Positions 1 to 64,000 of a stretch of 64,000 bases of DNA are shown piece after piece. The stretch's first letter is position 1; each line of letters opens with the position of its first letter. Made by a program: the position numbers and the translations under genes. The stretch is taken from positions 186,001 to 250,000 of the forward strand of contig NZ_BBWQ01000018.1 of NCBI RefSeq assembly GCF_001463885.1, in the 5' to 3' direction. This DNA comes from Aureimonas altamirensis. Lineage in GTDB: Bacteria > Pseudomonadota > Alphaproteobacteria > Rhizobiales > Rhizobiaceae. The notes under the pieces were generated by a model. It was not told the DNA's origin. It made no database searches and was given only the letters and a program-made list of their open reading frames with translations.

Positions 1-394
1 GGGCAGCGCCCGTCACATTGCTACGGCCGGCAGAGACGGTCAGTGGCAGGCGATGCCGATGGGCGATCATCGTGACGGCCTGCACCTGCTCCACCGTCGA
101 GACGCGCACGAAGACGCCGTCAACTGCCGCTGGGGTGCCGTCCGTTTCCGCGATCATGGTGCCGGCCCACCAGTCACGCGTGTTGACGACGAGATCGTCG
201 CGCGTGGTCAGGACCTCCTCCGACGCGCTCCGCAGCTCTGCAATAACGGCCTCAGAAACCTCCACGGCATTGCGGGCAAGCCCAGCGGAAGCGCCGATCG
301 TCTCGATTGACTTGGCATAATGCGGCTGCGTCGGCGCGCCGACGACGTAGTTGCCACGATTGTATCCGCGGCGGACCGCTTCCTTGCTCATCAT
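1..394 (-). CDS. FAD-binding oxidase, N-terminal part (cut by window edge)
   Basis: The reverse strand reads from ATG at 394 to the window edge without a stop, giving about 131 residues. The protein resembles the N-terminus of PCMH-type FAD-binding oxidases (alkylglycerone-phosphate synthase / FAD-linked dehydrogenase group): a segment DGVFVRVSTVEQVQAV is followed by AHRHRLPLTVSAGRSNVTGA, the usual start of the FAD-binding fold. A GGGAG lies about 9 nt before the first of two adjacent ATGs. It begins 1 nt after the stop of the GlpD-like gene, so it is the last visible gene of the polyol operon, where it would oxidise a downstream hydroxy intermediate (inference). The catalytic domain is outside the window, so the substrate cannot be judged. 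Confidence 0.7.
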   Translation of the reverse strand, partial: MMSKEAVRRGYNRGNYVVGAPTQPHYAKSIETIGASAGLARNAVEVSEAVIAELRSASEEVLTTRDDLVVNTRDWWAGTMIAETDGTPAAVDGVFVRVSTVEQVQAVTMIAHRHRLPLTVSAGRSNVTGAA

Positions 395-395
395 A

Positions 396-2072
396 TCAAT
401 AGTCTCCCGTAAGTATGAATTTTTCTTTGGCGATCGCTGCTTCATATCCGGCGATCTGACTGGCGATCTCGTTGGACGAAAGCTTCAGCTCCCGCCCGAT
501 GATCTCGCCGACGCGGGCAGCCGCCCGGCCCGAGGCGTCGCGCGCCATCAGGCGGGCCCGCATGCGCCGCGACAGGACATCGTCCACGGTTGCCGCCATC
601 TCGTGCCGGACGGCGTACAGGACTTCGGCCTGCGTGAACGGAAGTCCTTCGACGATGGGCGCGGCGAGGTCCGCGTCATCGGCCAGAAGGTCGCTGACAA
701 AGCGGGCTTCGGTGCCGTAGCGCTCTCCCAGATGGGCCGCCATGCCGCCGGAGGCGACGATTGCCTGGGCGTCGTAGCCGGCCGCGCCAAGCAGCCAGGC
801 TTTCTTGGTGGTGCATCTGCGCCTCTCGCCCAGCACGCTGCCCACGGCATCCACTGTCTGAGCGGCCATGTGGCGGGCGGTCGTCAATTTGCCGCCGACG
901 ATGGAAACGACACCGTCCTTGCCGACATGCACGGTATGATCGCGTTTGACATCCATCGTGCTGCCGCCCGGCGAAGACGAAACGAGCGGTCGGCAGCCGG
1001 CGATGCTGCCGACGACGTCGCTGACCTCAATGTCCGTCTTCAACGCCGAACGTGCGCCTTCCAGAAGGAAGTCCAGTTCGGTACGCGTGCAATGAACGTC
1101 ATCGAGGCTGCCCTTATAGTCCTCGTCCGTGGTGCCGAGATAGGAAACGTTGCCCCACCGGGTGATGGTGGCCCGGCGGCTGCGCCCCGGAACGGGGATC
1201 GTCACGGTGCAGTCGTTGCGGACCTTCAGCCAGGGAATGGCGACATGCACGCCCTTGGCGGGCCGGACATGGAGCGGCCGCTCGTCTTCGCCGGCTGCCA
1301 TCCAGTCGCGCATCCAGACGCCCGTCGCCATGATGACGGCCTTCGCCCGCACGCGGATCTCGCGGCCGGATTCGGTTTCCACGACCGCGCCGTCCGCCTT
1401 TCCGCCATTGCGCGTCAGCTCCATGACGCGCGCATGGTTGAGGATGGCCGCACCATGATGGGCGGCAGACCGTGCCAGCGCCAGCGTCAGCCGCGCATCA
1501 TCGACCCGCGCATCGAAGTACATGAAGCCGCCGCGCAACTGGTCGTCGCGGAAGGTCGGGCAGTGCGACAGCACCTCGGCAGCACTTAGCCGCTGATGAA
1601 GGATGCCCTCGCGCCACCCGCCGGCCAGGTCGTAACTCCAGAGCAGGCCCTCGAACGCCTTGGCCATCCGCGCATCGAAGATGCCGTCACGCTCCAGGAT
1701 CGGGAACAGGAATGGCAACCGCTGCACCAGATGCCCGGCATTGCGGCGCAGCCTCTGCCGCTCCAGCAGGGAATGGCGGACCAACCCCAGATTGCCCTGC
1801 TCGATGTAGCGCAAACCGCCATGAACCATCTTGGACGATTTGGACGAGGTGCCGGACGCGAAGTCGTCTTTCTCGATCAGCGCCACGCGATAGCCGCGCA
1901 GCGCCGCGTCGAAGGCGCAATAGCATCCCGTTACGCCGCCCCCGACGATGAGAATGTCGAACGTCTCGTCGGCAAGCCTGTCTTCCTGCTCGGCGCGGAC
2001 AAGCCGCAGGGGCTCGGTGCGGGCAAGGTTTTCGCGGTCGCGGCTGGCGCGTCGGCCGGGAAGTCGAAACAT
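396..2072 (-). CDS. GlpD-like FAD glycerol-3-phosphate dehydrogenase
   Basis: 558-residue flavoprotein of the GlpD/DAO family, which oxidises glycerol 3-phosphate or a related polyol phosphate and passes electrons to quinone at the inner membrane. The FAD-binding dinucleotide fold is plain near residue 35 (ILIVGGGVTGCYCAFDA), followed by SGTSSKSSKMVHGGLRYIE, the GlpD signature. Length matches the family. Start at 2072 was chosen because upstream in-frame sequence is the shadow of the kinase gene and a GAGG lies 8 nt before this ATG. It sits 19 nt after the kinase, in one operon with a carrier and an FAD oxidase. EryB-type erythritol-phosphate dehydrogenase is a possible alternative; the sequence alone does not decide between the polyol phosphates. 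Confidence 0.85.
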   Translation of the reverse strand: MFRLPGRRASRDRENLARTEPLRLVRAEQEDRLADETFDILIVGGGVTGCYCAFDAALRGYRVALIEKDDFASGTSSKSSKMVHGGLRYIEQGNLGLVRHSLLERQRLRRNAGHLVQRLPFLFPILERDGIFDARMAKAFEGLLWSYDLAGGWREGILHQRLSAAEVLSHCPTFRDDQLRGGFMYFDARVDDARLTLALARSAAHHGAAILNHARVMELTRNGGKADGAVVETESGREIRVRAKAVIMATGVWMRDWMAAGEDERPLHVRPAKGVHVAIPWLKVRNDCTVTIPVPGRSRRATITRWGNVSYLGTTDEDYKGSLDDVHCTRTELDFLLEGARSALKTDIEVSDVVGSIAGCRPLVSSSPGGSTMDVKRDHTVHVGKDGVVSIVGGKLTTARHMAAQTVDAVGSVLGERRRCTTKKAWLLGAAGYDAQAIVASGGMAAHLGERYGTEARFVSDLLADDADLAAPIVEGLPFTQAEVLYAVRHEMAATVDDVLSRRMRARLMARDASGRAAARVGEIIGRELKLSSNEIASQIAGYEAAIAKEKFILTGDY

Positions 2073-2091
2073 GGGAGACCTCATCGATGTG

Positions 2092-3645
2092 TCACCCGCC
2101 ACTGCCGGGCAAGGGCAGGCGGTTGTCATAGGCGCCGGCTCGCGTGCGGCCGATCTCGTCCGAGATGGCTGCGTGCCATCCCGCCCGCCGCGACAGACGC
2201 TCGTCTTCCGACAAAGAAGGTTCGAACGTCTCGCCCGGCGGCAGGGTGGAGCGGGCTTGAGAAAGATCGCTCCACATGAGCCCGCGGGCGCCGGCCATGA
2301 AAGCCGTGCCGCGCAGGCTGGCGCGCTCTGCGTCGGGCATGCGACGCACGGGGACGCCGCCAAGATCGGCCTGCATGCGCAGCAGCGGGTCGGACGACGA
2401 AAGGCCGCCGCCCGCAACCAGCTCATGCATGCGCTTGCCTGCCACCAGCTCGTCTGCTTCCACACATGAGACGACCGACTGCGCGATGCCTTCCAGAACC
2501 GCATAGGCCAGCTCTTCACGCGTATGGGTCATGGAAAGCCCGGTCAGTGAGGCCCGCGCGGCCGGCACCATGACCGGCTGTCGCAGCCCCGTCAGCGTCG
2601 GCATGAAGCAGATGCCGCGCGCCCCGCCGGCCTCGGCTGCCAGAGCGCTGATCTGACGTGCATCGTCGAACCAGCGCATGTCGGCGCAAAGCCAGTTGAG
2701 CGCGGAGCCGGTGGTTGCCGCGTAGGTCTCAACCGCAAAGTCCGAACGTCCACCCTTGCGCCAGGCGGTCATCGTGAACGTCGCCTCGACGGCGCCCGGC
2801 TGCGCCGGGCGCTCCTGGCCGATCACGAGATCGACGAAGCTACCCGTTCCATGGACGCACATGGCCTGGCCGCTGTCATGGCAGCCAAGGCCGACAAGAC
2901 CCGCGAGCTGGTCGCCCATGGACGCCATGATCGGGATGCGGATGCCGATCAGGTCGCTGCGTGTATGTCCGAACTCGTCCGCGTCTTCCATAAGGGTCGG
3001 CAGCAGCTCTTGCGGAAACTCCTGGGCGTCCAGCCAATCGCCGATGTAGCTGTGCTTGCGCAGGTCATAGGCCCCGCAGGAGGTGGCATTGGTGGGCGTC
3101 GTCACGACCCTCCGCGCTTCGGAAAGATGCCACAGAAGCCAACTGTCGACCGTGCCGAAGGCAAGGCGCTTTTGGTTCAGAGCCTCCGCTACGCACGGCG
3201 TGTCGCGCATGTGGCGCACGGCCCAGAGGTAGATGGCCCGCGCACCGATGGGGCGTCCGGCGCGCTCGATCAACTCTTTATCCCAGCGCGGCGAAAGCGC
3301 CTTGAGCTCCTCGCAGAAGCGCGTGTCCTGCCACACCATGGCTGGAACGAGAGAGCGTCCGGTGTGGGTGTCCCAAAGAACACCCGTCGCCCGTTGCGTC
3401 GTCAGCGCCAGCGCGACGATCTCGGCGCCTTCGGCCGGCGCCGCGGCGACGACCTTCCGGCACATCGCCAAGGTGGTTTCCAGAAGTGCATCGGCGTCCT
3501 GTTCGACGACGCCGTGGCGCGGCGTCGTCACTTTCAGTGGCGCATAGGCGGGGGTGGTAACCCCGCCATCCGCCCGCACCAGGGCAGCCCGCGTGCCGGA
3601 CGTGCCTTCGTCTATCGCCAGTATGGCCTGCTGCAGCATCGTCAT
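2092..3645 (-). CDS. FGGY-family carbohydrate kinase, glycerol kinase-like
   Basis: 517-residue kinase with the FGGY fold: N-terminal phosphate loop AIDEGTSGTRAALV near residue 10, the GlpK-like stretch TTQRATGVLWDTHTG, VWQDTR, and the C-terminal nucleotide region VAGGGLSSSDPLLRMQADLGG. These features place it nearest glycerol kinase, which phosphorylates glycerol at the 3-hydroxyl; the following gene is a GlpD-like dehydrogenase, which fits. A strong GGGAGG precedes the MTMLQQ start by about 6 nt, so the longer in-frame start is rejected. It lies 10 nt downstream of the MFS carrier. Erythritol or another short polyol is an alternative substrate, since the operon lacks a GlpF channel and instead carries an MFS transporter. 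Confidence 0.85.
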   Translation of the reverse strand: MTMLQQAILAIDEGTSGTRAALVRADGGVTTPAYAPLKVTTPRHGVVEQDADALLETTLAMCRKVVAAAPAEGAEIVALALTTQRATGVLWDTHTGRSLVPAMVWQDTRFCEELKALSPRWDKELIERAGRPIGARAIYLWAVRHMRDTPCVAEALNQKRLAFGTVDSWLLWHLSEARRVVTTPTNATSCGAYDLRKHSYIGDWLDAQEFPQELLPTLMEDADEFGHTRSDLIGIRIPIMASMGDQLAGLVGLGCHDSGQAMCVHGTGSFVDLVIGQERPAQPGAVEATFTMTAWRKGGRSDFAVETYAATTGSALNWLCADMRWFDDARQISALAAEAGGARGICFMPTLTGLRQPVMVPAARASLTGLSMTHTREELAYAVLEGIAQSVVSCVEADELVAGKRMHELVAGGGLSSSDPLLRMQADLGGVPVRRMPDAERASLRGTAFMAGARGLMWSDLSQARSTLPPGETFEPSLSEDERLSRRAGWHAAISDEIGRTRAGAYDNRLPLPGSGG

Positions 3646-3655
3646 CGGGCCTCCC

Positions 3656-5068
3656 TCAATCGCCGGCGAACTGCGGTGCACCCGGCTCGTTGTCCGGATT
3701 GACGGAGGTGCGGGTCGGGTCCCACCGAATGACGCTGCAGATGATGCAGGCGATAAGCGGAACCACCGACAGGATCAGGAACGTCGTTCCCAGCCCATAC
3801 GTCTCCCGGAAAATCGGAAAGACGAGGAGGCCGATGGCCGCGCCGGTGGCCCCCATCGCGCCGATGATGCCGTTTGCGCCGGCACGCAGCTCGCTGCGGA
3901 AGGACAGGGAAGACAGGCTCTTTCCGTTGGCTCCGGGCCCGCCGGAGTGAAACAGGATGAAGAGCGAGGGCACGATGACCGCCAGCCAGACCGGCATCGT
4001 GTCGTGGAACAGCCCCATGATGACCAGCATGCAGAAGACGGCGCCGAAGCCGATGGCCGACGCGCGACGCAGGCCGAGAATCCGTCCGATGGTCGGCGAC
4101 ATGAACCCGCCGACGATGCCGAAGACGTTGAAGACGAGCGTCCCCAGCATGGCGTTGATGAAATCGGTGCCGAACAGCGATGCGCTGATGAGCGGCAGAT
4201 ACCAGCCGACCGCGAAATACTGGATAGACTGGCCGATCTGAACCGTCGCGGCCAGGACGGTGCGCGGCAGGTAGACGCCCCGGAAGATCAGCGCGATGTT
4301 GCGAAAACCGCGTTTCGCCTGGTTGACGACCGGCAGGCGCTCGGCCAGCGGCGCCGCGGCGAAGGTAAGGCCGTAGATGCGGCTCATGGCCCTGGCGGCG
4401 TCGTCCAGCCTTTCCTTGCGCGCCAGCCAGATCGGGCTTTCCACCATGAAGGCGAATTGCAGCAGCATGATCGCGAAGGCGAAGATGCCGGTGGCCGCTA
4501 CGGAATAGCGCCAGATCGTGTCGCCCACATCCCAACTATAGAACATCATTGCCAGAAGGATGTTCGTGCACACCGCAAGATACCAGATGCCTTGCCAGGT
4601 GTTCAGGCGGCTGCGCAGCCGGGCCGGGGTAAATTCGGCAAGTACGGCCATGGCGATAGCAAAGTCGATGCCGTAGGCCGCGCCGACGAAGAACCGGCCG
4701 AAGATGATCATCTCGTAGCTCTGCGCCGTCGCCACCAGCACGGCGCCGACCAGGGCGAGGAGCTTGGCGAAGACGAGAGGGCGCATGCGGCCCCAGCGGT
4801 CGGCCATCCAGCCGCCGATCGGGTTGAACACGATCGCGACCCAGGAGGCGAAGGACGTCATCAGCGCGACCTCGCGTGCGTCCAGCCCCATGTCCCGCGT
4901 CATCGGCCCGAGCCCGGCGCTGAGCGCCGAGTTGGCGAAGGCATCGAGAAACAGGCCGCCAAGCGCAAGCCACCAGATAAGGCCGGCGCGCCCGCGGATA
5001 CCGTCGCTCTTGTCGATGAATGAAATAACGTCGTCTATGCCCCGCAGGGCATACTTGCTCCCGTGCAT
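3656..5068 (-). CDS. MFS transporter (polyol/sugar-type carrier)
   Basis: 470-residue inner-membrane carrier of the major facilitator superfamily with about 12 hydrophobic segments. The loop 2-3 motif GWMADRWGRMRP matches the family motif A (GxxxDRxGRR), and a central cytoplasmic loop ARKERLDDAARAMSRIYG separates the two halves. The start at 5068 has GGAGGAG 8 nt upstream; the longer reading frame start lacks this. First gene of the operon MFS, kinase, GlpD-like, FAD oxidase, so it most likely imports the polyol that the kinase phosphorylates (inference). Candidate promoter and a perfect palindrome lie just upstream. The substrate is not identifiable from sequence. Confidence 0.85.
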   Translation of the reverse strand: MHGSKYALRGIDDVISFIDKSDGIRGRAGLIWWLALGGLFLDAFANSALSAGLGPMTRDMGLDAREVALMTSFASWVAIVFNPIGGWMADRWGRMRPLVFAKLLALVGAVLVATAQSYEMIIFGRFFVGAAYGIDFAIAMAVLAEFTPARLRSRLNTWQGIWYLAVCTNILLAMMFYSWDVGDTIWRYSVAATGIFAFAIMLLQFAFMVESPIWLARKERLDDAARAMSRIYGLTFAAAPLAERLPVVNQAKRGFRNIALIFRGVYLPRTVLAATVQIGQSIQYFAVGWYLPLISASLFGTDFINAMLGTLVFNVFGIVGGFMSPTIGRILGLRRASAIGFGAVFCMLVIMGLFHDTMPVWLAVIVPSLFILFHSGGPGANGKSLSSLSFRSELRAGANGIIGAMGATGAAIGLLVFPIFRETYGLGTTFLILSVVPLIACIICSVIRWDPTRTSVNPDNEPGAPQFAGD

Positions 5069-5133
5069 GCTACTACTCCTCCCAGAGTAACAGACACATC
5101 CACATAATGATCGGGGCAAGTTTTGGACGAGCG

Positions 5134-5156
5134 AAGACCATCATGCAGATGGTCTT
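5134..5156. promoter_or_regulatory. Perfect 9-bp inverted repeat, candidate operator
   Basis: AAGACCATC, spacer ATGCA, GATGGTCTT: both 9-bp arms match exactly. It lies between the candidate promoter at 5178-5206 and the MFS start at 5068, the position of a repressor operator controlling the polyol operon. The cognate regulator is not in the window; the gene upstream of the operon belongs to a different unit. Confidence 0.6.
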
Positions 5157-5177
5157 ATATCTTCGTCTGCAATTCGA

Positions 5178-5206
5178 GCTTTAGCCGCCTGTCGACATTC
5201 TGTCAA
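5178..5206 (-). promoter_or_regulatory. Candidate sigma70 promoter of the polyol operon
   Basis: On the reverse strand TTGACA (5201-5206) is followed after 17 bp by TAAAGC (5178-5183). The -35 is perfect; the -10 is only a fair match. The predicted start of transcription would be upstream of the palindrome at 5134-5156. Confidence 0.4.
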
Positions 5207-5226
5207 TCACCCGGGCGACGGGGCGC

Positions 5227-6012
5227 TCAACGTTCAGCCGCGGCAAGGATGGCCTCCTGCCGGATCTCCTCGGTCAGGCGGGCGCGCATGCTTGAAAACT
5301 CGGGGCTCGACTTCACCGTGTAATGGCGCGGATGCGGCAGGTCCACGGGGATGATCGACTTGATCCTGCCCGGGCGCGCCGACATGGTGACGACGCGAGA
5401 GCCGACGAAGATTGCCTCCTCGATATCGTGCGTCACGAACAGGACCATCTTGTGCTCGCGCTCCCAGATGCCGAGAAGCAATTCCTGCATCAGGCCGCGC
5501 GTCTGGTTGTCGAGCGCGCCGAAGGGTTCGTCCAGAAGCAGGATCTTGGGGTCGTTGGCCAGCGCGCGGGCGATGGCCGTGCGCTGCTGCATGCCGCCCG
5601 AAAGCTGCTTCGGCCAGTGGTTTTCGAAGCCCTTCAGGCCGACATCGGCGATATACTGGGCAACGATCTCGCGGCGCTCGGCTTCCGGCACGCCTTTTTC
5701 GCGCAGTCCGAAGCCGATGTTCTGCTCCACCGTCAGCCACGGAAACAGCGTGTAGGACTGGAAGACCATGCCGCGGTCGGGGCCCGGTCCGTGGATTTCG
5801 GCACCATCCAGCGTTACGCGCCCGCTTGTCGGCCGATCCAGCCCGGCAACGATGCGCAGGAGCGTGGACTTGCCGCAGCCCGATGGGCCAAGAATCGTGA
5901 CGAAGTCGTTGGCCGGCACCGTCAGGCTTGTGGGCTGCAGCGCCGTAACCGGCGCACCGCCCCGCACGCCGGGGAAGACGCGGCCGACGCCGTCGATGAT
6001 CAGTTCGCTCAT
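5227..6012 (-). CDS. ABC transporter ATP-binding protein, NitT/TauT (TauB/SsuB) type
   Basis: 261-residue ABC ATPase that powers import at the cytoplasmic face. Walker [11 protein letters not shown]-loop [12 protein letters not shown], signature LSGGMQQR, Walker [13 protein letters not shown] and the H-loop FVTHDIEEA are all intact. The [17 protein letters not shown] pattern is typical of the nitrate/sulfonate/taurine group. Start at 6012 (MSELIID) is preceded by GGAGG; an upstream in-frame ATG is rejected. It overlaps the permease gene by 4 nt and is the last gene of the SBP-permease-ATPase operon. The transported compound is unknown. Confidence 0.92.
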
Positions 6013-6785
6013 GCGAACCTCCAGGCGAAGACCCACCGGTTAAAGGATTTGAACAGGAAATCGGAGATGAGGCCGATGATCCCGATGACGATGATGCCGA
6101 AGATGATCTGCCCCGTTGCCATGAGTGCCTGGCTGTTGATGATCATGTAGCCGATGCCGGAAGATGCGCCGATCAACTCCGCCACGATGACGTAGGTCCA
6201 GGCCCAGCCCAGCACCAGGCGGAGGATCTCTGCGATATCGGGGGCGTTGGCCGGCATCAGCACGCGCGCGACGATACCCCTGTCGCGCGCGCCCAGCGTA
6301 TAGGCCGCCTCCACAAGGTCCTGCCGCGTCGAGGCCACCGACCCCGCAACCATCAGCACGATCTGGAAGAACGCGCCGATGAAGATGACCAGAAGCTTCT
6401 GCGTCTCGCCGATGCCCGCCCACAGGATCAGCAGCGGCACGAAGGCCGAAGCGGGCAGATAGCGGGCAAAGGAGACGAACGGCTCCAGCAGCGCCTCGAT
6501 GGGTTTGTAGGCGCCCATCGCGATGCCGATCGGAACGCCCAGCGCGGCGGCGACGGCGAAGCCGCCGACGACGCGCCATACCGTCATGCCGATATCGTAG
6601 AGGAAGCCGCGCTGCAGGAGGTTCCAGCCATCCGCCAGCATGGTCAGCGGATCGGCAAGGAAGGTGCGCGAGACGAAGCCACCCAGCGTTGCCACCGCCC
6701 AGAGCGCAACGAAGGCCACGAAGAAGGATATGCCAAGGACGACGCGCGTTGTGGCGCCGACCGGCTTGAACGGACGAAGCATCAT
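6009..6785 (-). CDS. ABC transporter permease, NitT/TauT (TauC/SsuC) type
   Basis: 258-residue integral membrane protein with about six hydrophobic segments and the EAA-type loop EAAYTLGARDRGIVARVLMP that contacts the ATPase. This arrangement is characteristic of BPD-type permeases of the nitrate/sulfonate/taurine class. Two adjacent ATGs (6785, 6782) could start it. The end overlaps the ATPase start by 4 nt, so the two are translationally coupled, and the binding protein lies 23 nt upstream. Confidence 0.92.
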   Translation of the reverse strand: MMLRPFKPVGATTRVVLGISFFVAFVALWAVATLGGFVSRTFLADPLTMLADGWNLLQRGFLYDIGMTVWRVVGGFAVAAALGVPIGIAMGAYKPIEALLEPFVSFARYLPASAFVPLLILWAGIGETQKLLVIFIGAFFQIVLMVAGSVASTRQDLVEAAYTLGARDRGIVARVLMPANAPDIAEILRLVLGWAWTYVIVAELIGASSGIGYMIINSQALMATGQIIFGIIVIGIIGLISDFLFKSFNRWVFAWRFA

Positions 6786-6808
6786 GATCCTGACGGCGCT
6801 AGATACAA

Positions 6809-7753
6809 CTACTTGATGTACTGATCGTCGTAGAGGGTCGCGACATCGGGCTTTTCACGGATGACGCCGATCTCCAGCAGCAGGTCTGCCGCAGCCTGCG
6901 AGAATGTCTTGAACTCACCTTCGAAGAAGGTCGCATTGGCGGCCTTGTCCTGCCAGCGCAGATACTGGGCCGAATTCGCGAACTGCTCGCCCGTCTGGTT
7001 CACGTCGGCACCCATGATCTCATAGGCCTTGTCAGGGTCTGCCGCGATCATCTCCAGCGCCTCGAAGTAGCTGTCGGCCAGGGCCTTGCCGGCTTCGGGG
7101 TTTTCCTGGAGGAAGGCCGGCGTGCAGCCCACCGTGTCCATGACGGCCGGGTAATCGAGCGTCGTCGCAAGGATCTTGCCGGAATCGGGCGCATCGCGCA
7201 CCGTCGACAGATAGGGCTCGTAGGTCATCGCGGCGTCGTTCTGACCGGCAACGAAGGCCTGCGCGGCGGGCCCCGGCTCCATGTTGACGATCCGCACGTC
7301 GCGCATCGTCATGCCGTTCTGTTTCAGCATCCAGGCCAGCAGGAAGTAGGGGGATGTGCCAGGCGCGGAGGCGGCCACCGTCTTGCCCTTGAGGGCAGCG
7401 AAATCGGCGACATCGCCGCGGACCGCGATGCCATCGGCGCCGTAGGACTTGTCCATCTGGAAGATCTGCGTTGCCGGAACGCCGTTCGCCGTCCACGCGA
7501 CCCAGGTTTCCACCGTGGTTGCGGCGCACTGAATGTCGCCCGAGGCCATCGCAAGATGACGGCTGGCCTGCGGGATCTTCGACAGGGTGACATTCAGCCC
7601 GTGCTTCTCGAAGATGCCGGCCTCTTTTGCCAGCGTCAGCGGCGCAAAGCCCGTCCAACCGGAGTAGCCGAGATTGACGTCGGTCTGCGCCATTGCCGGC
7701 GCAGCCGCCAACGATGCGAGAAGCCCTGCCAGAATTCCGTATCGTGCGACCAT
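6809..7753 (-). CDS. Periplasmic substrate-binding protein, NMT1/TauA-like
   Basis: 314-residue secreted binding protein. Residues 1 to about 22 form a signal peptide (MVARYGILAGLLASL, ending AMAQ), then an NMT1/TauA-like fold: DVNLGYSGWTGFAPLTLAKE, a lobe-2 segment LKGKTVAASAPGTSPYFLL, and PGPAAQAFVAGQNDAAMTYEPY. It captures the ligand for the two following genes. ATG 7753 follows a G-rich stretch (ATTGGGGTCCCC) with only a weak ribosome-binding site; a start 14 codons earlier would place charged residues before the signal peptide. Candidate regulatory palindromes lie in the 220-bp gap shared with the divergent dehydrogenase genes. Confidence 0.9.
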   Translation of the reverse strand: MVARYGILAGLLASLAAAPAMAQTDVNLGYSGWTGFAPLTLAKEAGIFEKHGLNVTLSKIPQASRHLAMASGDIQCAATTVETWVAWTANGVPATQIFQMDKSYGADGIAVRGDVADFAALKGKTVAASAPGTSPYFLLAWMLKQNGMTMRDVRIVNMEPGPAAQAFVAGQNDAAMTYEPYLSTVRDAPDSGKILATTLDYPAVMDTVGCTPAFLQENPEAGKALADSYFEALEMIAADPDKAYEIMGADVNQTGEQFANSAQYLRWQDKAANATFFEGEFKTFSQAAADLLLEIGVIREKPDVATLYDDQYIK

Positions 7754-7775
7754 GGGGACCCCAATCTTCGATTGC

Positions 7776-7791
7776 TTATGTCTACACATAA
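7776..7791. promoter_or_regulatory. Palindrome in the divergent promoter region
   Basis: TTATGT, CTAC, ACATAA: perfect 6-bp arms, just upstream of the binding-protein start and overlapping a possible -10 for that operon (TTGAAA about 17 bp further upstream on the reverse strand). A second small inverted repeat, ATGCA-ATC-TGCAT, lies at 7869-7881 on the side of the aldehyde dehydrogenase. Either could be an operator coordinating uptake and oxidation; neither is tested. Confidence 0.4.
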
Positions 7792-7973
7792 TCATTGTCG
7801 CGACAGCCCTTTCAAATCAAGGCCGGTGCGATGAAAAATTGATTACCGGATGAGCGTGGACAAAAGATATGCAATCTGCATTTGCCCGTGCCGCCTGGCG
7901 ATCCTGACTTTCAACGCCGCCGCCATAGCACTAGTGTCCGTCGTATCGAACGATAAAACCGCAGGTTCCAAAC

Positions 7974-9449
7974 ATGTCGACGTCCAGCAATTCCGGTGCG
8001 GCTTCCCTCCGGCTCTCAGACCCCGGTCTCCTGAAGCAGCAATGCCTTGTGGACGGCGCCTGGCGCGATGCGGCCGGCGGCGAGACCATCGCGGTGACCA
8101 ACCCGGCCGACGGGTCCACCGTCGCGCATGTTCCCGTTCTGTCGGCCGGTGAAATCGAAGACGCGATCGGAGCAAGCGCCAGGGCGCAGAAGGGCTGGGC
8201 GGCGCTGGCCGCAAAGGAGCGCGCCGCCATCCTGCGCAAATGGTTCGATCTCATGATCGCCAATGCCGACGACCTTGCCGCCATCATGACGGCGGAACAG
8301 GGCAAGCCGCTGGCCGAGGCCAAGGGCGAGATCACCTATGCGGCGTCCTTCGTGGAATGGTTCGCCGAGGAGGCCAAGCGCGTCTACGGCGAGACCATAC
8401 CGGCGCCGGCATCAGACCGGCGGATCACGGTCATACGCCAGCCGGTCGGCGTGACCGCTGCGATCACGCCATGGAATTTCCCGGCTGCGATGATCACCCG
8501 CAAGGCGGCCCCCGCGCTGGCGGCCGGCTGCAGCATGATCGTGCGCCCGGCAGACCTGACGCCGCTGACGGCCTTGGCGCTGGGCGAGCTTGCGGTGCGG
8601 GCGGGCATTCCGGCCGGCGTGCTGCAGATCGTGACCGGCAAGGCCCGAGAGATCGGGGCGGTGCTGACCGCAAGCGAAACCGTGCGCAAGCTGTCATTCA
8701 CGGGGTCTACCGAGGTCGGGCGCCTGCTGATGGAGCAATGTGCGCCGACCATCAAGCGCATGTCGCTGGAACTTGGCGGCAACGCACCCTTCATCGTCTT
8801 CGACGATGCCGATCTGGATGCCGCGGTGGAGGGCGCCATGCTGTCCAAATACCGCAATGCCGGGCAGACCTGCGTCTGCGCCAACCGCATCTACGTGCAG
8901 AAGGGCGTCTACGACGCGTTCGCCGAGAAGCTGGCAGCAAAGGTTGCCACGCTCAAGGTCGGCAACGGCACCGAACCGGGTGTCGCCATCGGCCCACTGA
9001 TCGAGGAAAAGGCGCTCCGCAAGGTGGAGGAGCATATAGAGGACGCCGTCTCCAAGGGCGCTACGCTCCTGTCCGGCGGCAAGCGGCTTGGCGGCCTGTT
9101 CATCGAGCCGGGTATCCTGACCGGCGTTACGCAGGACATGCGCGTATCGCATGAAGAGACGTTCGGCCCGCTGGCGCCATTGTTTCCCTTCGAGACGGAG
9201 GAACAGGTGATCGGCATGGCGAACGACACGATCTTCGGGCTTGCCGCCTATTTCTACACACGGGATTTCTCGCGCTCGGTGCGCGTGGCCGAAGCCCTGG
9301 AATACGGCATCGTGGGGCACAATACCGGCATCATCTCCAACGAGGTCGCGCCGTTCGGCGGTGTCAAACAGTCCGGGCTCGGCCGGGAAGGGTCGCACCA
9401 CGGAATAGAAGAGTATCTCGAGATGAAATATGTCTGCAGCGCCGTCTGA
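7974..9449 (+). CDS. gabD: NAD(P)-dependent succinate-semialdehyde dehydrogenase-like
   Basis: 491-residue aldehyde dehydrogenase very close to GabD. Shared segments include PWNFPAAMITRKAAPALAAG, SFTGSTEVGRLLMEQ, the ELGGNAPFIVFDDADLD block with the catalytic Glu, and the active-site Cys in NAGQTCVCANRIYVQ. The C-terminal SGLGREGSHHGIEEYLEMKY is also GabD-like. It would oxidise succinate semialdehyde or a similar short aldehyde to the acid in the cytoplasm. The gene overlaps the iron alcohol dehydrogenase by 20 nt, suggesting a two-step alcohol-to-aldehyde-to-acid route; this pair recalls BlcA/BlcB of agrobacteria, where 4-hydroxybutyrate is the substrate. No lactonase (BlcC) is present here. 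Confidence 0.88.
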   Translation: MSTSSNSGAASLRLSDPGLLKQQCLVDGAWRDAAGGETIAVTNPADGSTVAHVPVLSAGEIEDAIGASARAQKGWAALAAKERAAILRKWFDLMIANADDLAAIMTAEQGKPLAEAKGEITYAASFVEWFAEEAKRVYGETIPAPASDRRITVIRQPVGVTAAITPWNFPAAMITRKAAPALAAGCSMIVRPADLTPLTALALGELAVRAGIPAGVLQIVTGKAREIGAVLTASETVRKLSFTGSTEVGRLLMEQCAPTIKRMSLELGGNAPFIVFDDADLDAAVEGAMLSKYRNAGQTCVCANRIYVQKGVYDAFAEKLAAKVATLKVGNGTEPGVAIGPLIEEKALRKVEEHIEDAVSKGATLLSGGKRLGGLFIEPGILTGVTQDMRVSHEETFGPLAPLFPFETEEQVIGMANDTIFGLAAYFYTRDFSRSVRVAEALEYGIVGHNTGIISNEVAPFGGVKQSGLGREGSHHGIEEYLEMKYVCSAV

Positions 9450-10626
9450 CACCATCCGGGCGGAGGAGGGCGTCTTGCCCTTCTCCTTCCGCGCCGTGCC
9501 GTCGATGCTGGCCGAATGGGGTGGCGCGCGCCGTCTTGGCGCCATTCTGGCCGACTGGCGGCCGGAGCGGAACCTCCTGCTGGTCACCGATGCCGGCTTG
9601 CACCGCGCCGGTGTGCTGGAGCCGGCCAAACGCTCACTGGATCAATCCGGCTTCCGCGTCACGGTGTTCGATGCCGTCGTCGCCGACCCGCCGGAATCCG
9701 TCCTGATGGCCTGCGTCGACGCGGCGCGGGCGGCGGGTTGCGACCTGGTGGTGGGCCTCGGCGGCGGGTCTTCCATGGATGTCGCCAAGCTGGCCGCCGT
9801 GATGATCGGTTCCTCCCAGCCGCTGGCCGAGATGTACGGCATCGACAAGGTGGTCGGCCACAGAGTGCCATTGGCGCAGGTGCCGACCACGGCGGGCACC
9901 GGGTCGGAGGCCACCAACATCACCATTCTGACCACCGGCGAGACGACCAAGATGGGTGTCGTTTCCGCCCAGCTCTACGCGGATCTGGTGCTTCTGGATG
10001 CGGAGCTGACGGTGGGGCTGCCGCCGCTTCATACGGCCGCCACCGGCATCGACGCCATGGTGCATGCGATCGAGGCCTACACCTCGCGCCATCGGAAAAA
10101 TCCATTATCCGATGCGCTGGCGCGCGAGGCGCTGCGCCTTCTGTCCGGCAACCTTGCCGATGCCTGCCGCGACGGGCAGGCCCGGCGGCCGCGCGAGGCC
10201 ATGCTGTTGGGGGCAAACCTGGCCGGACAGGCCTTCGCCAATGCGCCGGTGGCCGCGGTCCATGCGCTGGCCTATCCGCTGGGCGGGCATTTCCACATTC
10301 CGCACGGCCTGTCCAACGCGTTGATGCTGGGCCCCGTCCTGGCCTTCAACATGCAGGCGGCGGCGCCGCTGTACGCCGAACTGCATGATGTGGTCGGCGG
10401 GGCGTCCCGCGGCGATGTGGCGGAACGGGCGCAAGGGTTCGTCGACGCGATGGAGGCGCTGATGAATGCTTCCGGGGCACCGCGCCGCCTGCGCGATGCC
10501 GGTATCGGCGAGGAAAGCCTGCCCATGCTGGCGGCCGACGCCATGAAGCAGACGCGCCTTCTTGCCAACAATCCCGTCGAGGTGACCGAGGCGGATGCGC
10601 TGCGCCTGTACCGCCAGGCCTTCTAG
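9430..10626 (+). CDS. Iron-containing alcohol dehydrogenase (BlcB-like)
   Basis: 398-residue group III alcohol dehydrogenase. The NAD-binding GGGSSMDVAKLAAV lies near residue 113, followed by PTTAGTGSEATNITILT and the metal-binding region: Asp/His in GIDAMVHAIEAYTSR and the His-rich HALAYPLGGHFHIPHG. These residues hold Fe2+ and are intact. It would oxidise a hydroxy acid or alcohol to the aldehyde used by the GabD-like enzyme, with which it overlaps 20 nt. 4-Hydroxybutyrate is the best-known substrate for this pairing (BlcB); maleylacetate reductase is a more distant alternative. Its TAG stop shares the CTAG tetranucleotide with the stop of the convergent gene. Confidence 0.85.
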   Translation: MSAAPSDTIRAEEGVLPFSFRAVPSMLAEWGGARRLGAILADWRPERNLLLVTDAGLHRAGVLEPAKRSLDQSGFRVTVFDAVVADPPESVLMACVDAARAAGCDLVVGLGGGSSMDVAKLAAVMIGSSQPLAEMYGIDKVVGHRVPLAQVPTTAGTGSEATNITILTTGETTKMGVVSAQLYADLVLLDAELTVGLPPLHTAATGIDAMVHAIEAYTSRHRKNPLSDALAREALRLLSGNLADACRDGQARRPREAMLLGANLAGQAFANAPVAAVHALAYPLGGHFHIPHGLSNALMLGPVLAFNMQAAAPLYAELHDVVGGASRGDVAERAQGFVDAMEALMNASGAPRRLRDAGIGEESLPMLAADAMKQTRLLANNPVEVTEADALRLYRQAF

Positions 10627-12365
10627 TAGCCGATGGCCGCGCCGGCCGTGGCGCGGCTGTCGATGGCGCCATAGTAGCGCGCCGTGCCGGTGCCGGCCTC
10701 GATCTCCTCGAGGTCGCGTCCGCCCACCAGAATGCCGGCCGCTTCGCCCCAGATGGTCCAGTCCGGGTCGATGCCGACACGGTAGCCCATGCCGGCCAGC
10801 AGCCTCAACGTATCCGGCGACAGGGCGTAGGGCTCCATGGCGACGCTGTCCGGCAGCCATTGGTGATGGATGCGCGGCGCGTCGATCGCCTGCTGGATAT
10901 CCATGCCATGGTCGATGACGTTCATGATCGCCGATAGGGTGATGGTGATGATGCGCGAGCCGCCGGGACTGCCGATCACCATGAAGGGCTTGCCGTCGCG
11001 GGAAACGATGGTCGGGCTCATCGACGACAGAGGCGATTTGCCGGGCTCGATGGCATTGGCCTCGCCCTGGACGAGGCCATAGAGGTTCGGCACGCCGGGT
11101 TTTGAGGTGAAGTCGTCCATCTCGTTGTTCAGGAGGATGCCCGTTCCTTCGGCCACCTTGCCCGTGCCGAACGAGCCGTTCAGCGTATAGGTAACGGCAA
11201 CCGCGTTACCGTCCTTGTCGATGATCGAGTAATGCGTGGTCTCAGTCGATTCGCTCGACCCGGCAGGTCGCAGATCCTCGCTGACGCCGGCGCGGTAGGG
11301 ATCGATCCGGGCGCGGATTTCTTCCGCATAGGCCTTGCTGGTCAGCTTCTCGACCGGGTTGTCGACGAAATCCGGATCGCCCAGGGCAGTGTTGCGGTCC
11401 ACGAAGGCATGGCGCATCGCTTCTACCATCAGCCGCGTCGTCTCGGCCGAGCCGTAGCCGAGATAGGAGATCGGGTAGCCCTCCAGCACGTTGAGGATCT
11501 CGCAGATGACCAGGCCGCCGGAGGAGGGCGGCGGTGACGACACGATGTCGTAGCCGCGATAGCTGCATTCCACAGGCTCGAGCTCGCGGACGCGATACTC
11601 TTCGAAATCGGGCTTGGCGAGGATGCCGCCGTTCGCCTGGCTGGCCTTGACGATCAGGTCCGCGATCTCGCCCTTGTAGAACGCGTCTGCGCCGCCCTGC
11701 GAGATGGCCTCCAGCGAGGTGGCAAGGTCGCTCTGAACCAGCGTGTCGCCAAGCTGCAGCGGCTGGCCATCCCGAAGGAATATGCCGGCGGCGGCCGGGT
11801 CCTGGGCCAGCATGTCGTTGCCGTCGGCAAAGGAGGCGATGTCGCCCGGCTCCAGCACGAAGCCCTCCCGGGCAAGCCGCAGGGCCGGGGCGATCAGCCG
11901 CTCGCGTTCCCAGGTGCCGTATGTCTCGCGCGCGGCCTCGAAACCGGCGACCGAACCGGGAACGCCGATGGCAAGATACGTATCCGTGCTGGCGCCGGGG
12001 ACCGGCTCGCCGGACGCATCCAGATACATGTCGCGCGTGGCTGCCTTCGGTGCGCGCTCGCGGAAATCCAGAAAGGTGGATTTGCCGTCCGCAAGGCGGA
12101 TCGTCATGAAGCCGCCACCGCCGAGATTGCCTGCCGTGGGATAGACGACCGCCAGCGCATAGCCGACGGCGATGGCCGCATCCACCGCGTTGCCGCCCTG
12201 CCGCAGCACATCGACACCGACCTGCGATGCCAAATGCTGGGCGGTAACGACCATGCCGTTATCCCCCTCCACAGGCGCCGGCGAGGCGGCGTTGGATGGC
12301 CATGGCCGGGCGATGGCGACCGTGATCGCGGAGACGAGAACAAGCGTCCTGAGTTTCGCAGGCAT
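10623..12365 (-). CDS. ggt: Gamma-glutamyltransferase precursor
   Basis: 580-residue periplasmic enzyme that cleaves the gamma-glutamyl bond of glutathione and transfers or hydrolyses the glutamyl group. A signal peptide covers residues 1 to about 26. The self-processing site is Thr376 in the TTHYS motif, followed by NGSFGTGKVAEGTGILLNN, the lid-region MDDF and the conserved SPLSSMSPTIV; these match the E. coli enzyme closely. Start at 12365 has GGGAGG 7 nt upstream. The gene stands alone between the catabolic pair and kdp. The 3' end meets the alcohol dehydrogenase gene with a shared CTAG, so the two transcripts must overlap there. Confidence 0.95.
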   Translation of the reverse strand: MPAKLRTLVLVSAITVAIARPWPSNAASPAPVEGDNGMVVTAQHLASQVGVDVLRQGGNAVDAAIAVGYALAVVYPTAGNLGGGGFMTIRLADGKSTFLDFRERAPKAATRDMYLDASGEPVPGASTDTYLAIGVPGSVAGFEAARETYGTWERERLIAPALRLAREGFVLEPGDIASFADGNDMLAQDPAAAGIFLRDGQPLQLGDTLVQSDLATSLEAISQGGADAFYKGEIADLIVKASQANGGILAKPDFEEYRVRELEPVECSYRGYDIVSSPPPSSGGLVICEILNVLEGYPISYLGYGSAETTRLMVEAMRHAFVDRNTALGDPDFVDNPVEKLTSKAYAEEIRARIDPYRAGVSEDLRPAGSSESTETTHYSIIDKDGNAVAVTYTLNGSFGTGKVAEGTGILLNNEMDDFTSKPGVPNLYGLVQGEANAIEPGKSPLSSMSPTIVSRDGKPFMVIGSPGGSRIITITLSAIMNVIDHGMDIQQAIDAPRIHHQWLPDSVAMEPYALSPDTLRLLAGMGYRVGIDPDWTIWGEAAGILVGGRDLEEIEAGTGTARYYGAIDSRATAGAAIGY

Positions 12366-12455
12366 TCGATACCTCCCGTTTCGGCCATCAGCCACAGGTT
12401 GCAGATCGGAGGCGAGGCATCGGGGCTTGTCAAGCGTTGGACCCAGCGCGGCGGC

Positions 12456-12506
12456 CCTTATGCAATCCTTATGGTTGCGGGGGCGCTTCCGGATCGAAAA
12501 CTTATG
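12456..12506 (+). promoter_or_regulatory. Helically phased CTTATG repeats before kdp, candidate KdpE site
   Basis: CTTATG occurs at 12457, 12468 and 12501: spacings of 11 and 33 bp, so all three face the same side of the helix. The first two are embedded in the longer repeat CCTTATG-CAAT-CCTTATG. OmpR-family regulators such as KdpE bind direct repeats with this phasing, and kdpE is the last gene of this operon. The site lies 45-95 bp before the first ORF. Confidence 0.45.
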
Positions 12507-12551
12507 CGCGATGGCTCACTTGGATTGCGGCCCTGAAAGGAGGGGCCCGCA

Positions 12552-12635
12552 ATGTTGGACCTTCTCTACCTTGGCATCGGCATCGGCGCCTTCGTCGTCC
12601 TTGCGGACTATGCCCGCGCGCTGGCATCGCAATGA
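12552..12635 (+). CDS. 27-residue single-helix membrane peptide upstream of kdpF
   Basis: ATG at 12552 with an excellent ribosome-binding site (AAAGGAGGGG about 7 nt upstream) opens a 27-codon frame: MLDLLYLGIGIGAFVVLADY followed by ARALASQ. It is one hydrophobic segment with a short basic C-terminal tail. Its stop overlaps the kdpF start in ATGA, so the two are translationally coupled. Similar tiny unannotated frames are, to my recollection, seen before kdpF elsewhere. It could be an accessory subunit of the Kdp pump or a translation leader for kdpF; no function is established. Confidence 0.65.
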   Translation: MLDLLYLGIGIGAFVVLADYARALASQ

Positions 12636-12724
12636 CGAGCTTCGACCTCATCGTGGGCGGCATCACCGCCATCTTCGTCGCTGTCTATCTGGGCTACGCA
12701 CTGATGCGGCCCGAGCGCTTCTGA
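12632..12724 (+). CDS. kdpF: Potassium-transporting ATPase subunit KdpF
   Basis: 30-residue single-span membrane peptide. The C-terminal [11 protein letters not shown] matches the KdpF pattern (YALxxPExF), and the length equals the usual 29 residues. KdpF stabilises the KdpABC complex in the inner membrane. It begins inside the stop codon of the 27-aa ORF and precedes kdpA by 31 nt. Confidence 0.88.
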
Positions 12725-12755
12725 TCCAAACCAGTCTTCTGCGGGAATCCAAACC

Positions 12756-14465
12756 ATGACGCTTGTCGGTTGGGCGCAGATCATCGCCATCCTTGCCTTG
12801 TGCGTGATCTCGGCCCTTGTTCTCGGTCGCTCCATGGCCCGTGTCTTCGCGGGCGAGCGCACCTTCATGTCACCCATTATCGCGCCAGTCGAAGGCGTCA
12901 TTCATCGCATGGCCGGAATAGATCCGGCCAAAGAGCAGGGCTGGCTTGCCTTCGCGCTGTCGATGATCGCCTTCAACCTTGTCGGGTTTGTTGCCCTGTA
13001 CGCGCTGTTGCGCCTGCAAGGCGTGCTGCCGTTCAACCAATCGCTCTTTCCGGGGCTCGACCCGGACCTTGCCTTCAACACAGCGGTGTCCTTCGTCACC
13101 AATACCAACTGGCAGTCCTATTCGGGCGAAGCCACGATGAGCGATCTCAGCCAGATGGCCGGGCTGACGGTCCAGAATTTTCTGTCCGCAGCGACGGGCA
13201 TCGCGCTGGCGCTCGCCTTGGTGCGAAGTTTTGCGCGCGGCAGCGTCCCGACCGTCGGCAACTTCTATGTCGACGTCATCCGCGCAGTCCTCTACGTGCT
13301 GCTGCCGCTCGCCATCGTGACGGCGGCGGCGCAGATCTACCTGGGCACGCCGCAGACGCTGGTCGGCTCCGTGTCGGCCACCACGCTGGAGGGCGGAACG
13401 CAAGTCATCGCGCGGGGCCCCGTCGCGTCGCAGCTTGCCATAAAGCAGCTCGGCACCAATGGCGGCGGCTTCTTCAACGCGAACGCCGCCCATCCGTTCG
13501 AGAATCCGTCGCCGCTGACCAATGTCCTGACCATCTGGCAGATGCTCGTCGTCTCGCTTGGCCTGGTCTTCGCCTTCGGACGCATGATCGACGACAAGCG
13601 GCAGGCGCGTGTGCTCGTCGGCGTCATGGGCTTTTTGCTCTTTGCCGGCATCGGCATCGCCTATTACGCGGAAAGTGCCGGAACGCCCATGCTGGCCGCG
13701 GCCGGGCTGGACCCGGCGGGCGGCAACATGGAGGGCAAGGAGGTCCGCTTCGGCATTGCGGCTTCGGCACTGTTTGCCGCCGTCACGACCGGCCTGTCGG
13801 ATGGCGCCGTCAACGCCATGCACGACTCGTTCACCCCCATCGGCGGAATGGTGCCCATGGCGCTGATCATGCTGGGCGAGATCCTGCCGGGCGGTGTCGG
13901 CTCCGGCCTTTACGGCATGCTGGTCATGGCCATCATCGCGGTCTTCATCGCCGGCCTCATGGTGGGCCGCACGCCGGAATATCTCGGCAAGAAAATCGAT
14001 GCCGGAGACATGAAGCTGGCCGTCCTCGCCATCATCGTGCTGCCGGCGACGATGCTGGGCTTTGCGGCCCTGGCCGCCGTCACGCCCACCGCGCTGGCGA
14101 CGCTCAACAATGGCGGCCCCCATGGCCTGTCGGAAATCTACTACGCCTACGCCTCCGCCGCGGGCAATAACGGCTCGGCCTTTGCCGGGCTCGGTGCCGA
14201 CAATACGTGGTGGAACACCACCCTGGCGCTGGCGATGCTTCTCGGTCGGTTCGCCTATGTCGTGCCGGTCATCGCCATGGCAGGGCGGCTGGCGGCAAAG
14301 CCCAGGCTGGCCCCTTCGGCGGGCACATTCCCAACCCATGGCCTCCTGTTTGCCGGCCTTCTGGCCGGCGTCATCCTCATCCTTGGCGGTTTGCAGTTCT
14401 TTCCCGCGCTGGCGCTCGGCCCGATTGCCGAACAGGTCCAGATGTCGGCCGGAAAGACCTTCTGA
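12756..14465 (+). CDS. kdpA: Potassium-transporting ATPase potassium-binding subunit KdpA
   Basis: 569-residue membrane channel-like subunit that selects potassium in the high-affinity KdpFABC pump. The four pore-loop segments are visible: [51 protein letters not shown] and [18 protein letters not shown], each carrying the filter glycines. Length fits the family (about 557-570). It lies 31 nt after kdpF and 25 nt before kdpB in the kdp operon, and is expected to be induced by potassium limitation through KdpDE. Confidence 0.97.
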
Positions 14466-14490
14466 CAAAGGCGCAACGGAGCACCCGACA

Positions 14491-16542
14491 ATGCCTTCAA
14501 GAGCTCGCATATCCATTGCCCAGCCGGACCTTCTGATGCAGGCGGCGCTGGAAGCGTTCCGCAAGCTGAACCCGGCTGCGCTGATCCGCAACCCCGTCAT
14601 CTTCGTGACAGAGGTCGTGGCCTTTGCGGTGACGCTGCTTCTCCTGCGTGACATAAGCGCCGGCAATGCCATCGCTTTCACCGGGCAGATTGCTGCCTGG
14701 CTGTGGTTCACCGTTCTGTTCGCCAATTTCGCCGAGGCTGTAGCCGAAGGGCGCGGCCGGGCGCAGGCCGATAGTCTTCGCCGCTCGCGTACCGATACGA
14801 TGGCGAAGCGCCTTGCCAATGCGGCCGACAGAACCGCCTTCGACATGGTCTCGGCGCTCGACCTGAAGCCTGGCGATCACGTCCTTGTGGAGGCCGGGGA
14901 GCTGGTGCCCGGAGACGGCGAGATCGTCGACGGCATCGCCTCGGTCAACGAAGCGGCGGTGACGGGGGAATCCGCACCTGTCATTCGCGAGTCCGGCGGC
15001 GACCGCTCGGCCGTGACCGGCGGCACGAGCGTGGTCTCCGACTGGATCGTGGTGCGGATCACCGCTGCGCCCGGCTCTTCCTTCCTGGACCGGATGATCG
15101 CGCTGGTCGAAGGGGCGGAGCGCCAGAAGAGCCCGAATGAACTGGCACTGACCATCCTTCTGGTCGGCATGACGCTGATTTTCCTGGTGGCTGTCGTGAC
15201 ATTGGCGGGGTTTGCCTCCTATTCCGGCGTCCTCGTCTCCGTTCCGGTCCTTGTCGCACTGCTCGTCACCCTGATCCCGACGACCATCGGCGGGCTCCTT
15301 TCGGCCATCGGTATCGCCGGGATGGACAGGCTGCTGGGGCACAACGTTCTGGCCATGTCCGGCAAGGCGGTGGAGGCAGCCGGCGATGTCGACACCCTGC
15401 TTCTCGACAAGACGGGAACGATCACGTTCGGCAACCGTATGGCGGCCGAGTTCGTGCCCTTGGGCGGTGCATCGCCGCGCGAGGCGGCACAGATTGCCAG
15501 CCTCGCCAGCCTTGCGGACGAAACGCCGGAGGGGCGCTCCATCCTGGCGCTGGCCCGGCAGGCTCATGACGTGGCGATCGACCGCCCGGACGATCCGGCA
15601 ATTCGCTTCGTCCCGTTCAGTGCGGCAACCCGCCTTTCCGGCGTCGATATGGACGGACGGCGCATTCGCAAGGGCGCGGTCGACGCCATCCGCGCCTTCG
15701 TAGGGCAGGAGGCCGGGGCCATGCCCGCGCCCGATGGCTTCGACGCGGCGGTGGAGCGCATTGCGCGCTCGGGCGGCACACCGCTGGCGCTGGCCGACGG
15801 GCCGCGCATCGTCGGCGTCATCCACCTGAAGGACGTGGTCAAGCCCGGCATCAAGGATCGGTTTTCCGAGCTTCGCCGCATGGGCATCCGCACGGTCATG
15901 GTGACGGGCGACAACCCGGTCACCGCGGCCGCGATCGCTTCGGAAGCCGGCGTCGACGATTTCATCGCCGAGGCGACGCCCCAGGACAAGCTGGCCTATA
16001 TCCGCGCCGAGCAGGGGCAGGGGCGGCTTGTGGCGATGTGCGGCGACGGCACCAACGATGCTCCGGCGCTGGCGCAGTCGGATGTCGGCGTGGCCATGCA
16101 GACGGGTACGCAGGCAGCCCGCGAGGCCGGCAACATGGTGGATCTGGATTCCGACCCCACCAAGCTGATCGAGATCGTGGGCATCGGCAAACAGTTGCTG
16201 ATGACGCGCGGTGCCTTGACGACATTTTCGATCGCCAACGATGTGGCGAAGTACTTTGCCATCATTCCGGCCCTCTTCGTTGCGGCGATTCCCGAACTCG
16301 GGGTGCTGAACGTCATGGGGCTGGCGTCTCCGCAGAGTGCCATCCTGTCGGCGGTGATCTTCAACGCGCTGATCATCATAGCGCTGATACCGCTTGCCCT
16401 GCGCGGCGTGGCCTATCGTGCGGCAAGCGCCTCCTCGGCGCTGGCGCGCAATCTGGCCATCTACGGTGCAGGAGGCCTCGTGACGCCGTTCATCGGCATC
16501 AAACTCATCGACATGGCCGTCACGGCCATCGGCATGGCATAA
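14491..16542 (+). CDS. kdpB: Potassium-transporting ATPase ATP-binding subunit KdpB
   Basis: 683-residue P-type ATPase. The phosphorylated Asp is D306 in [14 protein letters not shown]; the actuator loop TGES spans 158-161, with S161 at the position of the inhibitory phosphoserine of the E. coli enzyme. The hinge motif [19 protein letters not shown] and the transmembrane Asp/Lys pair in NDVAKYFAI are present. The ATG at 14491 was chosen because upstream in-frame sequence is a shadow of kdpA. It couples ATP hydrolysis to potassium movement through KdpA. kdpC follows after 13 nt. Confidence 0.97.
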
Positions 16543-16555
16543 GGAGGCCAGGGCC

Positions 16556-17137
16556 ATGATTGCCAATCTTCGCAGCGCCGCGACGCTTGTCGCGCTGTTC
16601 ACCCTGATGCTCGGACTTGTCTACCCCCTCGCCATGACGGGCTTTGCCGGCGCGGTCTTTCCGCAGCAGGCGGCCGGCAGCCTGGTGGAGCGCGACGGGC
16701 GTATCGTCGGCTCCGCCCTTGTCGGGCAAGCCTTCAGCGGCCCGGGCTACCTGCATCCGAGGCCGTCGGCGGCCGCCGGCGGCTACGACGCCTCGGCCTC
16801 CGGCGGCAGCAATCTCGGTCCTGCCAGCGCGCGCCTGCAGGAAAGGCTCGGCGCCGACAGCGCGGCACTGCAGGCTCAGTACGGGGTATCGACCATCCCG
16901 GCCGATGCCGCGACGACTTCGGCAAGCGGGCTCGACCCGCATGTATCGCCGCAATACGCGCGCCTGCAGGCGGCGCGCATCGCCGAGGCCCGGGGCATGG
17001 AGCGCACAGACGTGCTACGGCTGATCGACCGCGCGCAGGAGGGCCGCACCCTCGGCTTTCTGGGAGAGCCGCGCGTGAACGTGCTATCGGTCAATCTGGC
17101 TTTGGACGAAATGGCGGCAGGCCGCGATGGTGGATGA
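16556..17137 (+). CDS. kdpC: Potassium-transporting ATPase subunit KdpC
   Basis: 193-residue subunit anchored by one N-terminal helix (ATLVALFTLMLGLVYPLAMTG) with a periplasmic domain. Family hallmarks are GSALVGQAFSGPGYLHPRPSA, SGGSNLGP, ASGLDPHVSPQYA and the C-terminal GFLGEPRVNVLSVNLALD. KdpC helps potassium delivery and stabilises ATP binding by KdpB. A GGAGG lies about 8 nt before the ATG. Its 3' end overlaps kdpD by 11 nt. Confidence 0.95.
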   Translation: MIANLRSAATLVALFTLMLGLVYPLAMTGFAGAVFPQQAAGSLVERDGRIVGSALVGQAFSGPGYLHPRPSAAAGGYDASASGGSNLGPASARLQERLGADSAALQAQYGVSTIPADAATTSASGLDPHVSPQYARLQAARIAEARGMERTDVLRLIDRAQEGRTLGFLGEPRVNVLSVNLALDEMAAGRDGG

Positions 17138-19802
17138 TGACGGGCCCAGGGTATCGGCCGACGCGTTGTTGGCCGATGCCGAGCGCGAGGGGCGCGGCCG
17201 GTTGCGCATCTTTCTCGGCGCCGCACCCGGCGTCGGCAAGACCTATGCGATGCTGCAGGCCGCACGCGCCGCCGTGGCTGCCGGGCGCGATGTCGCCATC
17301 GGTGTGGTCGAGACGCATGGCAGGCCCGAGACCGAGGCTCTGCTGGCGGGGCTGGAGATCATCCCGCGCAAGGGCATCGCCTATCGCGGGCGGCTGATAC
17401 CCGAATTCGACCTGGATGCCGCCCTGAAGCGCCGGCCGCAACTGTTGCTGGTTGACGAGTATGCGCACTCCAACGTGCCGGGCAGCCGCCATCCGAAGCG
17501 GTGGCGCGATGTGCAGGACTGCCTGAAGGCGGGCATCGACGTCTGGACGACGATGAATGTCCAGCACGTCGAAAGCCTGAACGATGTGGTTCAGCGCATT
17601 ACCGGGGTTCGCGTGCGGGAGACGGTGCCCGACAGCCGCATAGAGGCGGTGGACGAGATCGTGCTGGTTGATCTTCCCTCGGACGAGCTGATCCGGCGGC
17701 TGGGCGAGGGCAAGGTCTATGTGGAAGATACGGCAACCCGCGCCAAGCAGAGCTTCTTCCGGCCGAACAATCTGACGGCGCTGCGCGAACTGGCGTTGCG
17801 GCAGGTTGCCTCGCGCGTCGACAGCGACCTGATCGAGCGTATGCAGGGAAGCGCCATCGAGGGGCCCTGGCCGGCCGGTGAGCGCCTGCTGGTGGCGATC
17901 GGCGGCGATGTCGCGGCCGAGGGGCTGGTGCGCGAGGCAAAGCGGCTTGCCGATCTTCTCGGGGCACACTGGTTTGCCGTCACCATCGACAGGCCCGGCC
18001 ACCAATGGAGCGACGAGCAGCGCCGCTGCATAGACGGAGCCATGAAGCTGGCGGCAGACCTTGGGGCCCAGACGGTCAACCTTGTCGGCACCGATCTTCC
18101 CGGCACGATCCTGAAATTCGCGCGGGTGCAGAACGTTACCCAGATCGTCGTCGGCAAGGCGCGCCGGCCCGGCATTGCCGCGTTGTTGCCGCGGGCAACC
18201 CTGGCGCAAGCGCTCGTCGGGCGGGCCGAGGGCATTGCCGTCCACGTGTTGACGAGCGCGCCGACAGCCTCCGTACCCCGCCGCCTCGTTCGACCAGATC
18301 TTGGACCTTCGGGAGGCTATCTCGTCGCCGCGGCCTGCGTGCTGCTGGCAACGCTGGCAGGCGTCGGCGTCGGCCATGTCGTGGATTTGCCGAACCTGTC
18401 GATGCTGTATCTTCTGGCCGTCGTCATTCCGGCCATCCGCCACGGTGTCCTTCCGGCGATCTTCGCCTCGTTGCTGTCGTTCCTGGCCTACAATCTCGTC
18501 TTTATCCAGCCGACCGGAACGCTGACGATCGCGCGCCCGCACGAGTTTCTGGCGCTGGCGATCTTCCTGATCATCGCCGTCAGCATGGCGACGCTGGCCG
18601 GCCGCCTGCGCGAGCAGAACCGCTCTGCCGTGCGGCGCACGCGGGCCGCGCGGCGGCTGTACCAGGTTACGCGGCGGCTTTCCGCGCTGCCCGACCCGGA
18701 ATCGGTGGGTGAGGCCGCCGTCTACGAGGTTCATGCGGCGCTGGAGCGTACAACCATCCTGCTTGGGCCGGACGATGATGGCGGCATTTCCATTGTCGCC
18801 GCCTGGCCGCCGGAAGACAGGTTGGACATGCCGTCCAGAATGGCCGCTTTATGGGCCTTCGAGCATGATGAACCGGCGGGATCTGGCACCGAGACCTTGC
18901 CCGGATGCAACTGGCTCTTCCATCCGCTCAATGCCGATGGCCGGCGTGTCGGCGTTCTCGGCATCGAACACGACCCTGCGACAGCGCCTTTGGATGGGGA
19001 GGGGCAGATCCTGCTGCAGACGCTGGGCGAGCAGGTAGCCGCCGCCCTGCACCGGGCGCGGCTGTCGACCGAGATCCGCGATGCGAAGGCCGAGGCCGAG
19101 ACGGAGCGTATCCGCAATACGCTGCTGGCCTCGATCAGCCATGATTTCCGCACTCCGCTATCGTCGATCCTTGGATCGGCGACCAGCCTTCTGGACTACG
19201 GAAGCCATATGGATGCCGCCACGCAGGCGGACCTTCTTGGCCAGATCCGGGACGAGGCCGGCCATCTGGATGGCATGGTGCGCAACCTCCTTGCGATCAC
19301 GCGGCTGGAGGCAGGCTCGCTCGATCTTCGCCGGGACTGGGTGGATATCGCCGATATCCTCAACCGGGCGGTTGCCGCCGCGCGCAGGCGCGGCGCTGTG
19401 CAGACCATGCTGGTCTGCGTGCCGCCCGGCCTGCCACTGGCCTACGCAGACCAGAGCCTGCTCGAGCAGGCGGTGGGCAATGTCCTTGGCAACGCGTTAC
19501 GCCATGCCGGTGAAACTGCGCACATCGTGCTGCAGGCGACGCATGAGGGGCGCGATATCATCATGACCGTTGCCGACGACGGGCCCGGAATCGCGCCGGA
19601 CATGGCCGAGCGCATCTTCGATAAATTCGTCAGCGGTGGCGCCACGCGTACAGCCGACGGCAGCGAGAGCGCGGGGTTGGGCCTTGCCATCGCACGCGGC
19701 GTGATGCAGGCCCATGGCGGCAGCGCGACGTTGGAGCCGACAGGCACGGGCGCGCGCTTTGCGCTGCGCATGCCCATCGACGAAAGGGTGCATACGCCAT
19801 GA
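17127..19802 (+). CDS. kdpD: Sensor histidine kinase KdpD
   Basis: 891-residue sensor for potassium limitation. Domains in order: KdpD N-terminal ATP-binding domain (residues 20-230, Walker A GAAPGVGKT, signature DEYAHSNVPGSRHPKRW), Usp domain (about 250-370), four-helix membrane region (about 385-500), GAF-like region, HisKA with phospho-His in SISHDFRTPLSSIL, and HATPase with DDGPGIAPDMAERIFDKF and GLGLAIARG. It phosphorylates KdpE. The start overlaps kdpC by 11 nt and the end overlaps kdpE by 4 nt. The signature reads AHSNVPGS where many relatives have AHTNAPGS, a mild change. Confidence 0.95.
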   Translation: MVDDDGPRVSADALLADAEREGRGRLRIFLGAAPGVGKTYAMLQAARAAVAAGRDVAIGVVETHGRPETEALLAGLEIIPRKGIAYRGRLIPEFDLDAALKRRPQLLLVDEYAHSNVPGSRHPKRWRDVQDCLKAGIDVWTTMNVQHVESLNDVVQRITGVRVRETVPDSRIEAVDEIVLVDLPSDELIRRLGEGKVYVEDTATRAKQSFFRPNNLTALRELALRQVASRVDSDLIERMQGSAIEGPWPAGERLLVAIGGDVAAEGLVREAKRLADLLGAHWFAVTIDRPGHQWSDEQRRCIDGAMKLAADLGAQTVNLVGTDLPGTILKFARVQNVTQIVVGKARRPGIAALLPRATLAQALVGRAEGIAVHVLTSAPTASVPRRLVRPDLGPSGGYLVAAACVLLATLAGVGVGHVVDLPNLSMLYLLAVVIPAIRHGVLPAIFASLLSFLAYNLVFIQPTGTLTIARPHEFLALAIFLIIAVSMATLAGRLREQNRSAVRRTRAARRLYQVTRRLSALPDPESVGEAAVYEVHAALERTTILLGPDDDGGISIVAAWPPEDRLDMPSRMAALWAFEHDEPAGSGTETLPGCNWLFHPLNADGRRVGVLGIEHDPATAPLDGEGQILLQTLGEQVAAALHRARLSTEIRDAKAEAETERIRNTLLASISHDFRTPLSSILGSATSLLDYGSHMDAATQADLLGQIRDEAGHLDGMVRNLLAITRLEAGSLDLRRDWVDIADILNRAVAAARRRGAVQTMLVCVPPGLPLAYADQSLLEQAVGNVLGNALRHAGETAHIVLQATHEGRDIIMTVADDGPGIAPDMAERIFDKFVSGGATRTADGSESAGLGLAIARGVMQAHGGSATLEPTGTGARFALRMPIDERVHTP

Positions 19803-20500
19803 GCCGCGTCCGGATTCTGCTGGTGGACGACGAACCGGCCATCCATCGATTTCTGCAGCCGACGCTGACGGCTGCCGGCTACGACGTCGTTGCCGCCACC
19901 ACCGGGCGCCAGGCTGTCCTTCTGGCGGCAACGCAGCACCCCGACCTGGTCATCCTGGACCTGGGTTTGCCCGACATGGACGGAAAGGCCGTCATCGGAC
20001 AGCTCCGCGGCTGGACGGCCCTGCCCATCGTCATCCTGTCCGCGCGCGACCGGGAAGCCGAGAAGATCGAGGCACTGGACCTCGGCGCCGACGATTTCGT
20101 CAACAAGCCGTTCGGGATCGGCGAACTCATGGCGCGTATCCGGACGGCGCTGCGTCATACCGCGACGCGTCCGGAGGAAGCGCCGCTCCTGCAGCTCGAC
20201 GATCTCGTGATCGATCTGCCGCGCCACCGCGTGACCAACGCGGGAACGGAGGTAAAGCTTACCCCGCGGGAATTTGCGTTGCTGGCCTATCTGGTGCGCC
20301 ATGCGGGCAAGGTGCTGACCCACAGGCAGATATTGAAGCATGTCTGGGGTGTCGCGCATGAAAGCGACGTGCAGTATCTGCGCGTCTATATCGGCCAGTT
20401 GCGGGCCAAGCTGGAGGCCGATCCGGCAAGCCCATCCATCATCATGACGGAGCCGGGCGTCGGCTACAGGGTGGCCGAGCCGAAGCCCGGCCACGCATGA
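19799..20500 (+). CDS. kdpE: Response regulator KdpE
   Basis: 233-residue OmpR/PhoB-type regulator. The receiver domain (1-118) has acidic D10/D11, phospho-acceptor D54 in VILDLGLPDMDG, and the switch Lys in NKPFGIGEL. The C-terminal winged helix (about 130-228) contains LTPREFALLAYLVRHAGKVLTHRQIL and the typical VGYRV ending. It activates kdp transcription, probably via the phased repeats at 12456-12506. ATGA overlap with kdpD. It converges with the lactate permease gene, 8 bp apart. Confidence 0.95.
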   Translation: MSRVRILLVDDEPAIHRFLQPTLTAAGYDVVAATTGRQAVLLAATQHPDLVILDLGLPDMDGKAVIGQLRGWTALPIVILSARDREAEKIEALDLGADDFVNKPFGIGELMARIRTALRHTATRPEEAPLLQLDDLVIDLPRHRVTNAGTEVKLTPREFALLAYLVRHAGKVLTHRQILKHVWGVAHESDVQYLRVYIGQLRAKLEADPASPSIIMTEPGVGYRVAEPKPGHA

Positions 20501-20508
20501 GACGGCGG

Positions 20509-22287
20509 TCAGGCGGTAGCGCGGCTGACGTGCAGTGGCGCACCGCGATTGGCGAACATCGCCACCAGCACGACGGCAAGCCAGGCGGCCGCCAGCACCC
20601 ACCAGATACCGCCGCTGATGAGGGCCATGCCGATCAGGCCTGCCTGCAGCGTGTAATAGGCCATCGGGATCAACGTCATGCGGATGATGTCGCCCTCCCG
20701 GTCGGTCAGGCCCACCACGGCGCTGGCTGCGACCACATTGTGCACGCAGATCATGTTGCCGGCCGCGCCGCCCACCGCCTGCAGCGTGACGACCGCGATG
20801 GTGCCAAGGCCGGTCAGGCCGATCTGCTCCGCCGCCGAGAACTGGAACAGCGAGAACATCATGTTGGACACGGTGTTGGAGCCGGCGATGAAGGCGCCCA
20901 TCGCGCCGATCAGCGGTGCGAAGAGCGGCCAGAGAGAGCCGGTGACGGTGGCGATGGTTTCCGCCAGCACCAGCGGCATGGACTCAAGGTCGCCGCGCCC
21001 GGTGCTCAGGAACACCTGCACCATCGGAACGGCGATCAGCAGCGCCGGGGCTGCCGCCACCATGGTGCGCGCCGAATTGCTCCACGCCCGGCCATACGCC
21101 TTGCCGCTCATGCCGAAGATAAAGAAGGCGATAAGCGACGTCAGGATCATGATCGATCCCGGCGAATATAGAAGCTGAGCGCTGGCTTCGATGCCCGAGC
21201 CGAAGATGTCGGTGAGGGACAGGGTTGCCGCCGCCGATGTCAGAGCCTCTTTCAGCGGGGCGATGGTGCGCGTGGCAACCAGCAGCGCGGCGATGACAAC
21301 ATAGGGCGACCATGCCCGCAACAGGCCGATCTGAGTGCCCTCGCCACTTTTGGCGGTTCCCAGCTCGGACGATGTCATGGAGCCGAACCAGCTTTCGTTC
21401 CACCCTGTGCGCTTGGGAAACTCGAAGGTGGTCTTCGGCAGCAGGAAGCCGCGCCGGGCAGCGGGGATGACGATCAGAAGGCCAAGAAGGCCACCCAGGA
21501 GCGACGGGAATTCCGGCCCCAGCAGCAGTGCGACAAGATAGTAGGGCACCGCGAAGGCAAAGCCGCCGAACAGGGCGAAGGGCCAGATGGCGAAACCTTC
21601 GCGGAAGGACCGGTTTTCGCCGAAGAAGCGCGTCATCATGCCCACCATGATCAGCGGGATGATGAACCCGACCAGCGCATGGACCAGCGCCACATTGGCC
21701 GCCACCTGCACGATGTATTCCGGCAGGCCCATGGGGGCGATGCTGGCCGCGACGCCTTCGTTGTTGGCCAGCCCCGTATGAACGCCAACCAGCATCGGGG
21801 TGCCGACCGCACCGAAGGATACCGGCGTCGACTGGATGATGAGCGTGACCAGAACCGCCGCCATCGCGGGGAAGCCGATGGCCACCAGCAGGGGCGCTGC
21901 CACGGCGGCCGGCGTTCCGAAGCCGGAGGCGCCTTCGATCATGGAGCCGAACAGCCAGGCGATGATGACCGCCTGAACGCGCCTGTCGGGCGATAGATCG
22001 GTAAAGCCCTGCCGGATCGCGCGGACCGCGCCGCTTTCCTGCACGGTCTGCAGCACGAGGATGGCGCCGAAGATGATGAACAGCAGTGTCAGCGCGGTGA
22101 CGAGGCCGTTCACGGTTGCGCCGCCGACGACGGAAAAGTCGAGCCCCCATACCGCAACCGCCAGAACGACGGTCACCAGATATGCCACCAGCATCGACAG
22201 CTTTGCCGAGCGCCGCATGATGACAAGCAGAACGAGAACGATGGCGATCGGCAGAAGCGCCATGATGAATAACGCGGATTGCGGCAA
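20509..22287 (-). CDS. lctP: L-lactate permease (LctP family)
   Basis: 592-residue secondary carrier with a dozen or more membrane segments, importing L-lactate or glycolate with protons. LctP hallmarks are [20 protein letters not shown], the [19 protein letters not shown] segment, [20 protein letters not shown] and [15 protein letters not shown]. The start was set at TTG 22287 because GGAGGGG lies 6 nt before it; the first ATG (22263) has no ribosome-binding site. It begins 50 nt after mrpG on the same strand, so it may be read from the mrp transcript. Confidence 0.9.
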
Positions 22288-22337
22288 CAGAATCCCCTCC
22301 CAGGACTGAAATGCACAGCAATCCTTGCAGATTCCGA

Positions 22338-22757
22338 TTACCGATCCGAACTTTCCCGGCTCACATTTACTTGAGGATGCCGTGTTTGGGGCGTGATCCG
22401 ATCTTCCAGCGGAAGATCTTGACGCTCCAGTACACCGCGCAGCGCGTCTTCGCCGTCCAGCCCGTCGATGCTGCCGCCGGACATGTAGGCTGCCCGGCCC
22501 AGCAGATGCCCGGCCACCGGGACGGTCAGAAGCAGAAACGCGATGATGAACAGGCCGATGAGCGTCGGGCCGACGCTCTGCAATGAACACATGGTGCCGA
22601 GGACGGTGAAGATGGCGCCGACCGTGCCGGCCTTCGTAGCCGCGTGCATGCGCTGGAACGGATCGCGGAAGCGGATCAGGCCCACCGCAGCACCGAAGAT
22701 GAAGACGACCCCGACGAGCTTGAAGATGACGGCGGCGAGCAGCAGCGTGGTTTCCAT
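22338..22757 (-). CDS. mrpG: Mrp cation/proton antiporter subunit G
   Basis: 139-residue membrane subunit with three hydrophobic segments. MnhG/MrpG pattern: [33 protein letters not shown] broken across residues 14-46, then [28 protein letters not shown] hydrophilic tail of about 40 residues after residue 95 is longer than in many relatives. It shares one base with the mrpF stop. MrpG is one of the small subunits needed for assembly of the Mrp complex that exchanges sodium (or potassium) for protons. Confidence 0.92.
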
Positions 22758-23038
22758 CAGCGTCTCCGCTCCAGGAAGGCGGCAAAGGCGCATGTGGCCA
22801 CGAAGGAGATCAGCGCGACGCCCACGGCGACGTCGAGAAACTCGCGCCGGCCTGAAAGGCTGGCGGTCAGGGCGGCGACCGCTATGGCGATGCCCGTCAG
22901 CATGTCGACGGCGATGAACCGGTCGGCAAAGCCGGGTCCACGCGCCATGCGCCAGAACGTCATTGCCAGGGGTACGACGAGGGCGGCGATCAGGACGCCA
23001 TCCACGATGTCGAGGATCTGGTCGAGCTGTTCGATCAT
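22757..23038 (-). CDS. mrpF: Mrp cation/proton antiporter subunit F
   Basis: 93-residue membrane protein with three helices. The segment [20 protein letters not shown] is the MrpF signature, including the conserved Asp of ADRFIAVD thought to lie in the ion path. 4-nt overlap with mrpE and 1-nt overlap with mrpG show tight translational coupling. Confidence 0.92.
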
Positions 23039-23376
23039 GGCTCCATTTTCCGTATCCGGTCCTCGAAGGTCGAGACGATCGAACTGACGACGCTTTCCGG
23101 ATCGGGCGCGTCGAGAGCGTGGACGTAGAGCCATTTGCGATCGTCGCTGACATGCAGCGAGCAGGTGCCCGGGGTCAGGGTAACCATGTTGGCGAGCGTG
23201 GCGATGCCGAGGTCCGTTTTGAGCGTGACGGGAACCGCCACGATGGCCGAGCGCGTTTGCGGAACGCGGGCAAAAGCGGCGCGCGCCACCGCATAGGACG
23301 AGGTGATCAACTCGCGGCAGAACACGACGGAAAGAACCATGCCGGCACCGGCGCGGGAGATCATGGAATTTGCCAT
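23035..23376 (-). CDS. mrpE: Mrp cation/proton antiporter subunit E, N-terminally short
   Basis: 113-residue protein recognised as MrpE by SAIVAVPVTLKTDLGIATLA, NMVTLTPGTCSLHVSDDRK and the following YVHALDAPDPES. Usual MrpE proteins are about 155-165 residues with two further N-terminal membrane helices. Here the ATG lies at the end of mrpD (stop and start share one base), and upstream in-frame sequence is only the hydrophilic shadow of mrpD, so those helices are missing rather than overlooked. One hydrophobic segment (residues 7-25) remains. It may still assemble, since the conserved C-terminal domain is complete. Confidence 0.85.
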   Translation of the reverse strand: MANSMISRAGAGMVLSVVFCRELITSSYAVARAAFARVPQTRSAIVAVPVTLKTDLGIATLANMVTLTPGTCSLHVSDDRKWLYVHALDAPDPESVVSSIVSTFEDRIRKMEP

Positions 23377-24881
23377 CAGCCGAGCCTCATTCCCAAGACC
23401 GTCTCGATATAGGGCGTCGGATCCGCGAGCTGTTGCCCGGCAGCCTGCGCATAGGCAACGAAGGGCTGGGCGAACAGGCCGATGACGACGGTAAGACCGG
23501 CCAGAAGGGCGATCGCGGCATAGAATGCCGGCGGGATCGTCCGCCTGCGCCTGTGCCATTGCGGCGCCGGTTTCCAGAACCCCTCCGCCCAAATCTTGCT
23601 CATGGAATAGAGGGTCAGCAAACCGACGAAGAGCGCCAGCCCAGCCAGCCACCAGGCGCCGGCATCGAGGCTGGCGTCGATGACCATGAACTTCGCCCAG
23701 AAGCCGGACAGAGGCGGGATGCCACCCAGCGACAGCGCCGGTATCAAAAACAGGACGGCCAGAGCGGGATGGCTTTTCAGAAGGCCGCCACCCTTGCGCA
23801 GGTCGAAACTGCCGGAGCCGCGATGGATCGCCCCGGCTAGCAGGAACAGATTGGCCTTAACGATGATGTGGTGGACGATGTAGAAGATGCCGCCGGCAAG
23901 GGCTGCGGGGGTGGCCAGCGCCAGCCCCAGCAGCATGTAGCCGATCTGGCTGACGATGTGGAACGCCAGGATGCGCCGCACATCCCATTGCACCGCCGCG
24001 CCGAACACGCCGAACAGCATGGTGCCGGCTGCGATGAACGCCATGACGGGTGCAAGGCCGGACGTTTCCATGGGCAGGACCAGCGTGAAGACGCGGAAGC
24101 AGGCATAGACGCCGACCTTGGTGAGCAGGCCGGCGAAGATGGCCGCCACCGTGACGGACGCCGTATGGTAGGAGGCCGGCAGCCAGAAGAAGAGCGGGAA
24201 ATAGCCCGCCTTGATGCCGAAGCCGCAGAACAGGAGAACGCCGACGATGACGAGCGTCAGCGACGGCTCCTGCTCCCGCAGGCGCAGGGCGATGTCGGCC
24301 ATGTTGAGCGATCCGGCGACACCGTAGAGCATTCCGACGGCCAGTAGGAACAGCAGCGTCGAGAAGAGGTTCAGGACCGCGTATTTGAAGACCCCGTCCA
24401 GTTGGGCCCGTGTGCGGCCGATGGCGAGAAGGCCCATCGCCGTGATGAGCATGATCTCGAACCAGACATAGAGGTTGAAGATATCCCCTGTCAGGAACGC
24501 ACCGTTGACCCCTGCCAGCATGCCGTGAAACAGCGGATGGAAGCCGGCGCGCTCTTCCCGACGGCGGATGTCGGCCGCGCCGAAGATCATCGTGGCCAGA
24601 GCCATCAGCCCGGTGATGGCCGCCATGGCCGCCGCAAGCCGGTCGGCCACGAAGGTGATGCCGAAGGGGGCCGCCCAGGCGCCGAACTGCACGGCGACGA
24701 CACCCTCGGCATCGACGCGCGCAAGGAGATACAGCCCGGCAGCGAAGGTCAGCAGCGTGCCGGCGCACGACACGGCCTTCTGGGTTTTCCGGAAGTTCCA
24801 GAACAGGGCCGCAAGCCCGGCCGTGGCGATGGGTGCCAGAACCGGCCAGAGGACGGCATTTGCCATCAGCCAGCCGCTCAC
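23376..24881 (-). CDS. mrpD: Mrp cation/proton antiporter subunit D
   Basis: 501-residue membrane protein of the proton-translocating NuoL/M/N family, with about 14 helices. Typical segments include DIFNLYVWFEIMLITAMGLL with the conserved Glu, the broken-helix region LLTKVGVYACFRVFTL with the essential Lys, and HHIIVKANLFLLAGAIHRG with a second Lys. Together with MrpA it forms the proton and cation pathways of the antiporter. Start overlaps mrpC by 4 nt; an internal ATG (MANAVLWPV) six codons later is an alternative start. Confidence 0.93.
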   Translation of the reverse strand: MSGWLMANAVLWPVLAPIATAGLAALFWNFRKTQKAVSCAGTLLTFAAGLYLLARVDAEGVVAVQFGAWAAPFGITFVADRLAAAMAAITGLMALATMIFGAADIRRREERAGFHPLFHGMLAGVNGAFLTGDIFNLYVWFEIMLITAMGLLAIGRTRAQLDGVFKYAVLNLFSTLLFLLAVGMLYGVAGSLNMADIALRLREQEPSLTLVIVGVLLFCGFGIKAGYFPLFFWLPASYHTASVTVAAIFAGLLTKVGVYACFRVFTLVLPMETSGLAPVMAFIAAGTMLFGVFGAAVQWDVRRILAFHIVSQIGYMLLGLALATPAALAGGIFYIVHHIIVKANLFLLAGAIHRGSGSFDLRKGGGLLKSHPALAVLFLIPALSLGGIPPLSGFWAKFMVIDASLDAGAWWLAGLALFVGLLTLYSMSKIWAEGFWKPAPQWHRRRRTIPPAFYAAIALLAGLTVVIGLFAQPFVAYAQAAGQQLADPTPYIETVLGMRLG

Positions 24882-25261
24882 GCCCGGTCGTCCTTGTCGG
24901 TGAAGGGATTGCCGAGGCGTTCGGCATCGGCGAGGTCGTCCGTATCGAGCGTCGCGTTGGATCGGAACAACTGCAGCGCCAGCGCCGAGGCGAAGGCCGT
25001 GAGGGCAAATCCGATGACGATCGCCGTCAGGATCAGCGCCTGCGGCAGCGGATTGGCCGTATCCAGGCCCAGCTCGGCGATATCGGCCGGAATGACGGGC
25101 GGCAGGGCGCTGGCGATGCGTCCGCTGTACAGGATCGCCAGGTTGATCGCCGCCGACAGGATGGCGACACCGATGATGATGCGGATGACGTGGCGCGACA
25201 GGAGCATGTAGACACCGCAGCCTGCCAGCGCGGAGATGGCCAGCGCGAAGGTGAGGTTCAT
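24878..25261 (-). CDS. mrpC: Mrp cation/proton antiporter subunit C
   Basis: 127-residue NuoK-like subunit with three helices: LAISALAGCGVYMLLSR, then GVAILSAAINLAILYSG with the NuoK-type core, and PLPQALILTAIVIGFALTAF, a near-diagnostic MrpC motif. The hydrophilic C-terminal tail (DTDDLADAERLG) is ordinary. The ATG at 25261 lies within the mrpB stop (ATGA). Confidence 0.93.
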   Translation of the reverse strand: MNLTFALAISALAGCGVYMLLSRHVIRIIIGVAILSAAINLAILYSGRIASALPPVIPADIAELGLDTANPLPQALILTAIVIGFALTAFASALALQLFRSNATLDTDDLADAERLGNPFTDKDDRA

Positions 25262-25665
25262 GCGTCCGTTTCCTCGTAGAAGCGCAGCACCATGGCCATG
25301 ACGCCGCCGATGACGACCAGATAGACGCCGATATCGAAGATCAGCGCCGTACCGGTGTGGAAGCTGCCGATATGCAGCCACCAATGCGTCAGGAAGGATC
25401 GGTCGGTGACGAGGCCCGGCAATCCGCTGGCGACCGCCATGACGAGGCCGCAGCCGGCAAGGGCAATAGGGTGGAAATGCAGCGCGTGGCGCGCCGCCGC
25501 CGCGCCGTTGGCCAGCGCCAGCACGGCAAAGCCGCAAGCCGCGACAAGCCCGCCGACGAAGCCGCCACCAGGAAAGTTGTGTCCGCGATAGAGAATGAAC
25601 AGCGAGACGCCGAACATAACGGCGAAAAGGATGCGCGACAGCGCCGACAGGATGAGCGAGTTCAT
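25258..25665 (-). CDS. mrpB: Mrp cation/proton antiporter subunit B
   Basis: 135-residue membrane subunit with four helices. MnhB features: SLFILYRGHNFPGGGFVGGL near residue 20, and the C-terminal GTALIFDIGVYLVVIGGVMA. The start at 25665 overlaps the mrpA stop by 4 nt; the upstream in-frame ATG is inside mrpA and rejected. It is a separate gene here even though mrpA also carries an MrpB-like tail, as in seven-gene (group 1) mrp operons. Confidence 0.93.
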   Translation of the reverse strand: MNSLILSALSRILFAVMFGVSLFILYRGHNFPGGGFVGGLVAACGFAVLALANGAAAARHALHFHPIALAGCGLVMAVASGLPGLVTDRSFLTHWWLHIGSFHTGTALIFDIGVYLVVIGGVMAMVLRFYEETDA

Positions 25666-27977
25666 GTGGGGCGCTTTCCGCTGCGTGTAGCGCGGACGCG
25701 CAGCATGCCCCATACGCCGATGGCGGCGAAGCCGATGACGGCGATTTCGCCCATCGTATCCAGCGCCCGGAAGTCGACCAGGATCACATTGACGACGTTG
25801 CGGCCATAGGCTTCCACATAGGAGGTCCGCCCGTAGAACTCCGACAGGGTCGTGTCCAGCGGTGCGCCCGTCATGGCGACGAGGCCGGTAAAGACGAGGC
25901 CGGCGAAAGCGATGGACAGGACCGCATCCAGGCGGCGCTCGGCGATGGTACGTGAGGCGGCGGTGCGGGCGGGCATGCGAAGCAGAAGCGCCGTCAGGAT
26001 CAGCACCACCAGCACCTCGACCGAGAACTGGGTGAGGGCAAGGTCCGGCGCGCCGTTCATCAGGAAGATCAGCGCCGAGCCGAAGCCGATCATCCCCATG
26101 GACACGACGGATGCCATCAGCGAACGCACCTTGGCGGCGACGATGCCGCCTGCCACCATCAGCACCAGCACGGCCGCCGGGGCGAGGCGGAACCCATCCA
26201 GGGACAGGTCCAGTTGCAGGGCGGGGGCTTTGAGGGCAATTGCCCCGGCGGCGACGGCCAGAACTGTGCTTATGACGGTTGCGGTATAGCGATGCTGGTC
26301 GCCATTCTGCAGGAAGCGCGTGCAGGCGCCGGCCAAGGCCAGCGTACCATTGAAAACCCTATTGTAGCCGGCATCGCCCAGAAGCGTCGCCAATAGGTGG
26401 CTTCGGCCGATCGTGCGCAGCGCCAACGGCCAGGCGAAAAACAGGACCGCTCCCAGCCCCACCACGGCAAGGCTGAGCATCAGCATCGGGGTGAAGCCGT
26501 GCCAGACATACAGGGGGAAATCGACCGGCGCGCCTGTAATGGCGGTTGCCGCCGCATTCGTCAGCGGCATGGCGATGCCCGGAAACAGGCCCAACAGGAC
26601 GCCGCCGAGCCCCAGGACCAGCGGTCCTGCGACAAGGCCGGGCGACTCCGCGTGATGGATCTTCGACGGCGCGCCCGATCCCATGAAAAACGGGCGCAGG
26701 GCAGCCGTCATGCCGATCATGACGAAGGCGGCATTGCCCACAACCACGGCCGCCAGAAGCATGGCGCTGGCGCCATCGTCCAGCATCGCCTCGAAAATGG
26801 TTTCCTTGGCGATGAAAGCGAAGAGTGGCGGCAGGCCGGCCATCGCGAGAGCCGCGAGCACGCAGGCGGTTGCCGTCAGCGGCAGGCCCTTGCCAAGCCG
26901 GTGCATGGCCAGAACATCGGGCTGGTGCGTGGCGTGGATGGCCGTGCCGGCACAGAAGAAGAGCGCCGCCTTGTACAGGGCATGGGCAATGATAAACGTC
27001 ACCACCGCGACGCTGGCGGCTTCGCCCCCGAGGCCTATAAGCAGAACCAGCAAGCCGAGCGAGCCGACGGTGGATTGCGCCAGAATCGCCTTGAAGCCGC
27101 CCTGCATCAGCGCGCGCAGGCCGGCGATGAGCAGGGTCAGCCCGCCGAAGGCGACGAGCAGCGGTCCGAAGGCCGGCATGGACGACAGGGGCGCATCCAG
27201 CCGCGCCAGCAGATAGACCCCCAGCTTCACCATTGTGGCCGAATGCAGGAAGGCAGAGGCCGGCGTGGGCGCCGCCATGGCGTTGGGCAGCCAGAAGTGG
27301 AAGGGAAACTGTGCCGACTTGGTGAACGCGCCGATCAGCACCAGCGCCAGGATGGCCGGGGCCAGTGGCGAGGCGGCCAGCTCCGGCCCCCGCACGGCAA
27401 TCTCCGACAAAGACCAAGTGTCGAGTTCCAGCCCGATCAGGAGGATACCGCCGAAAAGCGCAAGCCCGCCGCCGGCTGTGACGATGAGCGATTGCAGCGC
27501 CGCCTTGCGCGCATCCTTCTTGCTCGAGTCGAAGCCGATGATGAAGTAGGAGAAAAGGCTCGTCAGCTCCCAGAACACATAGAGGCCGATGAGATTATCG
27601 GACCATACGGTGCCCAGCATCGCCCCCATGAACATGAGTATCAGCGCGATGAAACCGGCGCGGCGTGGGGCCGGCGCATCGGCGAAATAGGCGTTGGCAT
27701 AGAGAACGACGAGCGTACCGATACCGGTGACGAGCAGCGTGAACAGCAGGGAGAAACCGTCCAGCCGGAACGCCAGATCGACATTCAGCGCCGGCACCCA
27801 GGCAATGGTCTGGGTAACTTCGAAATCACTGCCGATGCCGGGCAGGTAGGCGCCGTACCAGACGAACAGCGCAAACGGGACGAGTGCCGCCACCGCACCG
27901 AGCCGTGCGGACACGAGACGAAGCAGCCAGAAACTTGCGCCTGAAACAACGAACAGCAGGAATAAGCTAATGGCCAC
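25662..27977 (-). CDS. mrpA: Mrp cation/proton antiporter subunit A
   Basis: 771-residue membrane subunit, the first of seven in the operon. The N-terminal two-thirds are NuoL-like: SDNLIGLYVFWELTSLFSYF with conserved Glu, GAFTKSAQFPFHFWLPNAMAA with the essential Lys, and HSATMVKLGVYLLARLD. The last ~170 residues form the MrpA-specific C-terminal domain, including LMNGAPDLALTQFSVEVLVV. GTG at 27977 is the likely start; the ribosome-binding site is weak. The complex exchanges Na+ or K+ for protons and helps in alkaline or saline conditions. Confidence 0.93.
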   Translation of the reverse strand: MAISLFLLFVVSGASFWLLRLVSARLGAVAALVPFALFVWYGAYLPGIGSDFEVTQTIAWVPALNVDLAFRLDGFSLLFTLLVTGIGTLVVLYANAYFADAPAPRRAGFIALILMFMGAMLGTVWSDNLIGLYVFWELTSLFSYFIIGFDSSKKDARKAALQSLIVTAGGGLALFGGILLIGLELDTWSLSEIAVRGPELAASPLAPAILALVLIGAFTKSAQFPFHFWLPNAMAAPTPASAFLHSATMVKLGVYLLARLDAPLSSMPAFGPLLVAFGGLTLLIAGLRALMQGGFKAILAQSTVGSLGLLVLLIGLGGEAASVAVVTFIIAHALYKAALFFCAGTAIHATHQPDVLAMHRLGKGLPLTATACVLAALAMAGLPPLFAFIAKETIFEAMLDDGASAMLLAAVVVGNAAFVMIGMTAALRPFFMGSGAPSKIHHAESPGLVAGPLVLGLGGVLLGLFPGIAMPLTNAAATAITGAPVDFPLYVWHGFTPMLMLSLAVVGLGAVLFFAWPLALRTIGRSHLLATLLGDAGYNRVFNGTLALAGACTRFLQNGDQHRYTATVISTVLAVAAGAIALKAPALQLDLSLDGFRLAPAAVLVLMVAGGIVAAKVRSLMASVVSMGMIGFGSALIFLMNGAPDLALTQFSVEVLVVLILTALLLRMPARTAASRTIAERRLDAVLSIAFAGLVFTGLVAMTGAPLDTTLSEFYGRTSYVEAYGRNVVNVILVDFRALDTMGEIAVIGFAAIGVWGMLRVRATRSGKRPT

Positions 27978-28056
27978 GCCGGTCAGTACATCCCGTTCCC
28001 GATAGGACGGGACGTACCGTTTCGATCAACCGTGCGTCAACGGACTCACGAAGAAT

Positions 28057-29136
28057 CTACAGCTTTGTCGGCTCGTGGATGGGGCAGCGATTGTATTTCT
28101 GGCGGAATTCCGACGAATGCAGATACGCAAGGCGCCTGGCGCGGTTGATGTTGCCGAGGGGCCGGTGCGCGGACAGACCGGTCCACACGCTGAAGCGCAT
28201 TCCGGCATCCACCGACGCCACCTTGTCATCCGACCAGCTGTCCTGCGGGCCGGCCTCTATGCGCGCAACGGTGACGAAGGGAGCCTCGTCCTCGGTCCAC
28301 GCCTTGGTCGAATCCTCGACCGGCTGCTTGTCGAGATCGCGGCAAAGTTGCACCCGAAACTCCCAGACCGGCGCGCGGGTCTTCATTTCCGCTTGCACGG
28401 TCTCCCGGATGGCGTCGGGCCGTCCGTCCGTATCGACGATATTGCCCTTCAACTCCAGCAGGTCGTCGGAAACCGGCGCCAGGCTGAACTTGGCGATGTA
28501 GTCGCCATACCTGAACGGCGTGACGCTGTAGTAGGTCTCGCCGAGTGGATCGACATTCGGTGCCCCGCCCAAAGAGTTGATCGCCGAGCTCTCGACGCCA
28601 AGGGTTTTCAAGGCTGCGCTGACGCCGCGCAATATCGTGGACACGGCCTTTTTCGTGCCGTCCAGCCTGTCGGTGGTCAGCGCCAGCCCTTTCAGGCTGC
28701 GCAGGAACTGGTTTGCGGTCTTGGCCTGGAAGACCTTGCCGTTGACCATGACGAAATCCTGCGTCTCGCCCTCGGCACCGGCCAGACGCTCGCCCTTCAC
28801 ACCCACGACCTTCATCGCCAGACCGCGCGGCAGGGAGATGGCGTCGTCCAGTATGTCACCGGCATTGGTGGAAAGGCGCAGGATGACGGGATAGGTTCCG
28901 GATGTCGCGAACAGGCCTTGCGCAAGCTCCGGCGGCAGGCCGTCCAGCACCGTCATGCGCCCTTCGATGATGCCATGGGCCTTGGCATGCACCGCACGGA
29001 CGGCGCGTCCATAGTCGGTCGCCGTGGTTTCCAGAACATGATCGAATGTCTTGTTGATGGATGCGACCGTCTCGTCCTCTCCCTCGAGAATGTCCTCGAC
29101 ATCGTCCCGGTATGCGACGGGTGGAGAAAGGGTCAT
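28057..29136 (-). CDS. Catalase-family heme protein (small, y4iL-like)
   Basis: 359-residue protein of the catalase-like fold but far shorter than monofunctional catalases (480 or more). Seen: AVHAKAHGIIEGRMTVLDGLP near residue 48 with the catalytic-type His, GTYPVILRLSTNAGD, SLPRGLAMKVVGV and GETQDFVMVNGKVFQAKT. The C-terminal helix SAHRPLGNINRARRLAYLHS resembles the heme-side helix of this small group. AGGAGG 6 nt before the ATG fixes the start. It stands between mrpA and the divergent lipid genes. Peroxidase-type or lipid hydroperoxide chemistry is possible; catalase activity should not be assumed. Confidence 0.75.
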   Translation of the reverse strand: MTLSPPVAYRDDVEDILEGEDETVASINKTFDHVLETTATDYGRAVRAVHAKAHGIIEGRMTVLDGLPPELAQGLFATSGTYPVILRLSTNAGDILDDAISLPRGLAMKVVGVKGERLAGAEGETQDFVMVNGKVFQAKTANQFLRSLKGLALTTDRLDGTKKAVSTILRGVSAALKTLGVESSAINSLGGAPNVDPLGETYYSVTPFRYGDYIAKFSLAPVSDDLLELKGNIVDTDGRPDAIRETVQAEMKTRAPVWEFRVQLCRDLDKQPVEDSTKAWTEDEAPFVTVARIEAGPQDSWSDDKVASVDAGMRFSVWTGLSAHRPLGNINRARRLAYLHSSEFRQKYNRCPIHEPTKL

Positions 29137-29274
29137 GGATGCCTCCTGTTTGACACGGTTCTAAAACAGGCGATCCCGCGCATTCGTTCCTCGATCGAGG
29201 CCGAACCACTGGTGTCAATCACGTGTAGAATCACGATAGTGTCAGGGGAGGGTCGATGCGGAGGGGCGCTACCG

Positions 29275-29910
29275 ATGATTGATGATTCCGGCGACAGGCG
29301 GCCGCTGGCCTCACGGCAGACGGCATGGGCCGGCTCGCTTGCCAGGCTGCTTCTGAAAACACCGGTCACGCCGAATACGATTTCCGTGGCGGGGATGGGT
29401 TTTGCCCTGATCGGCGGTTTCGCCCTGTCGCTTGCGCCGCTGCATGCCTGGCTGTTTCTGCTGGCCGTCCTGATGATCCAGCTTCGCCTTCTCTGCAATC
29501 TGATGGACGGCATGGTTGCGGTGGAGGGCGGGCGGCATTCTCCGTCCGGGGCCCTCTACAACGAGGCGCCGGACAGGCTGGAGGATGCCGCATTCCTGAT
29601 CGGCTGCGGCTATGCGGCGCTGATGCCGGAGCTTGGCTACCTGGCGGCGCTGGGCGCGGTCGGTACGGCCTATATCCGGGCCTTCGGCGCCTCGCTCGGT
29701 TTCGGGCAGGATTATCGCGGCCCGATGGCCAAGCAGCATCGCATGGCCGCGCTGACGGTGGGATGCGTTGTCGGCTTCTTCGAGATCAGCTTCGCAGGCA
29801 CCCTCTACGCCATCCAGATCGCACTGGTGGTGATCCTGTTCGGCACGGCCGTCACCTGCATCCGGCGGCTGCACCGGATATCGGCGATGCTGCACGGGCA
29901 GCCGCGATGA
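29275..29910 (+). CDS. CDP-alcohol phosphatidyltransferase family protein, variant motif
   Basis: 211-residue membrane enzyme with about six helices. The CDP-alcohol signature (D-x2-DG-x2-AR-x8-G-x3-D-x3-D) is recognisable at LCNLMDGMVAVEGGRHSP and SGALYNEAPDRLEDA but altered: the first Asp is Asn (NLMDG), AR is AV, and the third Asp is Asn. Such enzymes swap an alcohol for CMP on CDP-diacylglycerol. GGAGGGG 8 nt upstream supports the ATG at 29275. It overlaps the acyltransferase gene by 4 nt and is followed by a CDP-diacylglycerol synthase, i.e. supply of its own substrate. The alcohol is unknown. Confidence 0.8.
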   Translation: MIDDSGDRRPLASRQTAWAGSLARLLLKTPVTPNTISVAGMGFALIGGFALSLAPLHAWLFLLAVLMIQLRLLCNLMDGMVAVEGGRHSPSGALYNEAPDRLEDAAFLIGCGYAALMPELGYLAALGAVGTAYIRAFGASLGFGQDYRGPMAKQHRMAALTVGCVVGFFEISFAGTLYAIQIALVVILFGTAVTCIRRLHRISAMLHGQPR

Positions 29911-30503
29911 TCGGAGCGCTCGTCGTCGGACTGGCGCGCTTTCTGGTGGGCGGGCGGCCGGAATGGGTGGGCTCCCTGCCATCGGGCCGCTCGCGCATCT
30001 ATTTCGCCAATCATGGCAGCCATCTGGATACGGTGCTTCTGTGGGCTGCGATCCCGGAACATTACCGGCCGCGCACCCATCCCGTCGCGGCGGCGGATTA
30101 CTGGGGGCGCAATCGCCTCACGCGCTTTATCTCGCTCGGCGTTCTCGGCTCGGTGCTGGTGGACAGGCGTGGGGGCGCGGACGTTCTGGCTCCGCTGGAA
30201 GCGGAACTTGCCAAAGGCCACTCCCTCATTCTCTTTCCAGAGGGGACGCGCGGCGCGGAGCGCCTGCCCGGACCGTTCAAGAGCGGCCTCTACCGGCTGG
30301 CGCAGGCCTATCCGCAAGCGGAACTGATACCCGTCTATCTGGAAAACCTATCCCGCGCCTTTCCGCGCGGGGCGTTCCTGCCGGTCCCCATCTCGTGCCG
30401 GGTCCGGTTCGGCGCGCCGCTGGAGCGGATCGAAAACGAAGACAAGGACACGTTCCTCGAACGTGCACGCGGCGCCGTCGTGGCGCTGGCGGAGGACAGG
30501 TGA
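29907..30503 (+). CDS. 1-acyl-sn-glycerol-3-phosphate acyltransferase (PlsC-like)
   Basis: 198-residue acyltransferase. The catalytic HX4D is NHGSHLDT (about residue 35), and the substrate-binding block is LILFPEGTRGAERLPGPFKSG. It would make phosphatidic acid from lysophosphatidic acid at the inner leaflet of the membrane. It lies between the CDP-alcohol transferase (4-nt overlap) and the CDP-diacylglycerol synthase (1-nt overlap), so the three genes encode successive or linked phospholipid steps. Confidence 0.88.
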   Translation: MIGALVVGLARFLVGGRPEWVGSLPSGRSRIYFANHGSHLDTVLLWAAIPEHYRPRTHPVAAADYWGRNRLTRFISLGVLGSVLVDRRGGADVLAPLEAELAKGHSLILFPEGTRGAERLPGPFKSGLYRLAQAYPQAELIPVYLENLSRAFPRGAFLPVPISCRVRFGAPLERIENEDKDTFLERARGAVVALAEDR

Positions 30504-31441
30504 TGGACAGGACGCTTCTCTGGCTGCTTCTCGGCCTCGTCATCCTTCTGGCGGTGGCAACGGTGGTCGGGCAGATGCTGGCGCAGCGGGCCAGCGGGGC
30601 CAGCGCCATCGCAACGATGGACAATCTCAACAAGCGCATCCGCGCCTGGTGGTTGATGGTCGCCGTGCTGGCCATCGCGTTCTTCTTCGGCAAGGCGGTC
30701 ACGCTGGTCCTGTTCGCGCTGACGTCCTTCTACTGCCTGCGCGAGTTCATATCGCTGACGCCGACGCGGCCGGCCGATCATGCGGCGCTGGCGGCGGCCT
30801 TCTACGTGTTCCTGCCGCTACAATACATCCTGATCGGGATCGACTGGCAGACGCTCTTTTCCATCGCCATCCCCGTCTATGCCTTTCTGGCCCTCCCGGC
30901 ACTGGCCGTTCTGCGGCACGAAACGGACGGTTTCCTGGAACGCAGCGCCAAGGTGCAATGGGCCCTGATGCTGACCGTCTATTGCATCAGCCATGCGCCG
31001 GCGCTGCTGCTGCTGAAGATACCGGGGTTCGAAGGGCGCAACGTGCTTCTGCTGTTCTTCCTGATCTTCGTGGTCCAGGCGAGCGACGTGCTGCAATATG
31101 TGTTCGGCAAATTGTTCGGCCGCCACCCGATTGCGCCGGTCGTCAGCCCCAACAAGACCTGGGAAGGCTTCGTCGGTGGCGGCGCCACGGCTACGCTTCT
31201 AGGCGCATGCCTGTGGTGGGCAACGCCGTTTACGCCGCTGCAGGCAGCCGGGCTGGCCTTGGCCATCGTATTGGCGGGCTTCTGCGGCGGGCTGGTGCTG
31301 TCGGCCGTCAAGCGGTCCATGGGCGCCAAGGACTGGGGCACGATGATCTCGGGCCATGGCGGGGCGCTGGACCGGATGGACTCCGTAACCTACGCCGCGC
31401 CATTGTTTTTCCACCTCGTCAACTTCTACTTCGTGCCGTAA
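30503..31441 (+). CDS. cdsA: Phosphatidate cytidylyltransferase (CDP-diacylglycerol synthase)
   Basis: 312-residue membrane protein with about eight helices. The CDS signature is complete: LSAVKRSMGAKDWGTMISGH followed by GGALDRMDS, carrying the metal-binding Asp residues; an earlier VSPNKTWEG is also typical. It converts phosphatidate and CTP to CDP-diacylglycerol. As third gene of the lipid cassette it may be an additional copy beside a housekeeping cdsA elsewhere (inference). A hairpin with a T-run follows its stop. Confidence 0.9.
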   Translation: MDRTLLWLLLGLVILLAVATVVGQMLAQRASGASAIATMDNLNKRIRAWWLMVAVLAIAFFFGKAVTLVLFALTSFYCLREFISLTPTRPADHAALAAAFYVFLPLQYILIGIDWQTLFSIAIPVYAFLALPALAVLRHETDGFLERSAKVQWALMLTVYCISHAPALLLLKIPGFEGRNVLLLFFLIFVVQASDVLQYVFGKLFGRHPIAPVVSPNKTWEGFVGGGATATLLGACLWWATPFTPLQAAGLALAIVLAGFCGGLVLSAVKRSMGAKDWGTMISGHGGALDRMDSVTYAAPLFFHLVNFYFVP

Positions 31442-31442
31442 G

Positions 31443-31464
31443 GCCGCCTCGACGGGCGGCTTTT
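31443..31464 (+). terminator. Rho-independent terminator after the lipid cassette
   Basis: GCCGCC, loop TCGACG, GGCGGC, then TTTT, starting 2 nt after the cdsA stop. It separates the cassette from the convergent nrdB gene. Confidence 0.65.
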
Positions 31465-31485
31465 GGGCAGTCCGTCGAAGATTTC

Positions 31486-32580
31486 TCAATCCCAGCTCAG
31501 CGCGCCGCCATTCTGGTATTCGATGACGCGGGTCTCGAAGAAGTTCTTCTCCTTGCCGAGGTCCATGGCCTCGCTCATCCAGGGGAACGGGTTTTCGGTC
31601 GGTGCGAACACCGCCTCCAGGCCCAATTGCGCGCAGCGCCGATTGGCGATGAAGCGCATGTAGCTTTCGCACTGGCCAGAGTTCAGCCCCAGCATGCCGC
31701 GCGGCATCGTATCGCGGCCGTAGGCGGCTTCCAGTTCGGCGCCGCCGCGGATCATCCCGCGCACTTCCTCCTGGAAGGCGTCCGTCCAGAGATGCGGGTT
31801 CTCCACCTTGATCTGGTTGATGACGTCGACACCGAAATTCAGGTGCAGGCTCTCGTCGCGCAGGATGTATTGATACTGCTCGGCGATGCCCACCATCTTG
31901 CCGCGCCGCCCCAGCGACAGGATCTGCGCGAAGCCGGTATAGAACCACATCCCCTCGAAGACGACGTAGAAGGCCACCAGATCGCGCAGGAGCGCGCGGT
32001 CGGTCTCCTCGGTGCCGGTGCGGAAGGCCGGGTCCTCAAGGCTCTGCGTATAGGCCAGCGCCCACGCCGCCTTGTCGGTGATGGAGGGCACCTCGCGGTA
32101 CATGTTGAACAACTCGCCCTCGTTGAGGCCAAGGCTTTCGACAATATACTGGAAGGTATGGGTGTGGATCGCCTCCTCGAAGGATTGCCGCAGCAGATAC
32201 TGCCGGCATTCCGGATTGGTCAGGTGGCGGTAGATGGCCAGGACGATGTTGTTGGCGACCAGCGACTCGGATGCCGCGAAGAATCCGAGGTTGCGCTTGA
32301 TCATCCGCCGCTCGTCGTCGGTCAGCCCGTCGGCCGACTTCCAAAGCGCGATGTCCGCCTGCATGGACACTTCCGTCGGCATCCAGTGGTTGTTGCAGGC
32401 CGCCAGATACTTCTCCCAGGCCCACCGGTATTTCATCGGCAGGAGCTGGTTGACGTCGGCGCGGGCGTTGATCATCCGCTTTTCGTCGACGGCGACGCGG
32501 CCACCCGTGCGGTCGATCTGGCCGAGGCCGGTGGCGGACTCGGCCGTAGCGGAGTCCGTTCGTTCGATAAAGTCGAGCAT
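31486..32580 (-). CDS. nrdB: Ribonucleotide reductase class I beta subunit, Phe-type (class Ic-like)
   Basis: 364-residue ferritin-fold radical subunit. Metal ligands in order: E105 ([12 protein letters not shown]), E136 and H139 ([10 protein letters not shown]), E209 (VVFEGMWF), E243 and H246 (RDESLHLNF). The position that holds the radical Tyr in E. coli (four residues after the ligand His) is Phe143. Phe here and Glu rather than Asp as first ligand are the marks of class Ic enzymes such as that of Chlamydia trachomatis, which use a Mn(IV)/Fe(III) cofactor. The start at 32580 has only a weak ribosome-binding site. It follows nrdA by 34 nt and lies under the same cobalamin riboswitch. Confidence 0.93.
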
Positions 32581-32614
32581 TAGATTTTTATCCCAAGTGT
32601 CTGGCAGAAAGACG

Positions 32615-35413
32615 TTATTGGCAGGCTTCGCAGTCCGGGTCGTCGATGGCGCAGGCCATCGGCGCAGACACGGCAACCGCATTCAGCTTTCCGTCGCTGC
32701 GTGTCAGCGTCGACTTCTCCACATGGCTGGCCGAGCGCGTGCGCAGGTAATAGGTCGTCTTGAGGCCCGACTTCCAGGCGGAGCGGTAGAGGGAATCCAG
32801 CGCCTTGCCCGACGGGTTTGCCAGATAGAGGTTCAGCGACTGCGCCTGATCCAGCCATTTCTGGCGGCACGCCGCGGCCTCCACGAGCCACCGGCTTTCG
32901 ATTTCGAAGGCCGTGGCATACAGGTGCCGAAGGTCGTCGGGCACGCGATCGATGGGCCCGAGCGAGCCGTCGTAATATTTCAGATCCGAGATCATCACGT
33001 CGTCCCACAGGCCGCGCGCCTTCAGGTCGCGGACGAGATAGGGGTTCACCACCGTGAAATCGCCCGACATGTTCGCCTTGACGAACAGGTTCTGGTAGGT
33101 CGGCTCGATCGACTGCGAGACGCCGCAGATGTTGGAAATCGTGGCCGTGGGCGCGATGGCCATGCAGTTGGAGTTCCGCATGCCCTGGGTGCGAACCTTC
33201 TGGCGCAGGGCATCCCAGTCCAGCCGCGCCGAACTGTCGAAAGTGGCGTCGCGCGCCTCGCCAAGAAGGGGCAGGGAGTCGATCGGCAGGATGCCCTGCG
33301 ACCAGAGCGAGCCCTCATAGCTTTCGTAGCGCCCGCGCTCGGCGGACAGGTCGCTGGAGGCGGCGATGGCGTGCCAGGAGATCAACTCCATGCTTTCGTC
33401 GGCAAACCGCACCGCGGCTTTGCTGGCATAGGGAATGCGCAGCGCCTGCAACGCATCCTGGAAACCCATGAGGCCAAGGCCCACCGGGCGGTGCCGCAGG
33501 TTCGAGCGGCGTGCTTCCGGAATGGTGTAGAAGTTGATGTCGATCACATTGTCCAGCATCCGCATGGCGGTGCGCACGGTGTCGGCGACAAGGTCCGCGT
33601 CGAGCCCGTTATCGGACAGGTGCGCGACGAGGTTGACCGACCCGAGATTGCAGACCGCCACTTCGTCGGCGGACGTGTTCAAAGTGATTTCCGTGCACAG
33701 ATTGGACGAATGGATGGTCCCGGCATGGCGTTGCGGCGAGCGGATGTTGCACGCATCCTTGAAGGTGATCCACGGATGCCCCGTCTCGAACAGCATGGTC
33801 AGCATGCGCCGCCACAATTCGACGGCGCGCACCTTGCGATGGACGCGCAGGCGCCCGCTTGCCGCATCGTTCTCAGCGGCCTCATACGCCGCCTTGAACT
33901 CCGCGCCGTACAGATCGTGGAGGTGGGGCACCTCATCCGGAGAGAAGAGGGTCCATTCCGCATCGGCCTCGACCCGTTCCATGAACAGATCGGGCACCCA
34001 GTTGGCGGTATTCATGTCGTGCGTGCGGCGGCGGTCATCGCCGGTGTTCTTGCGCAGATCGAGGAACTCTTCGATGTCGACATGCCAGGTTTCAAGGTAG
34101 GCGCAAACCGCCCCCTTGCGCTTGCCGCCCTGGTTGACGGCGATGGCGGTGTCGTTGGCCACCTTCAGGAAGGGCACAACGCCCTGGCTTTTTCCGTTGG
34201 TGCCGCGAATATGCGCGCCAAGGCCCCGCACCGGCGTCCAGTCGTTGCCGAGACCGCCGGAATATTTCGCCAGAAGGGCGTTATCGCGCACCGCCTTGAA
34301 GATATGGCTGAGATCGTCGCCGATGGTGGTGAGGAAGCACGACGACAATTGCGGGCGCGGCGTGCCCGCATTGAACAGCGTCGGCGTCGACGCCATGAAG
34401 CGGAAACTGGACAGAAGCTCGTAGAACTCGATGGCGCGGGCTTCCCTGTCGGTTTCGCGCACGGCAAGGCCCATGGCCACCCGCATGAAGAATGCCTGCG
34501 GCAGCTCGAAGCGCGTGCCGTCGCTGTGCAGAAGATACCGGTCGTACAGCGTCTGCAGACCCAGAAACTGAAACTGCCTGTCGCGCTCCGGCTTCAGCGC
34601 CACGCCGAGAACGGCAATGTCGAAGCGCGCTAGCTCGGGGTCGATCAACTGTTCCTCGACACCGCGGGCAAGGTAGCGCGGGAAGTAGTCCGCATAGGCG
34701 GCCTGCATGTCGGCGGCGGTGGCGTTTGTCCGCGCGCCGTTGACGAAGCTGAGCGCCTCGGCCCGAAGCTTGTCCATCAACAGGCGGGCACTGGCGAAGG
34801 CATAGTCCGGATCGGTCTCGACCAGCGCCCGCGCCGCCAGGATCGGGGCGTCGGACAGCTCCTCACGCGAGATGCCGTCATAGAGGTTGCGCCGGGTTTC
34901 GCTGACGATCCGCGCCGCATCCGCACCCGGCAGGCCTTCGACCGCCTCGGCCACGACGGCCGACAGGCGGTCCATGTCGAGCGGCGTGGCGCCGCCATCC
35001 GGCTCGCGCACCATGATCGCCGGTGCGGCAGGCGCAGCCTGCGTTTCCTGTCGGGCCCTGGCGCGCTCTTCCCGGTACAGGACATAGGCTCGGGCCACCT
35101 TGTGATGGCCGCCGCGCATCAGCGCCAGCTCGACCTGGTCCTGCACGTCCTCGATGTGGATGACATGGTCGCGGCCGGCGCGGCGCTGCACCGCCGAGGC
35201 AACCTGGTCCGTCAGCTCGTCGACGGTGTCGTGAACGCGCGACGAACCGGCGGCCTCGCGGCCCTCGACGGCCAGGAACGCCTTGGTGACGGCGACGCTG
35301 ATCTTGCCGGCATCGAAGACGTCGCTCTGGCCGTTGCGCTTGACGACGCGCAGGGGACTGGCCTGAACCTCTGAGCCCGGTCGGACTGTCGGGAATTCTG
35401 CGGAAAGTGACAT
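32615..35413 (-). CDS. nrdA: Ribonucleotide reductase class I alpha subunit with two ATP cones
   Basis: 932-residue catalytic subunit that reduces ribonucleoside diphosphates. Residues 21 to about 116 form one ATP-cone ([19 protein letters not shown]), and 133 to about 217 a second ([20 protein letters not shown]), explaining the extra length over the 761-residue E. coli protein. Catalytic features: SSCFL, the NLCTEI loop with Asn/Cys/Glu, [10 protein letters not shown], and the C-terminal redox Cys pair in [12 protein letters not shown] 7 nt before ATG 35413 sets the start; the longer in-frame reading runs through the riboswitch and is rejected. Confidence 0.95.
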
Positions 35414-35533
35414 CGGCTGTTCCTGTCGAAGAGTATGGACAGGCCAGGCGGACACGTGCTGCATACCGGCGCCGCAAGACGCCGGGCAAGCCACACGATC
35501 CGCCGGGACACCCCGCCCAGGGAAAGGTTCGTC

Positions 35534-35705
35534 GACACGGCAGGTCTCCTGGCTTACGGGTCGTCGCCCGGCACCCGGCCTTCCCGGAGCGAGGCTCCAG
35601 TGGCGCGTTTGGGTGCGGACTACCCGCCTACAGTTGCGGGGGCAGCTTCGGATTGACCACCTGCGTGGAGAACCGAATTCCCTCTTAGCTTCCATATCTT
35701 GTGTC
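35534..35705 (-). promoter_or_regulatory. Cobalamin (B12) riboswitch upstream of nrdAB
   Basis: On the reverse strand, in order: GAGGGAATTCGGTTC (about 35671-35685), CCGAAGCTGCC...GCAACTGTA (35629-35651), GCCACTGG (35597-35604), CGGGAAGG (35579-35586) and the B12 box AAGCCAGGAGACCTGCC (35539-35555). Spacing and order are those of the adenosylcobalamin aptamer. GACAC (35701-35705) can pair with GTGTC (35534-35538) to close P1. Between aptamer and nrdA ATG there are about 120 nt with a hairpin (35466-35485, arms CCGGCG/CGCCGG) but no T-run, so translational control or Rho is more likely than an intrinsic terminator. B12 is expected to switch nrdAB off. Confidence 0.93.
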
Positions 35706-35727
35706 TGTGGAAGACCGTGACCACAAC

Positions 35728-35756
35728 AGATTGTTTTATGCGGCAGTCATTGTCAA
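35728..35756 (-). promoter_or_regulatory. Candidate promoter of the nrdAB leader
   Basis: Reverse-strand TTGACA (35751-35756), 17-bp spacer, CAATCT (35728-35733). Transcription would begin about 15 nt before the riboswitch P1 stem, a natural position. The -10 is weak. The rest of the 453-nt gap 35414-35866 holds the riboswitch, its leader and, toward the sensor kinase gene, a GGTGG-GTTTT-CCACC repeat of unknown role. Confidence 0.45.
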
Positions 35757-35866
35757 TCCACCTCGGTGGGTTTTCCACCGTGCCGACGCCGCCGGGCAAA
35801 TTCCTGATTGTGGTTCACCCCGTGCTGCGGCATTGAGTGCATCGTTGCAACAATGACTTGGTTCCG

Positions 35867-37360
35867 ATGGCGATCACCCAGAAGCAGTTCTATGCCCGCA
35901 CATTCGCCTTCCTGGCTGCCGCGCTGCTTCTGCTACTGACGATCGTCGGCGGTTCGCTCTACCTGACGCGGCTGACCCAGCAGAATTTCGACAAGGTGGT
36001 CATGACGCGCTCGGTGCGCAGCGCGGCGGCCGACCTTCTGTCCCGCATCATCGATGCCGAAACGGGGCAGCGCGGCTATCTCCTGACGCGGGACCAGCGC
36101 TACCTGGAGCCCTATCGCGAGCAGGTCGGGGCCATCGCGCCGAGGCTCGAGCAGTTGCAGGTGGCAATGGACCAGATGATGGGCGGTCGCGTGGACCTGT
36201 CGGAGCTGAGCCAGCGTGTCACGGCCAAGACGGCGGAACTCGATTCGACGGTTTCGCTTGCGCTCGACGGCCAGTACGACGCGGCCGTCGCGGAGGTGGC
36301 CGGCGGCGCGGGCCTTGCGCTCATGGACGAGATTCGCAGCCAGCTCGGCACGATTCTCGATCAGACGGAAGCGCAGTTGCGGGCCGGCATCGAGCGGCAG
36401 GAAAGCATCGGGTCCACCTTGCGCCACGTGACGGTGGTCGGCGCACTCGCCATCGTCCTGATGGCGGCCGCCGCCGCCTGGACCATCCTGCGCTATACGC
36501 GGGAAGTCGCCGAAGCCCGCGCCGAAATCGAGTCCGCCAATGCAGCTCTGGAAGCCCGGGTCGAGGAGCGCACGACCGACCTTATCAAGGCGAACGAGGA
36601 GATCCAGCGCTTCGCCTACATCGTGACGCACGATCTGCGCGCACCGCTTGTGAACATCATGGGTTTCACGAGCGAGCTCGAGGCGACGTTTGCGCCGGTG
36701 CGCGACTACATGGCCAGCCTGCCACCCGGCGAGGATACGCTGCGCCGCCAGGCCGAAGAGGCGATCGAACAGGAAGTACCGGAGGCCATATCCTTCATCC
36801 GCTCGTCGACCCGCAAGATGGACGGCCTCATCAACGCCATCCTGAAGATATCGCGGGAAGGGCGGCGCAGCCTGAAGCCCGAAAGGGTGGATCTGCGTGC
36901 CCTGGTGGAAACGGCGACCAATGCCGTGCACCATCAAAGTGCCGAGAATGACGGCGAGATCGAAACCGACGTCAAGGCGAAGTCCATCGTCACCGACCGT
37001 CTTTCGCTTGATCAGATCCTTGGAAACCTGCTTGATAACGCAATCAAGTATCGCGAGCCGTCGCGCCCTCTGCGGATATCCGTCCGTACACGGAACGATT
37101 CCTACGGCCGCGTCGTGATCGAGGTCGAGGACAACGGAAGGGGCATTTCGCCGGCTGACAATGAACGGGTGTTCGAGCTCTTCCGACGGTCGGGAAAACA
37201 GGATACTGCGGGTGAGGGGATCGGGCTGGCGCATGTGCGGACGCTGGCGCGCAACCTGGGCGGGGACATCGGCCTCAAATCTGAACTCGGCACGGGCTCG
37301 ACCTTCACGCTCGTCCTGCCGGCCAATCTTTCAAACGTGAAGCGGAGCATGGAATCGTGA
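35867..37360 (+). CDS. CHASE3-domain sensor histidine kinase
   Basis: 497-residue membrane sensor kinase. Helix 1 spans about 10-38, the CHASE3-type periplasmic domain about 40-200 (contains DAETGQRGYLLTRDQRYLEP, the family signature), helix 2 about 190-215, a short coiled coil (EIESANAALEARVEERT), HisKA with phospho-His in YIVTHDLRAPLVNIMG, and HATPase with EDNGRGISPADNERVFELF and GIGLAHVRTLA. ATG 35867 is preferred; GTG 35837 is an alternative, neither with a good ribosome-binding site. It overlaps the response regulator gene by 4 nt. The stimulus is unknown. Confidence 0.88.
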   Translation: MAITQKQFYARTFAFLAAALLLLLTIVGGSLYLTRLTQQNFDKVVMTRSVRSAAADLLSRIIDAETGQRGYLLTRDQRYLEPYREQVGAIAPRLEQLQVAMDQMMGGRVDLSELSQRVTAKTAELDSTVSLALDGQYDAAVAEVAGGAGLALMDEIRSQLGTILDQTEAQLRAGIERQESIGSTLRHVTVVGALAIVLMAAAAAWTILRYTREVAEARAEIESANAALEARVEERTTDLIKANEEIQRFAYIVTHDLRAPLVNIMGFTSELEATFAPVRDYMASLPPGEDTLRRQAEEAIEQEVPEAISFIRSSTRKMDGLINAILKISREGRRSLKPERVDLRALVETATNAVHHQSAENDGEIETDVKAKSIVTDRLSLDQILGNLLDNAIKYREPSRPLRISVRTRNDSYGRVVIEVEDNGRGISPADNERVFELFRRSGKQDTAGEGIGLAHVRTLARNLGGDIGLKSELGTGSTFTLVLPANLSNVKRSMES

Positions 37361-37803
37361 GCAGGACCGCAAAGCCTGTCCAGATCGTCATGATCGAGGA
37401 CGACGAGGGCCACGCCCGGCTGATCGAGAAGAACATCCGGCGTGCCGGCGTCAACAACGAGATCCTGCCGTTCGGCAATGGCACGGATGCGCTGTCGTTT
37501 CTGTTCGGCGCAGACGGCTCGGGCGAGGACAGCGCCGGACGGCACCTTTTGATCCTTCTGGACCTGAACCTGCCGGACATGGGCGGGGTGGACATCCTCG
37601 AGAAGGTGAAGGCCAACCCGCATACCAAGCTTTCGCCCGTCATCGTGCTGACGACGACCGACGACAGCCGGGAGATCCAGCGCTGCTACGATCTCGGCGC
37701 CAATGTCTACATTACCAAGCCGGTGGATTACGAAGGCTTCGCCAACGCCATCCGGCAGCTCGGCCTGTTCTTCTCGGTGATGCAGGTGCCGGAAACGGAA
37801 TGA
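37357..37803 (+). CDS. Single-domain response regulator (Rcp1-like)
   Basis: 148-residue stand-alone receiver. IEDDEGHARLIEKNIRRAG supplies the acidic pocket, LLDLNLPDMGG the phospho-acceptor Asp, TTDD the switch Thr and YITKPVDYEGF the Lys. No output domain follows, so it signals through protein contacts, probably between the CHASE3 kinase before it and the receiver-kinase after it. GTG start in a GTGA overlap with the kinase stop; the next gene begins inside its own stop. Confidence 0.9.
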   Translation: MSRTAKPVQIVMIEDDEGHARLIEKNIRRAGVNNEILPFGNGTDALSFLFGADGSGEDSAGRHLLILLDLNLPDMGGVDILEKVKANPHTKLSPVIVLTTTDDSREIQRCYDLGANVYITKPVDYEGFANAIRQLGLFFSVMQVPETE

Positions 37804-38882
37804 CGATGGCTGCGGGCGGGAGCCAGCCGGGCGAGGCCGGTGTCACAGTTCTGTACATCGACGACGATGTCGTGGCCGGCCGTCTTGCCCAGCGGATGCT
37901 GAGCCGCCATGGCATATCCGTGGTGCATGCTGCCGACGCCGCCACCGGCCTGCAACTGCTGAACGATCGCGACTTTTCCGCCGTCATCCTGGATCACGAC
38001 CTCGGCTCGGGGTCCGGGCTGGATATTCTGAGCGACATGAGCGCCATGGAGAACGCGCCTCCGGCGGTTTACGTGACGGCATCGACGGAGCTGTCCATCG
38101 CCGTCGACGCGCTGAAGGCGGGCGCGGTGGATTACGTCGTCAAGACGGTCGGGTCGGAGTTCGAGCTGCTCTTGGCCAACGCCATTCGAGCCTCGGTGGA
38201 AAAGGCGACGTTGAGGCGCGCCAAGGAGAGGGCCGAGCAGGAAGTGCGCGAGGCCCGCGACCGCGCCGTGGCCATGCTGGCCGAGGTGAACCACCGGGTC
38301 GCCAACAGCCTTGCGCTTGTCGGATCTCTCGTTCGCATGCAGACCAACGGCACCGAGGACCCGGCCATACGCGAGGCACTGACCGAGGTGCAGGCGCGCA
38401 TCACCGCGATCGCCAATCTGCACCGCAGCCTCTACACGTCCGAAGATGTCCGCAGCGTGGATTTGAAGACCTATCTCGGCCGGCTGGTGGGCGAGCTTAC
38501 CCTGTCCACGGCCGACGAGCAGCACAAGATGCCGATCCGCTTCGAGGCCGATCCGGTGACCGTCTCACCGGACAAGGCCGTGTCGATCGGCGTCATCGCG
38601 ACTGAACTGATGACGAACGCGATCAAATACGCTTATCCTGACAAGAAGGGCGATATCCGCGTAAGACTGACGAAGACGGCCGAGGGGATGGCCGAACTGT
38701 CGGTCGAGGATGACGGGATCGGCTGGCGTGGCGAAGGGCAGATCCAGGGCACGGGCCTCGGCGCACGGATCATCGTGGCGCTGACGCGCAGCCTGGATAG
38801 CAAGCTCGTCTACGCCGAAACCGGCGTCGGCACGCGCGCGGTCGTCGCCTTCGATACGATGCCGGGCCAACCGAAAGGCTGA
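37800..38882 (+). CDS. Hybrid receiver-histidine kinase (HisKA_2/HWE type)
   Basis: 360-residue soluble protein with an N-terminal receiver (about 15-130, Asp in VILDHDLGSGSG) joined by a charged helix to a HisKA_2 dimerisation domain (phospho-His in LAEVNHRVANSLALVGSLVR, about residue 165) and an HATPase domain (ATELMTNAIKYAYPDKKG, EDDGIGW, GLGARI). This kinase type is common in alphaproteobacterial stress signalling. Having the receiver in front suggests its activity is gated by phosphorylation from the upstream pair. ATGA overlap with the response regulator gene makes a three-gene relay. Confidence 0.88.
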   Translation: MTMAAGGSQPGEAGVTVLYIDDDVVAGRLAQRMLSRHGISVVHAADAATGLQLLNDRDFSAVILDHDLGSGSGLDILSDMSAMENAPPAVYVTASTELSIAVDALKAGAVDYVVKTVGSEFELLLANAIRASVEKATLRRAKERAEQEVREARDRAVAMLAEVNHRVANSLALVGSLVRMQTNGTEDPAIREALTEVQARITAIANLHRSLYTSEDVRSVDLKTYLGRLVGELTLSTADEQHKMPIRFEADPVTVSPDKAVSIGVIATELMTNAIKYAYPDKKGDIRVRLTKTAEGMAELSVEDDGIGWRGEGQIQGTGLGARIIVALTRSLDSKLVYAETGVGTRAVVAFDTMPGQPKG

Positions 38883-38912
38883 CGCCCGCCGCAAGACGAG
38901 GGGACGATACGC

Positions 38913-40166
38913 GTGCAGACCATCCGCCACAGTGCGACGCGCCTTTCGGCGCTGTTTTCCTTGATGGTACTGGCGGGCTGCGCCGGCGGTCCCGAAGGGG
39001 TCCTGGCGCCGATTTCCGCCAACCCCGCCGATTACGGGGCGACCAAGGTGGACATGCTGGTGGCCACCACACGCGAGGCGGTGGAAGATCCGGCTTTCCT
39101 GTTTTCCGGCGAGCGCGGACCCGATCTGAGCCTCACCGACATGGAAATCTCCATCCCGCCGGATAACCGCAGACGCATCGGGGAGGTGCAATGGCCCCGC
39201 CGCCTGCCCGCCAATCCGGCGACGGACTTCGCGATCGTCAAGGCGGACCGGCTTTCGATCGAACAAAGCCGGGGCTGGATGCATGAAAATCTGGGGCCCA
39301 GCCGGCACGTCATGGTTTTCGTGCACGGATTCAACAACCGCTTCGAGGACTCGGTCTACCGCTACGCCCAGATCGTCCACGATTCCCGGTCGCAGGTAAC
39401 GCCCGTCCTGTTCACATGGCCGTCCCGCGCCAGCGTCTTCGGCTACAATTACGACAAGGAGAGCACCAACTTTTCCCGCGACTCGCTGGAGCAGTTGATG
39501 AAGGCCCTATCGAACGACAGGTATGTCGGCGAAATCACCATCATGGCGCATTCCATGGGAACGTGGCTTGCCGTCGAGGCGCTTCGCCAGATGGCCATCC
39601 GCGATGGGCGGATTGCGCCGAAGATCAAGAACGTCATTCTCGCTTCGCCGGACATCGATATCGACGTCTTCCGCAAACAATGGATACAGTTCGGTGCGTA
39701 CCGCCCGAAGTTCACGGTCTTCGTCTCGACGGACGACAAGGCGCTCGCCGTCAGCCGGATCATCTCGGGCAATCGCGGACGGCTGGGCGCAGTAAACCCG
39801 GCGGAGGAACCCTACCGAACGGAGTTCGAGCTGGCCGGCATCGACGTCTACGACCTGACCGGGCAAGGATCGGCGGACTTCCTCAACCATTCGCGCTTCG
39901 CCCAGAGCCCGCAGGTGGTGCAACTGATCGGCCAGCGGCTCGTCAACGGTCAGACCGTGACGGATTCCCGCGTCGGTGTCGGTGAGGCAATCGGAGCGGT
40001 GGCGGTCGGCGCCACGCAGGCCGTGGGACAGACCGCCTCGGCTGCGATCAGCGTTCCGATCGCCGTGGTGGATCCGACGACGCGCCGCAACCTCGGCGAT
40101 CAGTTCGACGCCGCGGCGCAGGCGACGGGCGGCACACTGGAGGCCGCGCGCCCGGACCTGCGCTGA
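38913..40166 (+). CDS. DUF900-type alpha/beta hydrolase lipoprotein
   Basis: 417-residue predicted lipoprotein: N-terminal hydrophobic stretch with lipobox LAGC (Cys23). The hydrolase core has HVMVFVHGFNNRFEDSVYR (oxyanion region) and the nucleophile Ser in IMAHSMGTWLAVEAL, with Asp/His expected in SPDIDIDV and LNHSRF. This is the DUF900 esterase/lipase-like family. Residues after about 335 are low-complexity Ala/Val/Gly-rich. GTG start preceded by GAGGGG. It follows the kinase relay by 30 nt and could be its effector or just a neighbour. Substrate unknown. Confidence 0.82.
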   Translation: MQTIRHSATRLSALFSLMVLAGCAGGPEGVLAPISANPADYGATKVDMLVATTREAVEDPAFLFSGERGPDLSLTDMEISIPPDNRRRIGEVQWPRRLPANPATDFAIVKADRLSIEQSRGWMHENLGPSRHVMVFVHGFNNRFEDSVYRYAQIVHDSRSQVTPVLFTWPSRASVFGYNYDKESTNFSRDSLEQLMKALSNDRYVGEITIMAHSMGTWLAVEALRQMAIRDGRIAPKIKNVILASPDIDIDVFRKQWIQFGAYRPKFTVFVSTDDKALAVSRIISGNRGRLGAVNPAEEPYRTEFELAGIDVYDLTGQGSADFLNHSRFAQSPQVVQLIGQRLVNGQTVTDSRVGVGEAIGAVAVGATQAVGQTASAAISVPIAVVDPTTRRNLGDQFDAAAQATGGTLEAARPDLR

Positions 40167-40173
40167 CGCCGCA

Positions 40174-40713
40174 TCACCATGGGCGCATCCGCCATAGAAC
40201 GCCGTCGCGCCGCACGATGCCGTGGTAGAGCGCGGCGGCCACATGGACGAGGATGAACGCCACCAGTACGATCCAGGCCGAGACGTGAACGGACTCCGCC
40301 ACGCCTGAAATGGCGTCCGAGCGGGGTACGAGGGAAGGGACGCCCAAGGCGTCCAGCACCTCGACCGGGTAGCCGCCTGCCTTGACGTAAGTGTAGCCGC
40401 TGAGACCCATGACGACGAGCAGGGTATAGAGTGCGCCGTGGCTGGCGCGGGCCGCGGCCACCTGCCATGCCGGCATGGAGGCGGGCAGTGGCGGCGCGGG
40501 GCGGGCAACCCGATAGGCCAGCCGGGCTGCCACCAGCAGCAGGATCAGTACCCCGGTGTTCTTGTGAAAGAGGTACAGCATGTCGCGAAGGCTTCGCGAC
40601 ACGTCGTCGCCGGCCATGGTAAGCCCTGCGGGTATCATGGCGAAGACAAGCAGGGCCACCAGCCAGTGCAGCAGGCGCGCCGGGCCCCGATAGGACGATC
40701 CGCCGTCATCCAT
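40174..40713 (-). CDS. Cytochrome b561 (YceJ/CybB-like)
   Basis: 179-residue four-helix diheme membrane protein. Candidate heme ligands: His in RLLHWLVALL, LFHKNTGVLIL, ASHGALYTLL and the C-terminal LVHVAAALYHGIVRRDG. It shuttles electrons between the quinone pool and periplasmic partners such as superoxide or YceI-type proteins. ATG 40713 has GGGAGG 8 nt upstream; an in-frame ATG 20 codons earlier is rejected. Convergent with the lipoprotein gene, 7 bp apart. Confidence 0.88.
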   Translation of the reverse strand: MDDGGSSYRGPARLLHWLVALLVFAMIPAGLTMAGDDVSRSLRDMLYLFHKNTGVLILLLVAARLAYRVARPAPPLPASMPAWQVAAARASHGALYTLLVVMGLSGYTYVKAGGYPVEVLDALGVPSLVPRSDAISGVAESVHVSAWIVLVAFILVHVAAALYHGIVRRDGVLWRMRPW

Positions 40714-40829
40714 CGCCCTTGCCTCCCTGCAAGTCCCATCGACGTCACTGGCTGCGGCAGATGGTCCGCGCATTCGCCGATGGCGTCAAGTGCTTGACAA
40801 GGCACGGCTTCCACGATGAGCCTTGTGCA

Positions 40830-41585
40830 ATGGACGATGCCACGCAAAACGGCGGTACGAAAATCGCATACCGCCATGCGGTGGCGCGGGCCGTGCTTGT
40901 CCGCTTCCTGCAGGCCAGCCTTCCGCTGCTGGCCCTTGCGCTGTTTCTGGCGGACCTGCTGACGCCGAGCCGACCGGGCATGGTAACGCTGATCGTCATC
41001 GTGCTTCACGGCGCCGCCACGGGAATTGCAGGATACGGCCTCTGGTCCGCCTATCCCCACGACCGGCTGGGCCGCGCCAATCTGGTGACGCAATTGCGGG
41101 CGGCGATGGCCGTTTCGCTTTCTGCCGGTCTTCTCCATCCGTTTGCGGATCATGCAGCATGGATGGCCGTGACGATTGCGACCGTCAGCCTGCTTCTGGA
41201 CGGTGTCGACGGATGGCTGGCGCGCCGCGACGGCCTGGTTTCCAGCTTTGGCGCGCGCTACGACATGGAGGTCGACAGCTTTCTAGCCCTGATGCTCGCC
41301 CTGGTGGCCTGGTGCTCTGCCGGCTGGGGTGCGGAGGTGCTGCTGCTGGGGCTGCCACGCTATGGCTTCATGCTGGCCGCGGCCCTCTTGCCCTTTCTGC
41401 GGGGCCCATTGCCCCACAGCGTTCGGCGCAAGGCCTGCTGCGTCCTGCAGATCGCTGCGCTGATCGTCCTGATCGTGCCCTTGCCCATAGGCGAGGTCGC
41501 CGGCGGGTTGGCGCTGCTGGCCGGTGGATGCCTTTACGCATCGTTTGCCGTCGATATCGTCCATCTTTGGCGTCGTCGCGCTTGA
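40830..41585 (+). CDS. CDP-alcohol phosphatidyltransferase family protein
   Basis: 251-residue membrane protein with about six to seven helices and a complete signature DGVDGWLARRDGLVSSFGAR followed by YDMEVD, giving all four Asp residues. It would condense CDP-diacylglycerol (or another CDP-alcohol) with a hydroxyl acceptor. The ATG at 40830 is an internal choice; the upstream region lacks a clear ribosome-binding site. It shares one base with the following sulfatase-like gene and forms a cassette with that and a glycosyltransferase, suggesting a decorated phospholipid or glycan (inference). Confidence 0.82.
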   Translation: MDDATQNGGTKIAYRHAVARAVLVRFLQASLPLLALALFLADLLTPSRPGMVTLIVIVLHGAATGIAGYGLWSAYPHDRLGRANLVTQLRAAMAVSLSAGLLHPFADHAAWMAVTIATVSLLLDGVDGWLARRDGLVSSFGARYDMEVDSFLALMLALVAWCSAGWGAEVLLLGLPRYGFMLAAALLPFLRGPLPHSVRRKACCVLQIAALIVLIVPLPIGEVAGGLALLAGGCLYASFAVDIVHLWRRRA

Positions 41586-43048
41586 TGGCTCTCTGCGCGG
41601 TCTGGTTCATTCTCGCGCTCTGCCTTGTTCTCGTGCCGTCACGCACCGGGCGCCGCGCGGCCGCGCCCGTCATCGCCTTGGTGCTTCTGGTTCTGCTCGG
41701 TTTCCACCTTGCGGACCTTGCGGTCGGGGCGGCCTATGGGCGCGCCTTCAACCCGTTCGTCGACGGGCATCTGGCAGAGGCCGGTGCGCGCCTTCTTGCC
41801 GGAATGCTCGGGCTTCCGCTCATTCTGGTGGTCATACTGGCCGGCATCGTGGCTCCGGTCTCGGTATTCCTGCTTCTGTGGGCCGTTCTGTCGGCGGCGA
41901 CGCGGTATGCGGCACCCACCCGCCGCGTACGCGCAGCGGCGGCGCTGGCGGGCCTTACCGCCGCCCTTGCCCTGTTCTTGATGCCCGGGGGCGCGGCCGC
42001 GATCGGAACAAGGCTGGCCGAGCTATCGGCTTTCCGCGCCGAGATGACGGCTTTCGATGCTGCTGCGCAGGACACAAAGCAGTTCGACACGGCTGCGCTG
42101 GGCGGATTGAAGCGGCGCGACGTCATTCTGGTGTTCGTGGAAAGTTATGGGCGCGCCAGCTACGACAACCCGCGCTACGCCGGTGCCCATGATGGTATCC
42201 GCGCCGTCGCCCAGGCTGCGGGAGAGGCGGCCGACATCGCGATGATGTCCGGTTGGCTGACCGCGCCCATATCCGGCGGCCAAAGCTGGCTTGCCCATGC
42301 GACACTGGCATTCGGACTGCGCATCGGCGACCAATGGCGCTACGAGCGGCTTCTTGCCGGTGACCGGCAATCCCTTTTCCAGGTCGCCGCACAGGCCGGG
42401 TATCATACGGCGGCCTACATGCCGGCCATCACCATGCCATGGCCCGAAAGCCGGCGCATCGGCTTCGACCGCCTGTTCGCAAGCGACGACCTTGGCTACG
42501 AGGGGCAGAGCTTCAACTGGGTGACCATGCCGGACCAGTTCACCCTTGAGGCGTTCGAGCGGATTTCATGCGGGCTGCCTGGGCCGCGCTTCAGCCAGAT
42601 CGTGCTGATCTCCTCGCATGCGCCGTTTACCCCGATAGCTCCCATCCTGCCGCGCGAGCAGATCGGCGATGGACGCATATTCGATCGATGGGCCAATTCC
42701 GGCGATCCGCCCGATGTCGTCTGGCGGGACCCGGAGCGTGTCCGCGACCAGTACCGCGACGCGCTCGGCTATTCCCTGTCCGTCGCGTTCGCGTTCGCGA
42801 CGCGCCAGGCGCAGCAGGGCAGGCTGGTGATCGTGGTGGGGGACCATGCGCCTGCCGGCTTTATTTCGCAGATCGATTCAATGGACGTGCCGATGCACGT
42901 CTTTGGCCCGGATCATCTGCTTGCGCGGATGAGCGCGTGGCGTTGGGCACCGGGCCTGAGGCCCGACGCAGCGCAAACGGCGTGGCCGATGGAGGCGTTT
43001 CGCGATCGGTTCATCGCGGCCTTCGGTATGCGGAAAGGGGCATCCTGA
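41585..43048 (+). CDS. Sulfatase-like / phosphoalcohol transferase membrane protein
   Basis: 487-residue protein: four to five N-terminal helices (residues 1 to about 140), then an extracytoplasmic alkaline-phosphatase-superfamily domain. Visible are RDVILVFVESYGRASYD (metal-binding Glu), SGGQSWLAHATLAFGL with the likely nucleophile Ser, ISSHAPFTPI and VVGDHAPAGF (metal-binding Asp/His). Architecture resembles LtaS/EptA-type transferases that move phosphoglycerol or phosphoethanolamine from a phospholipid. Coupled by 1-nt overlaps to the CDP-alcohol transferase before and glycosyltransferase after. Which group is moved is unknown. Confidence 0.82.
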   Translation: MALCAVWFILALCLVLVPSRTGRRAAAPVIALVLLVLLGFHLADLAVGAAYGRAFNPFVDGHLAEAGARLLAGMLGLPLILVVILAGIVAPVSVFLLLWAVLSAATRYAAPTRRVRAAAALAGLTAALALFLMPGGAAAIGTRLAELSAFRAEMTAFDAAAQDTKQFDTAALGGLKRRDVILVFVESYGRASYDNPRYAGAHDGIRAVAQAAGEAADIAMMSGWLTAPISGGQSWLAHATLAFGLRIGDQWRYERLLAGDRQSLFQVAAQAGYHTAAYMPAITMPWPESRRIGFDRLFASDDLGYEGQSFNWVTMPDQFTLEAFERISCGLPGPRFSQIVLISSHAPFTPIAPILPREQIGDGRIFDRWANSGDPPDVVWRDPERVRDQYRDALGYSLSVAFAFATRQAQQGRLVIVVGDHAPAGFISQIDSMDVPMHVFGPDHLLARMSAWRWAPGLRPDAAQTAWPMEAFRDRFIAAFGMRKGAS

Positions 43049-44103
43049 TGGCCTCGCACAAGCTTGCCTTCGCCATACCGGGCGGGTTGGAACAGCGCAC
43101 CGGCGGGACGATCTACGACCTGCGGGTCGTCGAGGCGCTGTCGAGGCAGGGCTGGGATGCGCGCACCATCTCACTGCCGGGCGCCTTCCCCAATCCGTCC
43201 GCAACACAGATGCGCGAGGCGATATCGCCGCTGAGTGCGGTGCCGGGCGATGAGGCGCTGATCGTCGATGGCCTCGCCTTCGGGGCTCTGGATACGGCCG
43301 AGCTTGCGCGGCTGCACCGGCCAATGATCGCCATGGTGCATCATCCCATCGGGCTGGAGGCGGGTTTGCCGCCGGACCTTGCCCGCATGCTGATTGCGCG
43401 GGAGCGCGCCAATCTGCAACACGCGCGGCATGTCATCGTGCCGAGCGCGCATACGGCAGATATGCTGCGTCGGCACTTCGACGTTCCCGCAGACAGGGTA
43501 ACCGTTGCGCGGCCCGGCTTCGATAATTCGGCTTCTGGCGGGCGAAGGGCGGCGCATCCCCCGCTGATCCTCTCGGTCGGCATTCTTGCCCGGCGCAAGG
43601 GGCACGACGTTCTACTGGCCGCGCTTGGCGCGCTGACCGACCTCGACTGGCAGGCCGTGCTTGCCGGACGTGCGCACGATCCGCAAACGGCAACCGAGCT
43701 TCAGGCGCTGCGTGACGCGTTCGGACTTGCGGGCCGGGTGCGCATCGCCGGCGAGGTTCCCGATGACGAACTGGCCCGCCTGTACGGCGCGGCGTCCATT
43801 TTTGCGCTGGCCACGCGCTATGAGGGCTACGGCATCGTCTTTGGAGAGGCGATGCGGTCCGGCCTGCCCATCGTGTCGTGCCATGTCGGCGCGGTACCCG
43901 AAACCGTGCCGAAGGGGGCCGGCCTTCTGGTGCCGCCGGACGATCCGCCTGCCTTTGCTGCGGCCTTGCGCCTGTTGCTCGAGAACGAGCCGCTGCGCCA
44001 CGACATGGCCGGTGCCGCGCATCGCCACGGCGCGGCCCTGACCGGCTGGGACGAAACCGCGCGCATCATTGCGGGTGTCGTCGCACGAATGGACAAATGC
44101 TGA
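43048..44103 (+). CDS. Family 4 glycosyltransferase
   Basis: 351-residue GT-B glycosyltransferase. The glycine-rich N-terminus IPGGLEQRTGGTIYDLRVVEAL, LSVGILARRKGHDVLLAALG (the nucleotide-sugar start of domain 2) and the EX7E motif in TRYEGYGIVFGEAMRSGLPIV place it in GT4. It is cytoplasmic and would add a sugar to a lipid or other acceptor. Third gene of the CDP-alcohol transferase/sulfatase cassette, 1-nt overlap. The sugar and acceptor are not identifiable. Confidence 0.88.
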   Translation: MASHKLAFAIPGGLEQRTGGTIYDLRVVEALSRQGWDARTISLPGAFPNPSATQMREAISPLSAVPGDEALIVDGLAFGALDTAELARLHRPMIAMVHHPIGLEAGLPPDLARMLIARERANLQHARHVIVPSAHTADMLRRHFDVPADRVTVARPGFDNSASGGRRAAHPPLILSVGILARRKGHDVLLAALGALTDLDWQAVLAGRAHDPQTATELQALRDAFGLAGRVRIAGEVPDDELARLYGAASIFALATRYEGYGIVFGEAMRSGLPIVSCHVGAVPETVPKGAGLLVPPDDPPAFAAALRLLLENEPLRHDMAGAAHRHGAALTGWDETARIIAGVVARMDKC

Positions 44104-44106
44104 GCC

Positions 44107-44973
44107 TCAGGCTGCGAAACGCCGCGCGCCCGCAACGCACAGCACGACGCCGATGGTGGCCAGCCACATGGCCGGGCTTACGGCTTCACCCAGCAGCAGG
44201 CCAGCCAGCGCCAACCCCATGAAGGGCTGCAGAAGCTGCAACTGCCCGACAGCGGCGACGCCGCCTTGTGCAAGGCCGCGATACCAGAAGACGAAACCGA
44301 TGAGCATCGAGAACAGCGAAACATAGCCAAGGCTTGTCCAGGCCGCCGGCGATATGCCGGCAAGGCTGGCCGGCCACCGCATCGCCGTTGCCACCAGCAT
44401 CGGCGGCAGCGCCACAACCAGCGCCCATGAGATGACCTGCCAGCCGCCCATGCGGCGGGCCAACCGGGCCCCTTCGGCATAGCCAAGCGCGCACAGAACG
44501 ACCGCCGCGACCATGTAGCCATCGGCACGGGACAGCTCTGCCGCGCCGTGCATGAGGGCGAACCCGGCAACGAAGGCACTGCCGAGGCACGCGAAGAGCC
44601 AATAGGCCGGCTTTGGCATCTCGCCCGCCCGGAACACCGCGAAGATCGAGGTGGCGAGCGGCAGCAACCCTATGAAGACGATGGAATGGGCCGACGTCAC
44701 CGTGCCGAGCGCCAGCGCGGTCAAAAGCGGAAAGCCAATAACGACACCCAAGGCCACGATGACGAGGGAGGCGATGTCGCTCTTCTGCGGTGTGGGTGCC
44801 CGGGACAGTATCAGCAGGGCACAGGCGAGAAGCCCGGCGATGGACGCGCGCGCCGTGGTCAAAAACAGTGGGTCGAAGGCCGTTACCGCAATGCGTGTAG
44901 CGGGCAGCGAGCCGGAAAAGATGGCAACGCCGATGAAGCCGTTGACGAGGCCCTGTAACCGATCTCCGTGCAT
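44107..44973 (-). CDS. EamA/DMT-family transporter
   Basis: 288-residue inner-membrane protein with ten hydrophobic segments in two EamA repeats (about 5-135 and 150-285). Such carriers export or import amino acids and related metabolites. The ATG at 44973 (MHGD) has GGAAGGGG 6 nt upstream; the ATG two codons earlier abuts the ribosome-binding site and is less likely. Divergent from a MocR-type regulator with a shared operator-like repeat, so that regulator probably controls it. Confidence 0.88.
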   Translation of the reverse strand: MHGDRLQGLVNGFIGVAIFSGSLPATRIAVTAFDPLFLTTARASIAGLLACALLILSRAPTPQKSDIASLVIVALGVVIGFPLLTALALGTVTSAHSIVFIGLLPLATSIFAVFRAGEMPKPAYWLFACLGSAFVAGFALMHGAAELSRADGYMVAAVVLCALGYAEGARLARRMGGWQVISWALVVALPPMLVATAMRWPASLAGISPAAWTSLGYVSLFSMLIGFVFWYRGLAQGGVAAVGQLQLLQPFMGLALAGLLLGEAVSPAMWLATIGVVLCVAGARRFAA

Positions 44974-45033
44974 GAACATCCCCTTCCTGCCGTTCGCCCC
45001 GCAATAGCGGGGCTGGCACAGGCGGCACAGACA

Positions 45034-45064
45034 CAATACGGTACGGTTTGACAGAACTGTATTG
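45034..45064. promoter_or_regulatory. Inverted repeat in the EamA/MocR divergent promoter
   Basis: CAATACGGT (45034-45042) and ACTGTATTG (45056-45064) are near-perfect inverted arms (one mismatch) 13 bp apart; TTGACA (45048-45053) lies between them as a likely -35. An autoregulated MocR operator is the natural reading. Confidence 0.5.
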
Positions 45065-45082
45065 GTTCAGAGGGCAGCACAG

Positions 45083-46456
45083 ATGGCGCGTGGGCAGACG
45101 GCGAAGGTGATGGATGCGGTGCGCGCGCACATCGAGGGACGCAGCCTTGCACCGGGCGCCCGTCTGCCATCGGTGCGGGCGGAGGCGAGGGCATCCGGCG
45201 TTTCCGTTTCGACTGTCGTGGAGGCGTATGAGAGGCTGGTCGCGGAAGGGCTTATCCGGTCCCGGCCGGGCTCAGGCTTCTATGTGTCGGCATCTGCCGC
45301 GCCTCTGATGCTGAAGGCTGTCGCGCCACGTTGGGACAGGGCGATCGACCCCTTCTGGATATCGCGCCAGTCGCTGGAGGCGGCCCCCGGAACTTCGATG
45401 CCGGGATGCGGATGGTTGCCTGCGGAATGGATGTTCGAAGGCGGGTTGCGCCGTGCCTTGCGCAAGGTCGCACGCGGTAATGCCGTGGAGCTGGCCGATT
45501 ATGGCTCGCCGCTTGGCCTTGAGCCGTTGCGCGCGCTGCTGGCGCGGCGTCTGCTTGCGCTTTCGATCCCGGCCGCGACCGACCGGATCATGCTGACGGA
45601 GTCGGGGACGCAGGCGATCGACCTCGTCTGCCGCCTGTTGATCGAACCCGGCGACGCAGTTCTGGTGGACGATCCCTGCTACTTCAATTTCCACGCTCTG
45701 CTGCGGGCGCATCGCGCGCGCATCGTCGGCGTGCCATATGGCCCGGATGGGCCGGATACTAAGGCGATGGAGACGATTATCGCGCAGGAGCGGCCGCGCC
45801 TCTACATCACCAATTCGGCGATCCATAATCCGACGGGCGCAACCCTTTCCCCCGCCACGGCGCACAAGGTTCTGTCGCTTGCCGACAAAGCCCGGATGAC
45901 GATCGTGGAAGACGACATTTTCGGCGATTTCGAGCAGGAGCCGGCAACGCGGCTTGCCGCGCTGGACGGACTGGACCGCGTCATCTGCATCGGCAGTTTT
46001 TCCAAGAGCGTGTCGGCTTCGGTCCGCTGCGGTTATGTCGCGGCTCGGCCCGACTGGCTGGACGGCCTGATCGACATGAAGATCGCCACCAGCTTCGGCG
46101 GCGGGCGGATGGCCGCCGCATTGCTTTACGAGACTTTGTCCGATGGCGCCTACCGCCGCCACATGGAGGAGGTGCGCCGCAAGCTCGGCCGCGCCATGGA
46201 CCGGACCATCGCTCGGTTGGAGCGGCTGGGGTTTACCGCAGAACTGCGACCGAGGGCAGGAATGTTCGTCTGGTGCCGGCTGCCGCAGGGGGCGGATGCC
46301 GGGCACGTGGCCGCGCAGTGCCTCGGCGATGGGGTCGTGCTGGCCCCCGGCAACGCATTCAGCCTCACCGGGGCAGCATCGCAATTCATGCGGTTCAACG
46401 TCGCCCAATGTGGCGACGACAGCATATTCGCCAGCCTGGAGCGGGCGTTGCGCTGA
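45083..46456 (+). CDS. MocR/PdxR-type GntR regulator with aminotransferase-like domain
   Basis: 457-residue regulator: an N-terminal GntR winged helix (residues 5-75; RLPSVRAEARASGVSVSTVV, RSRPGSGFYV) and a class I aminotransferase-like domain (about 105-455). The PLP Lys is in GSFSKSVSASVRCGYVA, with LTESGTQAIDLVCR and NSAIHNPTGATLS earlier. These proteins sense amino acids or vitamin B6 through PLP. AGAGGG 8 nt before ATG 45083 sets the start. Likely controls the divergent EamA carrier. Convergent with the BCCT gene, one base between stops. Confidence 0.9.
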   Translation: MARGQTAKVMDAVRAHIEGRSLAPGARLPSVRAEARASGVSVSTVVEAYERLVAEGLIRSRPGSGFYVSASAAPLMLKAVAPRWDRAIDPFWISRQSLEAAPGTSMPGCGWLPAEWMFEGGLRRALRKVARGNAVELADYGSPLGLEPLRALLARRLLALSIPAATDRIMLTESGTQAIDLVCRLLIEPGDAVLVDDPCYFNFHALLRAHRARIVGVPYGPDGPDTKAMETIIAQERPRLYITNSAIHNPTGATLSPATAHKVLSLADKARMTIVEDDIFGDFEQEPATRLAALDGLDRVICIGSFSKSVSASVRCGYVAARPDWLDGLIDMKIATSFGGGRMAAALLYETLSDGAYRRHMEEVRRKLGRAMDRTIARLERLGFTAELRPRAGMFVWCRLPQGADAGHVAAQCLGDGVVLAPGNAFSLTGAASQFMRFNVAQCGDDSIFASLERALR

Positions 46457-46457
46457 C

Positions 46458-48452
46458 CTATTCGGGGTCGGGCGCGCTGGCATACAGCGCCGTGGCCGGC
46501 GCGCTGGTCAGAAGCTGGTACGCCTCGAACTGGGCCAGCACATCGGCTTGTATCTCCTCCCGCCGGAAGCCCATGACGTCGTAGCCACGACTGTTATCGG
46601 AGAAGAAGGTGCGGGCAAGCCAGACCTGCGAGCGCTTCCGCTCCGGCCGTGTCACCTCGGCAGCCGAGAAGGCGACGGCCAGATGCGTTTCCGGATGGAC
46701 GCCGTACTGGAAATTGCGCGTCGCGCTGGACGTGACCGTCAGCATGACGCCGCCATCGTCCGGCGAGCGGTTGACCTCGGCATCGACCCCGCGCACGTTG
46801 AGCGCGTTCTTCACATCTTGAAGAGCCGGCTCGACCGTCTTGTCGATGAACCGCAACACGTCGTCCCGGGTCGGGTCTGTCAGCATCCACTGCAGGCGCT
46901 CCTGCCAGTTCATGCTGCGTGCCGGAATGGCCGGCCGCGCATGCTTGCGCATGGTTGCGCGGGCGACATCCGCCTTCATGCCCTTGAGCAGGCCGAAAGA
47001 GAGCAGCAGGAGGATGATGGCAAAGGGCAGCGCACTGATGAGCGTCATCGTCTGCAGGGCCGTCAGCCCGCCTGCCAGCAGCAGCAGGGCGGCGACCAGC
47101 CCCTCCAGCCCGCACCAGTAGATGCGCTGCCAGACAGGCGTTTCCTCGGTGCCGCCCGACGCGATCGTATCCACCACCATCGATCCGGAGTCCGACGAGG
47201 TCACGAAGAAGACGGCGACGAGGATGATGCCGAGCGTCGAGGTCAGGGCCGTGAGGGGCAGGTACTCGAAGAACTGGAACAGCGCCACCGAGATATCGGC
47301 GCCCACCGCAGCGGAAATCGCGCCGTTTGCCACCCCCATGTCGAGGCTTATCGCGGTGTTTCCAAAGACGGCCATCCAGAAAAAGGTAAAGGCCGAGGGG
47401 ACGAAAAGAACGCCGACGACGAATTCGCGTACCGTCCGCCCGCGTGAGATGCGGGCGATGAACATGCCGACGAAGGGCGACCAGGAAATCCACCAGGCCC
47501 AGTAGAACAGGGTCCAGTTGCTGACCCAGTCTCGCGGCTCGTAGGCGTAGAGCGTGAAGGTACGCTCCAGGATCGTATCGAGATAGGTGCCGATATTCTG
47601 CACGAAGGCGCGGAAGATGAATTCCGTCGGGCCCATCACCAGCACGAAGAGCATCAGAATGATGGCAAGGATCAGATTGCCTTCCGACAGTCGGCGGATG
47701 CCGACATCGAGGCCGGAGACCACGGACAGCGTGGCCATGGCGGTGACGACGACGATCAGGATAACCTGGATCGTCGCGGTTTGCGGTACACCGAGAAGGT
47801 AGTTCAGGCCCGCATTGATCTGCAGCACGCCAAGCCCCAGCGAGGTGGCGATGCCGAACAGGGTGCCGCAGATTGCGAAGATATCGACCGCATGGCCCAG
47901 CGGTCCGTTGATCCGCTCCTGCAGCAGCGGATAGAAACCGGAGCGGATGGTCAGCGGCAGGTTGTAGCGAAACGAAAAGTACGCCAGCGACAGACCGACG
48001 ACGGCGTAGATGGACCAGGCATGCACACCCCAGTGGAAGTAGGTGATTGCCATCGCCTGACGGGCCGCCTGAAAGGTGCCGGGCGAGGCTTCCGGCGGCA
48101 CGGAATAATGCAGGATCGGCTCCGCCACCGCATAGAACATCAGTCCTATGCCCATGCCGGCGGCAAACAGCATCGCAAGCCAGGTCAGATAGGGATAATC
48201 CGGGTCGGCATCGTCACTGCCCAGCTTCAGGTCGCCATAGCGGCTGATGGCAAGGTAGAGCGCAAAGAACAGGAAGATGCCGACGGACAGGAGGTAGAAC
48301 CAGCCGAACGTATCCAGCACCCAGGCTTGCGCTGTCTTGAATATCCTGTCCGCGTCTGTCGGGAAGACGATGCCGATCATCACCATGACGATGATGATCG
48401 CGCTTGAAATGAAGAAGACGGGTTTGTTGATGGTCGTCGTCTGTGGGCTCAT
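46458..48452 (-). CDS. betT: BCCT-family choline transporter (BetT-like)
   Basis: 664-residue carrier with 12 helices (residues 1 to about 500) and a BetT-type hydrophilic C-terminal domain of about 150 residues. The unwound helix motif GMGIGLMFYAVAEP matches proton-coupled choline carriers, and the helix 8 region TLFYWAWWISWSPFVGMFIA carries the Trp cage for the trimethylammonium group. It imports choline for glycine betaine synthesis; no bet enzymes lie nearby. ATG 48452 is the likely start although the ribosome-binding site is poor. Confidence 0.9.
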   Translation of the reverse strand: MSPQTTTINKPVFFISSAIIIVMVMIGIVFPTDADRIFKTAQAWVLDTFGWFYLLSVGIFLFFALYLAISRYGDLKLGSDDADPDYPYLTWLAMLFAAGMGIGLMFYAVAEPILHYSVPPEASPGTFQAARQAMAITYFHWGVHAWSIYAVVGLSLAYFSFRYNLPLTIRSGFYPLLQERINGPLGHAVDIFAICGTLFGIATSLGLGVLQINAGLNYLLGVPQTATIQVILIVVVTAMATLSVVSGLDVGIRRLSEGNLILAIILMLFVLVMGPTEFIFRAFVQNIGTYLDTILERTFTLYAYEPRDWVSNWTLFYWAWWISWSPFVGMFIARISRGRTVREFVVGVLFVPSAFTFFWMAVFGNTAISLDMGVANGAISAAVGADISVALFQFFEYLPLTALTSTLGIILVAVFFVTSSDSGSMVVDTIASGGTEETPVWQRIYWCGLEGLVAALLLLAGGLTALQTMTLISALPFAIILLLLSFGLLKGMKADVARATMRKHARPAIPARSMNWQERLQWMLTDPTRDDVLRFIDKTVEPALQDVKNALNVRGVDAEVNRSPDDGGVMLTVTSSATRNFQYGVHPETHLAVAFSAAEVTRPERKRSQVWLARTFFSDNSRGYDVMGFRREEIQADVLAQFEAYQLLTSAPATALYASAPDPE

Positions 48453-48579
48453 GCCGATGCGGAAATCCTGTATTCGGGCCAATGCCAATTGCGGCGAAAA
48501 GGGGGCCGGCCAGACGACACCTAGGGCATAATGATAGAGGACAAGTGCGCGCCGCATGACGCGGCCCGCGTAAGCCGCA

Positions 48580-49191
48580 TCAACCCGTCCAGTTGACGTG
48601 CTTCGCCAGAAGGGTCGTCGCCAGCTCGGACCGGCCCGTTCGCAGGGCGTTCAGGATCGCCTTATGGTCCCGGTCGGTCGGGGCTTCCCACTCTGCCCGC
48701 CAGCCGGAAAACAGAAACCGCGCGCTGGCGGCCTGCAGGTCGTCGATGGAGCGTAGAAGGCGCGGCATGCCGCACGGCTCTATCAGCGTTCGGTGGAAGC
48801 GGCGGTTACACTCCTCCCACACATGCACGTCGCCCGCGGCCTCGGCTGCCTGGTTTATCTCTTCGGCCCGGTCCAGGATGGCGCGGGTCAGATGGGGGAT
48901 CGCGTGCCGCAGGGCCAGCGCTTCCAGCGCAGCCCGCATTTCGGCCACTTCGCGCACCTCGGCCTGCGTGAAGCCGGCGACGCGCACGCCGCGCCGCGGC
49001 ACGCTTGCCACAAGGCCCCGCGCTTCCAGCCGTCGGAACGCCTCCCGCACCGGCACATGGCTGGCCGAGAATTCTTCGGCCACATGCTCCTGCCGCAGCT
49101 TTTCGCCGGCGTTCAGCACACCGGCGACGATGCGCTCGGCCAGTGTCCGCTCGATGCGTGCGGCTATGGTTTCACCGGTACGAGTCGTCAT
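48580..49191 (-). CDS. GntR-family regulator (FCD/FadR type)
   Basis: 203-residue repressor: winged helix at residues 10-70 (EKLRQEHVAEEFSASHVPVR, then RLEARGLV and RRGVRVAGF) and an FCD ligand domain (about 75-200) with metal-binding-type residues in CNRRFHRTLIEPCG. No ribosome-binding site precedes the ATG, so translation may be leaderless. It is divergent from a GntP permease 112 bp away and probably represses it until a sugar acid is present (inference). Confidence 0.88.
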   Translation of the reverse strand: MTTRTGETIAARIERTLAERIVAGVLNAGEKLRQEHVAEEFSASHVPVREAFRRLEARGLVASVPRRGVRVAGFTQAEVREVAEMRAALEALALRHAIPHLTRAILDRAEEINQAAEAAGDVHVWEECNRRFHRTLIEPCGMPRLLRSIDDLQAASARFLFSGWRAEWEAPTDRDHKAILNALRTGRSELATTLLAKHVNWTG

Positions 49192-49303
49192 GCTTTGTAG
49201 ATAAATGTCGCCAATGCGGTTGTCACCTCGGCGGCACTCAAATAGGGCATCCACTTTAGGTTGTGCCCGCAATGGTTCGGGCCAGTGGCTTACAGGAGTT
49301 GGA

Positions 49304-50683
49304 ATGGAAGGTTTCGAGCAAACGTTGGGGGCGGGCACTCTCCTGTCCATCGCGGCAGGGGCGATAGCGCTGCTGCTCGTCCTGATCATACGGTTCAATA
49401 TTCATGCCTTCATCGCGCTGGTCCTCGTCAGTCTGCTAACGGCACTGGTTGCCGGCATTCCGACCGCCGCCATCGTCCAGACGCTGACTGCGGCCTTCGG
49501 GTCGACCCTTGGCGGGGTGGCGCTGCTGGTCGCACTGGGCGCCATGCTTGGGCGTCTCTTGGAAATTTCCGGCGGCGCGGAATCGCTGGCCAACGCGCTG
49601 GTGGCAAAGTTCGGCGAGAAGCGCGCGCCGCTTGCGCTTGGCATTGCATCCCTGATCTTCGGTTTCCCGATCTTCTTCGATGCCGGGCTTGTCGTCATGC
49701 TGCCCGTTGTCTTCACGATTGCCCGCCGTCTCGGCGGCGGCCTGCTGCTCTACGGCATGCCGGTGGCGGCGGCCTTCTCGGTGATGCACGTCTTCGTGCC
49801 GCCGCATCCCGGGCCCGTCGCGGCATCCGAGCTGCTGGGTGCGGACGTCGGCATGCTGATCGTGGTCGGACTGCTGGTTGCCGTGCCGATCTGGATCGTC
49901 GCGGGCCAGATCTTCGGTCAATGGATCGGCCGTCGCATCGTGCTGCCCGTTCCGGACATCCTGTCCGGCGGCCCGCGCGAAGACAGCGCCGGCCCTGCGC
50001 CGAAGCCCTCGACCGTGATCCTGCTGCTGCTGTTGCCGCTGCTGCTGATCTTCCTGAATACCGGTCTAGACTATGCGCGTGCCGCAGGGTGGGTCGACGG
50101 AGAGGCCGCCTGGTTCGCGCTGGCGCGCACCATCGGGGCGACGCCCGTCGCGCTGCTGATCTCCGTTCTTGTCGCCGCCTACGTCATCGGCATCCGGCGT
50201 GGACAGGACGGCAAGAAGATCGAGGGTATTCTCGATTCGGCCCTGGGCCCGGTCTGCTCGATCATCCTGATCACCGGCGCGGGCGGCATGTTCGGCGGCG
50301 TGCTGCGCGCGTCGGGCATCGGCGACGCGCTTGCCTCGGCGCTGGACGGCATCGGCATGCCGTTGTTCGTGGCCGGCTTCATCATCTCGACGGCGCTTCG
50401 GATCGCGCAGGGGTCGGCAACGGTTGCGCTGATCACCTCTGCGGGCCTCGTCCAGCCTGCCGTGGCCGCCGCAGGCTATGGCAATGTCGAACTGGCAGCC
50501 TTCGTCCTGTCCCTGGCGGCCGGGTCGGTCATGCTCAGCCATGTCAACGATTCCGGCTTCTGGCTGGTGGGCCGATTCTTCGGAATGGATGTCAAGACGA
50601 CGCTGAAGACCTGGACCGTGATGCAGACGATCGTCGGCCTGATGGGCTTTGCCATCGCCGGACTGATCTTCTGGATTGCCTGA
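49304..50683 (+). CDS. Gluconate:H+ symporter family permease (GntP)
   Basis: 459-residue carrier with about 12 helices. GntP-family features: ASLIFGFPIFFDAGLVVMLP, MHVFVPPHPGPVAASELLGAD (the near-invariant VPPHPGP), and SATVALITSAGLVQP, VMLSHVNDSGFWLVGRFF. Imports gluconate or a similar sugar acid with protons. AGGAG lies 5 nt before the ATG. Divergent from the GntR repressor; no gluconate kinase is nearby, so the true substrate could be another hydroxy acid. Confidence 0.9.
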   Translation: MEGFEQTLGAGTLLSIAAGAIALLLVLIIRFNIHAFIALVLVSLLTALVAGIPTAAIVQTLTAAFGSTLGGVALLVALGAMLGRLLEISGGAESLANALVAKFGEKRAPLALGIASLIFGFPIFFDAGLVVMLPVVFTIARRLGGGLLLYGMPVAAAFSVMHVFVPPHPGPVAASELLGADVGMLIVVGLLVAVPIWIVAGQIFGQWIGRRIVLPVPDILSGGPREDSAGPAPKPSTVILLLLLPLLLIFLNTGLDYARAAGWVDGEAAWFALARTIGATPVALLISVLVAAYVIGIRRGQDGKKIEGILDSALGPVCSIILITGAGGMFGGVLRASGIGDALASALDGIGMPLFVAGFIISTALRIAQGSATVALITSAGLVQPAVAAAGYGNVELAAFVLSLAAGSVMLSHVNDSGFWLVGRFFGMDVKTTLKTWTVMQTIVGLMGFAIAGLIFWIA

Positions 50684-50690
50684 TTTTTAA

Positions 50691-50717
50691 GGAGCGGCCG
50701 GGTCTGCTGGCCGCTCC
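50691..50717. repeat. Perfect 9-bp hairpin after gntP
   Basis: GGAGCGGCC, 9-nt loop, GGCCGCTCC. It starts 7 nt after the gntP stop, but neither strand has a T-run after the stem, so it is a stable 3' hairpin that could stabilise the gntP mRNA or work with Rho. It is not a canonical terminator. Confidence 0.5.
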
Positions 50718-50766
50718 ATATCACTTGCCGCTTGCCGATCGGCAGCCGGATGGGCATCGATAGGGC

Positions 50767-51519
50767 ATGAGCGATCCTTCCTTCAGCCTTGTCCTTGTGC
50801 TTGCCGCCACCTTCCTGATCGCCGGGCTGGTGAAGGGCGTTACCGGCATGGGCCTGCCGACAGTCGCGATGGGTATTCTCGGCGCGCTGATCTCGCCGCT
50901 GGCCGCCGCCGGACTGCTTCTCGTGCCGTCCTTCGTCACGAATGCCTGGCAATTGCTGAACGGCGCAAACCTGTCCGCCATCGTCGCACGCCTGTGGACG
51001 ATGATGCTGGCCGTGGCGGCCGGAACGCTGGCAAGCGCCGGCATCATCACCGGTTCGGGCACCGGCGCGGCCACCGCCGCACTGGGTGCGACCCTGATTC
51101 TCTATGCGGGCTATACCCTGCTCGCCCGCCAGATCACGGTGCCACGCCGGCACGAGCCGTGGCTCTCGCCGCTCATCGGCTTCGTCACAGGGCTGGTAAC
51201 GGGGGCGACCGGCGTCTTCGTCATTCCGGCAGTTCCGTATCTGCAGGCACTCGGCTTCGAGCGGGACGATCTGGTGCAGGCGCTCGGCCTGTCCTTTACC
51301 GTCTCCACCATCGCGCTTGCGCTCGGCATAGGCATGCATGGCGGATTGCAGTTCGGCAATATCGGCCTGTCGGTGCTGGCTGTTCTGCCGGCTCTGGCCG
51401 GCATGGCGCTCGGCCAGACATTGCGCAAGCGGATCAGCCCTACGGCATTCCGGCGCGGTTTCCTGATCTGCCTTCTGCTGCTGGGCGGCGAGATGCTTGC
51501 GCGAAGCATCTGGGCGTGA
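50767..51519 (+). CDS. TauE/SafE-family sulfite/sulfonate exporter
   Basis: 250-residue membrane protein with about eight helices. The TauE/SafE patterns are AGLVKGVTGMGLPTVAMGIL near residue 20 and the matching GFVTGLVTGATGVFVIP in the second half, showing the usual internal duplication. The family exports sulfite or organosulfur anions. It follows gntP by 83 nt with a hairpin between, so co-transcription is uncertain. Convergent with the SDR gene. Confidence 0.85.
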   Translation: MSDPSFSLVLVLAATFLIAGLVKGVTGMGLPTVAMGILGALISPLAAAGLLLVPSFVTNAWQLLNGANLSAIVARLWTMMLAVAAGTLASAGIITGSGTGAATAALGATLILYAGYTLLARQITVPRRHEPWLSPLIGFVTGLVTGATGVFVIPAVPYLQALGFERDDLVQALGLSFTVSTIALALGIGMHGGLQFGNIGLSVLAVLPALAGMALGQTLRKRISPTAFRRGFLICLLLLGGEMLARSIWA

Positions 51520-51563
51520 AGGCGGAGCAACCTTGGTCGCTCCGCCCGGCCGTCGTGGATGCC

Positions 51564-52304
51564 TCAGCTCAGCGCGCCGCCGTCCACGGTCAGGATCGTG
51601 CCGGTGATCTGCCGCGCGGCGGGTGAGGCCAGGAACGCGACCGCCGCCCCGACATCCTCCGGCTGGCCGAAGCGGCCGAGCGGGATGAGCGTGCGCTGGA
51701 GGTCGGCAAATTCGCCGGTCTCCGGGTTCATGTCGGTGTTGGTGGAACCCGGTTGCACCGTGTTCACCGTGATGTCGCGCGGCCCCAGTTCCTGCGCAAG
51801 CCCGCGCGTCAGCGACTGGATCGCCGACTTGGTCATGTAATAGACAGTGCCGGGCGATCCGACGATACGCTCCGCGCCGGCCGAGCCGATATTGATAATG
51901 CGTCCACCAGCAGGCAGATGCGGGATCGCGGCCTTCGATGCCAGGATCGGCCCACGGATGTTCACCGCCAACTGCGCGTCGATATCCTCGATCGGGTAGT
52001 CGGCGATCGGGCTGTAGCGCGCGATGGCGGCATTGTTGACGAGAATGTCGAGCCCGCCCAGCTTTTCCACCGCCTCGTCAACTGAACGCTGGATCGCTGC
52101 GGGATCGCCGCTATCCGCCTGGATCGCCACCGCCTTGCCGCCCTTGTTTGCGATGGCATCCACCACCTGCGCCGCACGATCCGCCGAGCGCTCATAGGTG
52201 ATGGCGACGGCCGCGCCCTTTTCCGCGAGCGCCAACGCAATCGCCGCGCCGATCCCGCGCGATCCACCTGTCACCAATGCCCGCTTGCCAGCCAGTTCGC
52301 TCAT
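51564..52304 (-). CDS. Short-chain dehydrogenase/reductase (FabG-like)
   Basis: 246-residue classical SDR. NAD(P)-binding TGGSRGIGAAIALALAEKG, the NNAAIARY segment, catalytic Ser in INIGSAGAE and YxxxK in YYMTKSAIQS are all present; the C-terminus ends in the usual ILTVDGGALS. ATG 52304 has AAGGA 8 nt upstream; the GTG two codons earlier is rejected. It reduces or oxidises an unidentified carbonyl compound. Divergent from a TetR regulator with a shared palindrome. Confidence 0.9.
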   Translation of the reverse strand: MSELAGKRALVTGGSRGIGAAIALALAEKGAAVAITYERSADRAAQVVDAIANKGGKAVAIQADSGDPAAIQRSVDEAVEKLGGLDILVNNAAIARYSPIADYPIEDIDAQLAVNIRGPILASKAAIPHLPAGGRIINIGSAGAERIVGSPGTVYYMTKSAIQSLTRGLAQELGPRDITVNTVQPGSTNTDMNPETGEFADLQRTLIPLGRFGQPEDVGAAVAFLASPAARQITGTILTVDGGALS

Positions 52305-52316
52305 CGTCACATCCTT

Positions 52317-52336
52317 TCTGTGTCAATCGATACAGA
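52317..52336. promoter_or_regulatory. 20-bp imperfect palindrome, candidate TetR operator
   Basis: TCTGTGTCAATCGATACAGA: the halves match at 8 of 10 positions. It sits 12 bp before the SDR start and 48 bp before the TetR start. TetR-family repressors bind palindromes of this size in the promoter they share with their target. Confidence 0.5.
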
Positions 52337-52384
52337 ATAGATGCGAATGTTGCGATCTTCTGTCAATGGATTATATATCGATCG

Positions 52385-53029
52385 ATGCAAAAAGATCCGA
52401 CAGCGACGAATGAATGCGAGACCCGCGGACGCGGTCGGCCACGCGCGTTCGACCGCAAGGCGGCTTTGGATGCCGCGATGAGACTGTTCTGGAGGAAGGG
52501 CTATTCGGCTACATCGATAGCCGATCTGACGGCGGCGATGGGCATCGGCTCGCCCAGCCTCTACGCCGCATTCGGCTCCAAGGAGCAGCTCTATGCCGAG
52601 GCGCTCGATCACTATCGAAGCGAGAACGAGGCGACGGCATGGGGCGGGTTCTTTGCGGCCGACACGGCACGCGGCGCCGTCCAGTCGTTCCTGATGGACT
52701 CTGCAGCCGGCCTCAGCCAGGCCGTGGCAGGCTGCATGGTGACCTTGTCTTCGGTCGGCTGCGAGGGAAACGCGGAGCTTGGCGCGTTGGTCGTGTCAGC
52801 CCGCAACACTGCGCTGGAACGGCTGGAGGCCCGGCTGCGGCGCGGCGTCGATGACGGCGAGATACCCGCCACGGTCGACGTTCACGCGCTCGCCCGCTTT
52901 ATCCAGAGCGTTCAGAACGGCATGTCGGTGCTGGCGCGTGATGGCATCACCCGCGCCGAACTGGAAAGCATCGCCGAGACCGCAATGATGGGCTGGGACG
53001 CGCGCGTTCTGTCCACCCTCGTCGACTAG
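52385..53029 (+). CDS. TetR-family transcriptional regulator
   Basis: 214-residue repressor. The N-terminal helix-turn-helix (residues 20-65) contains RKAALDAAMRLFWRKGYSAT and SIADLTAAMGIGSPSLYAAF. A TetR_C_16-like ligand domain follows, including a Cys-rich SQAVAGCMVTLSSVGCEGN. No ribosome-binding site is seen before the ATG. It probably represses the divergent SDR gene. Its TAG stop uses the CTAG shared with the convergent aldolase gene. Confidence 0.88.
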   Translation: MQKDPTATNECETRGRGRPRAFDRKAALDAAMRLFWRKGYSATSIADLTAAMGIGSPSLYAAFGSKEQLYAEALDHYRSENEATAWGGFFAADTARGAVQSFLMDSAAGLSQAVAGCMVTLSSVGCEGNAELGALVVSARNTALERLEARLRRGVDDGEIPATVDVHALARFIQSVQNGMSVLARDGITRAELESIAETAMMGWDARVLSTLVD

Positions 53030-53733
53030 ACGGGGCAGCCCTTGTTGCGAAGAAGCGCATCGAAGCGCTCTCGATCCAGCCGACCAGTCGCGTTTGAGGC
53101 CGCAATCGCCTTTTCCTTCTCCCTGTGCGCCAGGCAAAGGGGCAGGAGGGCTGCAACTTGTGCGGCCGGAATGCAGATCACCCCGTCGCCGTCGCCGAGC
53201 ATCAGGTCGCCCGGCGAGACGCTCATCCCGGCACAGGAGACCGGCACGTTGACCTCGCCCGGACCGTCCTTGGTGGGCCCCCGCAGCGTGTTGCCCATGG
53301 CATAGGCGGCGATGCCGCCCTCGGCCCATTCGGCCAGGTCGCGCAGCGCGCCGTCGAGGACGAACCCGCCGATCCCGCGCGCCAGAGCCGTGGTCCGCAT
53401 AAGACCGCCGATCACCGCGGTCGAGAGGTCGCCGCCGCCGTCGATGACGATGACATCGCCGGGCTCGGCCATCATCATGGCAAGGTGGATCATGAGATTG
53501 TCGCCTGGCCGGATGCGCACCGTCACGGCTGGCCCGCACATCACCGCGGACAGATCTCGATGATAGGGCACCAGGCCGCGAGAGCCGGTGTGGCGCCCCA
53601 TCACGTCGCCCGCGTGGCAGGAGGGCACGGTGCGATAGGCCTCGATGAGGTCGCGTGGCAAGGCGTCGACGCGCGGGTTGACGCGGAAGCCGGCGGGCCA
53701 GCCCGCGGCGGCGGGTTTGATCGTCTCGTTCAT
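53026..53733 (-). CDS. RraA-like / HMG aldolase family protein
   Basis: 235-residue protein of the RraA/4-hydroxy-4-methyl-2-oxoglutarate aldolase family. Seen: VTVRIRPGDNLMIHLAMMMA, EPGDVIVIDGGGDLSTAVIGG, the catalytic Arg-Asp in FVLDGALRDLAEW, and SPGDLMLGDGDGVICIP, the standard ending of the metal-dependent aldolases. Such enzymes cleave or decarboxylate C4-hydroxy-2-oxo diacids to pyruvate products. Last gene of the minus-strand catabolic operon, 15 nt after the hydroxyacid dehydrogenase, so aldol cleavage would be a late step (inference). Confidence 0.82.
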   Translation of the reverse strand: MNETIKPAAAGWPAGFRVNPRVDALPRDLIEAYRTVPSCHAGDVMGRHTGSRGLVPYHRDLSAVMCGPAVTVRIRPGDNLMIHLAMMMAEPGDVIVIDGGGDLSTAVIGGLMRTTALARGIGGFVLDGALRDLAEWAEGGIAAYAMGNTLRGPTKDGPGEVNVPVSCAGMSVSPGDLMLGDGDGVICIPAAQVAALLPLCLAHREKEKAIAASNATGRLDRERFDALLRNKGCPV

Positions 53734-53748
53734 CGGTTCGTTTTCCCG

Positions 53749-54726
53749 TCAGGCGCTGAGTTTGAAAAGCGGATAGGCCGGCGCCTCGTCACGCAGCACC
53801 CGGATGACGTCCTCGGCGGCCGTCACGGCCATCTTGACCCGCGTTTCCTGGACGCTGGTTCCAAGATGCGGCGACAGGGCGACGTTCTCCAGTTGCAAAA
53901 GCGGCGCCTTCGGATCGACCGGCTCTTCCTCGAAAACGTCAAGCCCGGCAGCGCCAAGCTTGCCGGTCGTCAGCGCCTCGTAGAGCGCAGCCTCGTCGAC
54001 GATGCCACCGCGCGCCGAAACGACGATCACGGCGGTATCCTTCATCTTGGCGATCGCCTCACGGCCGATCATGTGGCGCGAGCTCTCCGTCAGCGCGCAA
54101 TTGACCGAGATGAAGTCCGAGCGGGCATAAAGCTCGTCGAGGGAAACCCAGGTGGCGCCGAGTTCGGCTTCGGCCTCGGGTTGGCGCACGGGATCGTTGT
54201 AGAGGATCTCCATGTCGAATCCCCGGCCGCGCTTGGCCATGTTCTTGCCGATCTTGCCGAAGCCGATGATGCCGAGCGTCTTGTAGGAGACGTCGTAGCC
54301 CATGAAGCGCTTCGCGACCCACGTCCCGGCCTCGGTCCATTGCCCGCTGCGCACGAACTGGTCGGCCAGATGCAGTTTGCGCGCCGCGTTGATCATCAGC
54401 CCGAAGGTGAGATCGGCGATCGTGTGCGTGTGGACCGGCGTGACCGTGACATGGATGCCCCGCCGTTTGGCTTCATCGAGGTCGAAGTTCTCGTAGCCGA
54501 CGCCGCGCCTTGCCGCGATTTTTAGCCGGGGGGCCTTTGCCATCGCGTCGGCGTCGAGCTGCTCGGTGTGCCAGACGAAGATCGCGCCGTCCGCGTCGCT
54601 GATGCCTTCGAGGAATTCTTCGCGCGTCAGCGGGCGGTTCACCCCCGACGTCGTGACCTCGATGCCGGCGGCTTCGAGAAGATCGATGGCTTCCTGCTCC
54701 AGCGGCTGGGTGATGAAGACCTTCAT
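53749..54726 (-). CDS. D-isomer-specific 2-hydroxyacid dehydrogenase
   Basis: 325-residue NAD-dependent oxidoreductase. The Rossmann motif is GIIGFGKIGKNMAKRG; catalytic residues are Arg in VSARGGIVDEAAL, Glu in DVFEEEPV and His in LSPHLGTSVQET. It reduces a 2-oxo acid to the D-hydroxy acid or the reverse. Its ATG lies in the stop of the PPC gene (4-nt overlap). A second enzyme of this family is encoded at the head of the same operon (58962-59987), implying two distinct hydroxyacid steps. Confidence 0.9.
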   Translation of the reverse strand: MKVFITQPLEQEAIDLLEAAGIEVTTSGVNRPLTREEFLEGISDADGAIFVWHTEQLDADAMAKAPRLKIAARRGVGYENFDLDEAKRRGIHVTVTPVHTHTIADLTFGLMINAARKLHLADQFVRSGQWTEAGTWVAKRFMGYDVSYKTLGIIGFGKIGKNMAKRGRGFDMEILYNDPVRQPEAEAELGATWVSLDELYARSDFISVNCALTESSRHMIGREAIAKMKDTAVIVVSARGGIVDEAALYEALTTGKLGAAGLDVFEEEPVDPKAPLLQLENVALSPHLGTSVQETRVKMAVTAAEDVIRVLRDEAPAYPLFKLSA

Positions 54727-55223
54727 AGTCCTGTCTCCTTCTCGCGGATGCTGGTGACGACGACCCCCGTCTGCGGATCGCGTCCGCGCACGATGTCGAT
54801 GCCGTGGATTTCCTGGATCACGAGGTCGAGCGTCGTCAGCGTGATCGTGCCGGGCTCGACATGGCCGCCGTAGAACAGGTTGTCCTTGCCGCTCGCCACG
54901 CAATGATAGTGGATGTTCAGACGCCCCGGCTCGTCGCCTGGCGAGACCAGCCCCTGGCCGGCGATGAGGCTGAAGGGCCCGTCCAGCACCAACCGACGGG
55001 TGTAGCCCTCTTCCTTCGTCGGTTCGACGCGATCGACATAGTGCATGGCAAGGCGCCGGAACGAGCCGATCGAGGTCGTGATGACGCCGCAGGACAGGTC
55101 ATGGGCGAGGCAGACCGCCTCGAAGCTCTCCAGAAGATCGCGGCCCGGATGGATGCGGGCAGCGATGACGCGCCCGCCCGTGCCGGCGGCGCTATCGAAA
55201 TGTCGCACGGGAAGGTCGAGCAT
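54723..55223 (-). CDS. PPC (DUF296) domain protein
   Basis: 166-residue protein with a PPC/DUF296-like domain: GGRVIAARIHPGRDLLESFE, HDLSCGVITTSIGSFRRLAM and a C-terminal GHVEPGTITLTTLDLVIQ. In plants this fold is joined to AT-hooks; bacterial stand-alone forms have no proven role. The HYHCVASG segment has two His that could bind a metal. It is wedged between the duplicated unknown protein (1-nt overlap) and the hydroxyacid dehydrogenase (4-nt overlap), so an enzymatic role in the pathway is likelier than DNA binding (inference). Confidence 0.75.
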   Translation of the reverse strand: MLDLPVRHFDSAAGTGGRVIAARIHPGRDLLESFEAVCLAHDLSCGVITTSIGSFRRLAMHYVDRVEPTKEEGYTRRLVLDGPFSLIAGQGLVSPGDEPGRLNIHYHCVASGKDNLFYGGHVEPGTITLTTLDLVIQEIHGIDIVRGRDPQTGVVVTSIREKETGL

Positions 55224-56098
55224 CAGATGGCCTCCACGATCGCTTCGATCTCGGCGAGCGAGAGGATGCGGTAGGGGTCGCGCTTCAGGAGAAGCGGAAG
55301 TTCGGCCATCGTCCGCGCGTCGTAGGTTGGGCTTTCCGTCGTCAGCCAGTAGCGCGTCGAGGCGATCAGCGACACGGCTGGGTTGAAGCACCAGGCGATG
55401 TCGAAGATCTTCTCCGGAACGTTGCCGATGAAGACGATCTTGCCGTGCATCTGGCCCCGCATCTGGAAGGCCACCGGCACCGCCTCCTCGATCTCCCAGC
55501 CGCGCGCGGCCATGGCCTTCAAGGCCGCCTCGCGGATGATGTCGGGATGGTAGCTGGTCTCGACATTGGCGTGAATGTGGACGACGTCGCGGTGCTCGTT
55601 GAGCTCGCAGTATTTTGCCCAGGCAGGCCCGGCGAAGTACGCGTCGATCTCGGCCTGCGCCTCGGCCGTCACCTCGGTGCGGAACGGATACTTCTCGTAG
55701 AAGCCGGCCATGTAGGAGGCGCCCCACCACTCGACATTCTCGGGCCTGTCGGCAGGCTTGATCAGCGCGTCGGCGGACCATTTCCACAGAAGGTCGAAAT
55801 GCGGCATGCCATGCGGCTCGATGCCGTGGATCGAACCCGAATCCGCCACCTGACCCGAGGTGAAGATCTCGATCTTGCGATGGACAGGGCGGCCGATCTT
55901 GGCGAAATAGCCCTTCACCACCTCTTCGAGGCTCATCGGGTGGATCTGCGTCTCGATATAGGCGTGCAGGTGGTAGACCGGCTCGTCGTCGATCTGCAGT
56001 GCCTCGATGACGCGGCCCCAATGCTCGGAGCGGAAATAGGCGGCGACCGTCTCGACGGTCTCCGGGGCGATGGCGTCTGGCCGTGTGGCGATATTCAT
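55223..56098 (-). CDS. Unrecognised protein with two HxHA(x)(I/V)ETxxHP repeats
   Basis: 291 residues; I do not recognise the family. It has a clear internal duplication: residues 20-54 (AYFRSEHW... ending HLHAYIETQIHP, 43-54) and 153-185 (AYFAGPAW... ending HIHANVETSYHP, 174-185). Each copy carries His-x-His, Glu and a further His, spaced identically, 131 residues apart. No signal peptide or membrane helix. The conserved His/Glu sets suggest metal or acidic-substrate binding (inference). It overlaps the PPC gene by one base and follows the ABC genes, so it probably acts on the imported compound. A strong ribosome-binding site is not evident (GGAACTCAC before ATG). Confidence 0.8.
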   Translation of the reverse strand: MNIATRPDAIAPETVETVAAYFRSEHWGRVIEALQIDDEPVYHLHAYIETQIHPMSLEEVVKGYFAKIGRPVHRKIEIFTSGQVADSGSIHGIEPHGMPHFDLLWKWSADALIKPADRPENVEWWGASYMAGFYEKYPFRTEVTAEAQAEIDAYFAGPAWAKYCELNEHRDVVHIHANVETSYHPDIIREAALKAMAARGWEIEEAVPVAFQMRGQMHGKIVFIGNVPEKIFDIAWCFNPAVSLIASTRYWLTTESPTYDARTMAELPLLLKRDPYRILSLAEIEAIVEAI

Positions 56099-56159
56099 GT
56101 GAGTTCCTTCGATTGCGGAATACGGCCGACCCGCTCGGTGGGCGTCGGCCTTGTCAGGT

Positions 56160-57053
56160 TCAGGACGACATCGCCCAGCGACGGATGGTGCGGTCCTCGA
56201 GGATCTTGAAGAACACGCCCTCGACGATCAGGCCGATGACGATGACTGCCAGGAGACCCGCGAAGACCGAGGGGATGTCGAGCATGTTCTTGGACTGGAA
56301 GATGAACCAGCCGAGCCCGCCCGAGCCCGATGAGACGCCGAAGACCATCTCGGCCGCGATCAGCGTGCGCCAGGCGAAGGCCCAGCCGATCTTGAGGCCG
56401 GTGACGATCGACGGGAGGGCCGCCGGTATCAGGATCTGCGAGACGAAGCGCCAGCCGCGGAGCCCGTAATTGCGCCCCACCATGCGCAAGGTGGTCGAGG
56501 TGGAGCGGAAACCCGAGAAGGTGTTCAACGCCACGGCCCAGAGCACCGAATGGACGAGCACGAAGACGAGGCTGGCCGATCCGAGGCCGAACCAGATGAG
56601 GGCGAGCGGCAGGAGTGCGATCGCGGGAAGCGGCGAGAACATCGAAGACAGCGTGACCATCAGGTCCTCGCCTATCCGCGTTCCGATGGCCAGCACCGTC
56701 AGTAGGCCCGCCAGTACGATGCCGATGGCGTAGCCGACGACCAGAACCTGGAGCGAGCCCCAGATGCGGGCCGGCAGTTCGCCGGTCGAGATACCGCTGA
56801 TGACCGCGGCGACCGTCTGCCCGAAGGTGGGAAACAGAAGGTCGTTGCCGACATAGAGCCCATAGGCTTGCCAGATCGCGGCCAGCGCGACGAGGATCAA
56901 CGCCTTGCGGAAGGCCGTCGAGCCCCAAACCGTTTCCCAGACCGATAGCCGGCGCTCGACGAGGCCGAATTCCGATGCGGGACGCGGCTCGCGATGGATT
57001 TCGGGGCGAGGGGGAGCGGCGGCGGCGGCGGGATCGAAGATTGCCTGGCTCAT
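56160..57053 (-). CDS. ABC transporter permease, NitT/TauT type
   Basis: 297-residue inner-membrane permease with six helices after a polar N-terminal extension of about 45 residues. The cytoplasmic EAA-type loop is represented by FRSTSTTLRMVGRNYGLRGW. GAGG lies 8 nt before the ATG. Its start overlaps the ATPase stop by 4 nt. Together with the binding protein at 57913-58917 it forms a complete importer for the compound degraded by the rest of the operon. Confidence 0.9.
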   Translation of the reverse strand: MSQAIFDPAAAAAPPRPEIHREPRPASEFGLVERRLSVWETVWGSTAFRKALILVALAAIWQAYGLYVGNDLLFPTFGQTVAAVISGISTGELPARIWGSLQVLVVGYAIGIVLAGLLTVLAIGTRIGEDLMVTLSSMFSPLPAIALLPLALIWFGLGSASLVFVLVHSVLWAVALNTFSGFRSTSTTLRMVGRNYGLRGWRFVSQILIPAALPSIVTGLKIGWAFAWRTLIAAEMVFGVSSGSGGLGWFIFQSKNMLDIPSVFAGLLAVIVIGLIVEGVFFKILEDRTIRRWAMSS

Positions 57054-57877
57054 TGTGCACCTCGTGCGGCTTCGACGGGCTGGGCGAACAAGAGATCGTG
57101 GATCTCGGCTTCCAGCTCGGCGGCGCGTGCCGTGCCGAACTGCGAGCGGTCGAGCCCGTTGAGCTCCGCCTTCACCTGCCCCGGATGCGGGGAGAGGAGA
57201 AGGATGCGGTTACCGATCTTGATCGCTTCGGCGATGGAGTGCGTAACGAACAGGACGGTGAAGTGGGTGTCGTCCCACAGCTCCAGGAGCTCGTCCTGCA
57301 TCTTGGCGCGCGTCAGCGCGTCGAGTGCGGCGAAGGGCTCGTCCATCAAGAGGATGTCGGGCTCCATCGCCATGCCGCGGGCGATGGCCACGCGCTGCTT
57401 CATGCCGCCCGACAGCATGTGCGGGTATTTGTCAGCGAAGCGCGAAAGATTGACCTTGTCGAGATAATGCAGCGCCCGCTCGGCGGCCTCCTTCCAGTTC
57501 GCGCAACGCCGGCTGGAAAGAAGCGGGAACATGACGTTCTGCTGCACAGTCTTCCAGGGAAGTAGCTGGTCGAACTCCTGGAAGACCATCATCCGGTCGG
57601 GGCCGGGCTGGACGACGCGCTTGCCGTTCAGCCGGATCTCGCCGTCGGCGGGCTTATGAAAACCGCCGATGGCCTTCAGGAGGGTGGACTTGCCACATCC
57701 CGACGGGCCCAGAAGCACGAAGCGGTCGGCGGTGTGGATATCGGCACTGACGCGGTAGGTCGCCATCACCGAATGGCCTCCCGCCACGTACTGGAGCGTT
57801 ACGTCCTCGATTTCGAGGATCGGCCCCGCTTTGGCCGTTTGCGGGTCTGCGCCGAGCGGTCTCGTCATCATGTTCAT
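57050..57877 (-). CDS. ABC transporter ATP-binding protein, NitT/TauT type
   Basis: 275-residue ATPase with Walker [25 protein letters not shown], signature LSGGMKQR, Walker B ILLMDEPFAALD and H-loop FVTHSIAEA. The MVFQEFDQLLPWKT variant is seen in the nitrate/sulfonate group. ATG 57877 follows GGGAGGA at 6 nt. Second gene of the transporter part, 35 nt after the binding protein. Confidence 0.92.
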   Translation of the reverse strand: MNMMTRPLGADPQTAKAGPILEIEDVTLQYVAGGHSVMATYRVSADIHTADRFVLLGPSGCGKSTLLKAIGGFHKPADGEIRLNGKRVVQPGPDRMMVFQEFDQLLPWKTVQQNVMFPLLSSRRCANWKEAAERALHYLDKVNLSRFADKYPHMLSGGMKQRVAIARGMAMEPDILLMDEPFAALDALTRAKMQDELLELWDDTHFTVLFVTHSIAEAIKIGNRILLLSPHPGQVKAELNGLDRSQFGTARAAELEAEIHDLLFAQPVEAARGAQ

Positions 57878-57912
57878 TCCATCCTCCCACGCGGAGCAGC
57901 CCGCGTCTTCGT

Positions 57913-58917
57913 TCAGTCGGCTTCGGTCGAGCCCTCCCGGCCCTTCAGATCGTCGAAGAAATAGTCCCGCCAGTCGGCGGGGGCCTCACGGATCAGGCCG
58001 ATCTTGGCCATGAACGCCGCGGTCTGGAACGTTCCCTTCGGCAACGACTGAAAGATGTTGCCGTCGTCAGAGAGCATCTGCGCGAACTCGGCGGGATCGA
58101 AGCGTTCCTGCGTCGAGGCTAGGTAGAGTTCGCTCGCACGCTGAGGGTCGGTGTTGATGATCTCCTGCGCCTCGGCAAGCGCGGCAAGGAAGACCTGACG
58201 CTCCTGCTCGCTCTCGTCGTGCCAGGCCGTGCGGGCGACCGCCATGAGGTTCGTCGTAGGGCCTGCGACGTCGAGCGTGCTGAGGACGGGGTGCATCCCC
58301 TCCATGGCGAGCAATTGCTGGTAATAGGGCGGGCCGGCGAACATGGTGTCGATCGCGCCGTTCGGCGTTACCATGGCCTGCACCGCGTCGGTGAACCCAA
58401 GCTGCACCATCATCGCGTCCAGGCGGTTCGGCTCGCCGAATTCCTTATCCAGCGCCATCTGCAGGTAGATCGCCTGGTTGGAGACGCGCAGCGACGTCAC
58501 CGAGATGCGGTTCGTGGGCTTGAAGTCGGCAAGGCTCTGCACCGCCGGGTCCTTCGTGACCAGCACGCTTTCCGTTCCGCTGACCGCAGCGATCGACTTG
58601 ATGTCGCCCCGCGTGCGGGACCAGAGCAGCAGCGCGTTGGACAGCCCGACGCCGATGATGTCGACATTGCCGGATATCAGCGCATCTGTAACGGCAGAGC
58701 CGGACGGGAAACTCAGATATTCGGGTTCGAGATCGACGCCCAGCGCCTCGGCGTGCTTCTCGATCAGGCCCGCTTCCTTCATGACGTGGAAGGGCGCGAA
58801 CAGGATGCCGGTGCCCGCGGCGATGCGGATCTCCTCCGCGCTCGCGGCGCTCGGCCCGCCAACTATCGTCGCCGCGGCCAACGCGATGGCCGAGATCGTC
58901 CTCTTCCACTTGCTCAT
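57913..58917 (-). CDS. Periplasmic substrate-binding protein, NMT1/SsuA-like
   Basis: 334 residues with a signal peptide (about 1-27, SAIALAAATIVGGPSAASA). The mature part follows the NMT1/SsuA fold: GILFAPFHVMKEAGLIEKHA, FPSGSAVTDALISGNVDIIG and GFTDAVQAMVTPNGAIDTMF. It captures the ligand for the permease and ATPase that follow. GGGGAGG 6 nt before ATG 58917 sets the start. 44 nt after the hydroxyacid dehydrogenase. Confidence 0.9.
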   Translation of the reverse strand: MSKWKRTISAIALAAATIVGGPSAASAEEIRIAAGTGILFAPFHVMKEAGLIEKHAEALGVDLEPEYLSFPSGSAVTDALISGNVDIIGVGLSNALLLWSRTRGDIKSIAAVSGTESVLVTKDPAVQSLADFKPTNRISVTSLRVSNQAIYLQMALDKEFGEPNRLDAMMVQLGFTDAVQAMVTPNGAIDTMFAGPPYYQQLLAMEGMHPVLSTLDVAGPTTNLMAVARTAWHDESEQERQVFLAALAEAQEIINTDPQRASELYLASTQERFDPAEFAQMLSDDGNIFQSLPKGTFQTAAFMAKIGLIREAPADWRDYFFDDLKGREGSTEAD

Positions 58918-58961
58918 ATGTTCCTCCCCTTGTTGTTCGATGCGGCCTGGGCGGCCGTTAT

Positions 58962-59987
58962 TCAAGCCGTTGCGCCATGCGGATGTGCGATCCGTCCTCC
59001 CAGAACGGTGCGATTGAGGCAGAGCGCCGCAACCTCTCCGGCCAGCGGCAAGTCGGCTTCCAGCGCGTCAAGATAGGCGACGGCGTTGCGTGCGGCCTGC
59101 GCGGCCATCTCGGCAAGCGCCTCCGGCGTCGATCCGCCAATGTGCGGCGTCAGCACGGCGTTGGGGCTGCGCCGCAATGGCCCGTCGGCGAGCGGCTCCT
59201 GCGTGAATGTGTCCAGCGCGGCGGCCGAAAGGTGACCCGCCGCCAGCGCCTCGGCCAGCGCGGCTTCGTCGACGAGTTCACCGCGGGCGGTGTTTACGAC
59301 GACCGCGCCCGCTGGCAGCAGCGCCAGACGGCGCGCGTCCAGGATCGGCGGGGCGCCGCGCACGGCCGGGCAGTGCAGGCTGAGGACGTCGCTCTGCTGG
59401 ACGAGCACGTCGAGGTCATGGACCAGGAGCACGCCTTCGAGCGTGGCGATGGACGGATCGATCATCGGATCATAGGCGAGAACCCGCATCCCGAGCGCCT
59501 GGGCAACGACCGCGACCTGACGCCCGATGCGGCCAAAGCCGACCAGACCCAGCGTGCGCCCCGACAATTCGGCCCCGTCGCCACTGCGAACCCATTCGCC
59601 GGCCCGCACGCTTCGATCGAAGCGTGCGACGCGCCGCATGGCGGCGATCATCGCACCGATCGTGAACTCGGCGACGGCGCGCGCGTTCGCGCCGGGCGTG
59701 GAGAAAACGGCGATGCCGCGTTCGCTTGCCGCATCCATGTCGATATTGCTGGTGCCCGTGCCGTGCTTGGATATCACCCGCAGCGTCGGGCAGGCGTCCA
59801 TCATTTCGGCGGACAAATGCATGGTCCGCGAAATGATGACCTCCACCGGATGGCTCGACAGAATCCGATGCAGACCTTCGGTGTCGCTGAAGTCGGAGAC
59901 GTGGCGGACGTCGCAGCCGGCCGCGTCGAGGACGGCGCGTCCCGCTGGCGCAAGCGAAGGGGCTGTGACGAGAACGATGCGCGGCAT
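58962..59987 (-). CDS. D-isomer-specific 2-hydroxyacid dehydrogenase (operon head)
   Basis: 341-residue NAD-dependent enzyme, closest in pattern to the SerA/glyoxylate-reductase branch. ISKHGTGTSNIDMDAASERG, Rossmann GLVGFGRIGRQVAVV, Arg in NTARGELVDEAAL, Glu in DTFTQEPLAD and His in LTPHIGGSTPEAL are present. First gene of the minus-strand catabolic operon, GGGAGG upstream, 96 bp from the divergent LysR gene. The substrate is unknown; a second, clearly different paralogue ends the operon. Confidence 0.9.
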   Translation of the reverse strand: MPRIVLVTAPSLAPAGRAVLDAAGCDVRHVSDFSDTEGLHRILSSHPVEVIISRTMHLSAEMMDACPTLRVISKHGTGTSNIDMDAASERGIAVFSTPGANARAVAEFTIGAMIAAMRRVARFDRSVRAGEWVRSGDGAELSGRTLGLVGFGRIGRQVAVVAQALGMRVLAYDPMIDPSIATLEGVLLVHDLDVLVQQSDVLSLHCPAVRGAPPILDARRLALLPAGAVVVNTARGELVDEAALAEALAAGHLSAAALDTFTQEPLADGPLRRSPNAVLTPHIGGSTPEALAEMAAQAARNAVAYLDALEADLPLAGEVAALCLNRTVLGGRIAHPHGATA

Positions 59988-60083
59988 GTTCGATGATCCT
60001 CCCAGAACGAGGCATAACGAACCATTGCAGACTCATTCTGTCTAATAGATAAATTTCTTCCAAACATAACTGCAGGGAATGGA

Positions 60084-60980
60084 ATGAACGAGCGAGACCT
60101 GCGTTACTTCGTTGCCGTCATGGAGAGCGGCGGTATCGGGGCCGCGGCCGCCCGCCTCGGCGTTACGCAACCTGCCGTGACGAAGTGCGTCGACCGGCTG
60201 GAGGATGCCCTGCGCACGCCACTCCTGACGCGCAAGGGACGCCATGTCGAAGCGACGCCGGCCGGCCTGGTCTTCCACCAGCGGGCAAAGGCGATCCTGC
60301 AGAGGATCGAGGAGACCCGGCGAGAAGTGAGCGATCATGCCACCGGCGTCAGCGGGCATGTCAGGCTTGGTGCGGCGGCGACGATGACCGAGACGCTCCT
60401 GCCGAAGGTGATCGAGCTGATCGTGCGGGAGGCGCCCGGCATCACGCTCGACCTCATGACCGGCATGAACGACGTCCTGCGCGACGCGCTGCGCGAGGAC
60501 CGGCTGGACATGCTGGTCAGCCCGACCGCGCCGGGTGGTGACGAGTTCGAATATGAACCGCTGATCTCGGACGACGTCGTGGTGGTGGCGCGTGCCGGCC
60601 ATCCACTTGCCGGTCGGGAAGGTCGCATGGAGGAGATGCTCGACTACGACTGGATTTTGCCGTCCAGTTCGGTTGTGCTGCGGCGCTGGCTGGATCATTC
60701 GTTCGAGCGTGCGGGGCTACGCAAGCCGCGTGTTCAGGTGGAGGTCAACTCGCTCGTGCTTATGCCGCGCCTTGTAGGCAAGAGCGATCTTCTCAGCTTC
60801 TGCTCCGGAGAGCGCCTGGCCGCGTCCGACCTCGTCGAACTGAAGTGCGAGCAAACGACGTACCGCCGCTCCTTCGGCCTGCTCTATCGCTCCGACGCAT
60901 ACCGCTCGCCCGCTGCAATGACGATTGCCCGGTTCCTGAGGTCGGTTATCGAGGCAGATGAGCCGCTGCAAGGTCAGTGA
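60084..60980 (+). CDS. LysR-family transcriptional regulator
   Basis: 298 residues: an N-terminal helix-turn-helix (RDLRYFVAVMESGGIGAAAA, LGVTQPAVTKCVDRLEDALR) and a co-inducer domain from about 90. Divergent from the catabolic operon at 53026-59987 across 96 bp, which contains TCTAATAGA and two CATAAC copies but no clear T-N11-A pair I would call. It is the likely activator of that operon, responding to its substrate or an intermediate (inference). Confidence 0.9.
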   Translation: MNERDLRYFVAVMESGGIGAAAARLGVTQPAVTKCVDRLEDALRTPLLTRKGRHVEATPAGLVFHQRAKAILQRIEETRREVSDHATGVSGHVRLGAAATMTETLLPKVIELIVREAPGITLDLMTGMNDVLRDALREDRLDMLVSPTAPGGDEFEYEPLISDDVVVVARAGHPLAGREGRMEEMLDYDWILPSSSVVLRRWLDHSFERAGLRKPRVQVEVNSLVLMPRLVGKSDLLSFCSGERLAASDLVELKCEQTTYRRSFGLLYRSDAYRSPAAMTIARFLRSVIEADEPLQGQ

Positions 60981-60993
60981 CAAGGTTGAAGGG

Positions 60994-61078
60994 TGGTGCG
61001 GGTGGTCGGGGTCGAACCGACACTCCTTTCGGAACCGGATTTTGAGTCCGGCGCGTCTACCAATTCCACCACACCCGC
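60994..61078 (-). tRNA. tRNA-Leu (anticodon CAA)
   Basis: The reverse strand gives acceptor arms GCGGGTG / CACCCGC with discriminator A and encoded CCA, D-arm region TGGTGGAATTGGTAGACGCG, anticodon stem-loop CCGGA-CTCAAAA-TCCGG (anticodon CAA), a long variable arm (TTCCGAAAGGAGT region) and the T-arm GTCGGTTCGACCCCGAC. Length 85 nt and the long variable arm fit leucine. It lies 14 nt after the LysR stop, on the other strand. Confidence 0.95.
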
Positions 61079-61182
61079 ACGGTGCACCTTGCCGGATACG
61101 CAATCGATTCCGGCACGGACATGCCCCTATACGATAGCTTCGTGCGTATTTCCAGATGCCGCCTTCACGGTTGTGCGCGGCT

Positions 61183-61776
61183 TCAAATGGTTTCCGGCTG
61201 GCGCAGCAGCGCCAGGGCATCGACGAAGCGATCGACGCTGTCGGCAAGCGGCCCGCAATTGTCGATCCGCACATGAAGGCGGGCCGTACCCGGAACATCC
61301 AGAGGCACCGCCCGTGCCAGCCGCGCATCCACCTGCCGCTCCGTCTCGCGCCCTCGCGCCAGAAGCCGGGCACGCAGGACCTCGCCGGGCGCGGTGATCT
61401 CGATCACGGCAAGGCACGGAAATATCGTCGCGGCAGGGGCAAGCGCACGCCGTGACAGATTGGCAACCGCGACACCACCGGCAAGCGTATGCGCCAGCGC
61501 CGAGGCGGGCAGGGCGTAGGAAAGATCGTGTGCGCTCCAGGACAGGCAGAACCGGCCCGCCGTCTGTGCGGCCTGGAACGCCCCCGGCGTCATCGCTTCG
61601 TTGTCTTCGTTGGGTCCCTCGGACCGGGTGATGACACGCCGCACGAACAGGACGCCGTAAGCGCCGCTTGCCCTTTCGGCAGCAGCCGCCAGGACGGTGT
61701 CCTTGCCGGCGCCGCTGGGGCCCACCACCGCGACGAGACAACCCTTCGGCTCTTTCGTGGCGTCATTGCCCGGCAT
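61183..61776 (-). CDS. phnN: Ribose 1,5-bisphosphokinase PhnN
   Basis: 197-residue P-loop kinase with GPSGAGKDTVLAAAAERA near residue 18, FVRRVITR and EAMTPGAFQ; the GxSGAGKD form and HDLSYALP segment are PhnN-like. It converts ribose 1,5-bisphosphate to PRPP in phosphonate use. No other phn gene lies nearby, so it is a stand-alone copy here. Guanylate kinase was considered; it is less likely because the sequence matches the shorter PhnN pattern. Confidence 0.85.
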   Translation of the reverse strand: MPGNDATKEPKGCLVAVVGPSGAGKDTVLAAAAERASGAYGVLFVRRVITRSEGPNEDNEAMTPGAFQAAQTAGRFCLSWSAHDLSYALPASALAHTLAGGVAVANLSRRALAPAATIFPCLAVIEITAPGEVLRARLLARGRETERQVDARLARAVPLDVPGTARLHVRIDNCGPLADSVDRFVDALALLRQPETI

Positions 61777-61926
61777 CTCGATATCCCCTGATTACCCATT
61801 CCATCGATTCGACATCGGAGGGAAAGCCGGTACAAATCGATGGCACTCATCATCCGGCCGACCGGACAAAAACGCGTCCTCGGCACCCCCTTGATTCCCA
61901 TTTCCCGCAGCGCGAGGAAACCCCGC

Positions 61927-63219
61927 ATGAGTTTCGATCTTATCATCCGCAATGCAACCCTGCCGGACGGACGGCGCGGCATCGATATCGCGGTCCGCAA
62001 CGGCCGGATCGAGGCCGTCGAGGCGGGCGTGGATGCGGAAGCCGGCGAGGTAGTCGACGCCGAAGGACATCTGGTTTCGCCGCCCTTCGTGGATATCCAT
62101 TTCCATATGGATGCGACGCTGTCGCTCGGCATTCCGCGCCTGAACCGCAGCGGGACGCTTCTGGAGGGTATCCAGCTCTGGGGCGAGTTGAAACCGCTGT
62201 TGACGAAGGACGCGGTCGTGGAGCGGGCCCTGCGCTATTGCGATCTTGCGGTTTCGCAGGGGCTGCTTGCGGTCCGCAGCCATGTCGATGTGTGCGACGA
62301 CAGGCTGGTGGGCGTCGAGGCGCTGCTCGAAGTCAAGGATACGGTCCGCGACTATCTGGACCTGCAACTGGTGGCTTTTCCTCAGGACGGCCTGTTCCGC
62401 GCTCCCAACGCAGAGGCGAACCTGTTGCGTGCGCTGGACATGGGCGTCGATGTGGTCGGCGGCATCCCGCATTTCGAGCGGACGATGGAAGCCGGCGCCC
62501 GGTCGGTTACCCGGCTCTGCGAGATCGCCGCAGAGCGGGGCCTGATGGTGGACCTGCATTGCGACGAGACGGACGACCCCATGTCGCGCCATATCGAGAC
62601 CCTGGCAGCGGAAACCGTGCGCCTCGGGCTTCAGGGCAGGGTGGCCGGCTCGCATCTGACCTCCATGCACTCGATGGACAATTACTATGTCTCCAAGTTG
62701 CTGCCGTTGATCGCGGAGGCGCAGATCCATTGTGTGCCGAACCCGGTTGCCAACATCGTCCTGCAGGGCCGGCACGACACCTATCCGAAGCGACGCGGCA
62801 TGATGCGCGTGCCGGAATTGTGGGCACTGGGTGTCAACGTGGCTTTCGGGCAGGATAGCTGCATGGACCCATGGTACTCGATGGGCAATGCCGACATGCT
62901 GGATGTCGCGCATATGGCCGTCCATACCGGGCACCTGACCAGCCGCGACGCTGTCACAAGGTGCTTTGACGCGGTGACGCGCGCCGGGGCATCGGCTTTC
63001 GGGCTGGAGTCCTATGGGCTGGAAAAAGGCTGCAATGCCGATCTGGTCATCCTGGATGCGGCGGACGCCATCGAGGCGGTGCGCCTTCGCAGCCCGCGAC
63101 TGCGTGTCTACCGGCGCGGCAGGCTGATCAGCCGGGCCGAGCCGCGCCGCGCCGAACTGAGCCTGCCCGGCCGACCCGCCATGGTGGCGCCCTCCGCCTA
63201 TGCGCCCCCGGTCGGTTGA
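61927..63219 (+). CDS. Cytosine deaminase-like amidohydrolase (CodA family)
   Basis: 430-residue metal-dependent hydrolase very similar to E. coli CodA. Metal and catalytic positions: H58/H60 (DIHFHMD), Q153 (FPQDG), H211 and E214 (DLHCDETDD), H243 (GSHLTSMHS), D310 (FGQDSCMDPWY). CodA has FGHDDVFDPWY there: the residue after the metal Asp (CodA D314, which shapes specificity) is Ser311 here. A related pyrimidine or other cyclic amidine may be the true substrate. Start at 61927 has GAGGAAA upstream; the longer frame runs from unlikely sequence. Divergent from phnN. Confidence 0.85.
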   Translation: MSFDLIIRNATLPDGRRGIDIAVRNGRIEAVEAGVDAEAGEVVDAEGHLVSPPFVDIHFHMDATLSLGIPRLNRSGTLLEGIQLWGELKPLLTKDAVVERALRYCDLAVSQGLLAVRSHVDVCDDRLVGVEALLEVKDTVRDYLDLQLVAFPQDGLFRAPNAEANLLRALDMGVDVVGGIPHFERTMEAGARSVTRLCEIAAERGLMVDLHCDETDDPMSRHIETLAAETVRLGLQGRVAGSHLTSMHSMDNYYVSKLLPLIAEAQIHCVPNPVANIVLQGRHDTYPKRRGMMRVPELWALGVNVAFGQDSCMDPWYSMGNADMLDVAHMAVHTGHLTSRDAVTRCFDAVTRAGASAFGLESYGLEKGCNADLVILDAADAIEAVRLRSPRLRVYRRGRLISRAEPRRAELSLPGRPAMVAPSAYAPPVG

Positions 63220-63223
63220 GCGT

Positions 63224-63679
63224 TCAAGCGTTCAACTGCCACAAGGCGCCATTGAGCAGGCTGGCGAAGGCCACCCACGCGACATAAGGCACGAAGCACC
63301 ATGCGGCACGGCGCTCCACCGTCCACACACGGACGGTGAACGCGACGGCCGCCGCCAGCATTCCAAGAGCGATGCCGAGTGCCGGGCCGAGCAGGTTTGC
63401 GCCGAAGAAAACCGGTGTCCAGATGAAGTTCAGGCCCATCTGCAGGAACCACAGCGTCAGCGCGGGGCGATCCCGCCTGCGCCAGACGAGCCATCCGGCG
63501 ATACCGATGAGCACGTAGAGCACGGTCCAGACGGGCGCGAAGATCCAGTTGGGCGGGTTGAACCACGGCTTCTGCAAGCCCTCATACCACGCGCCGGGCA
63601 CATTGTTGGCGCCGATCAGCAGGCCCCCGCCCACGGCGATCAGCAGGAAGATGGCGAGGGAAAAATACCTGGATGTCAT
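63224..63679 (-). CDS. tspO: TspO/MBR-family protein
   Basis: 151-residue five-helix membrane protein. The Trp/Pro-rich signature GAWYEGLQKPWFNPPNWIFA and PVWTVLYVLIGIAGWLVW identify TspO, with LNFIWTPVFFGANL later. It binds porphyrins in the (outer) membrane and affects tetrapyrrole export and stress responses. The ribosome-binding site is weak. Convergent with the deaminase gene, 4 bp between the stops. Confidence 0.92.
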   Translation of the reverse strand: MTSRYFSLAIFLLIAVGGGLLIGANNVPGAWYEGLQKPWFNPPNWIFAPVWTVLYVLIGIAGWLVWRRRDRPALTLWFLQMGLNFIWTPVFFGANLLGPALGIALGMLAAAVAFTVRVWTVERRAAWCFVPYVAWVAFASLLNGALWQLNA

Positions 63680-63753
63680 CGGATACCATACTCTGTGCAA
63701 CTCGAATAATCCCCCGGTCGTTTGTCCGGGACCCAGGCAGAAGAGGCGCTCCC

Positions 63754-64000
63754 GTGACGAATTGCAAGATCGCTGAGAAGCCGCTTCTGGTACTGCTGCA
63801 TGCCTTCGGCTCCAGCCGACATGCGTGGCGCGATATCGCCCCGCATTTCGAAGAGACATTCGACATTTTCGCACCCGATCTGCCGGGCTTCGGAAGCGCG
63901 GCCGGGCAGGGCGCGCTGAGCGTCGGCGACACGGTCGCCGCCCTGGCCGGCGACATTGCCGAGCAGGTCGGCGGCGAAGGCTGGATCGTCGCCGGGCACA
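63754..64000 (+). CDS. Alpha/beta hydrolase, N-terminal part (cut by window edge)
   Basis: GTG at 63754 with AGAGG about 7 nt upstream opens a frame with no stop before the window end (82 residues). LLVLLHAFGSSRHAWRDIAP and the following FAPDLPGFGSA are the oxyanion and strand-4 parts of an alpha/beta hydrolase; the nucleophile region is just beginning at the edge. Substrate unknown. Confidence 0.7.
   Translation, partial: MTNCKIAEKPLLVLLHAFGSSRHAWRDIAPHFEETFDIFAPDLPGFGSAAGQGALSVGDTVAALAGDIAEQVGGEGWIVAGH

Follow-up and report, generated by a model that had tools for sequence, protein, structure and literature searches.

A cobalamin riboswitch leads a class Ic-like ribonucleotide reductase operon in an Aureimonas genome that also encodes NrdJ

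The nrdAB operon and its cobalamin aptamer

The stretch analysed (64,000 nucleotides of Aureimonas altamirensis, hereafter the window) carries on its minus strand nrdA (32615..35413), which encodes a 932-aa class I ribonucleotide reductase large subunit, and nrdB (31486..32580), which encodes the small subunit. NrdA matched NF005544 with 1622.7 bits (cut-off 965) and possesses both reductase domains (PF02867, PF00317) as well as an ATP-cone (PF03477), and NrdB matched NF005550 with 662.9 bits (cut-off 309). Both starts were chosen within longer open frames: ATG 35413 is the likely start of nrdA, and the longest frame of nrdB opens at 32682 rather than at 32580. Class Ia reductases are defined by a tyrosyl radical in the small subunit, while class Ic is the name given to enzymes with a Mn/Fe cofactor in which this tyrosine is replaced. 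The NrdB of the window reads EEAIHTHTF, with Phe at the radical-Tyr position, as opposed to the Tyr-type subunits of relatives, which read EAVHARSY at this site (L038). Its closest solved chains were 6y2n (661.5 bits) and 1syy (430.7 bits; presumably a Chlamydia protein), and the alignments with both chains place a Phe four residues after the ligand His, as in the window. Because Phe replaces the radical Tyr, the enzyme is, judged by its sequence, class Ic-like and lacks the tyrosyl-radical small subunit of class Ia. The original prediction had drawn a parallel with the class Ia operon of Streptomyces coelicolor, which holds for a class I reductase in general and fails at the level of the subclass.

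A cmscan of the whole 64-kb window returned one match to the cobalamin riboswitch family RF00174, at 35734..35522 on the minus strand, which covered the full model (1-189 of 189) with 137.3 bits (gathering score 31.5 bits) and an E value of 1.8e-34 for the whole window, ruling out a chance match. This is the top scorer among the five RF00174 matches in the 4.19-Mb genome. The covariance model thereby confirmed the predicted B12 aptamer on the coding strand before nrdA, of which the span first noted (35534-35705) is the inner part. The end of the aptamer lies 108 nt before ATG 35413, with nrdA and then nrdB downstream. In the Rfam alignment and in the sequence, the aptamer blocks appear in the expected order, namely GGGAA, CUGCCCCCGCAACUGUA with the L5 loop (CCCCCG, 35637..35642, minus strand), CCACUGG...CCGGGAAGGC, and the B12 box GCCAGGAGACCUGCC, the box (GCCAGGAGACCTGCC, 35539..35553, minus strand) forming the 3' end of the aptamer core.

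Upstream of the aptamer lies TTGACA (35751..35756, minus strand), a possible -35 element whose TTGAC recurs at this place in aligned leaders; read as a -35 box, it would possibly have the nrdAB transcript begin near the first pair of P1. A strict sigma-70 scan gave no promoter in 35380-35900. To see whether NrdR might be the main regulator, the window was scanned for NrdR boxes, which gave two matches with three mismatches each, against 3.0 expected by chance; both fall inside the leader (35689-35704 and 35721-35736) and as a set amount to no more than chance. Divergent from nrdA and separate from the nrdAB system is a CHASE3 histidine kinase gene (35837..37360, plus strand), followed by two genes that read as response-regulator-like in translation (37357-37803 and 37800-38882, plus strand), the second with a histidine-kinase-like end.

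nrdJ and cobalamin riboswitches in the genome and its relatives

The genome (32 contigs, 99.98% complete) was then found to encode the class II enzyme whose presence had been surmised from the window: nrdJ occupies C9:116169-120032 as an intact frame of 1,288 aa, matches NF005736 ('vitamin B12-dependent ribonucleotide reductase') with 2,267.7 bits (cut-off 1,737) and is the genome's one class II reductase. No RF00174 match of the genome falls in the 16-kb region around nrdJ. Of the four matches other than that of nrdA, one precedes a 336-aa protein without an NCBIfam hit, which we take to resemble DUF1852, and a short MetE-type methionine synthase (L009:8176-9186 and 9162-10241, plus strand; NF006589, 691.8 bits, for the synthase). 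The other three precede a BtuB-like TonB receptor (best family TIGR01779, 301.5 bits, cut-off 599.7 not reached), an ABC importer, the ATPase of which has sub-cut-off matches to families of siderophore and corrinoid transport, and a cluster with CobN (TIGR02257, 1,650 bits) and proteins that read as CbtA-like, CobU-like and CobW-like. Given cobN and cobW behind a riboswitch and the BtuB-like receptor, the bacterium probably makes or imports cobalamin. NrdAB and the MetE-like enzyme are thus two B12-independent isozymes encoded behind B12 riboswitches in an NrdJ-bearing genome.

Across a family sample of 41 genomes, the window's included, a class II-type match was present in 40 (that of G004 is divergent, ~50% identical to the window's NrdJ) and class I in nine. 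Six of these nine have RF00174 in the class I leader, and the riboswitch precedes two types of enzyme: class Ic (G000, G007, G034, G038) and a Tyr-type of 722 or 762 aa (G025, G028). The remaining class I genomes are G005 (1.1 Mb, no NrdJ), G004 (2.0 Mb) and G030, which has NrdJ. We set G030 aside as a counterexample because its class I contig looks foreign (GC of 66-72% in three segments; eight best matches of its NrdA among the loci compared all gamma- or betaproteobacterial by title and at most ~64% identical), and it is still counted among the nine. This contig (L036, G030:C77) also carries a repeated RLKPDP-coding sequence and is a probable contaminant.

Within the genus (21 genomes, nine with class I), the nrdA-leader riboswitch was present in all eight class I genomes with NrdJ versus none of the one without. 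This nrdJ-less congener, G097, is a single 3.49-Mb contig, 99% complete, with no RF00174 match before nrdA, and a protein search for NrdJ recovered its class I gene only.

The order sample comprised 219 genomes at least 95% complete, in which a PF02867 match of at least 520 bits was scored as class I, giving 40 loci in 39 genomes; lower-scoring matches from this and the named sample described below were class II in six of six examined (TIGR02504 above cut-off). Among the matches listed, at least 33 class I loci have RF00174 in the leader, at a distance of 1.16-1.51 kb from the domain start, and G310, one of the seven loci with no riboswitch listed, proved to carry one (98.4 bits). In genomes that carry another PF02867 gene besides class I, 34 of 36 loci thus have the riboswitch; match counts make that gene a presumptive nrdJ, and protein searches verified it in G184, G238, G310 and G323. 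None of the four loci whose genomes have no reductase besides class I (G114, G152, G244 and G293, NrdJ absence verified by protein search in each) has it. The contrast has a Fisher p of 1.6e-4, uncorrected for kinship, G114 and G293 sharing a genus. The two exceptions are G238, with an intact NrdJ and a decayed leader, and G184, where the contig ends near the expected leader. The samples overlap, as G000 and G028 recur and G235/G266 are, by coordinates and scores, apparently the same genomes as G044/G052. In some relatives, the nrdA riboswitch and another cobalamin riboswitch stand back to back in divergent orientation, separated by slightly more than 0.1 kb (G164:C1:3212123-3212658, G270:C1:6370184-6370748, G281:C1:4769828-4770388 and G326:C73:8215-8776).

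The named sample was taken from an NrdA alignment scan (best 80 of 586 confirmed loci), with a riboswitch and nrdJ search of the first 50. Among loci of Rhizobiales type by record title (L041-L058), 17 of 18 have the riboswitch before nrdA, the exception being L051. Actinobacterial or acidobacterial loci have it in 7 of 9 cases (L059, L060, L061, L065, L068, L072, L089); L062 and L067 show none among the matches listed, which leave out weak ones, and may yet carry one. L070 is split over contigs, so that its long match comes without upstream sequence, and a second NrdA fragment there has a riboswitch before it. No gamma- or betaproteobacterial class Ic locus (0 of 22) showed a riboswitch before nrdA among the matches listed, which are partial for L075, L077, L079 and L087, while the leader of L081 lies beyond the contig end. 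When L063-L120 were scanned with a profile built from intact leaders, E values below 1e-5 appeared only in L065, L068, L072 and L089, none of them gamma- or betaproteobacterial. A second reductase is present in 12 of the 22 gamma- and betaproteobacterial genomes and was class II in all three examined. The B12 riboswitch on nrdAB is therefore a habit of certain lineages rather than universal, and nrdJ does not force this wiring, since gamma- and betaproteobacterial loci with a second reductase show none among the matches listed.

Decayed leaders and a possible order of gene loss

Two genomes with no reductase found besides class I, G097 and L051, still hold traces of the leader. An alignment of six of the nine class I leaders of the genus, G097 included, shows that the TTGAC element, the P13 stretch GGGGCGAGGTGTCCCGG and the sequence leading up to the start codon are preserved in G097; L5, the GCAACUGUA block and the B12 box have ceased to agree with the other leaders. 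RF00174 was undetected by cmscan in G097 and L051 even at E ≤ 10. Against the intact-leader profile, G097 matched with an E value of 3.4e-15 over a span that runs from the B12-box end past P13 to the opening codons of nrdA, and L051, an nrdJ-less Bradyrhizobiaceae MAG, matched with 2.7e-9 over the promoter and the 5' half of the aptamer. The L051 leader is hence, by its sequence, a direct aptamer remnant, whereas the term remnant for G097 rests on platform and position because the aptamer core gave no significant match (a 5' piece reached E 0.47). A wider profile gave scores of 40.1 and 31.2 bits for the pair, compared with at most 5.5 bits in 200 mononucleotide shuffles.

A different state was seen in G238, where NrdJ is intact and the leader is decayed, with no Rfam match at E 5 and a wide-profile aptamer match at E 3.9e-7. 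Its leader matched that of G323 with an E value of 5.4e-15, coding sequence included (coding sequence alone gave ~1e-10 in G114 and G293). Among the genus-mates of G238, the riboswitch is intact in G323, and G114 and G293 lack both riboswitch and nrdJ. The decayed riboswitch of G238 (L131, ~4042-3661, minus strand) precedes a class I operon that opens with an nrdH-like gene.

These leaders prompt a tentative reading, to which we give slightly less than even odds, that the riboswitch is an evolutionary lock, which would let nrdJ go no earlier than the riboswitch itself decays. Under a lock, nrdJ would stay essential because the cobalamin-bound riboswitch shuts the only other reductase; G238 would be an intermediate beside G114 and G293, and the remnants in G097 and L051 would be repeated traces of the same course. 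Counting against a lock are three loci at which nrdJ was undetected and the aptamer is largely or wholly intact. In L058, RF00174 still scores 102.7 bits and the aptamer is largely intact, with a damaged kissing loop (L5 UGCCCG and L13 UGGAG, two of five pairs lost) and GCAACUG changed to GCACCUG. L050 and L057 have intact leaders, and since their assemblies are small (3.8 and 1.9 Mb), the absence of NrdJ there perhaps reflects incompleteness. If the lock is real, ligand-gated isozyme control dictates the order of gene loss. The loss series, in which nrdJ is gone and the leader decayed, is what stands out in this system, as it supplies natural knock-outs; it suggests that a riboswitch may set limits on the order in which genes are lost, and it opens the hypothesis that the switch represses a backup isozyme to evolutionary as well as bench tests.

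Predicted control of nrdAB and its known counterparts

We propose, at a probability of about 90%, that a cis-acting cobalamin riboswitch lowers expression of the class Ic nrdAB operon in response to (adenosyl)cobalamin and leaves dNTP synthesis to NrdJ, with NrdAB as a backup. When cobalamin is present, the aptamer is predicted to bind it and L5 to pair with L13; nrdAB would then be turned down and NrdJ would supply dNTPs, and when cobalamin is scarce, nrdAB would be on as a backup. The sequences show the parts and where they lie, how well they are conserved, their occurrence together with nrdJ and the decay of leaders; the ligand, the direction of repression and the output are inferred for this riboswitch. 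Co-occurrence with nrdJ and the leader remnants support a switch that would be off when cobalamin lets NrdJ take over, and the broken sensors in some relatives after NrdJ loss fit the switching off of a backup. A further point in favour of a backup is the second B12-independent isozyme (the short MetE-type synthase) behind another riboswitch of the same genome. Against it stand the 0 of 22 gamma- and betaproteobacterial loci among the matches listed, the decayed leader beside an intact nrdJ in G238, and the leaders of L050, L057 and L058, where no nrdJ was found.

Across 21 aligned nrdA leaders, the stretch 3' of the aptamer hardly varies (GGGCGGGGUGUCC) and forms a hairpin with an L5-complementary loop. 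In the window, this P13 hairpin with L13 (GGG-CGGGGUGU-CCC, 35505..35518, minus strand) lies outside the aptamer and is the putative kissing partner of L5, as CCCCCG at 35642-35637 is complementary to CGGGG at 35515-35511. The CCCCG:CGGGG complementarity was seen in 23 of 24 leaders matched (29 scanned, five without a pattern match), L058 deviating, from which we infer an L5-L13 kissing-loop pairing of the kind described for cobalamin riboswitches in passages of PMC9600662.

A second hairpin, CCUGUC(10)GACAGG (35422..35443, minus strand), stands right before the start codon, and its 3' arm overlaps the probable ribosome-binding site, where it may act. A hairpin of at least four pairs, with a 3' arm containing GGGG or GACAGG, can form before the start codon in 21 of 21 leaders, with a mean score of 15.6 compared to 12.2 (sd 0.84, largest 14.2) in 100 shuffle sets; taken singly, only 5 of 21 were below 0.05 against shuffles. 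The arms covary (CCUGUC:GACAGG in the window, CCCCCGU:ACGGGGG in G038, CCCC:GGGG in most, CUCCA:UGGAG in G101, G102 and G109), and arms that change together, with the 3' arm over the ribosome site, suggest occlusion of that site. RNAalifold on the platform supported one compensatory pair of 14 predicted, the terminal hairpin not being included. In models with a forced bound-like state, the ribosome site became less open in 4 of 21 leaders and more open in 4 of 21, while the local hairpin went up in 9 of 21 and down in none, a result that we do not count as proof. The start-codon hairpin alone cannot be the off state because G097 keeps one (CUCCA...UGGAG) before nrdA despite an unrecognisable aptamer.

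The output is somewhat more probably a block of translation initiation than premature Rho-type termination, a preference that stems from the lack of any intrinsic terminator-like site in 35380-35900. That finding also speaks against transcription attenuation (Rho-dependent, or by pausing linked to P13), as does the ribosome-site hairpin that keeps forming in all leaders as its sequence changes, singly above chance in few of them as this is. We nevertheless rate attenuation a real possibility, at roughly one chance in three: the modelled accessibility of the ribosome site shows no consistent change, the terminal hairpin outlives the aptamer in G097, S. coelicolor nrdABS is described as transcriptionally controlled in passages of PMC4991794, and in P. 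acnes, transcripts stop short of nrdAB (PMC3848588). Turning from output to function, it is improbable that the aptamer is a relic, intact in sequence and no longer controlling nrdAB in this strain. Decayed leaders do exist in G097 and L051 and, with nrdJ present, in G238; the copy in the window, by contrast, is the best-scoring of its genome with L5, L13 and core intact, G091 and G092 share its leader, and nrdJ is intact in the genome. Activation of nrdAB by cobalamin is very improbable, given that the cobalamin riboswitches described in passages of PMC9600662 and PMC6538847 repress and that an off-switch fits better with the absence of the aptamer from the four order genomes, G097 and L051, none of which was found to have a reductase besides class I.

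The repressing riboswitch that we favour has counterparts in other bacteria. The closest is the B12 riboswitch of S. coelicolor nrdABS (Borovok et al. 2006, as cited in PMC4991794), where a cobalamin riboswitch likewise leads a class I nrdAB operon in a genome with the class II nrdJ; that system differs in being class Ia, with nrdS in the operon, and actinomycete, whereas the reductase of the window is class Ic-like and comes from a relative of Rhizobiales. In Cutibacterium (Propionibacterium) acnes, the B12-independent reductases nrdAB and nrdDG lie behind cobalamin riboswitches alongside nrdJ, and much transcription stops before nrdAB; P. acnes is actinobacterial and its evidence is at the transcript level, that for the window coming from sequence (PMC3848588). 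In Desulfovibrio vulgaris and Desulfuromonas, nrdDG is preceded by B12 elements according to PMC545781; nrdJ is present there and isozyme replacement was proposed, so that a B12-independent reductase again stands behind a B12 element together with nrdJ; NrdDG is, however, a different reductase, and these are deltaproteobacteria. Caulobacter crescentus likewise provides alphaproteobacterial cobalamin riboswitches, one of them on a B12-independent isozyme: those of metE and btuB repress reporters at sub-nanomolar B12, and unlike in the window, B12 riboswitches are given there only for these two genes and so for none of the nrd genes (PMC6538847). In S. meliloti, nrdJ was essential, so E. coli nrdAB was supplied (PMC6759758), and the isozyme strategy under cobalamin riboswitches is described in passages of PMC9600662.

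B12-riboswitch control of B12-independent reductases is thus already known, and the window is a further member that is ordinary in kind. A comparative-genomics study, probably reference 26 of PMC545781, is said to have first proposed such control and may already list Rhizobiales nrdAB. The window links a class Ic-like reductase with cobalamin control, and does so in a group whose members mostly have NrdJ as their sole reductase.

A second cobalamin riboswitch was observed downstream of nrdAB, before a Rieske oxygenase gene, in three of five relatives examined (riboswitch and gene, respectively: L035:1423-1641 and 53-1315, minus strand; L044:8436-8640 and 8758-10002, plus strand; L052:8141-8354 and 8418-9716, plus strand). 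A literature search on Rieske oxygenases behind cobalamin riboswitches found no paper. The proteins resemble betaine N-demethylase (for L035, NF058607 GbcA at 523.6 bits, below the cut-off of 670, and PDB 3vca/4qup at 561 bits; those of L044 and L052 were judged by their translated start), and the Rieske enzyme may add a third kind to the B12-independent enzymes that B12 controls, replacing corrinoid-dependent demethylation.
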